Source: a virus. From it: a stretch of 35,620 nt of DNA. Position 1 is the stretch's first letter. Each line of letters begins with the position of its first letter. Positions 1 to 35,620 of the stretch are shown here, one piece after another. The notes under the pieces were generated by a model. The model had not been told where the DNA came from. It worked only from the letters and a program-made list of their open reading frames with translations, and did not search any database. The position numbers and the translations under genes are program-made. The DNA lies in IMG/VR virus record IMGVR_UViG_3300027861_000095, positions 1 through 35,620 of that record; one strand, given 5' to 3'.

Positions 1-32
1 GTTTGTACCTGACTTTCGAGGTTTGTCTACTT

Positions 33-61
33 TTGACACAAAAAACCCAACGGGATAGACT
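33..61 (+). promoter_or_regulatory. Candidate sigma70-type promoter ahead of the packaging operon
   Basis: TTGACA (33-38, perfect -35) is followed after exactly 17 bp by TAGACT (56-61, 4 of 6 matches to TATAAT). Transcription would start near 68, giving a leader of about 50 nt before the small terminase start. The AT-rich stretch stands out from its GC-rich surroundings. Position and spacing fit a late or structural operon promoter; activity is inferred. The 118 bases before the first gene hold nothing else I can identify. Confidence 0.55.
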
Positions 62-118
62 TACGTCGGTTGGGGCGGTGGCCTGGGAGGACTTAGGTCG
101 ATCATAGGCGGGGCAACA

Positions 119-712
119 TTGACGGAGAGGCGGGTCAGGCCGAATAAGATGGCGGAGGCGGCGGGCGTGACCGTGTCGACTCTTCTCAAGTGGCGCAAGC
201 TCGGGCTACCATTCGAGAAGGACGCGCGAAAACGGGTCTGGTATGACCCCGAGGCCGTCTCGGAGTGGCTCGAGGAGAATGGGCGCACCGGACGCCCTGG
301 CCGTCCGTCCCTGGTGCAGACGATGAAGCGCGAGAAGTACGCGCGGAAGCTCGCGGGGGAGCCGGAGCCCGAGCCGCTCCCGAGGTTGACGCCCTCCCCC
401 GACGTGGTCACCGAGGCCACTACGATGGACCTCGCCGCCGCGAAGCTACGCAAGGAGCTCGCGCTCGCGGAGAAGCACGAGCTTGCCGTCGCCCGGGTGA
501 AGGGTGAGCTGCTCGACGCGGAAGAGGTCGAGCGCGACCGCGTGCGGCGGGTCTCGGTGATCAAGGCGCGTCTGCTGCAGCTCGCCGCGACGGCCGCTCC
601 GCTGTGCGCCGGGAGGGACGAGGGCGAGATCGAGCGCATCATCACAGAAGAGGTGCTCTTGCTCCTGGCGGACTTCGCCCGCGGCGAACGCGACACGGAG
701 GGCGAGATGTGA
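119..712 (+). CDS. Terminase small subunit, Nu1-like
   Basis: This is probably the DNA-recognition subunit of the packaging motor (197 aa). The N-terminus (about residues 5-55) looks like a winged-helix/MerR-type reader: an alpha-helical HTH stretch with AEAAGVTVSTLLKWRKLGLP, then a YDPEAVSEWLEE helix, as in lambda Nu1 and related proteins. A proline-rich linker (about 81-92) leads to a charged helical region suited to oligomerisation and to binding the large subunit. The start is TTG at 119; ATG at 149 (residue 11) is an alternative that would cut into the HTH. It overlaps the large terminase gene by 4 bp (GTGA), so the two are probably translationally coupled. The family call rests on HTH architecture plus position directly before terL. 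Confidence 0.8.
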   Translation: MTERRVRPNKMAEAAGVTVSTLLKWRKLGLPFEKDARKRVWYDPEAVSEWLEENGRTGRPGRPSLVQTMKREKYARKLAGEPEPEPLPRLTPSPDVVTEATTMDLAAAKLRKELALAEKHELAVARVKGELLDAEEVERDRVRRVSVIKARLLQLAATAAPLCAGRDEGEIERIITEEVLLLLADFARGERDTEGEM

Positions 713-2610
713 GCGCGGTGGAAGGGATCTGGACACTCGCCGAGCGGCGAGCGTGGGCACCACCGGAGAAACTGACCTGCTCCGAGTGGGCGGCGCGGTA
801 CCGGATCATCACCGGCAAGGACGCCGCGGAGCCGGGCCGATGGCGCCACGCGCGGACGCCTGCGCTGGTTGAGGTCATGGACTCGCTGGGTGACCCGGAC
901 ATTGACGAGGTGATCCTACGCAAGGCGGCGCGGATCGGTGGAAGCGAAGCCACGCGCAACGCGCTGGGGTACTGGCTGGATCAGGACCCCGGCCCGGTCA
1001 TGCTGGTCTACCCGTCGAAGGACGCGGCGCAGGAGCAGATCACGAATGAGATCATCCCAATGTTGCAAGGGTGCCCGCGGCTAAGGCGGCATTTGACCGG
1101 GCGCGTCTTCGACTTGAACAAGAGCGAGATCGAGACGCAGCGCGCGCGGGTCTATATCGGATACGGTGGGAGCCCGCAGTCTCTCGCGAGTAGGACGATC
1201 CGGTATGTGATCTTCGACGAGGCGGATAAATTCCCGGAGTTCAGCGGGCGGGAAGCGTCACCGCTCGCGCTCGCCCGGCGTCGATTGCAGACGTTCGGAC
1301 GCCGAAAGAAGTTGGTCATCATCTCCACGCCGACGACGCGGGACGGCGTCATCTCGAAATGTTTCGATGAATGCGCGGACCAGCGGCACTACCACGTACC
1401 TTGCCCCCATTGCGGCGAGCTCCAGATACTGGAATGGGCGCAATTGAAATGGCCGTCCGCGGATGGGAGGGAGGAAGCGCCGGCGCGCGCCGCGCGGATA
1501 TTGAACGAGCAACTCGCCTGGTACGAGTGCCCATCATGCAAAGGTGAGATCGAGGAGCGGCACAAGGCCGGCATGGTCGAGCGCGGGTTGTGGGTGTCCA
1601 AAGGGTGCCAGCCCGGGGACCATCCGGAAGGCCGGAGCGTGGCATATCAATTGTGCGCGCTGACTTCGCAGTTGGGTATCACGTGGAGCCAGATCGCGGC
1701 GGAGTGGATACGAGCTCAAGGCGACATCGGCGCGTTGATGGAGCACGTGACGCAGACGCTGGGGCAACCGTTCGAGGAACAAGTCGAAACGGTCTCATCC
1801 CGCGCGTTCGCGATCCGGTCCAAATTCCCCGTGAACAGGGTACCGACGTGGGCGGGGCGGCTCATAAGCACCGCAGACACGCAGAAGAATAAATTCTACT
1901 GGGTGACGCGCGCGTGGGGGCGAAACGAGCGGAGCCGCTTGGTAGCGTTCGGCGAGGCGGGATCATTCGAGGACCTGCGGCGGAAGACCCTGGAAGCGTC
2001 CTACGAATTCACGGAGGGCGGCGGCACGATCTCGCCGGACATGCTCGTGATCGACTCCGGCGGCACGGACGGCAACAAGGCGTTCGCGGACAGCGTCTAT
2101 GCGTTTGCGGGTCGAGATCCGCGCATTTACGCGATCAAAGGCTCATCTCTCGCGAATCCGGCGCGGGACATCGTGAGACGTCGCACGGACGCGACACGGA
2201 AGCGCGGCGCGGATCTCTACATGTTAGACGTGGGCAAATTCAAAGACCTTTTGGCCGCCAGGATACAGATGGAAGAGGTGGACGGCGGCGGCTGGATCTG
2301 GGAGTGCAACGACTCGATCACGGATGAGTATGTCCGGCATATGACCGGAGAACACAAGATCAAGGTACGGAAAGGGAACACCAGGCGCATCCGGTGGGTT
2401 CCACGGTCGGCGGGGCGGCGGGTGGACTACTGGGACTGCGAGGTATACCAGATGGCCGGCGCGAGGTTGGGCCGCGTGGCGAACATGCCGGCGGAGGCGG
2501 AACTGGTGGCGGCGAGGGACAAGATGATGCGGCCGCGAGGTCGTGAGAACCGGGAGGAGGGTAGATCATGGGTCAACGGGTCGGGCTGGTGGAGCGGGAG
2601 AAAACGATGA
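709..2610 (+). CDS. terL: Terminase large subunit, lambda GpA-like
   Basis: Packaging ATPase and nuclease, 633 aa, close to lambda gpA length. The GTG at 709 overlaps the small-subunit stop. Visible features in order are: a GpA-type nucleotide-binding loop RKAARIGGSEA (about 71-81) in place of a classical P-loop; VMLVYPSKDAA (about 98-107); Walker B VIFDEAD (167-173); a coupling motif ISTPTT (205-210); and two zinc-knuckle pairs, CPHC (232-235) and ECPSC, typical of GpA proteins. The C-terminal nuclease part contains STADTQKNKFYW and LVIDSGG acidic motifs. It cuts concatemers and drives DNA through the portal encoded downstream. GpA-type terminases usually package cos-ended genomes, but no cos site could be proven here. 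Confidence 0.93.
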   Translation: MSAVEGIWTLAERRAWAPPEKLTCSEWAARYRIITGKDAAEPGRWRHARTPALVEVMDSLGDPDIDEVILRKAARIGGSEATRNALGYWLDQDPGPVMLVYPSKDAAQEQITNEIIPMLQGCPRLRRHLTGRVFDLNKSEIETQRARVYIGYGGSPQSLASRTIRYVIFDEADKFPEFSGREASPLALARRRLQTFGRRKKLVIISTPTTRDGVISKCFDECADQRHYHVPCPHCGELQILEWAQLKWPSADGREEAPARAARILNEQLAWYECPSCKGEIEERHKAGMVERGLWVSKGCQPGDHPEGRSVAYQLCALTSQLGITWSQIAAEWIRAQGDIGALMEHVTQTLGQPFEEQVETVSSRAFAIRSKFPVNRVPTWAGRLISTADTQKNKFYWVTRAWGRNERSRLVAFGEAGSFEDLRRKTLEASYEFTEGGGTISPDMLVIDSGGTDGNKAFADSVYAFAGRDPRIYAIKGSSLANPARDIVRRRTDATRKRGADLYMLDVGKFKDLLAARIQMEEVDGGGWIWECNDSITDEYVRHMTGEHKIKVRKGNTRRIRWVPRSAGRRVDYWDCEVYQMAGARLGRVANMPAEAELVAARDKMMRPRGRENREEGRSWVNGSGWWSGRKR

Positions 2611-2924
2611 CGAAGCGACGTAGCAGGCGGGCGAAACGGGGCGAGGACCATACGCACGTTGAGCGGGAAGCGAAGACGCTCGGCGACGCGGCGCCGCCAC
2701 CGAGGCCAGAACCGCGCATACCGCCGCCGGTGCAGGTAGTTCAGCGCGTGCGGTGTCCGTACTGCAAGACCGCGGCGGTGACGTGGGACGGCACGCGGAC
2801 CGTACAAATGGACGGCGGCGAGGGCCGCGTTCGGTATTACGTCTGTCGTGAGTGCTGCGATCCGAGCCAGGGCGACATGGCGCCGACGCGGTTCAAGGTC
2901 CTGGAGACCGGCTCGGGAGAGTAG
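2607..2924 (+). CDS. Small zinc-ribbon protein of the packaging block
   Basis: 105 aa. The start is ATG 2607, overlapping the terL stop (ATGA) with a purine-rich GGAGCGGGAG 6 nt upstream; an upstream ATG at 2568 would overlap terL by 43 bp. The N-terminal half is very basic and then proline-rich (PPPRPEPRIPPPVQ). The C-terminal half has a CPYC...CREC pair separated by about 31 residues with beta-like strands between, the layout of a zinc ribbon. No specific family is recognised. Position between terminase and connector genes suggests a DNA- or capsid-associated accessory role, which is inference. Confidence 0.75.
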   Translation: MTKRRSRRAKRGEDHTHVEREAKTLGDAAPPPRPEPRIPPPVQVVQRVRCPYCKTAAVTWDGTRTVQMDGGEGRVRYYVCRECCDPSQGDMAPTRFKVLETGSGE

Positions 2925-2952
2925 GTCCGTAATACGGAACGGCGGGATGGCT
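2925..2952 (+). promoter_or_regulatory. Palindromic element, copy 1 (TCCGTA-A-TACGGA)
   Basis: GTCCGTAATACGGAAC (2925-2940) contains a perfect 6-bp dyad around one A, directly after the stop of the zinc-ribbon gene. As RNA it can fold as UCCG/CGGA with a UAAUA loop and a bulged A in the 3' arm. It is followed at fixed spacing by GATGGCT (2946-2952). The same 17-base core and the same GATGGCT recur at 9125-9152. In this copy the ATG at 2947 opens only an 8-codon peptide (stop at 2971-2973) before the next gene at 2983. Confidence 0.6.
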
Positions 2953-2982
2953 ACCCCGAGATGTAGGGGGTAGTCTCCAAGT

Positions 2983-3195
2983 ATGGCACTCTCCAATTCG
3001 GCGCTTCTCACACTCTATCTTGAGGCCCTCGAGGCGATAGCCACGGGGCAATCCTACACGATCGGCGGGCGGCAACTGTCGCGCGCGAACATCCGCGAAG
3101 TACGCGAGACGATCGAGTGGTTGGAGAAGCGCATTAGACGCGACACTTCGAGAACCGGGGATTGCGACGTCGTGAGATTCGGGAATCCGACATGA
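2983..3195 (+). CDS. Head-tail joining protein, gpW/DUF6148-like
   Basis: 70 aa. The sequence has an N-terminal helix, then an SYTIGGRQLSRANIREVRETIEWLEKRI core that matches my memory of DUF6148/gpW-type mini-proteins (a small beta-hairpin carrying the IGGR motif, followed by a long helix). In lambda, gpW lies between terminase and portal and plugs the portal after packaging; the gene here sits at that spot. The ATG is preceded by a G-rich SD-like stretch (2966-2970). It overlaps the portal start by 4 bp (ATGA). Confidence 0.75.
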   Translation: MALSNSALLTLYLEALEAIATGQSYTIGGRQLSRANIREVRETIEWLEKRIRRDTSRTGDCDVVRFGNPT

Positions 3196-4883
3196 GAGAA
3201 GTAGGGAAACAACGCAGGACATGGAGCGAGTCGGTCGATTCGTTCGTCGGCTTGTTCTCGCCACGCCGCAAGGCCGCGCGCATTGCGTGGCGGAACGCGG
3301 AGAATTCTCTCAGGGAGTACTCCTACCGCTCGGCGCTGCACTCCCGCACGGGGAGCTCGCGCACGTATAGCGGAAGCGCGGATTACCATCTCGAGCTGGG
3401 CTATGACCGCGAAGAGATGGTCGACCGCTCCCGCCAGGCGGAACGGAACAACGTAGTCGCGGCCGGTCTGCTCTCGCGGTGCGTGGAGAACGTCATCGGG
3501 TGCGGGATCGTACCGCGGGCGGATACGGACGACGACGGATGGAACGACCAGGCCGAGGCGCTCTTTGCAGACTGGTGCTACCGGGGCCGGTGCGACGTCC
3601 GCGGCGTTGACAGCTTCTACGATAAGCAGCGGTTGACGTTCCGGAGCTTTCTCAGAGATGGCGACGTCGGGACCGTGCTGGTTGAAGCGGGCTCACGGCG
3701 CGGCATGTTGCAGAGCGTCGAGTCGGACGAGATCGCGTCTCCTATGGGTAAGGTGCTCGGGTCGGACCACGTCGACGGTATCGACCTGGACCCCTACGGC
3801 AAGCCGACGAAGTTCCACATCGTAAGGGACAAGCTACGCCAGAAGCGAGCGGCGAAGCGGGACGCGAGCACGGGACGCGTTACCGTGGACGCTGCGAATT
3901 TCCTATTTCTCGCTCGGCGCACCCGGCTCAACCAGACACGCGGCGAACCGGCTCTCGCGCAGTCGCTCCGGCTACTCGAGCACCTGGACGGTAACATCGA
4001 GGCGGTTGTCGTTGCGACGCGCATGGCGGCGTGCTTCGGCTTGGTGCTGGAAGGCTCCGGGGCGCCCGAAGGACTCCCGCAGGTAACCGGAAGCAATGGC
4101 GAAAGCTATCGGCAATGGAATTTAGAGCCCGGGATGATCAAGCGGTTGGAGGACGGCGACAGCCTCACGCAGATCAAGCCGGAACAGCCCGCTACGAATT
4201 TCCGCGAGTTCGTGACTGTTCTGGGCAGAATGATCGGTTTAAGTTTGGGAATCCCCGTCGAACTCGCATTTTTGGACTTCTCGCAGACCACGTACAGCAG
4301 TGCAAGGGCCGCGCTGCTCCAGGCTTACAGGACGTTTCAGTGCTTGCAGCAGGAGTTCGTCGAGGGGTTCGTGCGCCCGGTATGGGAATGGAAGATACGC
4401 CAGTTTGTCGAAGAGGGCCTTCTCGCCGAGCGCCCCGACATGTACCGCGCGCAATACATTACCCCGGCCTGGCAATGGGTCGACCCGGTCAAAGAAGTGC
4501 AGTCGAACCTTGCCGCGGTGGACGCCGGAATGGACACGTTGAGCAACGTGGCGCGCTCGCTGGGTCGGGACTTTGACGGCATCATGCGGACCCGAGCCCG
4601 TGAGATTGCGAGCATGAAGGCGGCCGGCGTGCCGCTCGTGCAGTCGAACCTGACGCGGGCGCTCGAGGACCCGGACGCGGAAGAAGCGGCGAAGGACAAG
4701 GTCACGCGCGAGCGCGAACGCGAGCGGGAGAGGGAACAGGCGGCGGCGCAGATCGAGACGCTGGAAGAGCGCAACCGGATGCATATCGCGTTGACCGCTA
4801 CCGACGCGGCAAGAGACGGCGAAACGCAGTCGCGAAGCCTGAAGATGCGCGACACCGCCCGCGCCATAGAACGGAGTCTGTAA
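3192..4883 (+). CDS. Portal protein, lambda family
   Basis: 563 aa, the usual size for lambda-type (gpB-like) portals. It forms the dodecameric DNA channel at the capsid vertex and docks the terminase. Recognisable parts are: the N-terminal region with RQAERNNVVAAGLLSRCVENVIG; TFRSFLRDGDVGTVLVEAG; the DHVDGIDLDPYGKPTKFHI beta region; LFLARRTRLNQTRGEPAL, the typical arginine-rich stretch; and LGIPVELAFLDFSQTTYSSARAAL. The last 70 residues are a very charged coiled coil (a run of alternating Arg and Glu near 515-525). The start at ATG 3192 overlaps the preceding gene. Confidence 0.92.
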   Translation: MREVGKQRRTWSESVDSFVGLFSPRRKAARIAWRNAENSLREYSYRSALHSRTGSSRTYSGSADYHLELGYDREEMVDRSRQAERNNVVAAGLLSRCVENVIGCGIVPRADTDDDGWNDQAEALFADWCYRGRCDVRGVDSFYDKQRLTFRSFLRDGDVGTVLVEAGSRRGMLQSVESDEIASPMGKVLGSDHVDGIDLDPYGKPTKFHIVRDKLRQKRAAKRDASTGRVTVDAANFLFLARRTRLNQTRGEPALAQSLRLLEHLDGNIEAVVVATRMAACFGLVLEGSGAPEGLPQVTGSNGESYRQWNLEPGMIKRLEDGDSLTQIKPEQPATNFREFVTVLGRMIGLSLGIPVELAFLDFSQTTYSSARAALLQAYRTFQCLQQEFVEGFVRPVWEWKIRQFVEEGLLAERPDMYRAQYITPAWQWVDPVKEVQSNLAAVDAGMDTLSNVARSLGRDFDGIMRTRAREIASMKAAGVPLVQSNLTRALEDPDAEEAAKDKVTREREREREREQAAAQIETLEERNRMHIALTATDAARDGETQSRSLKMRDTARAIERSL

Positions 4884-5498
4884 ATGGGAGCAAACAACGG
4901 GAACGGCTCGCGGCTACCGCAAGGGGAGAACGAGAGCGAAGGCGACCACCTGGCGCGACTGCTCATCGTCAACGCCAAAAAGGCCGCGAAGGAAGCTGCG
5001 GCCGAGTCGAAGGCCGCTTTCGAGTCTGAAGCGCAGCGCATGATGGCGCGGTTCGCCGGGCTCATAGAAGCCGAGCATATAACGGACATTGAAGGTGCGA
5101 GAGACAAGGCGCTCGAGGGGTTGAAGGAGTACGTCGCCGGCGTCCGCGAGAGTCAGCCTGTCGTCGAGTTCGATCTCGCGCCGCTGATGCAATGCGTGGA
5201 GACGCTCGGCTCGGCTATCAAAGAGTTGCAGATCACCAACGAGGTCGACACCACGCCATTTGCCGAGGCGCACAGCAAAGCCATCGCCATGCTGGTCGGT
5301 ACGCGTCAGACGATCGCGCAGTGTGCGACGGCGTATCAAGAGCAGATCGAAGCGAACGCGGCGCTCGCGCTGGCGGTTGCGTTGGGTGCGGAGAAGATCG
5401 TGCAAGGGCTCGCCGCCACGAAGACGACGAGGCGGATTATTGACATCGAACGAGATCGTGACGGGCGTATGACTCGCGCCGTCGTGACGGAGGGCTAA
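4884..5498 (+). CDS. Hypothetical helical phage protein downstream of portal
   Basis: 204 aa, starting on the base after the portal stop. It is almost entirely predicted helix: an Ala/Lys/Glu-rich N-terminal coiled-coil region (about 25-85), a hydrophobic middle segment, and a C-terminal RRIIDIERDRDGRMTRAVV, a basic-then-acidic tail of a kind I have seen in phage structural operons. No named family is recognised. Length, helicity and place suggest a minor head protein or scaffold-like factor, but the following protease already has a long C-terminal helical part, so this role is uncertain. Confidence 0.75.
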   Translation: MGANNGNGSRLPQGENESEGDHLARLLIVNAKKAAKEAAAESKAAFESEAQRMMARFAGLIEAEHITDIEGARDKALEGLKEYVAGVRESQPVVEFDLAPLMQCVETLGSAIKELQITNEVDTTPFAEAHSKAIAMLVGTRQTIAQCATAYQEQIEANAALALAVALGAEKIVQGLAATKTTRRIIDIERDRDGRMTRAVVTEG

Positions 5499-5501
5499 CG
5501 G

Positions 5502-5987
5502 GTGGCTATTGACCTGAGCGCGCTTCGCGCCGAACTGGACGCAGACCCGCGCGGACTGGGCTACGCCGGTAAGACGGTGCACGAGTTGAAGCCGATCATC
5601 AACGGCAACCCGGAGACGGTGAGCCGTCCGATCTCACCGGGGACGCTCTGGGAGTGGTTCGATCAGCACTCGCGCCTGGTCGCGCTGGGAGTTGCGCGCA
5701 CGGATGCTGCGCTCACGGTGGAGCAACGGAATGCAGCGCAAGCCGTCTGGTACTCGCTCGGCGGCGATGTGGTCGATGAGGTCACGCGCGGCGAGCTCCC
5801 CCAGAGCATTGACCTCACGAGCTCGCCATTCATCCACGCGGTCTCGTTAGTTGTCGCGGCGGATGTTTTGAGTGCGGTGCAAGGCGCGGCGGTGCTCGCG
5901 CTTGGCAACGTGAGCCTACCGCGAGATGAGGCTATTGGTCTCGGGCACGTTCGAGAATCGCACATAAGCGCAGCCTTGGCGCTGTAG
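5502..5987 (+). CDS. Conserved-looking phage protein of unknown function
   Basis: 161 aa with a GTG start 3 nt after the previous stop. The opening, AIDLSALRAELDADPRGLGYAG, resembles a family that recurs in phage structural operons without an assigned function. The rest is mixed: a region with SPGTLWEWFDQH, then Ala/Val-rich helices near the C-terminus (AVSLVVAADVLSAVQGAAV) that are amphipathic rather than clearly membrane-spanning. It is part of the same tight operon as portal and protease. Confidence 0.72.
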   Translation: MAIDLSALRAELDADPRGLGYAGKTVHELKPIINGNPETVSRPISPGTLWEWFDQHSRLVALGVARTDAALTVEQRNAAQAVWYSLGGDVVDEVTRGELPQSIDLTSSPFIHAVSLVVAADVLSAVQGAAVLALGNVSLPRDEAIGLGHVRESHISAALAL

Positions 5988-6000
5988 AGGAGATTAGACA

Positions 6001-6486
6001 GTGGCCAACGAGATACATGCCAAGCTGGGCGCGGTTTCCACGCTGACGATCAGGCCGGACCTTGACACGTCCGACTTGGCGAATGGGCTACCAGACACCG
6101 CAAACCGCTGCTCTACGGTGGTGACCGGCGGGACGTCGCCGCAGGTCAGGGTGTTCTACAAGGTAACGACTGCGAACACGCCGACGACTAACACGCTGAT
6201 CGAGTTTTATCTCTCGGTGGGCTCGACGGGCGCGACGGACTTGGTCACCGCAGGCGGGACAGAGGTCGACGACAACATCGCATCTTTCGACAAAAATCAG
6301 GCGCTTTTTCTCCATGCCCAGGTGACGACGGGGACAAGTGGAGCCACGTATACAGGTAGCTTTACTTTTGATAACGGGGGCGACGATTGGCGCTTGATCG
6401 TAGTCAACGAAACCGGCGCGGCGTTGTCTGGCACGCAGGCTGACCATGTCATCCAGTATCGCACGATAACACCTGAGGTCCAGTAA
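6001..6486 (+). CDS. Hypothetical beta-rich structural protein
   Basis: 161 aa, GTG start at 6001 with a good GAGGAG Shine-Dalgarno about 8-13 nt upstream. The sequence is Thr/Gly/Ser/Asp-rich with alternating hydrophobics and no Cys-rich or catalytic motif, as in beta-sandwich virion proteins. A GSFTFDNGGDDWRLIVVNETG segment looks like strands of an Ig-like or jelly-roll fold. It lies directly before a LamG protein and may be a capsid or tail decoration. Function is not recognised. Confidence 0.7.
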   Translation: MANEIHAKLGAVSTLTIRPDLDTSDLANGLPDTANRCSTVVTGGTSPQVRVFYKVTTANTPTTNTLIEFYLSVGSTGATDLVTAGGTEVDDNIASFDKNQALFLHAQVTTGTSGATYTGSFTFDNGGDDWRLIVVNETGAALSGTQADHVIQYRTITPEVQ

Positions 6487-6492
6487 GAGTAG

Positions 6493-7317
6493 ATGAGCGT
6501 CAAGCCTTCCAATCCGGTCATCAATCGTTCCCATCCGCTCGCGCGCGGGCTGGTGGGGGCGTGGGCTTTCGAGGACGGTGGTGGGTCGGTTTTGAAGGAT
6601 ATTTCTGGGCGGGGCAATGACGGTACTATCGTCAATAGCCCCTCATGGATAAATACCGCGCACGGTGGCGCGCTCGATTTCACGGGCGGGACAAATACCG
6701 ACTATATCGACCTGGGCAACAAAGCGGATTTCAAACCGGCAGCGAACCAGGGGATTTCATTCTCTGCCTGGGCGCGACCCGATACTCTGTCCGGCTGGGA
6801 CTGCCTGTATGGTCACCGCCACAGCGGCCTAAGCTCTGCGATTACGTTGTTCCGAACTCCCTCGGGGGAATTTGAGGTTACGTTTAGGTCGAACAGCCGC
6901 GCGGATGGTTCTGCGGAGTCCATCGCGGGTGTGTTCGCTGCTGGGGTTTGGGTTCACCTCGTTGCTGTTCGTCGCCCTGACGGGCAGGTAGATGGCTATG
7001 TAAATGGCGTGAAGACCACGCTCTCGTATACCTGCTCAGGCGCAATTGATGACCAAAACGTCAGTGCCAGCATCGGGCGCCACAGCTACAGCACCTCCCA
7101 AGACTGGGATGGGCATATCCAAGATTTCAGGATGTGGTCACGCGCGCTCGCTGACTCAGAGGTAATTGACCTCTACGCTCGGCCCTTCGACCTCTACTCC
7201 CCCGCAGTAGGCACGCATGAGCGGTACTATCGGGTCGCGCTACCGTCCGCCGGTCAACCCGCTTTTAAGCGATGGTCTCAACGAACAAATCAACCAGTTT
7301 TCGGAAGGGGCTTTTAA
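6493..7317 (+). CDS. LamG/concanavalin-A-like domain protein (paralogue 1)
   Basis: 274 aa. Residues about 12-230 form a LamG (laminin G, ConA-like lectin/glucanase) jelly roll, shown by HPLARGLVGAWAFEDGGG, DISGRGNDGTI, ALDFTGG, ISFSAWARPDT, a Trp/His/Leu-Val core (GVWVHLVAV), a DGYVNG hairpin and the closing IQDFRMWSRALADSEV. Such domains bind glycans or proteins. In phages they often sit on virion surfaces or adhesins. It shares the opening INRxHPLARGLV and overall architecture with the product at 8111-9118, so the pair probably arose by duplication. Location between portal and protease is unusual. Confidence 0.85.
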   Translation: MSVKPSNPVINRSHPLARGLVGAWAFEDGGGSVLKDISGRGNDGTIVNSPSWINTAHGGALDFTGGTNTDYIDLGNKADFKPAANQGISFSAWARPDTLSGWDCLYGHRHSGLSSAITLFRTPSGEFEVTFRSNSRADGSAESIAGVFAAGVWVHLVAVRRPDGQVDGYVNGVKTTLSYTCSGAIDDQNVSASIGRHSYSTSQDWDGHIQDFRMWSRALADSEVIDLYARPFDLYSPAVGTHERYYRVALPSAGQPAFKRWSQRTNQPVFGRGF

Positions 7318-8106
7318 ATGGCAAGTGGTGACGCGAGACCCGTTCCGCAAAAAGCTGTGGCGTATAGGGTTACATTCCCGGTCTTTGATAATGACGGAGA
7401 CCTAGTCACGGGCGCGGCATCGTTGGACTCTGAAGTGTCGAAGGATGGCGGGGCGTTCGCGGACTGCACCAACGAAGCGACGGAGATCGCCAGCTCGTCG
7501 GGCATCTACTTTTTAGACCTGACTGCTGCGGAACTCAACGCCGACACGGTTTGCATCATAGTCAAAACGACAAGCACCGATGCAAAAACGACCCCGATTA
7601 TTCTCTACCCGGAGGAAGCGGGCGATATACGGGTAGACGTGACGCAGCTCTCGGGGGACAGCACTGCGGCGAACAACGCCGAGTTGTTCTTCGACGGCAC
7701 AGGCTACGCCGCAGCGAACAGCACGATAGGAACCTGCACCACGAACACCGACATGCGCGGTACGGATAGCGCAGCGACTGCGGCGGCGCTCGCTACGGTG
7801 GACGGGATTGTCGATGCCATCCTCGCTGACACGGGTACCGACGGCGTCGTGCTCTCCACGGCGTACCTAAACAAGATCGCTGACCATGTCCTACGCCGCT
7901 CGTGGGAGTCGGCGGCGGACAGCTCCGACGGGGACGCTAAGGCGTTCCGTAGCCTGCTCGGCGCCGTCGCTAAGTTGGTCAACAAGATCGCCGTCGCGGG
8001 CGCGACGCTCTCGATATACGAAGAAGATGACAGCACGGTCATCGGACAGCAGGCTCTCTCCAGCGATAGTACAGCAGACCCCATAACCGCCGCAGATACC
8101 GTTTAA
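7318..8106 (+). CDS. Phage surface/fiber-like protein with beta N-terminus
   Basis: 262 aa; ATG directly abuts the previous stop. Residues 1-105 form a beta domain (VAYRVTFPVFDNDGDLVTGA, then SKDGGAFADC, then SGIYFLDLTAAELNAD, ending YPEEAGDIRVDV), a module I associate with phage and metagenomic structural proteins. It is followed by a Thr/Ala/Asp-rich linker and a helical segment (about 195-225). No enzyme motif is visible. It sits between the two LamG genes, so it probably works with them in an adhesive or decorative surface structure; this is inference from context. Confidence 0.75.
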   Translation: MASGDARPVPQKAVAYRVTFPVFDNDGDLVTGAASLDSEVSKDGGAFADCTNEATEIASSSGIYFLDLTAAELNADTVCIIVKTTSTDAKTTPIILYPEEAGDIRVDVTQLSGDSTAANNAELFFDGTGYAAANSTIGTCTTNTDMRGTDSAATAAALATVDGIVDAILADTGTDGVVLSTAYLNKIADHVLRRSWESAADSSDGDAKAFRSLLGAVAKLVNKIAVAGATLSIYEEDDSTVIGQQALSSDSTADPITAADTV

Positions 8107-8110
8107 CCCG

Positions 8111-9118
8111 ATGGCGCAGACGCCAAAACCACAGAACCCGCAGATCAACAGAGCGCATCCGCTCGCGCGCGGGTTGGTTGCGGCGTGGCCGATGTGGGAG
8201 GGCGGCGGCGGAACTTCTCGCGACGTCAGCGGGAGCGGTCTTGACGGAACAATTACGAGTGCGCCGTGGGGCGTGTCGGCGTATGGTCCCTCCATTGAGT
8301 TCGACGGCACGGGCAATCAGTACGTCACGGTTTCGGATAACGACAGTCTCGACATATCTCAGTCGGTCACCGTCGAATGTTGGTTTAAGCCCGACGCGGT
8401 GAGCAATACCGCCGGCTTTGTCACCAAAGACCAGGCGTATATGCTGTACCTGGAATACGGGTCTCCGCATCGGCTCCAGTTTTATGTATACGTTGCCGGC
8501 GCGTGGAGGGCTACGGCCTCGACGTATGTACCGCCGTTGGGAGAGTGGTGTCACGCAGTCGGCGTGTATGACGGGGCGAACATATCTATTTACGCGAATG
8601 GGAGACTTGTCGCGAGTGCGGCGCGTACTGGCGCGATCAATACGAACACGAGCCCGCTCGTCTTTGGGCGATACCCGACAATCACGAGCCGTGCCCTGAC
8701 CGGCGCGATAGGTGGGGCCAGGGTTTGGGATAGGGCGCTCTCTCCGTCGGCCATCCGGTCTCTTTTCGTCTCACCGTGGGCGCTCTACACCCGGCCGCTC
8801 TTCGGGATGCCGAACGCTCTATACACGATCGGCGGCGGAAGCTCCGCAACCGTCGGCGCAGACGCAACCGCCGGCTTTCCTGACCTGCTCGCGCTCACGT
8901 CTGGCCTGCTCTCCGTTCCGCCGCTCGCCGCGACCGCTGGCTACAAGTCTGTGATGTCCATGTGCGGCGTCTACATTGACTCCGCGGGGCTCCCGCTCCC
9001 GTCGGGCGGCGGCGGCGGCAAGGGGGTACGACGTCGACGCATCCCGATGGTACTCTTCGACGACGCCGAGGATGGCATCGTGATCAATGCCGCGCTGGAC
9101 TCGTTCGGCGCGATTTAG
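8111..9118 (+). CDS. LamG/concanavalin-A-like domain protein (paralogue 2)
   Basis: 335 aa. The LamG domain covers about residues 14-225 (HPLARGLVAAWPMWEGGGG, DVSGSGLDGTI, VTVECWFKPDAV, GEWCHAVGVYDG, SIYANGRLV, ARVWDRALSPSAI). A further C-terminal part of about 110 residues is absent from paralogue 1; it contains an Ala/Leu-rich stretch, a short poly-Gly run (SGGGGGKG) and an acidic end (LFDDAEDGIVINAALDSFG). The extension may anchor the lectin-like domain to the virion. Function as glycan binding is inferred from the family. Confidence 0.85.
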   Translation: MAQTPKPQNPQINRAHPLARGLVAAWPMWEGGGGTSRDVSGSGLDGTITSAPWGVSAYGPSIEFDGTGNQYVTVSDNDSLDISQSVTVECWFKPDAVSNTAGFVTKDQAYMLYLEYGSPHRLQFYVYVAGAWRATASTYVPPLGEWCHAVGVYDGANISIYANGRLVASAARTGAINTNTSPLVFGRYPTITSRALTGAIGGARVWDRALSPSAIRSLFVSPWALYTRPLFGMPNALYTIGGGSSATVGADATAGFPDLLALTSGLLSVPPLAATAGYKSVMSMCGVYIDSAGLPLPSGGGGGKGVRRRRIPMVLFDDAEDGIVINAALDSFGAI

Positions 9119-9124
9119 AACTAC

Positions 9125-9152
9125 GTCCGTAATACGGAACGCGGAGATGGCT
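9125..9152 (+). promoter_or_regulatory. Palindromic element, copy 2, overlapping the protease start
   Basis: The 17-base core of copy 1 (GTCCGTAATACGGAACG) recurs here 7 nt after the stop of the second LamG gene, again followed at the same distance by GATGGCT. Here the ATG (9147) is in frame with the protease gene and the GGAAC of the palindrome is a plausible Shine-Dalgarno site. The element could be a DNA operator, or an RNA hairpin controlling translation initiation. Confidence 0.6.
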
Positions 9153-10196
9153 CCGCCGCATCGCGCGTTTTATCCTGTAACCATGAAGAAGACATCGCAA
9201 AGGATCGCAGCCGTTCGCCGCCTCGTTAGCGCGGACTATATACGGCTCTCCGCTGGCGACGGTGACTCCCCCGGAGTGGCTCGTCGGTTCACGATGAGCG
9301 CCTACACAGGCGACCAGGTGGCCGGAGCGTTCGGCCCGGAGATCGTCGACGTTGCCGGCATGTCCATGCCCAGCGGTCCTATTCCCATCCTACTATCGCA
9401 CGATCGAGATAAGCGCGTTGGCTACAGTGAAAGCGTCGACGTCGACGGCGGCCAGATCAACATACAAGGCCGCATGCTCACCGCCGACCACGGGATCACG
9501 CAAGACGCGGATGAGGGTTTCCCGTTCCAGAGCTCCATCGGGTTCCGCGTGTTAGAGGTTGACCGCGTGGAAGAGGGCGACGCCAGGGACGTCAACGGCC
9601 GGGAGTTCTCCGGCCCGGGTACGGTCATCACAAAATCACGATTGCTTGAGTCATCTTTTGTACCGCTCGGAGCGGACGGCGCCACGTCGGCGACCGTCTA
9701 CGCTTTGGGCGATGAATTTTTGGAGGAGGTAGCGATGGCGGACGACGCCAGAACGGACGAGACCGTCGAATCGGCGCCGGCGGTGTATTCCGCCGCGACC
9801 ATCGACGAGCTCCAGGGCCAGTTTCCAGGCGAGGCCGAGTTTGTGCTAACGGCGTTCGCCGCGCAGATGACGGTCGCACAGGCGCAGGCCGCGAAGACCT
9901 ACTCGGATTCGCTCCGGGAACGTCTGGTAGCGGAGCAGCGAGCGCACGAGGCGACGCGGCGACAGCTCGGAGCGGAGCAGGGTGTCGAGTTCTCGGCGTC
10001 CGAGACCCGCGAAGAGGGCGCGGCGGTAGCGACCGCGGAGCCCGTCAACTTCGAGCAGCGGACTAAACGCGACTGGGACGTTGACGCGGACACCCGCGCC
10101 GAGTTCCGTACGTTCAAGGACTTTCAAGCATACGAGCGAGCGCGGGCCGCGGGCCGGTGTCGGATCGTGACAGGCGTAATTGGAGGACAGGCCTAA
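9147..10196 (+). CDS. Prohead maturation protease with C-terminal scaffold-like region
   Basis: 349 aa. The N-terminal ~215 residues resemble HK97-type (U35) prohead proteases: IPILLSHDRDKRVG with the candidate catalytic His (residue 85), a beta region GGQINIQGRML, then FPFQSSIGFRV with the candidate Ser (129/130), and LLESSFVPLGADGATSA, the usual closing strand. The C-terminal ~135 residues are acidic and helical (QAQAAKTYSDSLRERLVAEQ), like a fused scaffold. Start choice: ATG 9147 has an SD-like GGAAC and lies in the repeated ATGGCT context; ATG 9183 is possible but has no visible SD. It is followed by decoration and capsid genes, as expected for head assembly. Confidence 0.85.
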   Translation: MAPPHRAFYPVTMKKTSQRIAAVRRLVSADYIRLSAGDGDSPGVARRFTMSAYTGDQVAGAFGPEIVDVAGMSMPSGPIPILLSHDRDKRVGYSESVDVDGGQINIQGRMLTADHGITQDADEGFPFQSSIGFRVLEVDRVEEGDARDVNGREFSGPGTVITKSRLLESSFVPLGADGATSATVYALGDEFLEEVAMADDARTDETVESAPAVYSAATIDELQGQFPGEAEFVLTAFAAQMTVAQAQAAKTYSDSLRERLVAEQRAHEATRRQLGAEQGVEFSASETREEGAAVATAEPVNFEQRTKRDWDVDADTRAEFRTFKDFQAYERARAAGRCRIVTGVIGGQA

Positions 10197-10618
10197 TGGC
10201 AACGCTTAGTGCAAATACGTCGAGGGCGTATGCCATCGACATCGACGGCATGGAAACCGATCACGGCGTGATCGCTGCCGATACGATCTTCGAAGGGGCG
10301 GCCGTCGGCAACAGTTCCGGCCGGGCCCGACCTCTCGTCGCCGCGGATTCCTTCTTCGGCTTCGCGTTACGTAAAGCCGCGAACGAATCCGGAAGCGCCG
10401 GCGATGTCAACGTCCGCGTAGCACAGCAGGGAATCGTCGAGCTGGCGATCACCGGCGTGACTTCCGTGGGCGATGTTCACAGCACGGTATACGCGAGTGA
10501 TGATGACACGTTTACGCTCACGTCTACCAGCAACACGAGCATCGGGAAGGTGATCCGCTACATCAGCGGGACCACCTGCGACGTTTTCTTCCAGGCTAAC
10601 GGCATAAGGAGTCTCTAA
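10196..10618 (+). CDS. Head decoration/cement protein (DUF2190-like)
   Basis: 140 aa. ATG overlaps the protease stop (TAATG) with GGAGGACAG upstream. The pattern of strands, with a GRARPLVAADSFFGFALRKA stretch and IGKVIRYISGTTCDVFFQA at the end, is that of small beta-rich capsid stabilisers placed between protease and major capsid genes. Such proteins sit on the capsid surface and strengthen it against internal DNA pressure. The exact family is from memory; the role is well supported by position. Confidence 0.78.
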   Translation: MATLSANTSRAYAIDIDGMETDHGVIAADTIFEGAAVGNSSGRARPLVAADSFFGFALRKAANESGSAGDVNVRVAQQGIVELAITGVTSVGDVHSTVYASDDDTFTLTSTSNTSIGKVIRYISGTTCDVFFQANGIRSL

Positions 10619-11574
10619 TGGGTTCTGTTATTAGTGGCCCGGACTACTCTCGGATCACCGAGAAGGGCCTCCTTGGGATTTTCCTCCGCGAGCATGAGCA
10701 ACTGCTCGACGCCGGATGGGCCGACATGGTCGGATTTCGATCGGTCTCCAACCAGGAAACGGAGACGTATGTCGACCTGGGCATGACCCCGGCGATGCGC
10801 GAGTGGATCGGGTCTCGTAAGGCGCAAGGCCTTAGGGTGGAAGAGTTCAGCTTGACGAACAAGCTCTACGAAGACACTCTTGCGGTTGCGGTCGATGACC
10901 TCCGTCTCGACAAGCTGGGCGTGTTAGAGCGGCGCATCGGCAACTTCGCGCAGAGGGCGAGCGAGCACTGGGAGAAACTGCTCACGACGCTCATCACGTC
11001 GAACGGGACCTGCTACGACTCGCAGAACTACTTCTCGACGTCGCATAGTTCCGGCTCTTCGGGCACGCAGGACAATGCGCTGGTCGCGGGCACGCTCGCC
11101 GCGCTCAACGTGACGACGGCGGCAAGTCCGACCCGCGAAGAGATGATTGACATCATTCTCGGCATGGTCGCGCAGGTGTACGGGTTCAAAGACGACGTAG
11201 GCGAGCCGCTCAACGGTGGAGCTCGATCGTTCATCATTATGGTTCCGACCAACATGATGGCCTCGGCGCTCGGTGCGGTGAATGACTCGTTCACCGTCTC
11301 CGGCGGATCTAACACGCTCCGCGAGAATCTTCTCGTGAACGTGCGGCCAGTCGTCAACCCGAGACTGACGTCTACCACCGAGCTCTACTGCTTCCGAAGC
11401 GACGCGAACGCGAAGCCGTTCGTCTTGCAAAGCCAGCAGGACGTGACCACGAGCATCATCGGCGCGGGTTCCGAAGAGGAATTCAAAAACAGGCGATGGT
11501 TGTTCGGCTTGGAAGCGAAGCGCAACGTAGGCTACGCCTCGTGGAGCTCCGCGGTCAAGGGCACCACTTCCTAA
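10618..11574 (+). CDS. Major capsid protein, Mu gpT-like
   Basis: 318 aa, a typical length for Mu gpT-type HK97-fold capsid proteins. Diagnostic stretches are: YVDLGMTPAMREWIGSRKAQ near the N-terminus; the following FSLTNKLYEDTLAVAVDDLR, which corresponds to the E-loop and spine-helix region; HWEKLLTTLI, then a CYDSQNYFSTSHSSG motif matching the family's conserved YDGQxFFDxxH block; and a C-terminal RRWLFGLEAKRNVGYASW strand. It forms the icosahedral shell. ATG overlaps the previous stop by one base. The absence of a separate delta domain agrees with scaffolding supplied by the protease C-terminus. Confidence 0.92.
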   Translation: MGSVISGPDYSRITEKGLLGIFLREHEQLLDAGWADMVGFRSVSNQETETYVDLGMTPAMREWIGSRKAQGLRVEEFSLTNKLYEDTLAVAVDDLRLDKLGVLERRIGNFAQRASEHWEKLLTTLITSNGTCYDSQNYFSTSHSSGSSGTQDNALVAGTLAALNVTTAASPTREEMIDIILGMVAQVYGFKDDVGEPLNGGARSFIIMVPTNMMASALGAVNDSFTVSGGSNTLRENLLVNVRPVVNPRLTSTTELYCFRSDANAKPFVLQSQQDVTTSIIGAGSEEEFKNRRWLFGLEAKRNVGYASWSSAVKGTTS

Positions 11575-11593
11575 GTTTTTGTTCTCTGCTCTT

Positions 11594-11629
11594 CCGGCCC
11601 ATCGTCGCCTGCCGGCGGCGGCGGGCCGG
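11594..11629 (+). terminator. Strong GC hairpin after the capsid gene
   Basis: CCGGCCC (11594-11600) pairs with GGGCCGG (11623-11629), and CGTCGCC (11603-11609) pairs with GGCGGCG (11614-11620) with one G-U pair, separated by a symmetric 2x2 interior loop and closed by TGCC. No T-run follows on either strand, so it is not a textbook intrinsic terminator. It may attenuate or stabilise the highly expressed capsid transcript. It lies in the 76-base gap between capsid and joining genes. Confidence 0.55.
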
Positions 11630-11650
11630 CTCTAAAAATAAGGGGCGCAG

Positions 11651-11989
11651 GTGGCGACGTTCTCCGAGCAGATGGCGACCGACATGGAGAAGACCTTCTT
11701 CTCCTCTGGTGACCTGGCGCTGCCGATGGCAAGCGTTACATACCGCGTCGCGGCGACCGGCGCAACTTCAACCATATCAGCGATTTACGATGAATTCGTT
11801 GGCGCTACAGATCCATTCGCGGACGCTATTTTCAGCATCGAGAACAACGCGACGCGCGGGATCGAGAGCCCGCAACCTGGCGACCAGATCACGTATAGCG
11901 GCGAGGTCTGGACGGTCATAAAAATACGCGGCGACTCTACCGGGCTGATCCATGAACTCCGGTGTCGTCTACCCGAGGAGATCGTCTGA
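11651..11989 (+). CDS. Head-tail joining protein
   Basis: 112 aa, GTG start with GGGGCGCAG upstream. The second half reads as a small beta-barrel (AIFSIENNATRGIESPQPGDQITYSGEVWTVIKIRGD...HELRCRLPEE) of the type found in head-tail completion proteins (lambda gpFII / phage head-tail joining family). It would cap the portal and connect the tail. The assignment rests on fold-like pattern and on the position directly after the capsid gene. Confidence 0.68.
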   Translation: MATFSEQMATDMEKTFFSSGDLALPMASVTYRVAATGATSTISAIYDEFVGATDPFADAIFSIENNATRGIESPQPGDQITYSGEVWTVIKIRGDSTGLIHELRCRLPEEIV

Positions 11990-12252
11990 TGAATGCAGCG
12001 GACTACGCGGCACGGCTCGAGGAGCTCGTCGCGGCGTATATGGAGGCGGACAGCGCCGAGGCCGCGGCGCGGCGCCAGTTAGAGGTGGCCGCCAATGTGA
12101 AGGCGCGAGTACGCGCGGACATGGCCAGGCTACGGCACGCCATGCACGAGAACAATACAGTCGAGGACGACACCGTCGAAGAGGTGGTATACACCGCGGC
12201 GGGCGAAGACGCAGATGAAGCGGTAGCCGCACAGGCCGCCGCGGTAGCGTAG
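11989..12252 (+). CDS. Small helical protein of the head-tail region
   Basis: 87 aa, almost all helix, Ala/Glu/Arg rich (YAARLEELVAAYMEADSAEA), with an acidic middle and Ala-rich C-terminus. It overlaps the preceding gene by ATGA-type coupling (ATG 11989, stop 11987-11989). No family recognised. It could be a small minor head protein or an assembly chaperone. Confidence 0.68.
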   Translation: MNAADYAARLEELVAAYMEADSAEAAARRQLEVAANVKARVRADMARLRHAMHENNTVEDDTVEEVVYTAAGEDADEAVAAQAAAVA

Positions 12253-12265
12253 GAGATCACAGCGC

Positions 12266-13567
12266 ATGGCGTCACCGACATACGACGAGCTCGTCACGCA
12301 GCTCAAGGCGCGCGTCCACATCATCGAGGAGTTCTATAAGGCGGTGAGCACCGGCGCGTCGTCGTTCGTGACGTTGCAGGATACACTCGCGCAGGCCGCC
12401 GAAGGCGATTTTATAGACGCCATGCTCGCGTCGGTGGCGAGCGACCGCGCATCGATCTCGGCGATTCTGTCGCCCGGGAACATCAAGGCCGCGCTGGCTC
12501 CGATCTTCCGCATGTTCGGGAAGCATATCCTGGCCGTTCCAGAGACGGATGTCGATTCGCTGTTCGTGCGTTTCTATCAGTACATGATTACGAATAGCAA
12601 GAGCGTCAACAGCAGAAACATCACGTTCGCGAGCGTCTCGTCCGTGACGGGCACGGGCAACGGAACGGTGCGTCGGTGCACAGTGGACGACGAAGGGCAC
12701 ACGATCGAGTCGATCACGCCGGAGGCGATCATTTGCGAATGCGTCGCGGATCAGAACAGCGGCGCGGTCAAGCACCAGGAAACATTCCAGTTCCGCGGGG
12801 CGAGCCCGGGGCGCGACTTCGTACTCGTGACGGGTAGCGGGGCGAAGGCGAACATCAACGCGGTGTCCGCGAAGGACAGCCTACGCCTGCTCTCGAATCC
12901 GAGTTTCAGCCAGTACAGCGGGACAGCGGCGGCGACGAGTACGCCATCCGATCCGACGGCGATAACTAATTGGACCGTCTCGGCGATCGCCAACTTTCAG
13001 GCCGACATCGACATCACCTATAGAGGCTTCGACGGGGACTCCACGCCAACTGCGCTAAGGCTCCAGGATAACGCGACAATAAGCCAGATCCTGAGTGACA
13101 CGACGCGCGCGAGGCTAAATCCTAACGCACCTTATTACATTCAAGTCGCGGTCTACCGGGAGAGTAATTGCGACGGAAATTTCATCATCCGCATGGGCGC
13201 GACAAACCGCACCGTAGCGATGTCTGGCCTATCTAACGGCGCATGGAATATCGTAACGGTCACCGCCGCGCCTGGGTCGACGAACTACCTTAAGTCGTTC
13301 AATGAGGACAGTTTAGATATAAAGTTCGAGTTGACATCCCGCACGACGGGGAGCCTGCTGATAGACGATGTGATCTTCGCGCCGATGACAAATTTCGCGG
13401 GTACGTTCTACCTCGTCGTTGGCGGGAGTACCGCATTCCTGCGCGACGATAAATTGAACTGGACAGATTCGGAATCGGGCGCCGTCGTGCAATATTGGCT
13501 GTACAGGGCCGGCCTGGGTTACCTACCTTCGAACAACGCGGGCTCGGAAACCATCACCGACCCATAA
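12266..13567 (+). CDS. Tail/neck protein with a carbohydrate-binding-like jelly roll
   Basis: 433 aa. Residues 1-125 are helical (connector- or neck-like; MFGKHILAVPETDVDSLFVRFYQYM). Residues about 210-375 look like a galactose-binding/CBM-type jelly roll: LLSNPSFSQY, TNWTVSA, PTALRLQDNATISQ, APYYIQVAVYRESNCDGNFIIRMG, SLLIDDVIFAP. The C-terminal FYLVVGGSTAFLRDD region is another strand-rich cap. No enzyme motif is visible. In phages such modules decorate necks, tails or whiskers and bind sugars. Which tail component it is cannot be told from sequence alone. Confidence 0.7.
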   Translation: MASPTYDELVTQLKARVHIIEEFYKAVSTGASSFVTLQDTLAQAAEGDFIDAMLASVASDRASISAILSPGNIKAALAPIFRMFGKHILAVPETDVDSLFVRFYQYMITNSKSVNSRNITFASVSSVTGTGNGTVRRCTVDDEGHTIESITPEAIICECVADQNSGAVKHQETFQFRGASPGRDFVLVTGSGAKANINAVSAKDSLRLLSNPSFSQYSGTAAATSTPSDPTAITNWTVSAIANFQADIDITYRGFDGDSTPTALRLQDNATISQILSDTTRARLNPNAPYYIQVAVYRESNCDGNFIIRMGATNRTVAMSGLSNGAWNIVTVTAAPGSTNYLKSFNEDSLDIKFELTSRTTGSLLIDDVIFAPMTNFAGTFYLVVGGSTAFLRDDKLNWTDSESGAVVQYWLYRAGLGYLPSNNAGSETITDP

Positions 13568-13579
13568 TGGAGGCGCTCA

Positions 13580-14131
13580 GTGGGTACGACCGACGTCTCT
13601 CAGGTACTGCGCGTACCAGGTCGACTCTGCATCAACCCGACAGACCTGGCGACCGCGTGGCCGCATGGCGGTACGGGGTTGGGCGTCGTGGGCTCCATCG
13701 TGCTGGAGCCGACGTCTACATACCAGCGCATCACCGCGGAGGAGTTCGGCGCGGAGGTCGTGGACGTCCTCGATCTCGGAGAGACATGGGTGCTCGGCGC
13801 GCTCTGTCGCGCGTGGGGAGATAATACCGTACTGTCGACGCTCTTCCCCTCAACGGCTACGGGGAGCTCCGGCGACAAGGTTGTTTCGTATCCCGGCTCA
13901 TACCGCGCGGGGACGCTCCGGAGCTCCGCGAGCGTCAAACTCTGCTTCACACCGAGAGACAACCGCAACCCCGGCCTGCTCCTATACAAGGCGCTCCCGC
14001 TGGTCGAGGAGGCGTCGCGTCTTCGGTTGGGAGCGTTCAACGAGCTCACCATCCCGGTTCTGTTCATCGGGATACGGGACAGCTCCGCGCGTCAAATCTC
14101 CATCGGCGTTCTGGGGGACTTGAGCCTATGA
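13580..14131 (+). CDS. Putative tail protein (tail-tube or terminator-like)
   Basis: 183 aa, GTG start with TGGAGG (13568-13573) upstream. Beta-rich with regular strands (VVDVLDLGETWVLGAL, LSTLFPSTATGSSGDKVVSYPG, NPGLLLYKALPLVEEASRLRLG, LTIPVLFIGIRD). It resembles tail-tube-like proteins in secondary-structure pattern: a beta-sandwich with a closing strand. It overlaps the next gene by 4 bp. No exact family is recognised; placement after joining proteins and before baseplate-like genes supports a tail role. Confidence 0.65.
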   Translation: MGTTDVSQVLRVPGRLCINPTDLATAWPHGGTGLGVVGSIVLEPTSTYQRITAEEFGAEVVDVLDLGETWVLGALCRAWGDNTVLSTLFPSTATGSSGDKVVSYPGSYRAGTLRSSASVKLCFTPRDNRNPGLLLYKALPLVEEASRLRLGAFNELTIPVLFIGIRDSSARQISIGVLGDLSL

Positions 14132-14502
14132 GCGGCGGGAGACTATTACGCGCGGCCGGGTTGGAATACCTGAAGGGATTCGATCCGGAGGACATATCCA
14201 GCCAGGAGACGAAGCAACTCATCCCCGTCCTCGTGGAGACCGCGCGGCATTTCCTCGTGTCGGGCGGCGTGGTCTCGCTCCAGGAGTATTGCGAGCTCAC
14301 CAGGGTAGAGCGCGTGGCCATGTCCGCAGCGGGCAAGCGCAGGGATGTCGAGCAGGCTATCCGGGTGGCCAGGGCGTCGCAGGGAGAATCAGGGATCGCG
14401 ATCGTGACCGCGGAGGTCGACGGCGGCGACGCTCATGACAGTATGATGCTCGAGGCGGCGGTTAGCGCGATAGCGAAGCAGCGGTACGAGGTGGCGGCGT
14501 AA
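14128..14502 (+). CDS. Putative tail assembly protein
   Basis: 124 aa, helical and mildly acidic. ATG overlaps the previous stop and its own stop overlaps the next ATG (TAATG at 14500-14504). Size, helicity and placement immediately before the small Ala/Gly-rich protein at 14502 match tail assembly chaperones (gpG-like) that precede tape-measure genes. I saw no clear slippery site near its end that would produce a longer GT-type fusion. Confidence 0.6.
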   Translation: MSGGRLLRAAGLEYLKGFDPEDISSQETKQLIPVLVETARHFLVSGGVVSLQEYCELTRVERVAMSAAGKRRDVEQAIRVARASQGESGIAIVTAEVDGGDAHDSMMLEAAVSAIAKQRYEVAA

Positions 14503-15101
14503 TGGCTGAAGAGTTTTCGATGCCCACCGCGGCGGGCCAGGAGGGGGAGCAGGCGGCGGCGGCCGCAGCGGCGGCGATCCAAGACGCTACGGCTGGACTC
14601 CGCGAGATGGGCGATAGCGTCCGCAGCGCCGTGCGTGAGGTCGGATCGTTCGGGCGATCGCTCGGGTTCGCTGTGTCTAAGGTTGGCGCGATAGCGGGTG
14701 GAGTCGGTAAAGGTTTCATCGCCGATACGATGGCGACGGCCGTATCAAACCAGATGCGTATCGGCGGCGACTTCAATCGTAATCTAACGCTCGGCGCATT
14801 GCAGGCCGCTCGAGAATTGCCGTTCGGGCTGGGGAACGCGTTTGCCGACGTCACAGATCCGCTATCACGCGCGGTGGGGCGCACCTTGGCGGTGACCGGC
14901 CCGATCGCGCGATTCGGCGGGCAAGTGAATCCAGAAGCGCGACAAGAGCTTTTCTCTCGAAACCTACAGGCGGCGCGGCGTGAGCACGCCGAAGGGATCG
15001 ATGTCGGGATAACCGCCGCATCGGACGCTTCTGTCGCGGCGGCGATCGCGGGTACAACGACCGGGCGCATCCTTGATATGGTGGGAGACCTCTTTCAATG
15101 A
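14502..15101 (+). CDS. Ala/Gly-rich protein in the tape-measure position
   Basis: 199 aa. It begins with a run of alanines (EQAAAAAAAAIQDATAGL), then alternating helices and glycine-rich hydrophobic segments (FAVSKVGAIAGGVGKGFIADTMATAV; AARELPFGLGNAFADV; a C-terminal AAIAGTTTGRILDMVGDLF). Composition is like a tape-measure protein but at a fraction of normal length (usually 600 aa or more). It sits where a tape measure belongs, between chaperone-like and baseplate-like genes. It may be a minimal tape measure or a tail-membrane fusion protein. Confidence 0.65.
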   Translation: MAEEFSMPTAAGQEGEQAAAAAAAAIQDATAGLREMGDSVRSAVREVGSFGRSLGFAVSKVGAIAGGVGKGFIADTMATAVSNQMRIGGDFNRNLTLGALQAARELPFGLGNAFADVTDPLSRAVGRTLAVTGPIARFGGQVNPEARQELFSRNLQAARREHAEGIDVGITAASDASVAAAIAGTTTGRILDMVGDLFQ

Positions 15102-16642
15102 CCGCAGCGGTGACGCGTGAGCTTTCCATCGTCTACGGGACGCTGACAATCGGCGGCACCACGGACAGGCTCATTGACGGGAAGTGGAAGTATGACCGCG
15201 GGTACGAGCAGACCGCGGTCGAGTGCGAGTTCGTAACCACCGCCGCGACAGAGGCCGCATTCGCGACCGAGGTGGCCGCCGTGGAGGCCGCGTTCGCTAC
15301 GCCGCGGGCACGGTTGCGCGTCATCCAGGGGTCGCAGACGCTATTAGATTTCGATCCGTCGACCAATTCGGGATTCAACGCGACGCCGCAGATCGTCAAG
15401 GTCGGGAACGTCGCCGACACGGGGCGCTCGCGTCGCTACCGCGTGCGGATCACCGTGGACATGCCGGCCGATCTAAGCGGCCAGAACGGCCGCCGCTCGT
15501 CAACGGTTGAGGTATCCGCCGCTGCGTCCGGACGCCGCACGATGCGCGTGACGGGCGTCTATACCGCACTGTCTGGCAACAGCGCCCGCACACAATACGC
15601 GGCTTCTATTGACGCCTACGCCGGGACGCTGATCGCGTCGCTGGGCGGCACGTGGGAACTGGTAGCCGAACCGACAGCCAAGGCGGATGACACGGACAAG
15701 GTTCTCGAGTTCGATCGGGTCTATCAGGAGATCGTATACGCGCAATCCTCCGGCGGCGCGAATGACTCGGAGATATTCGATCAACGATTCCTGATCACGC
15801 GTACGAAGCTGGCACCCGGCGACGATCCGAGCAAGGGCGCGCAGCGTCTCGTCGAGCTCGCCGTCTCCTATAGTGCATCGATCGCTAAGGGGGTGACGGA
15901 CATAGTCGGCAAGTGGGAGAACAGCATCCGCCCGTACATCTTGGCGGAGGTGCAGTCGGCGGCGGGTACGGGCTCCCTCGCTGTAATCCAAGACAGCCCG
16001 CAGTTCAACTATGACGACAACAAGATCGCCGCGACGATGTCCGTGCTGGCGGTGAGCGGATCATCGTTCTTGGCGGGGACGGTCACCACCGAGGATAGAT
16101 ACGAATCGGGTAAAGTACCCGTGCCGGTATGGGATGGGGGTTATCATACAAAGTATATGATGCCAACGAAGGCTACAACCGTACGGCGGATCACGCGCCA
16201 ATGGCGGGAGTTATCCGGCGGCGGAGGCGGGGGAGGCGGCGGCGGGTTCGTCCCCGATCTGTTTCAGTGGGGCGCCGGGCTCATGGGCGGCGTGCAACAG
16301 GGCCTCGCGAATCAGATGGGCGGGTTCGGGATCGGCAACGCCGGCCCTGTCGGTAAGATCATGATCACTCCCGCCGGCGGTGGGGGTGGCGGAAACAGCG
16401 GTACGACGGGCGACTGGGGCGAGGACCGTACAGGCTTCGACCATTGGATGCGAGGGGGCCGGAGCGTGTCGCCGATGGTTCTCGGCTTACCTGGCGAGCA
16501 GATTAGCGTACTCGATCATATGGAGTGGGATGAGTACACGGGGGCGGATGAGCCGGCTTCGGTCGCTGCGTCTGCGGATTCGGATGAAGGCGGCCCTCTC
16601 GGCGATCTGGCGCCGCAAGATACGACCGGCGTGGAGTTCTAA
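15098..16642 (+). CDS. Tail/baseplate structural protein with poly-glycine linkers
   Basis: 514 aa, overlapping the previous gene by 4 bp. The first ~365 residues are regular beta domains: ELSIVYGTLTIGG, KWKYDRGYEQTAVECEFV, LRVIQGSQTLLDFDPS, YRVRITVDMP, then a repeat-like second half with YQEIVYAQS and AATMSVLAVSGSSF. After RITRQWRELS comes a run of ten glycines (about 369-378), a Gly/Met/Gln-rich stretch, a second Gly run (about 425-430) and an acidic C-terminus (SDEGGPLGDLAPQD). The layout suggests a rigid tail domain with a flexible end. The exact family is unknown. Confidence 0.72.
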   Translation: MTAAVTRELSIVYGTLTIGGTTDRLIDGKWKYDRGYEQTAVECEFVTTAATEAAFATEVAAVEAAFATPRARLRVIQGSQTLLDFDPSTNSGFNATPQIVKVGNVADTGRSRRYRVRITVDMPADLSGQNGRRSSTVEVSAAASGRRTMRVTGVYTALSGNSARTQYAASIDAYAGTLIASLGGTWELVAEPTAKADDTDKVLEFDRVYQEIVYAQSSGGANDSEIFDQRFLITRTKLAPGDDPSKGAQRLVELAVSYSASIAKGVTDIVGKWENSIRPYILAEVQSAAGTGSLAVIQDSPQFNYDDNKIAATMSVLAVSGSSFLAGTVTTEDRYESGKVPVPVWDGGYHTKYMMPTKATTVRRITRQWRELSGGGGGGGGGGFVPDLFQWGAGLMGGVQQGLANQMGGFGIGNAGPVGKIMITPAGGGGGGNSGTTGDWGEDRTGFDHWMRGGRSVSPMVLGLPGEQISVLDHMEWDEYTGADEPASVAASADSDEGGPLGDLAPQDTTGVEF

Positions 16643-16646
16643 CCCC

Positions 16647-18704
16647 GTGGCGAAGGCAACATTAAACGGTGTTCCGCTTCTGGCGTTCGGCGCCGTCGGG
16701 TGGAGCCTAACGTCGGGCGTCAACCCCTACACGCGCATCTTTGAGGTACTGAAGGGCGACATCCCGCAGATCCTCGCGGCGGGCGCCGGCGACGTCGAGC
16801 TCGTATTCGAGCCTGTCGACGCGAGGGGGGAGGAAGTCGGCGCGTTTGCGGGCACCAGCAAGGTAACCATCAAGCGTCTCCGCATCACATCGATACATTC
16901 CGGGAGTACCCCGAAGACGCGAGGGGTGCGTGTCGCTGATCGCCGATGGCTATGGCGGCGGCAACTCGTCGCGAGATCCTACAACGTGCGGCGCCGCACG
17001 GGTGAGATCACGAACATCAGCGGCACGGACAGGCGCCCGAAACTGAAGAAGGAGATCACGTACCAGTACTGGAGCATGAACAACGGGTCCCCGTGGACGG
17101 CGTTGGAGGTGCTGGAAGACGTATTGACCGCGCTCACGGGTGGCAATGCTGACTGGTCGATCTCGGCGAACGCGCGGCGTCAATTGGAGATCGAGAGCCT
17201 CGAGATCCATGATCAAGGCACCTATGCGATGTTACGCATCCTCCGGTATCTTCCGGGGCTCAAATGTTACGTCGACTATAACGGCAAGATCCGCATCGTT
17301 GACGGGTTGGATCTGAGCGAGCGCGGCGTCTTACGTTCGGCCGGGCCGGTGATCATCGGCGCAGGCGTCCCCGCCACGATGGACAACCGCTACACGCGAC
17401 CTAAGCAGATCAATGTTCTATTCACGCGTGTATGCGATCTCCGGTTTGACTTCGACGAGGGCATAGAGCCGACGACGACGGGGCCGAGGCCGGGTCTCGA
17501 GCCGCGACGGCTGGAGAATATCATATCCATCCCGGATCTCACGTTCACGGCGGGCGCGCGGACGGTCAACCGCGGTACGCACATGGAGATCAATGAATGG
17601 TTCGATGCGCTGGCGCTGCTCGCTGACCAACCGCCGACGCAGCCGCCGCTCTCGCAGGCGATCCTCCGGCGTCACGCGTGTACGTCATTCTCGTGGATGA
17701 AGCAGTTGTACGCGGTGGACGCCAACCTAAGCCAAGATGTCACATGGGCGCAGCGGATCAATACGCTCCGCAAGGACTGGCGGATCAAGTACCGGATCAT
17801 CAGAGAATGGAAAGACCGCATCCGGAGCGTTCGCGCGTATCAGGCGCAGGTGATCGACGTCGAGACGGGAGCCCGCGCGCCGACCGAGGCGTACATGGAT
17901 TACATTCAGCGTCCATCCTATCGAACGCTTGCGAAGAACCGGCAACAGAACACCGACAGCATCTTTCAGGTTCGAGGCTACGCCGATCTGCTGAAGAATG
18001 GCAAGGTCGCGCCCGCGTCCGTCCGGGTGGTTGACGAGGACAATGGGGTGCTCACCGTCAAGCTATATACGGACGCGTGGGGCGAGTCTGACTTTCTGCT
18101 CCCCGGGTACACGTCCGATACCGCGGTACAATCCGCGGGTGATCTGCGTACGCTCTTCCAAAATATCACGCTGGATAGCGGGTTCAAGGTGGCGATGGTG
18201 CTCTCGTGCATCCAGGCGTCGCCGAACAATGAGAAGCGGTTTCACAAGGTCGAGGTCAAGCCGAACGACGCGCGCAAGATCCTGAAGCAGGATATAGGGC
18301 AATGTTGGGGTCCAGAGTGGACGCTACTCATCGGCGCGGGTATGGAGACGGCGCGATTCCAATGGAAGGACGAAGACGCCGAGCTGATAGAGAACGCGTT
18401 TCAGGGGGAAGGGGACTTTCCCGAGACCCTACTACACAACGAAAAACACATCCGAGAGATCGCGCACGCCGCCGCCGCTCGGATCTATGCGCGTCTGCTG
18501 GATCGTGCGGAGGGATCGATGGCGACCGGGCTCAACGGTGATGTGCTCCCGCTGGGCACCATCTCGAACGTGACACACCAGATCAGCGCCGACGGCACTG
18601 CGTTCACGTTCCTCGCCGCGCCGCCCGAGCTCCGCGGCCCGGATCTACAAAGTCTGCTACCGTCGACAACGCGGCGAGCGATTAACCGTATGGTGGTCCC
18701 ATGA
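16647..18704 (+). CDS. Baseplate hub / tail-tip-like protein
   Basis: 685 aa; GTG 16647 is chosen because it starts 4 nt after the preceding stop, although the frame stays open further upstream. The sequence opens with AKATLNGVPLLAFGAVGWSL. The block MLRILRYLPGLKCYVDYNGKIRIVD (about 195-220) is typical of hub proteins that carry a gp27-like barrel. Later segments are mixed alpha/beta with RRHACTSFSWMKQLYAVD and a C-terminal ALD-rich region near LLDRAEGSMATGLNGDVLPLGTIS. It probably forms the distal tail hub that contacts fibers encoded next. Confidence 0.68.
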   Translation: MAKATLNGVPLLAFGAVGWSLTSGVNPYTRIFEVLKGDIPQILAAGAGDVELVFEPVDARGEEVGAFAGTSKVTIKRLRITSIHSGSTPKTRGVRVADRRWLWRRQLVARSYNVRRRTGEITNISGTDRRPKLKKEITYQYWSMNNGSPWTALEVLEDVLTALTGGNADWSISANARRQLEIESLEIHDQGTYAMLRILRYLPGLKCYVDYNGKIRIVDGLDLSERGVLRSAGPVIIGAGVPATMDNRYTRPKQINVLFTRVCDLRFDFDEGIEPTTTGPRPGLEPRRLENIISIPDLTFTAGARTVNRGTHMEINEWFDALALLADQPPTQPPLSQAILRRHACTSFSWMKQLYAVDANLSQDVTWAQRINTLRKDWRIKYRIIREWKDRIRSVRAYQAQVIDVETGARAPTEAYMDYIQRPSYRTLAKNRQQNTDSIFQVRGYADLLKNGKVAPASVRVVDEDNGVLTVKLYTDAWGESDFLLPGYTSDTAVQSAGDLRTLFQNITLDSGFKVAMVLSCIQASPNNEKRFHKVEVKPNDARKILKQDIGQCWGPEWTLLIGAGMETARFQWKDEDAELIENAFQGEGDFPETLLHNEKHIREIAHAAAARIYARLLDRAEGSMATGLNGDVLPLGTISNVTHQISADGTAFTFLAAPPELRGPDLQSLLPSTTRRAINRMVVP

Positions 18705-21145
18705 CCTATATAGATGACTTCGTCAAAGGCGGCTACTGGCCGCTTCAGCATTTCGAGCGGGACTACGATCTCGATCTGCGTTATGTCCGCTACGCGTGCC
18801 GGGTAGACACTCGCGACAAGGACGGGTTCTACACGGTGCAGGACCGGACGGCGGGCGACGTGCTCGGCGCGGTTCTGTGGCCGGTCTCGGGCGCGTCGCA
18901 GACAGAAGCGATTCCGCCAAGCGGCGGCTCCGCCATCGGGGACTTCGTCTCAGTCGGGACCAGTTTCGTACTGGATGCTTTCAAGTCTGGGTTAAAGGCC
19001 GGGTCCGAGGCTATCGCGGCGCAGAAGTCTCAGGCGCTCGCCCAATCTATAGGGTTCCACCCGTGGGCTCCCGTCTCGAAAGACTTCATGCTGAAGGCGG
19101 CGAACGACTTGTTTCCCGGCGGCATGTCTGACGCCGACCCGAAAGAGTCAACGCCGGCGATGGCGCAGCGGGATGTCCCGGGTTGGGCTTTCGGTTGGCC
19201 AGTCGTGGTCGTTCCAGCCGGGATCGCGACCGCGGATACGACGGACCCCCGCCCCGACATCAAGGCCGCCGCGAAGGACGCAGCCAGGACAACAGATAGC
19301 TACATGGCCTGGCCATTGGCCGACGGGGACGGCACCGCGGATGTGCGGTTCACCGGCCAGTCGATTGAGACGTCTCGTAGCAAGTCTCGGCTGCCGAGCG
19401 GGTGGACGGGCATCGTTCACGCCGCGACGGACGAGCACGAACAGAAGCTCACATTCCACCCCGATTTTCTCGGGTTGTCGACGGAGCAACTTTTGCCCGG
19501 TGGCGGCGCGAACTATACAGACCCGGGGCTATCAACAAAGGTATACGGGTGGACGTCGCGGCAAGGCCAGGGCAGCTTTGGTTTGTCCGAGAGCCTCGAT
19601 GACTTGCCGGCCGCGCCGCTGCACACTCTGATGCAGGCGCTCCGGATGTCCACCGACGCGGGCCTGGAAACGGACTCTATACTCTGTCTGGTTGAACCCT
19701 TGATGTACACCGGGAACACGCTAACGAGTAGCTTCTCCGGGGAGCAGATGAGCGCGAGCCATAATCTTCTGTCCCATGCCGGCACGGCGTTCAGGTTGTC
19801 CGACGTACTCACCGGCGGCGCGGGGGATTCGGATACGCACCACGTCGAGAAGACGCAGGATGGCGTCCTTATCAACCGGGCGCACATCAAGACAGACGCT
19901 CCATTCTGGATGGATCAGGGGCACGACGGCCCGCTGGCATTCGAGCGGGTGACCGAGACGGATCTGATGGAGGGTGCCACCCGCTTCCGCGTCCGCATGC
20001 GCTGGGACCCTACGGGAAACTTCGGCGCAGACAACGCAGATTATGATGTCATACTCGAAGAGTTCTACTCGCTGGGCTCGTCCGGGGAGGGAGCGGTAGC
20101 GGACTCGCCCGATGGACATTGGCATTGGAGTGTCGGGTTGCCGATCTATGTCCAAGAGGACGACGATCCACCGCCGCCGAAGAAGAAAAAGAAGAAGAAG
20201 CCGGGAGGCGGCGGCACCGGCGGCCCGAAAGGCGACCCGCCACCGCCAGAAGGCGACCCGCTACCGCCGGGGCAACTCATCGGCCCGTGGCCCATGCGCC
20301 CTGAAGACTGGGATTGGAACAAGGAACACCCGGGGCAAGAGATCCCGAAGTACCCGGCGGGAGAGGGTTGGCTCGGCCCGTGGCCGGAGCCCACGAACAT
20401 CATTGACGGCGTCCTCTTCGATCCCGCACCGAATAGACAGCACAAGCACCATCAGCACGCTACCGTCGGGAGCCCGCACGAGTGGCACGTTCCAGGCGTC
20501 GCGTTCCGACCTACACCCGTAGCCGGCGGCGACCGGCACGCGCTGGACACCCGCTATAATTACAACCTCACGCCGGGCCAGGTGAAGGAGTTCACGCAGC
20601 GCCCGGTGACGGCACGGCTGGAAGCGTTCGGGCACGAGGACGGCACCGGCCGCTACTCCGAGACCTGCAACAATTACGCGCTCGCGCGGTATCAAGACGC
20701 AGAGTCTGTCTCGGGTGGCATTGTCCTTACCCCGCCCGAGATCGGGATCGAGCACGTCGCCGGGGTTCTCGACGACGCCGGATTGTGGAAGTCGCATACC
20801 TATTTCGTCGCGCTCGCGGGCGACAGCGCAACCGATACGGATGTCTGGTTCGCCACGGGTACGCCCGACGTTCTAACGGGCGGCGTCAATACCGGGTTTC
20901 GGTGGGGCGGCTACTCTGATGGGGTCCTCGCGTTCGAATCGTTGAGCTCCACCGGGACGGGCTCGGAGCTGCTGCGGATGAGCTCCACGACGATGACGAT
21001 GGCGACGGGGAAGATATTTGACGGCTCTTCGGCGAGGGTGCAGATAAGCCAGGGCGCGGACACTGGCCGCTCGGAGACGCCGATGGCGGGGGAGCTCTAC
21101 GCGTCCAACGATAAAAACCTGCTTCGGCTCACCACGGAGACCTGA
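18701..21145 (+). CDS. Large tail fiber/spike protein with Pro-Lys-Gly hinge
   Basis: 814 aa, ATG overlapping the hub stop (ATGA). The N-terminal ~480 residues are mixed beta and would attach to the tail. A hinge at about 485-525 (DNA 20161-20275) carries PPPP, seven lysines, PGGGG, a second PPPP and PLPPG. The C-terminal ~290 residues look like a receptor-facing domain: HKHHQHATVG histidine cluster, NYNLTPGQVKEF, LVALAGDSATDTDVWFATGTP, and a terminal LYASNDKNLLRLTTET resembling the end of trimeric fibers. No depolymerase motif was recognised. It is likely the main receptor-binding structure together with the next gene. Confidence 0.72.
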   Translation: MTYIDDFVKGGYWPLQHFERDYDLDLRYVRYACRVDTRDKDGFYTVQDRTAGDVLGAVLWPVSGASQTEAIPPSGGSAIGDFVSVGTSFVLDAFKSGLKAGSEAIAAQKSQALAQSIGFHPWAPVSKDFMLKAANDLFPGGMSDADPKESTPAMAQRDVPGWAFGWPVVVVPAGIATADTTDPRPDIKAAAKDAARTTDSYMAWPLADGDGTADVRFTGQSIETSRSKSRLPSGWTGIVHAATDEHEQKLTFHPDFLGLSTEQLLPGGGANYTDPGLSTKVYGWTSRQGQGSFGLSESLDDLPAAPLHTLMQALRMSTDAGLETDSILCLVEPLMYTGNTLTSSFSGEQMSASHNLLSHAGTAFRLSDVLTGGAGDSDTHHVEKTQDGVLINRAHIKTDAPFWMDQGHDGPLAFERVTETDLMEGATRFRVRMRWDPTGNFGADNADYDVILEEFYSLGSSGEGAVADSPDGHWHWSVGLPIYVQEDDDPPPPKKKKKKKPGGGGTGGPKGDPPPPEGDPLPPGQLIGPWPMRPEDWDWNKEHPGQEIPKYPAGEGWLGPWPEPTNIIDGVLFDPAPNRQHKHHQHATVGSPHEWHVPGVAFRPTPVAGGDRHALDTRYNYNLTPGQVKEFTQRPVTARLEAFGHEDGTGRYSETCNNYALARYQDAESVSGGIVLTPPEIGIEHVAGVLDDAGLWKSHTYFVALAGDSATDTDVWFATGTPDVLTGGVNTGFRWGGYSDGVLAFESLSSTGTGSELLRMSSTTMTMATGKIFDGSSARVQISQGADTGRSETPMAGELYASNDKNLLRLTTET

Positions 21146-21148
21146 TAG

Positions 21149-21775
21149 ATGGCGACGACGACAAAGATCATCCCGGCGCTACCAGAGGCAACCATCGCCA
21201 CGGGCGACATCATCTATTACGATACGGACCAATTCCAGAAGGTAAGCGTTTCGACGGCCGGGCATGTGCTCACCACGGTACTGGGGAAGCCGGCCTGGGT
21301 GGACAAGACCACCGTCCAGTATTTAGACACAACCTACTCGTGCAAGCTCCGGAAGGCCGCCGGGTTCCCCGTCGCGACCGCGACAACTACCCTGCTGACG
21401 TTCACCGGGGCCGAGGAAGTATGGGATGACGGCGGTTACCATTCGCCGACGACGAACACCGCGCGCATCACGATCCCGTCCGGAGCAGATGGTATATACC
21501 GCGTAGAGTTCTCGGGCTGGTGGCCGGCAAACGCTACCGGGATACGCGGCATGTTCCTACACGCGAAAACAAGCGCGGGCGTGGTGATCGAAACAGCCGG
21601 CTCGGGTCCGGTGGGTGGTTCGTCGGCAATGGCCAGTTACCATCACGCGGGGCTGCTCGTCGACCTGGACGCGGCCGAGTATGTCGAGGTCGAGCTGTAC
21701 CAGTCGAGCGGGATCGAACTGGACCTACAGGCGAAGGCGTCGCTTCATGTCGTCCGCGTCGCCGAGGCGCAGTAA
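21149..21775 (+). CDS. Tail-tip receptor-binding protein with C1q/TNF-like jelly roll
   Basis: 208 aa, starting 3 nt after the fiber stop. Residues 1-60 contain an oligomerising fiber-type start (GDIIYYDTDQFQKVSVSTAGHVL). Residues about 65-205 have the strand pattern of a C1q-like head domain: VATATTTLLTFTGAEEVWDDGGYH, GIYRVEFSGWW, MFLHAKTSAGVVIETAG, then ASYHHAGLLVDLDAAEYVEVELYQSSG and a closing LHVVRVAEA. Trimeric C1q-like heads are frequent at fiber tips and bind surface sugars or proteins. Position at the end of the tail operon supports this. Confidence 0.78.
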   Translation: MATTTKIIPALPEATIATGDIIYYDTDQFQKVSVSTAGHVLTTVLGKPAWVDKTTVQYLDTTYSCKLRKAAGFPVATATTTLLTFTGAEEVWDDGGYHSPTTNTARITIPSGADGIYRVEFSGWWPANATGIRGMFLHAKTSAGVVIETAGSGPVGGSSAMASYHHAGLLVDLDAAEYVEVELYQSSGIELDLQAKASLHVVRVAEAQ

Positions 21776-21788
21776 TGAGGATGAAGCT

Positions 21789-22037
21789 ATGAGCCTGGAC
21801 GCGATACACTATGCCCTCGCTGGTGTCGTCGTGACGCTCAGTGGCACTGTCGTGGCGCTCGCGAAACATTCATGGGGTGCGATACAGAAAGCGAACGACG
21901 AGCGATTGCGAGACCAGAAAGCTTGTGCGAAAAAAAACGAGGGGACATTGGAAAAAATCTTGCCTCTCGCGGAAGCTTTGAGCAGCGTGGCGGCAGATAT
22001 GATGCGGCACATGGAAGACGTCGGAGGTAACGAGTAA
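21789..22037 (+). CDS. Small membrane protein, holin-like
   Basis: 82 aa. One strong transmembrane segment near the N-terminus (about residues 5-25: IHYALAGVVVTLSGTVVAL) is followed by a basic stretch and an amphipathic coiled-coil C-terminus. It is the first gene after the tail operon, where holins or holin-associated proteins lie. The ATG 21789 start removes an improbable upstream extension. It overlaps the next gene by one base (TAATG). Holin activity is inferred from topology and neighbours. Confidence 0.65.
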   Translation: MSLDAIHYALAGVVVTLSGTVVALAKHSWGAIQKANDERLRDQKACAKKNEGTLEKILPLAEALSSVAADMMRHMEDVGGNE

Positions 22038-22264
22038 TGGACATTTCGGCTGGTGAGGCTCGGTTGGCGAAGTGCATCCAATTGGCAAACAGAGCAAAGA
22101 CGCGCGCAAGGTCTCTGACGCAGGTTCTGCCTGCAATGACCACCGCGCAAGCCAAGGCGGCGCTTGAGGTCGAACGTGGAACTCCAGTGACGGAGGAACA
22201 GGTTGACGCGGCAATCGAGCGCGCGATGAGCAAAATGAGAATGAGACGGAGGAAAAAGGCATGA
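22037..22264 (+). CDS. Small basic hypothetical protein in lysis cluster
   Basis: 75 aa, helical, with a very basic C-terminus (SKMRMRRRKKA). No membrane segment or signal. It is translationally coupled on both sides (TAATG, ATGA). Function not recognised; it may be a DNA-binding or lysis-regulatory mini-protein. Confidence 0.6.
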   Translation: MDISAGEARLAKCIQLANRAKTRARSLTQVLPAMTTAQAKAALEVERGTPVTEEQVDAAIERAMSKMRMRRRKKA

Positions 22265-22419
22265 GCGGATGGAAAACATACGCGGGCGCAGCACTGGTGG
22301 CAGTCTCTGCCGGTCTGGAAGCGTTCGGAAAGCCGGAGTGGGCGCAAATCGTGGCCACGCTCGGCGCGAGCCTGGGGTTCATCGGTGTGCGCCACGCGAT
22401 CAAAAAACAGGATGGGTGA
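22261..22419 (+). CDS. Small membrane protein, holin-like (52 aa)
   Basis: ATG 22261 overlaps the preceding stop (ATGA). The product is 52 aa: MSGWKTYAGAALVAVSAGLE, a polar turn with FGKPEWAQ, a second hydrophobic stretch (IVATLGASLGFIGV) and a basic end RHAIKKQDG. Two short membrane helices with a charged C-terminus is a small-holin topology, and the WKTY.GA start is one I associate with phage mini-proteins in lysis regions. Confidence 0.65.
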   Translation: MSGWKTYAGAALVAVSAGLEAFGKPEWAQIVATLGASLGFIGVRHAIKKQDG

Positions 22420-22510
22420 GGCAATCGTACTGGTCTCGTCGATCTCCGCCCTCATGTGCATCGCGTACACGCTCGGCGAGATCGAGCGCCGGCGGGGCGA
22501 CCGAGGATGA
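22412..22510 (+). CDS. Tiny single-pass membrane peptide (32 aa)
   Basis: ATG 22412 overlaps the end of the 52-aa gene by 8 bases (ATGGGTGA) and its stop overlaps the i-spanin start (ATGA). The product has an N-terminal hydrophobic helix (AIVLVSSISALMCIAYTLG) and a basic tail (EIERRRGDRG). Perfect tiling between neighbours is the main reason to believe it. It may modulate the holin or be a lysis accessory. Confidence 0.5.
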   Translation: MGEAIVLVSSISALMCIAYTLGEIERRRGDRG

Positions 22511-22806
22511 TATGGGCGATCGTCGGCATTCTCACGCTGCTCACCGTGGCGGGTGGCGCGGTGTTCGTCATGGGTCGCCGGTTGAGCTCGGCGGAGGCCC
22601 GCGCGGATCGAGCGGAGGATGATAGGGATGTCACCGAGGCACAAGACAAGGCCCTCCGCGAGTGGATCGCCAGGAACGACGAGATCACGGAAGAGGCGGC
22701 GGCGGATAGTCGCCGCTCTGGTTCTGGCCGGATCGCTGCTGCTTTCGACTGGATGCGAAAGAACGATAGTGCGGGGGACGACACTCCCCCGGCCGGGTTG
22801 GGTTGA
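22507..22806 (+). CDS. Inner-membrane spanin subunit (Rz-like)
   Basis: 99 aa. An N-terminal membrane anchor (MIWAIVGILTLLTVAGGAVFVMG, about 1-23) is followed by a long charged periplasmic coiled coil (SSAEARADRAEDDRDVTEAQDKAL). This is the i-spanin topology. The overlapping +1-frame gene encodes a lipoprotein, as in Rz/Rz1 pairs. Spanins fuse inner and outer membranes in the last step of lysis, so the host is probably diderm. The start at 22507 is ATGA-coupled to the preceding gene. Confidence 0.7.
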   Translation: MIWAIVGILTLLTVAGGAVFVMGRRLSSAEARADRAEDDRDVTEAQDKALREWIARNDEITEEAAADSRRSGSGRIAAAFDWMRKNDSAGDDTPPAGLG

Positions 22807-22978
22807 CCCGCCAGCGTTCTCCGTCGAGCGGTTCCCAGCGATCGACGAGCGTGGCGACGCGCTCCTGATCTACCCGGCCGACGCGTTCCTCCAGGCGCAG
22901 CTTCTTATCAAAGCGCACATCAAACGTCTCCACGCCGCTCCGTGGTGGGAGGGCGAGGCGCCGCCGTTCGCGCGGTGA
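22628..22978 (+). CDS. Outer-membrane lipoprotein spanin subunit (Rz1-like), overlapping
   Basis: It starts inside the i-spanin gene in the +1 frame (22628, or 22619 with three more residues) and continues 172 bp beyond it; 116 aa. The signal peptide has a basic n-region (RSRKRRRR), a hydrophobic core IVAALVLAGSLLLS and a lipobox LSTGC with Cys at residue 43. The mature part begins ERTIVRG and has Pro/Trp-rich stretches (LPRPGWVDPP; APWWEGEAPP). Lipobox plus nested position beside a coiled-coil anchor protein is the classic o-spanin signature. The long n-region is unusual. Confidence 0.68.
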   Translation: MSPRHKTRPSASGSPGTTRSRKRRRRIVAALVLAGSLLLSTGCERTIVRGTTLPRPGWVDPPAFSVERFPAIDERGDALLIYPADAFLQAQLLIKAHIKRLHAAPWWEGEAPPFAR

Positions 22979-23165
22979 CCAGATCCAGCAGGCATTGATC
23001 TGATAGGAGCTTCCTCGCGAAGTCGACATGCTCGCTAACGGAGCGGAGCAACCTCGCCGCCTGGATGTACTCTCCGCGCCGGATAGCGCCGAGGGCCTCG
23101 TCCTGTGCGACGAGCGAATAGCCTACCTGTGCGACGAGGCACGCGCGCAGTTCGAAGTCATCCAT
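22920..23165 (-). CDS. Minus-strand hypothetical helical protein
   Basis: 81 aa, the only convincing minus-strand gene. Its ATG (complement of 23163-23165) has a near-perfect TAGGAGGA Shine-Dalgarno 8 nt upstream, which is the deciding evidence. The protein is helical (DDFELRACLVAQVGYSLVAQ; YIQAARLLRSVSEHVDFARKLL) with no HTH or membrane segment, and ends in a Pro/Arg-rich tail. It converges on and overlaps the o-spanin end by 59 bp. The tandem operator-like repeat at 23237-23278 lies upstream of it. A regulatory or superinfection-type role is possible but unproven. Confidence 0.65.
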   Translation of the reverse strand: MDDFELRACLVAQVGYSLVAQDEALGAIRRGEYIQAARLLRSVSEHVDFARKLLSDQCLLDLVTARTAAPRPPTTERRGDV

Positions 23166-23236
23166 GGTCTCTGTTCCTCCTACATCTATAGGGGAAACGA
23201 ACCCGGCCACCTGGCGGGACTTTCTCGGAAATATTT

Positions 23237-23278
23237 GTTTTGTCTTGAGGACAGAATGTTTTGTCTTGAGGACAGAAT
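23237..23278. repeat. Two exact tandem copies of a 21-bp operator-like unit
   Basis: GTTTTGTCTTGAGGACAGAAT occurs twice in direct tandem (23237-23257, 23258-23278). Each copy contains a near-dyad TGTCttgagGACA, so a dimeric regulator could bind each. A 21-bp period equals two helical turns and would put both sites on the same DNA face. Two tandem dyads between a minus-strand gene and the rightward early genes is the arrangement of a repressor/antirepressor switch. Confidence 0.6.
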
Positions 23279-23304
23279 GTAAATACCGGAAGAGCGGTAT
23301 TTAC
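23279..23304. terminator. Perfect 10-bp hairpin
   Basis: GTAAATACCG (23279-23288) and CGGTATTTAC (23295-23304) pair perfectly around the loop GAAGAG. It directly follows the tandem repeat. It could be a third, different operator dyad or a bidirectional transcription barrier; no strong T-run follows. Confidence 0.5.
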
Positions 23305-23310
23305 CCGCCT

Positions 23311-23332
23311 AAATGCCCAAGAAAAGGCATTT
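23311..23332. terminator. Second hairpin, related to the first
   Basis: AAATGCC (23311-23317) pairs with GGCATTT (23326-23332) around CAAGAAAA, followed by TA. The arm resembles the TAAATACC arm of the neighbouring hairpin. Weak terminator-like or operator-like. Confidence 0.4.
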
Positions 23333-23662
23333 TACCACCGCCAGAATCGGCACGGTATTATCTAAGGCCTGACCCCCTTTTGCGACACAATGTAACGAAC
23401 CGAAACGAAGTGTAAAGTTGTCGGAAGTGTAGGCATGGGGTAGGCTTGCGCCGTTACGTCCCAAAAATGCGCGTCATCTCTCGCGTGCCATACGCTGTTG
23501 GTGTTTTACGCCAACGCATTCAAGCGTAGGCGGCGGCTACCCTTACGCCTATTCTTTCTCTTTGTAACGATTTGGCACAATAGCTGCTCTATGTATGAGC
23601 GTTCAGAGGGTGCATGGGACGCAACCAACCCCCGTCGCGAAAGCGACAGAAAGGAGGCCGCA

Positions 23663-23881
23663 ATGGCCAACGCTTCTTCTTCTTCTAAGGCCGGGATCGT
23701 CGAAGGGCTGAGGGCCCACTGGGGCAAGGATGCCGTTCGCAAGGACCTCGTCGGGGGCGTCGCCTACCGATGGAAGGCGCTTGGCGGCACCTACGCCGAC
23801 GGGTTCACGGTCCGATGGGCCGACGGCTCCCGCGAGTCGCATCCCTTCGCGATCGATTGGTCGAAGGATTACCCCTTCTAA
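23663..23881 (+). CDS. Small early protein, unknown
   Basis: 72 aa. ATG 23663 has a strong AAAGGAGG Shine-Dalgarno 6 nt upstream, which sets the start. The sequence begins with a serine run (ANASSSSKAG), then a compact fold with many aromatic residues (AYRWKALGGTYADGFTVRWADGS) and ends IDWSKDYPF. No family is recognised. It is the first gene of the rightward early operon, a place where phages often put host-takeover or anti-defence mini-proteins. Confidence 0.7.
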   Translation: MANASSSSKAGIVEGLRAHWGKDAVRKDLVGGVAYRWKALGGTYADGFTVRWADGSRESHPFAIDWSKDYPF

Positions 23882-23894
23882 CCACAACCAACCA

Positions 23895-23918
23895 GCCGCC
23901 GGCGACAGGGCCGGCGGC
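23895..23918 (+). repeat. Intergenic hairpin repeat, copy 1
   Basis: GCCGCCGGC (23895-23903), loop GACAGG, GCCGGCGGC (23910-23918): a perfect 9-bp stem located 14 nt after a stop codon. Together with the flanking CAACCAACC it recurs almost unchanged at 24251-24274. No T-run follows. It may protect or separate mRNA segments. Confidence 0.65.
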
Positions 23919-23949
23919 ACCAGCAACGCCGAGAGAAGGAGAGACTACG

Positions 23950-24240
23950 ATGGAAAGCACGACGACGAAGACGAACGCGAACGACACAGAAGTCGCCGAC
24001 AACATGATCTGCGCCCTCGAGGGCGCTCACATGGTCCGGTTCTCCTTGGACCGGAAGTTCTGCTGCGTCTGGCGCGGGCAGGCGTCAACATGCTGTTGGT
24101 TTGGGAGGGAAATCAACGTCTATCGTGTCAGCGACTGGCTTTGCGTTGAGGTTCTACGCGATAGCCGCTCGTGGGAGTCAGATCCGGTGCGCATCACGCA
24201 GGCCATGTGGGACCACATGAGGGCAACCCGCGAAGGCTAA
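23950..24240 (+). CDS. Small early protein, Cys/Trp-rich, unknown
   Basis: 96 aa. ATG 23950 follows GAAGGAGAG. After a Thr/Asn/Lys N-terminus comes a compact domain with FSLDRKFCCVWRGQASTCCWFG and DWLCVEVLRDS: five cysteines, but not in a clear zinc-finger spacing. The C-terminus is helical (PVRITQAMWDHMRATRE). The gene is bracketed by the two copies of the intergenic hairpin repeat. No family recognised. Confidence 0.7.
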   Translation: MESTTTKTNANDTEVADNMICALEGAHMVRFSLDRKFCCVWRGQASTCCWFGREINVYRVSDWLCVEVLRDSRSWESDPVRITQAMWDHMRATREG

Positions 24241-24250
24241 CAACCAACCC

Positions 24251-24274
24251 GCCGCCGGCAACAGGGCCGGCGGC
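24251..24274 (+). repeat. Intergenic hairpin repeat, copy 2
   Basis: GCCGCCGGC (24251-24259), loop AACAGG, GCCGGCGGC (24266-24274), 10 nt after a stop codon. Only one base of the 24-base stem-loop differs from copy 1, in the loop. Both copies are preceded by CAACCAACC and followed by CAC. Confidence 0.65.
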
Positions 24275-24303
24275 ACGCACAACCAGAACGGGGAGACAGA
24301 ACG

Positions 24304-24654
24304 ATGACGAGGGATGAACGATTAGAACTGGAACTCGCGCATAACGTGTACGACGTCATGCAGCGGGCGGCGCGGGGAGAGCTCGCCGTGGCGTTCCTCG
24401 CGGCGCGGGGCGAGCTCGCCGAGGCGCCCGACGACTACCAGATAGCCGCCGCCGCGGTGGTCGAGATGTGCCGCCAAGCGTTCACCGGAGCAGAAGAGCA
24501 CGAGGCTCCATGTTGCGAGTGCGGCGACACCGTCACGTGGGATGACGAGGCGGAGAGAACCGGCGCGGGTCCGTGGGACGACGGCAACGCGATCTGGTGC
24601 CAAGCGTGCTGGGAGCGCGTGGGGATGAATCAACCCGAGAAGGAGGCGAAATGA
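24304..24654 (+). CDS. Small zinc-ribbon-like early protein
   Basis: 116 aa, ATG 24304. The N-terminal ~65 residues are helical with an internal partial repeat (RAARGELAVAFLAARGELAEAP). The C-terminal part carries CCECGD...CQACWE, a plausible zinc ribbon. It ends NQPEKEAK, and the DNA for this end forms one copy of a 20-base direct repeat whose other copy is at the end of the cytosine methyltransferase gene. Function unknown. Confidence 0.7.
   Translation: MTRDERLELELAHNVYDVMQRAARGELAVAFLAARGELAEAPDDYQIAAAAVVEMCRQAFTGAEEHEAPCCECGDTVTWDDEAERTGAGPWDDGNAIWCQACWERVGMNQPEKEAK
24626..24645 (+). repeat. Junction direct repeat A, left copy (20 bp)
   Basis: TGAATCAACCCGAGAAGGAG is identical to 25710-25729. 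It spans the last codons of the upstream gene and supplies the AAGGAG Shine-Dalgarno for the next one. The two copies bracket the 71-aa gene and the methyltransferase. Confidence 0.75.
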
Positions 24655-24655
24655 C

Positions 24656-24871
24656 ATGGGAAGGATCAAACGACACGCGCACGGGGAAACCACCGTTCAC
24701 CGCAACGGCGACGTCTCCTATTACAACCCATCCGCTCGTCGTTGGGATCGTGAGCCCGCCGCCAACGTCCCCAACAACGTCATCGCAACGCTTGAGGAGA
24801 CCGAGCGCGCCACGATCATGCGCGCCGCACGCAAGCAGGGACGCGAATACGATTGGGAATGCGCCGGGTGA
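24656..24871 (+). CDS. Small hypothetical early protein
   Basis: 71 aa; starts next to the preceding stop with GAAGGAGG upstream. Basic N-terminus (MGRIKRHAHGETTVHRNGDVSYYNPSA as separate strands of a small beta unit), then a helix ERATIMRAARKQGREYDWE. No family recognised. Its start context ATGACATGGG recurs at the methyltransferase start. Confidence 0.62.
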   Translation: MGRIKRHAHGETTVHRNGDVSYYNPSARRWDREPAANVPNNVIATLEETERATIMRAARKQGREYDWECAG

Positions 24872-24929
24872 CACCCGACGCCACCGAGACAGGAACAGCA
24901 ATCAGAACAAAGCGACGATCGGAGATAGA

Positions 24930-25712
24930 ATGACATGGGTACACAACCCGAAGGACTCCGAGAGCTCTCTCTCTTTAGCGGCGCGGGAGGCTGCCTGCTC
25001 GCAACCCAGCACCTGCTCGGATGGCGAGCCGTCTGCTACGTCGAGCGAGATCCCTACTGCGTCAAAGTGCTCAAACAACGCATGGCAGACGGACTGCTCC
25101 ACGACGCGCCGATCTGGGACGATTGCCGGACATTCGACGGCAAGCCGTGGCGGGGACTCGTCGACGTCATCTCCGCCGGCTTTCCATGTCAACCGTTCAG
25201 CGTCGCCGGGGCAAGCAAGGCCGACGCCGACGATCGCAACGGATGGCCGTGGGTCGCTCGGATCGTTCGCGAGGTGGAACCGCGCTACGTCTTCCTGGAG
25301 AACGTACCAGGGCTCCTTGCTTCCAGCCATGGGTACTTCGGAACCGTTCTTGGGGACTTGGCCGAAAGCGGGTATGACGTGCGCTGGACGTGCCTATCGG
25401 CTTCCGCCTGCGGGGCGCCTCATAAGCGAAGCCGACTCTGGATTGTCGGAGTCTCGAATACCTACACCGACAGCGGGAGACGCGAAGGGCGCGGGGAGCA
25501 GGAACCTCCCAGGATCAAAGGCGAAAGCCGGGGTCTCTTTGACCGATTACGTTCGGACGGGGAACTCTCACACGCCCCGGCGGGCGCGTGGTGGCGCATT
25601 GAACCCGATGTGGGTCGCGTGGCTCATGGGGTGGCCGCTCGGGTGGACCGACTTAAAGCCCTTGGAAATGGACAGGTTCCGGCGGTGGCTGCGGCTGCAT
25701 GGCGCCGACTGA
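24930..25712 (+). CDS. Overlapping +1-frame protein inside the cytosine methyltransferase gene
   Basis: 260 aa. ATG 24930 lies 5 nt before the methyltransferase ATG and shares its GGAG Shine-Dalgarno; the stop is 29 nt before the methyltransferase stop. The first ~110 residues are Ser/Thr-rich and look non-coding. From about 25275 on, the frame contains blocks I recall as recurring in phage proteins annotated near DNA methylases: ATSSWRTYQ, TWPKAGMTCAGRAYRLPP, PTPTAGDAKGAGSRN, ALNPMWVAWLMGWPLGWTDL. In the last 37 codons 34 end in G or C, against 18 of 37 in the methyltransferase frame over the same bases. It may be a real overprinted gene, possibly starting further in (ATG 25329), or a frameshift product. 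Confidence 0.5.
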   Translation: MTWVHNPKDSESSLSLAAREAACSQPSTCSDGEPSATSSEIPTASKCSNNAWQTDCSTTRRSGTIAGHSTASRGGDSSTSSPPAFHVNRSASPGQARPTPTIATDGRGSLGSFARWNRATSSWRTYQGSLLPAMGTSEPFLGTWPKAGMTCAGRAYRLPPAGRLISEADSGLSESRIPTPTAGDAKGAGSRNLPGSKAKAGVSLTDYVRTGNSHTPRRARGGALNPMWVAWLMGWPLGWTDLKPLEMDRFRRWLRLHGAD

Positions 25713-25741
25713 ATCAACCCGAGAAGGAGACAAAACAATGA
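24935..25741 (+). CDS. DNA (cytosine-5)-methyltransferase
   Basis: 268 aa. Motifs in order: I LSLFSGAGG (12-19, SAM binding), IV GFPCQPFS (82-89, catalytic Cys85), VI ENV (122-124), VIII APHKRSRLW (161-169), X ALGNGQVP (242-249). The variable target-recognition region between VIII and X is short (~60 aa), as in many phage enzymes. It methylates cytosine in a sequence I cannot predict. No endonuclease partner is evident, so restriction evasion is likely. GC at third positions falls from 28/37 codons (24962-25072) to 18/37 near the end, where another frame appears constrained. Its last residues NQPEKETKQ come from a junction repeat. Confidence 0.93.
   Translation: MGTQPEGLRELSLFSGAGGCLLATQHLLGWRAVCYVERDPYCVKVLKQRMADGLLHDAPIWDDCRTFDGKPWRGLVDVISAGFPCQPFSVAGASKADADDRNGWPWVARIVREVEPRYVFLENVPGLLASSHGYFGTVLGDLAESGYDVRWTCLSASACGAPHKRSRLWIVGVSNTYTDSGRREGRGEQEPPRIKGESRGLFDRLRSDGELSHAPAGAWWRIEPDVGRVAHGVAARVDRLKALGNGQVPAVAAAAWRRLNQPEKETKQ
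25710..25729 (+). repeat. Junction direct repeat A, right copy (20 bp)
   Basis: Exact copy of 24626-24645, 1084 bp away. It contains the stop codon of the +1-frame gene (25710-25712), the terminal codons of the methyltransferase, and AAGGAG, the Shine-Dalgarno for the following gene at 25738. Confidence 0.75.
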
Positions 25742-25935
25742 TGCGAGGACGCAAAGCAAAGCGAGCGGACGATGGGACGGTCTCAATACGCGCGTTCCGA
25801 TGCCAGCAGGAGACCGCAATCGTACTCAAGATGATCGCGGTGCGGCGGGGGTGCAGAACCGGCGAGGTGGTCGCCAGCATACTTGATGAGTACGTGGCGG
25901 GCTTGTCCCTAACGAAAGGCGCAGAAACGATCTGA
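25738..25935 (+). CDS. Small basic protein, possibly ribbon-helix-helix
   Basis: 65 aa. ATG 25738 overlaps the methyltransferase stop; AAGGAG upstream comes from the junction repeat. After a basic arm (MMRGRKAKRADDG) comes one strand (TVSIRAFRC) and two helices (QQETAIVLKMIAVRRG; TGEVVASILDEYVAGL), the order of an Arc/MetJ ribbon-helix-helix DNA-binding fold. It could be a transcriptional regulator of the early genes. Confidence 0.65.
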   Translation: MMRGRKAKRADDGTVSIRAFRCQQETAIVLKMIAVRRGCRTGEVVASILDEYVAGLSLTKGAETI

Positions 25936-25981
25936 AGTTTTCTTCTGTTTTTTGTCAGACCCGTCGTGTAGATTCCTGCAT

Positions 25982-26212
25982 ATGGAAATGACAGAAACGT
26001 ACGCGGAGACGCGCCCTATCGTCGCGCATAACGTGCGACGGTATAGGCGCTTCCGCAAAATGACACAGGCGCAGCTCGCGGAGAGCGCGGGCGTATCCAC
26101 GAGAACGGTTCACGTGGTGGAAGACGCGGACGGCGATGGGTTCTCTCTGGGCACACTTTGCGCCCTATCCCATGCGCTAAACGTGGCGCCGGGGACCCTG
26201 TTTCGGAAATGA
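25982..26212 (+). CDS. Xre-family helix-turn-helix regulator
   Basis: 76 aa from ATG 25982. HTH_3/Xre domain: NVRRYRRFRKMTQAQLAESAGVSTRTVHVVEDADGDGFSLGTLCALSHALNVAPGTLF shows the five-helix pattern with the recognition helix at VSTRTVHVVED. No good Shine-Dalgarno precedes the ATG. A TAGATT (25969-25974) lies 7 nt upstream, so the message could be nearly leaderless, like some phage repressors, but no matching -35 is seen. It starts after an AT-rich 46-base gap. It may be a repressor or activator acting on the dyads in this region. Confidence 0.82.
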   Translation: MEMTETYAETRPIVAHNVRRYRRFRKMTQAQLAESAGVSTRTVHVVEDADGDGFSLGTLCALSHALNVAPGTLFRK

Positions 26213-26225
26213 GGAGGATAGACAG

Positions 26226-26669
26226 ATGGATTTAGAATTCGGTGGCGGCGGCGGAAGTTTCGGCGATGACTATAGTTGGGAGGCACCATTCACGCAGGGA
26301 TGGCAAAAGGCCGACATCCTTGTTTGTAAGGAGCACACCACCAAGGCCGGCAAGCCGTGCCTGCGGTTGTTCCTGGGGCTCCCCGCTGTTGACGGGGAAG
26401 ACCTCGCGCGGAAGGTCAGCTATATCGTGATGCCGAATGACGCCGGGAACAGGTTGACTAACCTGCTCGAGGCGGTTGGGTTGCTTCAGAGAGCACAGAC
26501 GGAGGGAAAAATTGAGCCAAGTGAGATCAAAGGGAAAGTGCTCGCACGCATCGGAGATGACCCGACATGGGGGTGCCAGGTTGAGTGGTTGCAATCGGAT
26601 GACCACGTGGCGGGGGCCGAAGCGGTCACCGCGCCGACCGTGCCGACTGCGGACGAAATCCCGTTCTGA
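26226..26669 (+). CDS. Single-stranded DNA-binding-like protein with SSB-type acidic tip
   Basis: 147 aa. The core (about 20-125) alternates strands as in an OB-like fold (GWQKADILVCKEHTTKAGKPCLRLFLGL; GKVLARIGDDPTWGCQVEWL). The last residues ADEIPF reproduce the acidic SSB tail ending Ile-Pro-Phe, which in SSB recruits helicases, nucleases and primases. An N-terminal glycine run (FGGGGGSFG) is flexible. It lies before recombination genes, matching DUF669/SSB-like proteins of phage recombination modules. Confidence 0.75.
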   Translation: MDLEFGGGGGSFGDDYSWEAPFTQGWQKADILVCKEHTTKAGKPCLRLFLGLPAVDGEDLARKVSYIVMPNDAGNRLTNLLEAVGLLQRAQTEGKIEPSEIKGKVLARIGDDPTWGCQVEWLQSDDHVAGAEAVTAPTVPTADEIPF

Positions 26670-26721
26670 CGGGAACGGGTTAGCCTGGACAGCGTTCTAC
26701 ATTCGATAGCAACAGGAGCCT

Positions 26722-27453
26722 ATGATGGAAGTGCAGACAAAGAAGAAGGCGACAGCGGCGCAGCGGCGCAAGGCGGCTCTCCGGGAGGAGGTCGCCGAAG
26801 ACCTCGCCGAGGCCGCTGCGCTCGCGGAGCGGGTCATCAACCCGCTGAGAGAGATCGAGACGCGCGCGCTGGAAGATCCGGACTGGAGCGACGAGCTCCA
26901 CGAGGCCGACGCGATCCGGCACGCCGCCAGTTCGTACGGGTCGACGTTGGAGCCATTCGAGATCGCGAGAATGTGCCGGGAGATCAAAGACATGGAGGAC
27001 CATGTCGAGCGCGTGGCCGAAGAATGCCGTCAACTGGTGCTACGCGCAAAGTCGAAGCTACGCCGCGCGGAATACCTGTTTCTGCCCGTCATCCGGAGTT
27101 GGGGCGACGGTGAGCAGCGCACAAGCAAGATGAGCCTGCGGCTACCGCATACGACGATGCGGCTCCAATGGCGTCGTTCGAAGGGGCGCGCCAAGGTACA
27201 GAACGAGGAGCGCACATTCGCCTGGTTGCGCGAGCAGTTCAAAGACGACGAGGCCGCGGAGGTGGCGGGCGTGCTCAAGGTGGAGCGGCGCCTGAGCGAG
27301 ACCGGATTGCGTGACATCATAGAGGGAGAGAGCCGGGAAGAGATCGACATCGGCACGGGCGAGGTACTGACCGTGCCGCTCCACGTTCCGGGCGTGGAGT
27401 ACACCGCCGGCGGCGAGAAGATGAGCATCATCAGAGGGAGGGCCAAGAAATGA
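26722..27453 (+). CDS. Gp157/Gam-like recombination accessory protein
   Basis: 243 aa; ATG ATG at 26722 with ACAGGAG upstream. The N-terminal half is a long coiled coil (RRKAALREEVAEDLAEAAALAERV; CREIKDMEDHVERVAEECRQLVLRAKSKLRRAEYL). The C-terminal half has SLRLPHTTMRLQWRR, then ERTFAWLREQF, then SETGLRDIIEG and a beta end VPLHVPGVEYTAGGEKMSI, the order seen in siphovirus Gp157 and Mu Gam-related proteins that protect DNA ends or support recombination. Its stop overlaps the annealing-protein gene by ATGA. Confidence 0.72.
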   Translation: MMEVQTKKKATAAQRRKAALREEVAEDLAEAAALAERVINPLREIETRALEDPDWSDELHEADAIRHAASSYGSTLEPFEIARMCREIKDMEDHVERVAEECRQLVLRAKSKLRRAEYLFLPVIRSWGDGEQRTSKMSLRLPHTTMRLQWRRSKGRAKVQNEERTFAWLREQFKDDEAAEVAGVLKVERRLSETGLRDIIEGESREEIDIGTGEVLTVPLHVPGVEYTAGGEKMSIIRGRAKK

Positions 27454-28325
27454 GCACGACGACAACGAACAAACTGGATTCGGCGCTGCTTGCGGCGCAG
27501 GCGGATGCGCCTGTTTTGCCGCAAGACGCGCGGAATAGCCACGCCGGCTATTCGTACTGCTCCGCGAAGAAGCTCATCGCGATCGGTGGCGCGCTGCTGC
27601 GGCGTCACGGGCTGGTTTTGATCCCGCTGGTGAGCGAACCGACCGAATGCGGGTCGCTGCATACGGGTTACCTTCTGCGTCACGCGGCGAGTGGCCAGTC
27701 CCAGCATTACACGCGGACCGTTGCGATCCACGCGCACCGCGGGAAAGAAATCGACAAGGCGACCGCCGCGGCAGACACTTCCGCATTCGCCTACATGATT
27801 CGACGCATCCTCTGCTTGCCAGATGTGGAATGCGAGCTGAACGATCCGGCGCCGTGCGCGGTGGAGGCGGAAGCGGCGCCAGCGCCGCCGCCAGTGCGCC
27901 CGAAGACGCCGCCTGTACCCGTCCGGGTAGCGCCGCGGCCGCCAATGGCGGCGCCGCGTATGTCGCCCGCGGGCGCGGCGATGGCCAAACAATTCGCGGA
28001 GCAGACCGTCGAGCGTACCGCGACGGACAAGCCGGCGCACAAAGAGGCTACAGCGCACGCGGGGACGAACGCGCTCCTGCACGAGCGCCTGCGCGAGTTG
28101 TCCATCTCGTTCCGTGACCACGGCGAGCGGCGCGGGCTCAAGAGCCGAGCTCGTGCCGCTCTGCTGGAAGAGTGGGCCGGGTGCAACCTCACCGGGCCGC
28201 ACCGATCCGATCCGACGTCGAAGATGCTCCTTCCCGATCTCGTGACGGAGCCGGTCCTCGAGAAGATCGAGCGCGGTTTCGCCGCGTGGAAGCAAGAAAC
28301 GGCCGGGGCCGGGGCGACTGCGTAA
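27450..28325 (+). CDS. ERF/Sak-like single-strand annealing protein
   Basis: 291 aa. The N-terminal ~135 residues match the ERF layout: LPQDARNSHAGYSYCSAKKL, LLRRHGLVLIPLVSE, LLRHAASGQSQHY, then GKEIDKATAAADTSAFAYMIRRILCL. A Pro/Ala-rich linker (about 140-180) connects to a helical C-terminal region ending in a poorly conserved domain. Such proteins anneal complementary single strands and catalyse phage recombination with an SSB; the SSB-like and Gp157/Gam-like neighbours fit. ATG overlaps the preceding stop. Confidence 0.8.
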   Translation: MSTTTTNKLDSALLAAQADAPVLPQDARNSHAGYSYCSAKKLIAIGGALLRRHGLVLIPLVSEPTECGSLHTGYLLRHAASGQSQHYTRTVAIHAHRGKEIDKATAAADTSAFAYMIRRILCLPDVECELNDPAPCAVEAEAAPAPPPVRPKTPPVPVRVAPRPPMAAPRMSPAGAAMAKQFAEQTVERTATDKPAHKEATAHAGTNALLHERLRELSISFRDHGERRGLKSRARAALLEEWAGCNLTGPHRSDPTSKMLLPDLVTEPVLEKIERGFAAWKQETAGAGATA

Positions 28326-28346
28326 ACGAAAAAAGGCGGAGCTCGG

Positions 28347-28375
28347 TTGACTTGTTTAGACGTCCGCGCGATACG
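28347..28375 (+). promoter_or_regulatory. Weak promoter candidate after the annealing-protein gene
   Basis: TTGACT (28347-28352, 5 of 6) and GATACG (28370-28375, 3 of 6) are separated by 17 bp, in the 151-base gap following 28325. The -10 is poor, so confidence is low. The same gap contains a hairpin at 28388-28406. Confidence 0.3.
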
Positions 28376-28387
28376 AAAAAACGCCGA

Positions 28388-28406
28388 CGGTGAGTTGGTC
28401 TCACCG
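28388..28406 (+). terminator. 7-bp hairpin in the gap before the accessory genes
   Basis: CGGTGAG (28388-28394), loop TTGGT, CTCACCG (28400-28406). No T-run follows, so either an attenuator-like structure or an operator dyad. It is the only structured element seen between 28326 and 28476. Confidence 0.4.
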
Positions 28407-28476
28407 GTCTATACAGGTGTCAAGACAACCGGGCTTCGCCGCTTACACGGGGCTATGAGGGATGGAGGGGGAGACC

Positions 28477-28674
28477 ATGGCGCATTTAGTGCTAAACGGG
28501 GAGTCGGTCGGCAAGCCGTGCCGGGTGTGCGGGTTGCGAATCGGAGATGAGGAATGCTACTGGTCATTTATAGACCACAAGGGCGACCTGACGCTGCGGG
28601 TTCATACGCGGTGCGAGCCGCTATACATCGGGATCATAGACAGGGTTGAGAGTGTTCAGACGGGAGGGCGATGA
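28477..28674 (+). CDS. Small zinc-finger-like protein
   Basis: 65 aa. ATG 28477 has GGAGGGGGAG directly upstream. It shows PCRVCGLRIGDEECYW followed by a later HTRCEP, so four Cys/His ligands could bind one zinc (CxxC...C/H..C). A short beta hairpin SFIDHKGDLTLRV lies between. No family known. Coupled to the next gene by ATGA. Confidence 0.65.
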   Translation: MAHLVLNGESVGKPCRVCGLRIGDEECYWSFIDHKGDLTLRVHTRCEPLYIGIIDRVESVQTGGR

Positions 28675-29156
28675 TGAATCGCGAGCCGAGAGAGGGGCGA
28701 ATCTTTCACTACTACGACGACGGAGCAATGCATACCTCCGTTGAGTGGTCGAATGACCTGAAGCACGGAGAATGGAAGGAGTGGTGGCCTGACGGCCAGA
28801 TCGCTGAAGAGGGGCGGTGTGAGAACGGCAAACAGATCGGCGTCTGGCGACTCTGGGACCGCGACGGTACGCGCATGCCTGATAACGAGTACCGCGACGG
28901 TACGAGGTGGACGGGTGTCTGGTTTCGGATGCGGTCGGCCGACCGAGGGCATCTCGTGAGACTTGCAGAGGCCGACCGCATCCGCGAGATGAACGGGGAG
29001 GAGAGGTTCGTATGCGACTATGACGCGCCGTTTGAACGGGAAGAGTGGCTAAACGGGAAGAAGCACGGCGAATGGGCATCGTGGACTTTCGACGGGGCGA
29101 AGTACAAATCCATCATCTACATCGACGGGAAACAGGTTGAAGAAGCGCGGCGGTGA
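28671..29156 (+). CDS. MORN-repeat / YwqK-like protein
   Basis: 161 aa. It contains repeats of the MORN/YwqK type: DLKHGEWKEWWPDGQIAEEG, CENGKQIGVWRLWDRDGT and, near the end, LNGKKHGEWASWTFDGAKYK followed by YIDGKQVEE. YwqK-like proteins are annotated as antitoxins in some bacteria; MORN repeats otherwise mediate membrane or protein contacts. No toxin-like neighbour is recognised, so an antitoxin role is open. An internal region (about 85-125) without repeats separates the two blocks. Confidence 0.75.
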   Translation: MMNREPREGRIFHYYDDGAMHTSVEWSNDLKHGEWKEWWPDGQIAEEGRCENGKQIGVWRLWDRDGTRMPDNEYRDGTRWTGVWFRMRSADRGHLVRLAEADRIREMNGEERFVCDYDAPFEREEWLNGKKHGEWASWTFDGAKYKSIIYIDGKQVEEARR

Positions 29157-29535
29157 CCACCTCGAAAATTGTCTTCGGGCCTGGTTGGAGGCCAGGCGCT
29201 ACACGATACACCGCGCGGAAGCGTCACGTTACACCACCTATCGCGGCGGGCGGCGGGTCTACCGCACCCGCTCGCATGACCTGTGGGGGTTCGTGGACCT
29301 CGCCGGGTGGCATCCAGCTGAGGGGTGGCTACTGGCGCAGGTGACAACCCCGGCCGGCGTGGCGACGCGTAGGCGCAAGTGCGAGCTCCACAGGAAGAGC
29401 CTACCCATGTTGGGCACGTTCACGAATGTATGGGTCGTGAGCGACGACAGGCGGAAGGGCTCGCCGACGAAGCAGATGCGGGTCTGGTCCATGACTCGTA
29501 TGGGGTGGATCGAAGAGCAGGAGATCGAGGCGTGA
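29137..29535 (+). CDS. PD-(D/E)XK-like small nuclease-fold protein
   Basis: 132 aa, TTG start at 29137, overlapping the previous gene by 20 bp. An N-terminal helix (ENCLRAWLEARRYTIHRAE) is followed by a TRSHDLWGFVDLAGW strand with Asp48 and Asp54, then WLLAQVTT with Gln68-Val-Thr70, and RRRKCE. This is the order of phage VRR/Holliday-resolvase-like nuclease folds, but the usual E-x-K is replaced by Q-V-T. It may be a degenerate or altered nuclease, or a DNA-binding relative. Confidence 0.6.
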   Translation: MKKRGGDHLENCLRAWLEARRYTIHRAEASRYTTYRGGRRVYRTRSHDLWGFVDLAGWHPAEGWLLAQVTTPAGVATRRRKCELHRKSLPMLGTFTNVWVVSDDRRKGSPTKQMRVWSMTRMGWIEEQEIEA

Positions 29536-29741
29536 AGACCACATGCGGAGCCTGTGGTCCGGGACTGTTCGGGCCGCAGCCGACTACCTACTCGTGGAGC
29601 CAGTTTGACGATGGGACGTGGCACATCAGGATCGTTTGTGGTTGCGGCGTCTGGCTGGGCTGGGCACCGCAGACCGACGAGAACATCGAGAGAGCAGGAG
29701 ACAAGACCCGGGCGCGTGGCACCCAAACGGACGTCACCTGA
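29532..29741 (+). CDS. Small Cys-rich protein
   Basis: 69 aa, GTG 29532 overlapping the preceding stop (GTGA). Two cysteine pairs, TTCGACG near the N-terminus and VCGCGVW in the middle, bracket a beta segment (YSWSQFDDGTWHIRI), suggesting a zinc ribbon. Helical charged C-terminus. Function unknown. Confidence 0.6.
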   Translation: MKTTCGACGPGLFGPQPTTYSWSQFDDGTWHIRIVCGCGVWLGWAPQTDENIERAGDKTRARGTQTDVT

Positions 29742-29770
29742 GGCGGTGTGTTCTGTTAGTCGCGCGTCCG

Positions 29771-29796
29771 GGTCTCTTTTAGTAGAGGGAGAGACC
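29771..29796 (+). promoter_or_regulatory. Hairpin enclosing the Shine-Dalgarno of the excisionase-like gene
   Basis: GGTCTCT (29771-29777) pairs with AGAGACC (29790-29796) around TTTAGTAGAGGG. The purine-rich GAGGGAGAG ribosome-binding site lies in the loop and 3' arm, and the ATG follows at 29798. Folding would hide the site, so translation may be thermally, co-transcriptionally or protein controlled. Confidence 0.5.
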
Positions 29797-29797
29797 A

Positions 29798-30001
29798 ATG
29801 AGCGAGACGACGAATGACCCAGTCAGACTGGTAAAAGCCGGATGGGCTGCGAGATACCTGTGTATTAGTGAGCGCCATCTCTGGTGGCTCGTATCAGAGG
29901 GCGAGTTGTCAAAAATAAAACTAGGCAAGCGATGCACCCGATTCGACCGAAACGACCTCGATGGGCTCATCTCCAGGAACAAAAACGGGTCAGGAGATTA
30001 G
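29798..30001 (+). CDS. Excisionase/MerR-type helix-turn-helix protein
   Basis: 67 aa. HTH_17 layout: LVKAGWAARYLCISERHLWWLVSEGELSKIKLGKRCTRFDRNDLDGLI, i.e. a helix-turn-helix, a wing, then a short helix, as in excisionases (Xis) and small DNA-binding subunits. It binds DNA, either to direct excisive recombination or to regulate transcription. No integrase is present in this window, so a non-excisionase role is equally possible. Confidence 0.8.
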   Translation: MSETTNDPVRLVKAGWAARYLCISERHLWWLVSEGELSKIKLGKRCTRFDRNDLDGLISRNKNGSGD

Positions 30002-30009
30002 GAGCAAGA

Positions 30010-30210
30010 ATGGCTATAGGACAATGCGCCGCGCTCTGCGGTGAGATCTATTCTGTCTCATGCGACCAATGCGGGGAGGTGCTCCAGCGGCGGGATAGGC
30101 CGGGGCACCCGGAGGTGTTCGGCGACGCTGAAGCCGCGCGGGTTCACGCTTCGCGCAGCGGGTGGTTTGTCGATGGGTTCGCGGCGCATTGTCCGCGGTG
30201 CGTTGGCTGA
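30010..30210 (+). CDS. Mini zinc-ribbon protein
   Basis: 66 aa. ATG 30010 with AGGAGCAAG upstream. CDQCGEVLQ near the N-terminus and HCPRCVG at the C-terminus make a two-knuckle zinc ribbon around a short helical middle (DAEAARVHASRSGWFVDGF). A similar layout is common in phage mini-proteins of unknown role. Confidence 0.68.
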   Translation: MAIGQCAALCGEIYSVSCDQCGEVLQRRDRPGHPEVFGDAEAARVHASRSGWFVDGFAAHCPRCVG

Positions 30211-30451
30211 GTCTGGGCCAGAGCCAGCGCGGCCGACGTTTAACCGCCTGGCGGCGATAGACGATGACCGCGTGATCTACGGCAAATTGCCGACGTGTGA
30301 CCATTGCGGAACTCCGCAGATCTTCGGTAATGCGTTCGTATTGCGGATCTCGTGGTGCTCGTGGGAGTTGTGCGATGAATGTGTACTGGGGCTCGTGATG
30401 GATATGAAAGAGACCGTGATGGGAGGTGACGAGGATGCTGGCGACGATTAA
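30173..30451 (+). CDS. Mini zinc-ribbon protein, start uncertain
   Basis: 92 aa from ATG 30173, overlapping the previous gene by 38 bp; TTG 30203 is an alternative that would reduce the overlap. The Cys pairs TCDHCGTPQIFG and LCDECVLG enclose beta strands (NAFVLRISWCSWE), typical of a zinc ribbon. The C-terminus is acidic (GGDEDAGDD) and overlaps the helicase start by 17 bp. Function not recognised. Confidence 0.62.
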   Translation: MGSRRIVRGALAESGPEPARPTFNRLAAIDDDRVIYGKLPTCDHCGTPQIFGNAFVLRISWCSWELCDECVLGLVMDMKETVMGGDEDAGDD

Positions 30452-32192
30452 TCCAAGACCGTACCAGGTCGAGATGGGGCGGGCGTTCGTCTCGCTGCTG
30501 GACAAGAATCCCGCGGCGCGGGCTATATGCTCGCTGCCGACGGGGTGCGGTAAAACCATTGCCGGGCTGATGCTGCATGAGGCGACCAAGAGCCGCACTC
30601 TATGGTTGGCTCACCGGGACGAGCTCATCACGCAACCGGCCGCGGCGGCGCGGGCGCTTATGCCGGACGGGCACGAGATCGGCGTGGTGCAGGCCGGGAC
30701 GAATGAGATCGACGCGCGGGATCTCGTTATAGCGTCCGTGCCGACGGTGTCGCGCACTAACCGACTGGCGCAGATCGCGGCGCAGCGGTTTGATCTCATC
30801 GTCGTGGACGAGGCTCACCATACCGCCGCGGATTCCTATAAACGGGTGCTGGCGACGTTCCCCGACACTCCGGTGCTCGGGCTCACCGCGACGCCGTCTC
30901 GCGACGACAAAAAGAGCCTGCTTGATGTGTACCCCGAGGGCATAGCGTACAAGTACAGCATCCGCCGCGCCGTGGAGGAGGGTTACCTGGTCCGGCCCGT
31001 GCCGCATCGGATCGTGCTCCCGGAGTTCGATCCAAACACGCTGGCGACCAGCCGGGTATCGGGGGACTTCGCGCAGGACGCGCTCGCAAAAGAGATGGTC
31101 ACCGAGGCCGCGGTGCTCGCCACATTGAAGGGCATCCAATACGCATATAGCCAAGGGCGTAAAATCCTCGTGTTCTGTGTCTCTGTGGGCCAGGCGAAGC
31201 TCGTCGCAGATCGCTGTAACAAAGAGGGAATGTCTGCAAGGTCTGTGTCATGCGACATGGGGCTAAACGCTCGCAGGCAGGCGGTTGCAGACCACAAGGG
31301 CGACAAGTTCCAGATTTTGACGAATTTCGGAATTCTGACCGAAGGGTACGACGATACATCGATCGATGCCGTAGTTATGGCGAGACCGACGCAATGCCAG
31401 GAACTGTACGTGCAATGCGTGGGCCGTGGTCTCCGCGTACATTGCGACTGCGGCGCGACGCGGCAAGACCCGCCATGCTCATGCGCGAAACCGGACTGTC
31501 TCATCGTTGACATGGTCGGAGCGCACGAGGCGCACGGGCTGGTCACCGCGGATACGCTGCTGGAGTACGGGCCGGGCGAGCTTCATCCATACGCAATGGA
31601 AGACGACGAGACGCAGGAACGGATAGAAAAGGCACGCCTTGCCGCGCTTGAAGAATTAGACATGGAGGATAGCCGCCTGCGGTCATTCCTTCGCGCCGTC
31701 GCGGGCAAGAGCGATCTATCACGCCAGTACGGGGAAGAGAACGGGCAGGAAACAAGCATACGATGGGCGTGCGTCGCGCAGAACAAGTGCTACACGCTAC
31801 CCGCGGGTGACGGAAGCGTACACGTGGAATCCAATGGCTACGGCGAATGGCGCGCGGTGTTCGAGCCTCGATCCAGAACGGAACCGCCTTCTCTGGTATG
31901 CGACTGGGGGCAAAAGGACATCGCGCTCACGGTCGCCGAGAAGCGCGTATTACAAAACGGTGGGCGGTGGGCGTGCAACGCCGATGCGCCGTGGCGGCAA
32001 CAGCCGGCGTCACCCGCGCAGATGCGGGCGCTGGAGAAGTGGCGGGTACACGTGCCGCGCGGTAAGGCGTTGACGAAGGGCGAGGCGGGGCGACTGTTGG
32101 ACATATCCGGAGCCCGCGCGCGGTGGCGCGATCGGCAACGGGGGAAGCGCGATGTTGTGGACCAGCAACCCGTAAACTGGTTGGCGATATGA
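30435..32192 (+). CDS. SF2 DEAD/DEAH-type helicase
   Basis: 585 aa. ATG 30435 has GGGAGG 9 nt upstream; GTG 30426 is a poorer start. Superfamily 2 motifs: I LPTGCGKT (34-41), II DEAH (125-128), III TATPS (151-155), motif V-like region ILTNFGILTEGYDD, VI QCVGRGLR. After motif VI a cysteine cluster (CDCGATRQDPPCSCAKPDC) suggests a zinc site. The C-terminal ~190 residues are unusual and end VDQQPVNWLAI, shared with the next gene product. It probably remodels replication or recombination intermediates. Confidence 0.92.
   Translation: MLATINPRPYQVEMGRAFVSLLDKNPAARAICSLPTGCGKTIAGLMLHEATKSRTLWLAHRDELITQPAAAARALMPDGHEIGVVQAGTNEIDARDLVIASVPTVSRTNRLAQIAAQRFDLIVVDEAHHTAADSYKRVLATFPDTPVLGLTATPSRDDKKSLLDVYPEGIAYKYSIRRAVEEGYLVRPVPHRIVLPEFDPNTLATSRVSGDFAQDALAKEMVTEAAVLATLKGIQYAYSQGRKILVFCVSVGQAKLVADRCNKEGMSARSVSCDMGLNARRQAVADHKGDKFQILTNFGILTEGYDDTSIDAVVMARPTQCQELYVQCVGRGLRVHCDCGATRQDPPCSCAKPDCLIVDMVGAHEAHGLVTADTLLEYGPGELHPYAMEDDETQERIEKARLAALEELDMEDSRLRSFLRAVAGKSDLSRQYGEENGQETSIRWACVAQNKCYTLPAGDGSVHVESNGYGEWRAVFEPRSRTEPPSLVCDWGQKDIALTVAEKRVLQNGGRWACNADAPWRQQPASPAQMRALEKWRVHVPRGKALTKGEAGRLLDISGARARWRDRQRGKRDVVDQQPVNWLAI
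32157..32190 (+). repeat. Junction direct repeat B, left copy
   Basis: 34 bases encoding the last 11 residues of the helicase (VDQQPVNWLAI) and the T of its stop. Compared with 33248-33281 only two bases differ, both silent third positions (GAC/GAT, GTA/GTG). It overlaps the start codon of the methyltransferase (32189). Confidence 0.8.
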
Positions 32193-33283
32193 GGTGGAGC
32201 ATCACTACCGGCGACGCGCTCGACGTGCTCGCCGCTATGGAGCCGCGAAGCGTTCAGACGTGCGTCACGTCGCCTCCGTACTGGGGTTTGAGGGACTATG
32301 GCGTCGATGGCCAGCTCGGGCTTGAGAGTACCCCGGAGGCGTTCGTCGCGCGCATGGTCGAGGTGTTCCGCGAGGTGCGCCGCGTGCTCCGGGACGACGG
32401 CACGCTCTGGCTCAACCTGGGCGATAGCTACTGCGCTTCTGCACCCGGGAAGTGCAGCGCCGATGCAATGGGTAAGAGTGGCTTGAACGGATGCGGCGAC
32501 AACAAATATGGCGATGACGCACGTGCAAAGCGTGAGGCTATGCGAAACCGCCCACCCCGTAACTTTAGCGGCCTCAAGCCGAAGGACCTTTGCGGCATCC
32601 CGTGGCGCGTCGCGTTCGCGCTCCAGGCCGACGGGTGGTTCCTGCGCTCAGACATCATCTGGCACAAGCCGAACCCGATGCCGGAGAGCGTGACAGACCG
32701 CCCGACGAAGTCGCACGAGTACATCTTCCTGATGAGCAAGTCGGCGCGGTATCACTACGATGCCGACGCGATTAGGGAGGCGCATACTTCATGGAACGGG
32801 GTCACGCGCGACGATTACCGTGGTGGCAAGGGGGATGAGCGGTTCGGCTTTGACTTGGCACCCACTGGCGGAGTGCTCCCGTCTGGGAGAAAGGAAGCGC
32901 ACGCGACGGGCACCCGGAGCGGGGCTAATCTCTCAAGCGCCTATTCGGGAGGCCCGCCAGGCAACCCCAAAGGCCGCAACAAGCGCAGCGTCTGGACCGT
33001 CACCACCCGCCCGTACAAGGGCGCGCACTTCGCCACGTTTCCACCGAAGCTCATCGAGCCGTGCATCCTCGCGGGCGCTCCACGGGGTGCCGTCGTGCTG
33101 GACCCGTTCGCCGGCGCCGGGACTACCGGGCTCGTCTCCGTCCGTTTGGGCCGGAGCTTCTGCGGGGTGGAGCTCAACCCCGTCTACGCAGAGATGGCGC
33201 GCAAGCGGATCATCGACGACGCGCCGCTGTTCAACCGTCGGGCGATGGTGGATCAGCAACCCGTGAACTGGTTGGCGATATAG
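32189..33283 (+). CDS. DNA N4/N6 methyltransferase, beta class
   Basis: 364 aa; ATG overlaps the helicase stop (ATGA). Catalytic motif IV SPPY (28-31) precedes the SAM motif FAGAGTT near the C-terminus (about residue 307), the circular order of beta-class N4-cytosine or N6-adenine enzymes (SPPY slightly favours N4 or N6 CcrM-like). Other motifs: LWLNLGDSYC, SDIIWHKPNPMPESVTDRPTKSHEYIFLM. The ~90-residue insert between catalytic and SAM regions is the target-recognition part. No nuclease partner is adjacent. It ends in the same 11 residues as the helicase. Confidence 0.93.
   Translation: MRWSITTGDALDVLAAMEPRSVQTCVTSPPYWGLRDYGVDGQLGLESTPEAFVARMVEVFREVRRVLRDDGTLWLNLGDSYCASAPGKCSADAMGKSGLNGCGDNKYGDDARAKREAMRNRPPRNFSGLKPKDLCGIPWRVAFALQADGWFLRSDIIWHKPNPMPESVTDRPTKSHEYIFLMSKSARYHYDADAIREAHTSWNGVTRDDYRGGKGDERFGFDLAPTGGVLPSGRKEAHATGTRSGANLSSAYSGGPPGNPKGRNKRSVWTVTTRPYKGAHFATFPPKLIEPCILAGAPRGAVVLDPFAGAGTTGLVSVRLGRSFCGVELNPVYAEMARKRIIDDAPLFNRRAMVDQQPVNWLAI
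33248..33281 (+). repeat. Junction direct repeat B, right copy
   Basis: Near-copy of 32157-32190 (32 of 34 bases), ending the methyltransferase gene. Together the copies bracket exactly one gene, so recombination between them would delete the methyltransferase and leave an intact helicase end. Confidence 0.8.
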
Positions 33284-33309
33284 GACACATCTTGCGGGGG
33301 GGGGTTATA

Positions 33310-33915
33310 TTGTTATCTACATTGTCGAAGAAGAAAGCGAAGAGAACGAAGAGAACGAAGCGCCCGAAGCGGTACAGGCTACCGCGCGGGATGACGTACT
33401 ACACGTACGATCGCTTCTGCGGGCCGGTCATGCGCCCGGGCGTCTCGGGTCTGAAGGCGATGAAACTACATATGGCCGAAGTGCTGTGGCTACAGCGGAC
33501 GGTTGGCCAGGGTGCCGTGTCCATCGAGGACTGGCATTTTATCCTGCACCCGCACTCGACAACGAATTCCGCGGATCGCGGGTGGGAGCGGTTCAAGGCG
33601 AATCTTATACGGTGGCAAGTGCCGCACGACAGGAACCGCGTACACTTCGCGCGGATTAACCTACCGGGTGACGCCAGCCGGGTCGATATAGTTCTACAGA
33701 TTGGCGGAGTAGATGAATGGTTCCGCGATCGGTGGGGGTATGACTTCGAGGGCGACGAGGAGGAGGAAGATTTGACCGAGGCCGAATATCACCTGATCAC
33801 CGCGATGGATCTACTCCGGCGCTTCCGGGCGTCGCATCTGCGGTGGGGGATGAAATGCGATTGCGACGTCTGCAAACAGACGGCGGAGCTCATACAGAAG
33901 GTTGGGGTTCTATAA
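33310..33915 (+). CDS. Hypothetical basic phage protein, start uncertain
   Basis: 201 aa from TTG 33310, which follows a run of nine G (33296-33304) that can act as Shine-Dalgarno; TTG 33322 and ATG 33391 are alternatives. The N-terminus is strikingly basic (SKKKAKRTKRTKRPKRYRLP), possibly nucleic-acid binding. The middle has MTYYTYDRFCGPVM and DWHFILHPHSTTN, then RINLPGDASRVDIVLQIGGVDEWF. An acidic patch (FEGDEEEEDLTEAEYH) precedes a CDCDVC motif near the C-terminus. No family recognised; its place between methyltransferase and primase suggests DNA metabolism. Confidence 0.65.
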   Translation: MLSTLSKKKAKRTKRTKRPKRYRLPRGMTYYTYDRFCGPVMRPGVSGLKAMKLHMAEVLWLQRTVGQGAVSIEDWHFILHPHSTTNSADRGWERFKANLIRWQVPHDRNRVHFARINLPGDASRVDIVLQIGGVDEWFRDRWGYDFEGDEEEEDLTEAEYHLITAMDLLRRFRASHLRWGMKCDCDVCKQTAELIQKVGVL

Positions 33916-33919
33916 AAGC

Positions 33920-33956
33920 AGCGGGCCGCCTTACCGGGGAGGTAGGGCGACCCGCT
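33920..33956 (+). terminator. Long symmetric hairpin after 33915
   Basis: AGCGGG (33920-33925) with CCCGCT (33951-33956), GCC (33928-33930) with GGC (33946-33948), TACC (33932-33935) with GGTA (33941-33944), loop GGGGA, with symmetric 2x2 and 1x1 mismatches between the stems. There is no strong T-run. It starts 4 nt after a stop codon and precedes a probable promoter, so it is a plausible transcription end or processing site. Confidence 0.55.
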
Positions 33957-33994
33957 TAGAGCCTATGATGGAATCAACATAATACACGATCGGT

Positions 33995-34043
33995 CCGACA
34001 CGTCAAAGGGTTTTAACCACGTGTCTGTCGGAGAACGTATACT
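33995..34043 (+). promoter_or_regulatory. Candidate promoter-operator of the primase-polymerase gene
   Basis: GACACGT (33997-34003) and ACGTGTC (34019-34025) form an inverted repeat; CCGACA (33995-34000) also mirrors TGTCGG (34026-34031), and GGTTTTAACC (34009-34018) is a small dyad between them. TATACT (34038-34043, 5 of 6) is a good -10; the nearest -35, TTAACC (34013-34018), sits inside the dyad with a long 19-bp spacer. A repressor bound here would block the promoter. Activity is inferred. Confidence 0.45.
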
Positions 34044-34050
34044 GAGGCCC

Positions 34051-35620
34051 ATGATGGATTGTGAAAAAGCATCGAGCTGGGACATGACCGACGCGGAGAG
34101 ATCCGCGTTCTTCCTGGCTTTGCACGCCGCCGGGGCGCAAGTCGTGCCTATCGGCGTAGGCGATAAAAAACCGCTCGTGAAGTGGGGGCGCTACCAGCAG
34201 GACCGCATCCCGCAAGAGGTGGCCGAATCGTGGTGGGGTTCTCGCGGGAAACACCGCGGGAGCAACGCCGCGATCCTATTGGGGCGCGGGTTGGGCCGGA
34301 TCGTAGTGGACGCGGACAGCGTCGACTCGGTCGCTTACCTGGACGAGCTCCTACCCGCCGCGGGGATCACCGTGCAGACGGGGCGAGGCGAGCACCGCTA
34401 CTATCAATACCCTACAGACGCGGACATTCAGACCTTTGGCGGGCGCGTGCGTGGCGGGGTCGCGTGGTTCTCCGCGCGGACGAGAGGGCATACACCCGCC
34501 GGCGACAGCGTCACGATGCGTGACTATGACATCAAGGGCGACGGTGGCTACGTCCTGGCGCCGGGCTCCATACATAAGACCGGCAAGGTCTACCAGGCGA
34601 AGGGCGCGACGCCCGCGGACTACCTGGCCTACATAGCCGCGGAGCATGGCGGGCTTTTACCGCTATCCGTCTTTGATGAGGATTGCTTCTGCGGGACGGC
34701 TCATACGAGCAAATGCAGAAACGATACAGGATTGCGCCGGGCGGTCTCTCTACCATCCACAGATCAGCGTGTCTCACCGGGCCGCTCCCCCTCTGCGCCC
34801 GGATCGCTGGCGGTGGCCGTTCGGCGCGATTCTGTTCCTGGCTACGTTTCACCCGCGATGGCTGAGTTCCGAGCGAGTCGATACCTCGATAGGGTCGACG
34901 GCGCCGTCGAAGGTGCGGGCGGCGACATACATACATACAAGACCGCTTGCGTGGTGGTCCGTGGGTTCGATCTCTCTGACGACTCTGCGTTCCACGTGCT
35001 AACCTCGTGGAACGAGAGATGCGCGCCGCCGTGGACTGACGCGGAGCTCCGCACCAAGATCAGATCGGCGCGGGAGACGGGGAGTGGATCGTTCGGCTAC
35101 CTGCTCGACGCGCCGCGAGACGTCCCGGCGTCAATAGCCAGTAGCGTAAAGGCGGGCGAAGGAGACGGAGGCGGAGAAGACGGAGAAGGAGACGGAGAAG
35201 AAACGCCAGCGCGTGCCGTTCCGTCGTTCAACCAGGCTGATCGGGTCAATATCCGGTGGCTGATCAACCACTACGTGGGTACGGATTCTGTCTCCACTAT
35301 CCGAAAAATGACCAGATTATCCTACTGCGGTATAGCCGCGGCGCTTACGTCGTGCTCTCTTAACGAAGCACACACGGACATGTCCATCGGTAAAGTGGTC
35401 TGCGAGGACACCAAGAGGTGCCCGTACTGCGCTGGTCAACATGCGCGAGTGCAGGCCGCGTTCATAGCGCGAGAGTGGGCCATGACCTCCGGAGAGGTCG
35501 CGGTTCTTCGCGTGCCTATGTCCGCTTCAGGTATGCGAGACGAGCCTGCGAGGACCGTACGCGCGTCACGTCACAAGGTACGGCGGGCAATGTCCCAAGC
35601 GCGGAAGAAGGCCGCACGCG
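34051..35620 (+). CDS. Bifunctional primase-polymerase (Prim-Pol), partial at window end
   Basis: At least 523 residues, open to the last base, so the C-terminus lies outside. N-terminal AEP/Prim-Pol domain: PIGVGDKKPLVKWGRYQ (34-50), NAAILLGRG (72-80), RIVVDADS with the metal-binding Asp pair (83-90), TGRGEHRYY (110-118), DIKGDGGYVLAPGS (160-173). A PriCT-like segment follows (AFHVLTSWNERCAPPWTDAEL). Then an acidic Gly/Glu/Asp repeat linker (DNA about 35156-35203) and a C-terminal part with CPYCAGQH. ATG 34051 is used; 34054 and 34084 are alternatives, the last giving a normal leader if TATACT at 34038 is the -10. It primes and may extend phage DNA. Confidence 0.85.
   Translation, partial: MMDCEKASSWDMTDAERSAFFLALHAAGAQVVPIGVGDKKPLVKWGRYQQDRIPQEVAESWWGSRGKHRGSNAAILLGRGLGRIVVDADSVDSVAYLDELLPAAGITVQTGRGEHRYYQYPTDADIQTFGGRVRGGVAWFSARTRGHTPAGDSVTMRDYDIKGDGGYVLAPGSIHKTGKVYQAKGATPADYLAYIAAEHGGLLPLSVFDEDCFCGTAHTSKCRNDTGLRRAVSLPSTDQRVSPGRSPSAPGSLAVAVRRDSVPGYVSPAMAEFRASRYLDRVDGAVEGAGGDIHTYKTACVVVRGFDLSDDSAFHVLTSWNERCAPPWTDAELRTKIRSARETGSGSFGYLLDAPRDVPASIASSVKAGEGDGGGEDGEGDGEETPARAVPSFNQADRVNIRWLINHYVGTDSVSTIRKMTRLSYCGIAAALTSCSLNEAHTDMSIGKVVCEDTKRCPYCAGQHARVQAAFIAREWAMTSGEVAVLRVPMSASGMRDEPARTVRASRHKVRRAMSQARKKAAR

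Follow-up and report, generated by a model that had tools for sequence, protein, structure and literature searches.

A probable nested two-polypeptide cytosine methyltransferase encoded in overlapping reading frames of phage genomes

The window analysed here is a complete viral record (IMG/VR virus record IMGVR_UViG_3300027861_000095) of 35,620 bases with 62% GC. It contains a cytosine C5 methyltransferase frame, denominated alpha or frame 0 in the following, which runs in parallel with a second open frame (beta, +1) on the same strand (Table 1). Both start codons (ATG 24930 and ATG 24935) lie downstream of one GGAG at spacings of about 5 nt and 10 nt, and the two frames stay open up to 25712 (+1) and 25741 (methyltransferase frame) with stops 29 nt apart. 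The GC3 content favours the +1 frame over positions 25598-25709 (34 of 37 codons versus 18 of 37 in the methyltransferase frame), and the methyltransferase frame reaches 28 of 37 at 24962-25072. A first-pass annotation of this DNA had already reported the common Shine-Dalgarno sequence, the parallel frames and these codon counts, and all were reproduced exactly. The start of beta is most probably ATG 24930, since no other ATG, GTG or TTG occurs in the +1 frame before 25317 and the betas of relatives begin at the same place; the start region of the window (ATGACATG) has the beta-then-alpha layout of these relatives.

Table 1. Features of the overlapping methyltransferase locus in the window
Feature	Positions	Strand	Basis
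Alpha: C5 methyltransferase catalytic polypeptide, 268 aa, motifs I-VIII and X, without IX	24935..25741	+	sequence, PF00145, AF2
Beta: +1-frame polypeptide, 260 aa, target-recognition modules and motif IX-like block (predicted)	24930..25712	+	
Candidate Shine-Dalgarno GGAGA, common to both starts (ATCGGAGATAGAATGACATGG)	24920..24924	+	sequence
Motif I LSLFSGAGG, alpha frame	24965..24991	+	sequence
Motif IV SAGFPCQPFS with catalytic PCQ, alpha frame	25172..25201	+	sequence
Motif VI FLENVPGL, alpha frame	25292..25315	+	sequence
Motif VIII GAPHKRSRLWIV, alpha frame	25412..25447	+	sequence
WPTP-type module IPTPTAGDAKGAGSRNLPGSKAKAGVSLTDYV, beta frame	25458..25553	+	69% identical modules in loci L305 and L077
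Motif IX candidate ALNPMWVAWLMGWPLGWTDL, beta frame	25596..25655	+	+1 amino acid diversity, Gordonia counterpart, phrog_1008 chain
Motif X ALGNGQVP, alpha frame	25658..25681	+	sequence; frame-0 codon pattern back here in homologues

Other genes of the window encode a terminase GpA (604-2607), a Cro-like HTH protein (25979-26209) and an ERF recombinase (27450-28322). A second DNA methyltransferase of the same phage is found at 32123-33280 (N6_N4_Mtase, E=1.4e-50). No restriction endonuclease was recognised among the tested neighbour genes, and the C5 methyltransferase looks like a solo phage enzyme.

Motifs I, IV (PCQ), VI (ENV), VIII and X are all located in the alpha frame, which identifies alpha as a C5 methyltransferase. 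PF00145 matches only alpha residues 10-179 (E=1.3e-35) and this match ends at profile position 167, while the match of M.HhaI to alpha stops at residue 175. Neither the PF00145 match nor the AF2 model revealed a target-recognition domain (TRD) and motif IX between motifs VIII and X of alpha. The earlier statement that all C5 methyltransferase motifs reside in the frame starting at 24935 is therefore correct for I, IV, VI, VIII and X and incorrect for IX, for which the +1 block at 25596-25655 is the candidate. In the AF2 model the pLDDT is mostly 87-98 up to residue ~180 and above 90 at the motif X helix, and it falls below 50 in residues 184-228, a segment that overlaps the beta modules and the motif IX candidate. 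Foldseek aligns alpha with M.HhaI over about 172 columns. This confidence profile and this alignment suggest a catalytic domain that lacks the small domain, and the VIII-X segment of alpha lying over the WPTP module is modelled as a disordered linker.

Taken singly, the open +1 frame of the window is weak evidence and not significant under one codon-usage null: shuffles with the codon usage from outside the overlap expect 0.26 stops in the +1 frame between motifs IV and IX, and those with whole-gene codon usage expect 3.4 in all. Homologues were obtained by scanning IMG/VR with degenerate frame-0 patterns (RVAHGVP; RVDRLxxLGNA) and, independently, with the +1 pattern WLMGFPxGWT. Across 203 homologous loci, which are non-independent samples with some close relatives among them, the +1 frame contains 18 stops between motifs IV and IX whereas synonymous shuffling expects 1061. 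The controls match expectation both in the +2 frame (2060 versus 2129 stops) and in the +1 frame before motif IV (188 versus 185). This means that the homologues and not the window alone decide in favour of overprinting, and kinship of the loci is unlikely to matter in view of the effect size and the matching controls. In distant homologues the +1 stops vanish from motif IV onward. A mere shadow of frame 0 as the source of the open +1 frame is ruled out by the synonymous shuffles.

The same constraint is visible in the choice of codons. RVAHGVP matches in methyltransferase context essentially all use CGN GTG GCT CAT GG(G) GT(T/A), which spells (E/A)WLMG(F/Y)P in the +1 frame, whereas matches outside methyltransferases have mixed codons. 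When 204 loci are aligned by codon, variability peaks at the frame-0 third position up to motif VIII and at the +1 third position throughout the WPTP modules and the LNPxWVEWLMGFPxGWTDL block, and the frame-0 pattern returns at motif X. The +1 methionine of WLMG is conserved to 96%, and the frame-0 residue at this place varies between H, D, N and Y. For the motif IX block the +1 amino acid diversity is 0.31 as compared to 0.71 after shuffling (z=-189), and it is also below the shuffles in the modules (z=-80), in the regions VI-VIII (-63) and IV-VI (-41) and in the N-terminal control (-8). The first-pass annotation had named two outcomes that would speak against a second protein, namely no database hits for the +1 frame and freely varying synonymous sites in the methyltransferase frame. 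Searched separately, the +1 frame gave matches (phrog_1008 with E=1e-22, phrog_26627 and 33 phage records by tblastn), in agreement with its statement that the +1 blocks recur in phage proteins; and within the last block the methyltransferase frame has frozen synonymous sites across homologues and the +1 protein is conserved.

A converse approach started from beta. A scan with the beta peptide only, which covered one genome per species (84,980 genomes), matched 333 stretches, 250 of them encoding relatives; the bacterial counts given here rest on the best 80 of these 250. According to their titles these 80 loci are distributed over at least a dozen phyla, with many of them being metagenome bins that may represent prophages. 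In all 80 (80/80) an ORF, mostly one with PCQ and ENV motifs, carries beta in its +1 frame, and among the same best 80 of 250 neither a standalone beta nor a beta in frame with the methyltransferase occurs (0/80), which rules out both an in-frame fusion and an independent beta gene as sources of the pattern. Over the 119 codons up to motif IX the methyltransferase frame of these best 80 loci has 1 stop versus 232.7 expected, and the third frame has 533 versus 501. Thus, selection acts on both frames, as the +1 frame is kept open in the viral loci and the methyltransferase frame in bacterial loci that were found through beta. Two peculiar cases may be mentioned here. One chromosome of Roseovarius (OX638333; L360-L364) has five alpha/beta loci with identical match scores, and a prophage copy in E. 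coli PCP07014 (L446 901-1662) has an alpha annotated as pseudogene with an internal stop and a +1 frame that is truncated too.

These data bear on the view that high GC and conserved frame-0 codons leave the +1 frame open as a by-product and that annotated +1 genes are artefacts of decayed methyltransferases. Its proponents could point to the one null expecting only 0.26 stops in the window alone and to several phage records that annotate the +1 frame only. The deficit of stops over 203 loci with matching controls as well as the frozen synonymous codons and the z-score of the motif IX block refute a by-product; and in phPA-G, Rctr197k, Vibrio phage 1.291.O, Mwe-JY08 and SOVA965, where the beta frame is annotated as gene, the alpha frame is intact in each, which argues against an artefact. 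Gene decay is ruled out since both frames are kept open, far beyond chance, and this explanation is considered as practically negligible. Of the three outcomes proposed in the first-pass annotation, the decay or annotation artefact is thus rejected and conserved overprinting is strongly supported by the 203-locus stop counts and the frozen synonymous sites. The third one, a programmed +1 frameshift, is disfavoured for the nested type by the start signals of beta and by motif X, which is found in the methyltransferase frame.

Beta has its own start signals, a direct result of the computation. Many loci have a +1 stop a few codons upstream of motif IV, followed by an ATG with Shine-Dalgarno sequence; such an ATG located 4-30 codons before motif IV is present in 72 of the 203 loci for the +1 frame, versus 1 locus for frame 0 and 3 loci for the +2 frame. 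In the closest relatives of the window, which are elements of Salmonella, Acinetobacter, Pseudomonas and Leptospira, the beta start lies within that of alpha, 14 nt upstream of motif I. Two twin-start layouts occur among these relatives, namely (A/G)TGAATG with alpha first and beta 4 nt later, and ATGAGTTG with beta first and alpha 5 nt later. In this clade there are 3 stops in the +1 frame before motif IV versus 24.9 expected, all of them in two loci where beta begins later, and after motif IV 0 versus 52. In E. coli, neighbouring start codons have been demonstrated to give rise to two frames (PMC9841429). A programmed +1 ribosomal frameshift that joins the N-terminal part of alpha to the C-terminal part of beta would have the merit of reading I-VIII, TRD and IX in order, and in two loci (L118 and L256) indels indeed join the two frames. 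Nevertheless, such a fusion is very improbable: the internal beta starts before motif IV and the twin starts in the clade of the window point to separate initiation, the +1 frame lacks stops beginning at motif IV or at the start codon and not at one late shift point, and in nested loci a single shift would lose motif X in frame 0. As a separate observation, the N-termini of many short betas (L159, L170, L172 and others) read MxxxQL(T/S)LF/W, similar to the sliding-clamp binding motif QLxLF; this partly shadows VDVI in frame 0 and may be due to chance.

What beta contributes can be approached from its conserved block LNPxWVxWLMGxPxGWTDL, which stands beside the WPTP-type modules. Searches of Pfam (PF00145 included), NCBIfam and PDB with beta gave no recognised family, and its AF2 model is poor (pLDDT 65, pTM 0.30) with no fold match, although low confidence would be expected for a partner-dependent chain and is not counted as evidence here. 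An hhalign comparison of beta with six canonical C-terminal regions yields a weak match (probability 3%, P 0.014) that places LMGFP on LQGFP. Since this direct profile comparison is weak, the identity of motif IX rests on a chain of homologues. In the mycobacteriophage Artemis2UCLA gp90 comprises motifs I-VIII followed by a stop, and gp89, in the +1 frame and partially overlapping with gp90, combines the same PTP modules with a block resembling motif IX and with motif X. In a Gordonia phage methyltransferase LSPVFVEWMMGLPRGW and motif X are in frame with I-VIII, and the former is the counterpart of LNPxWVEWLMGFPxGW in beta. The family phrog_1008 matches the nested beta, the staggered gp89 and the in-frame Gordonia C-terminus. 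These three links make motif IX (compare LTPRECWRLQGFPDW) the most likely identity of the +1 block, and the target-recognition region that of the WPTP-type modules.

Most betas have 1-6 modules with a median length of 38 aa, as counted with a text pattern across loci; the beta of the window has one clear WPTP module. Among 1014 similar module pairs (>=60% identity) 466 are located at different array positions, which suggests exchange as in multispecific Bacillus phage enzymes. In the Gordonia phage JKSyngboy (gp4, L410 1489-2553) the PTP modules are in the +1 frame and IX and X are in frame with I-VIII. This mixed layout is outside both the nested and the staggered type, so the division of labour varies. 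Some beta frames contain inserts, one with AAYAAGLIDGEGCIS that resembles a LAGLIDADG homing endonuclease (L109) and another common one with a TTVEHWF/TTIEHWF segment (L119, L221, L225). A different second +1 ORF is found over C5 methyltransferases with in-frame IX and X in Streptococcus phage MM1 (ORF14, L413 952-1377), phage P0091 (gp40, L404 1652-2071) and Lenus (L407). It ends with SLSDILEEEVDERYFLS, like a segment in frame after motif VIII in other methyltransferases; that of P0091 is phrog_16143, and MM1 and P0091 have both frames annotated as DNA methyltransferase.

The best explanation for the whole of these observations is, with a probability of roughly 85%, a nested two-polypeptide C5 methyltransferase like M.EcoHK31I, with beta supplying recognition and motif IX. 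Alpha would fold as the catalytic domain, with the sequence of its VIII-X linker dictated by the overlapping gene, and beta would provide the WPTP-type recognition region and the motif IX element that alpha is devoid of. Both would be translated separately, here from twin ATGs sharing one Shine-Dalgarno sequence, and would assemble into the active enzyme by analogy with the alpha and beta polypeptides of M.EcoHK31I; the likely role would be methylation of phage DNA against host restriction. The first-pass annotation had proposed conserved overprinting as one of its options, without naming the second protein as the one that would supply the missing recognition region and motif IX of the same enzyme and without mention of M.EcoHK31I as a precedent. 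Alternatively, beta could be a real overlapping gene whose product has a role outside the methyltransferase, such as antirestriction or regulation. This would fit with PF00145 not recognising beta, with the lack of a confident fold model and with the constrained N-terminal part over motifs IV-VIII that has no assigned role. It is nonetheless unlikely, because beta was always in the +1 frame of a methyltransferase (bacterial loci: best 80 of 250), alpha is without motif IX and its TRD segment is modelled as disordered, Artemis2UCLA fuses the same modules to IX and X, and the Gordonia counterpart of IX is located inside a methyltransferase.

The arrangement appears common to hundreds of phage and bacterial genes, with most databases annotating one of the two proteins. 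That a large share of phage C5 methyltransferases are such two-gene enzymes seems somewhat probable to us; their overprinted and separately translated subunit would carry swappable recognition modules, so that specificities are changed or added in the +1 frame where the catalytic frame is reduced to a linker. If true, many annotated phage cytosine methyltransferases would be half-enzymes with the recognition subunit hidden in the other frame, the annotated gene expressed alone may yield an inactive protein, and predictions of specificity would fail. With both frames selected over about 200 codons in loci from many phyla, the arrangement ranks with the clearest examples of long same-strand overprinting in phages and bacteria, and it offers a natural system for studying the evolution of two proteins that belong to one complex and constrain each other's coding.

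The two-polypeptide principle is already known from M.EcoHK31I and M.AquI. What appears undescribed is how widely it occurs, together with the swappable beta modules and the twin starts; a search of the literature on overlapping or overprinted cytosine methyltransferase genes in phages gave no description among the papers covered. In Paenibacillus phage Likha RefSeq annotates both frames (gp51/gp52; compare phrog_363/phrog_1008) as DNA methyltransferase. They are the same nested alpha/+1 beta pair; the annotation makes no mention of conserved overprinting, and we know of no functional work on these two proteins. The ShiLan domain, a hidden HNH endonuclease, is likewise an out-of-frame protein inside a (mycobacterio)phage methylase gene (PMC11855218). 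In contrast with beta it is a mobile insert in the third frame and not a part of the enzyme. The multispecific C5 methyltransferases of Bacillus phages SPR, phi3T and H2 have tandem target-recognising modules on one polypeptide (PMC12707154, PMC8936443), whereas the modules of about 38 aa described here are separated from the catalytic polypeptide and encoded in the +1 frame. M.AquI (CYCGRG) is a naturally split C5 methyltransferase with catalytic and recognition parts on two polypeptides, the small subunit carrying IX and X (PMC3404938). The pair gp90/gp89 of Artemis2UCLA follows this layout; in the window, in contrast, motif X (LGNGQVP) is in the alpha frame and beta is nested.

The small gene of M.EcoHK31I is nested in another frame inside the large gene, and the second polypeptide of the window is likewise encoded in another frame within the first. 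In M.EcoHK31I (YGGCCR) motifs I-VIII and X as well as the predicted TRD belong to the large polypeptide, with only IX being on the small one (PMC3404938), and methylation needs both polypeptides according to the title of Lee, Kam and Shaw 1995 (cited in PMC3404938). The window alpha, too, has I-VIII and X without IX. The likely recognition modules of the window, unlike the TRD predicted in the large subunit of M.EcoHK31I, are in the +1 frame, and the window enzyme further differs in being apparently a solo phage methyltransferase with broad occurrence and twin starts. As the likeness is one of described layout, with the nesting taken from general background, we regard the present enzyme as a variant of the M.EcoHK31I kind and not as its proven relative.
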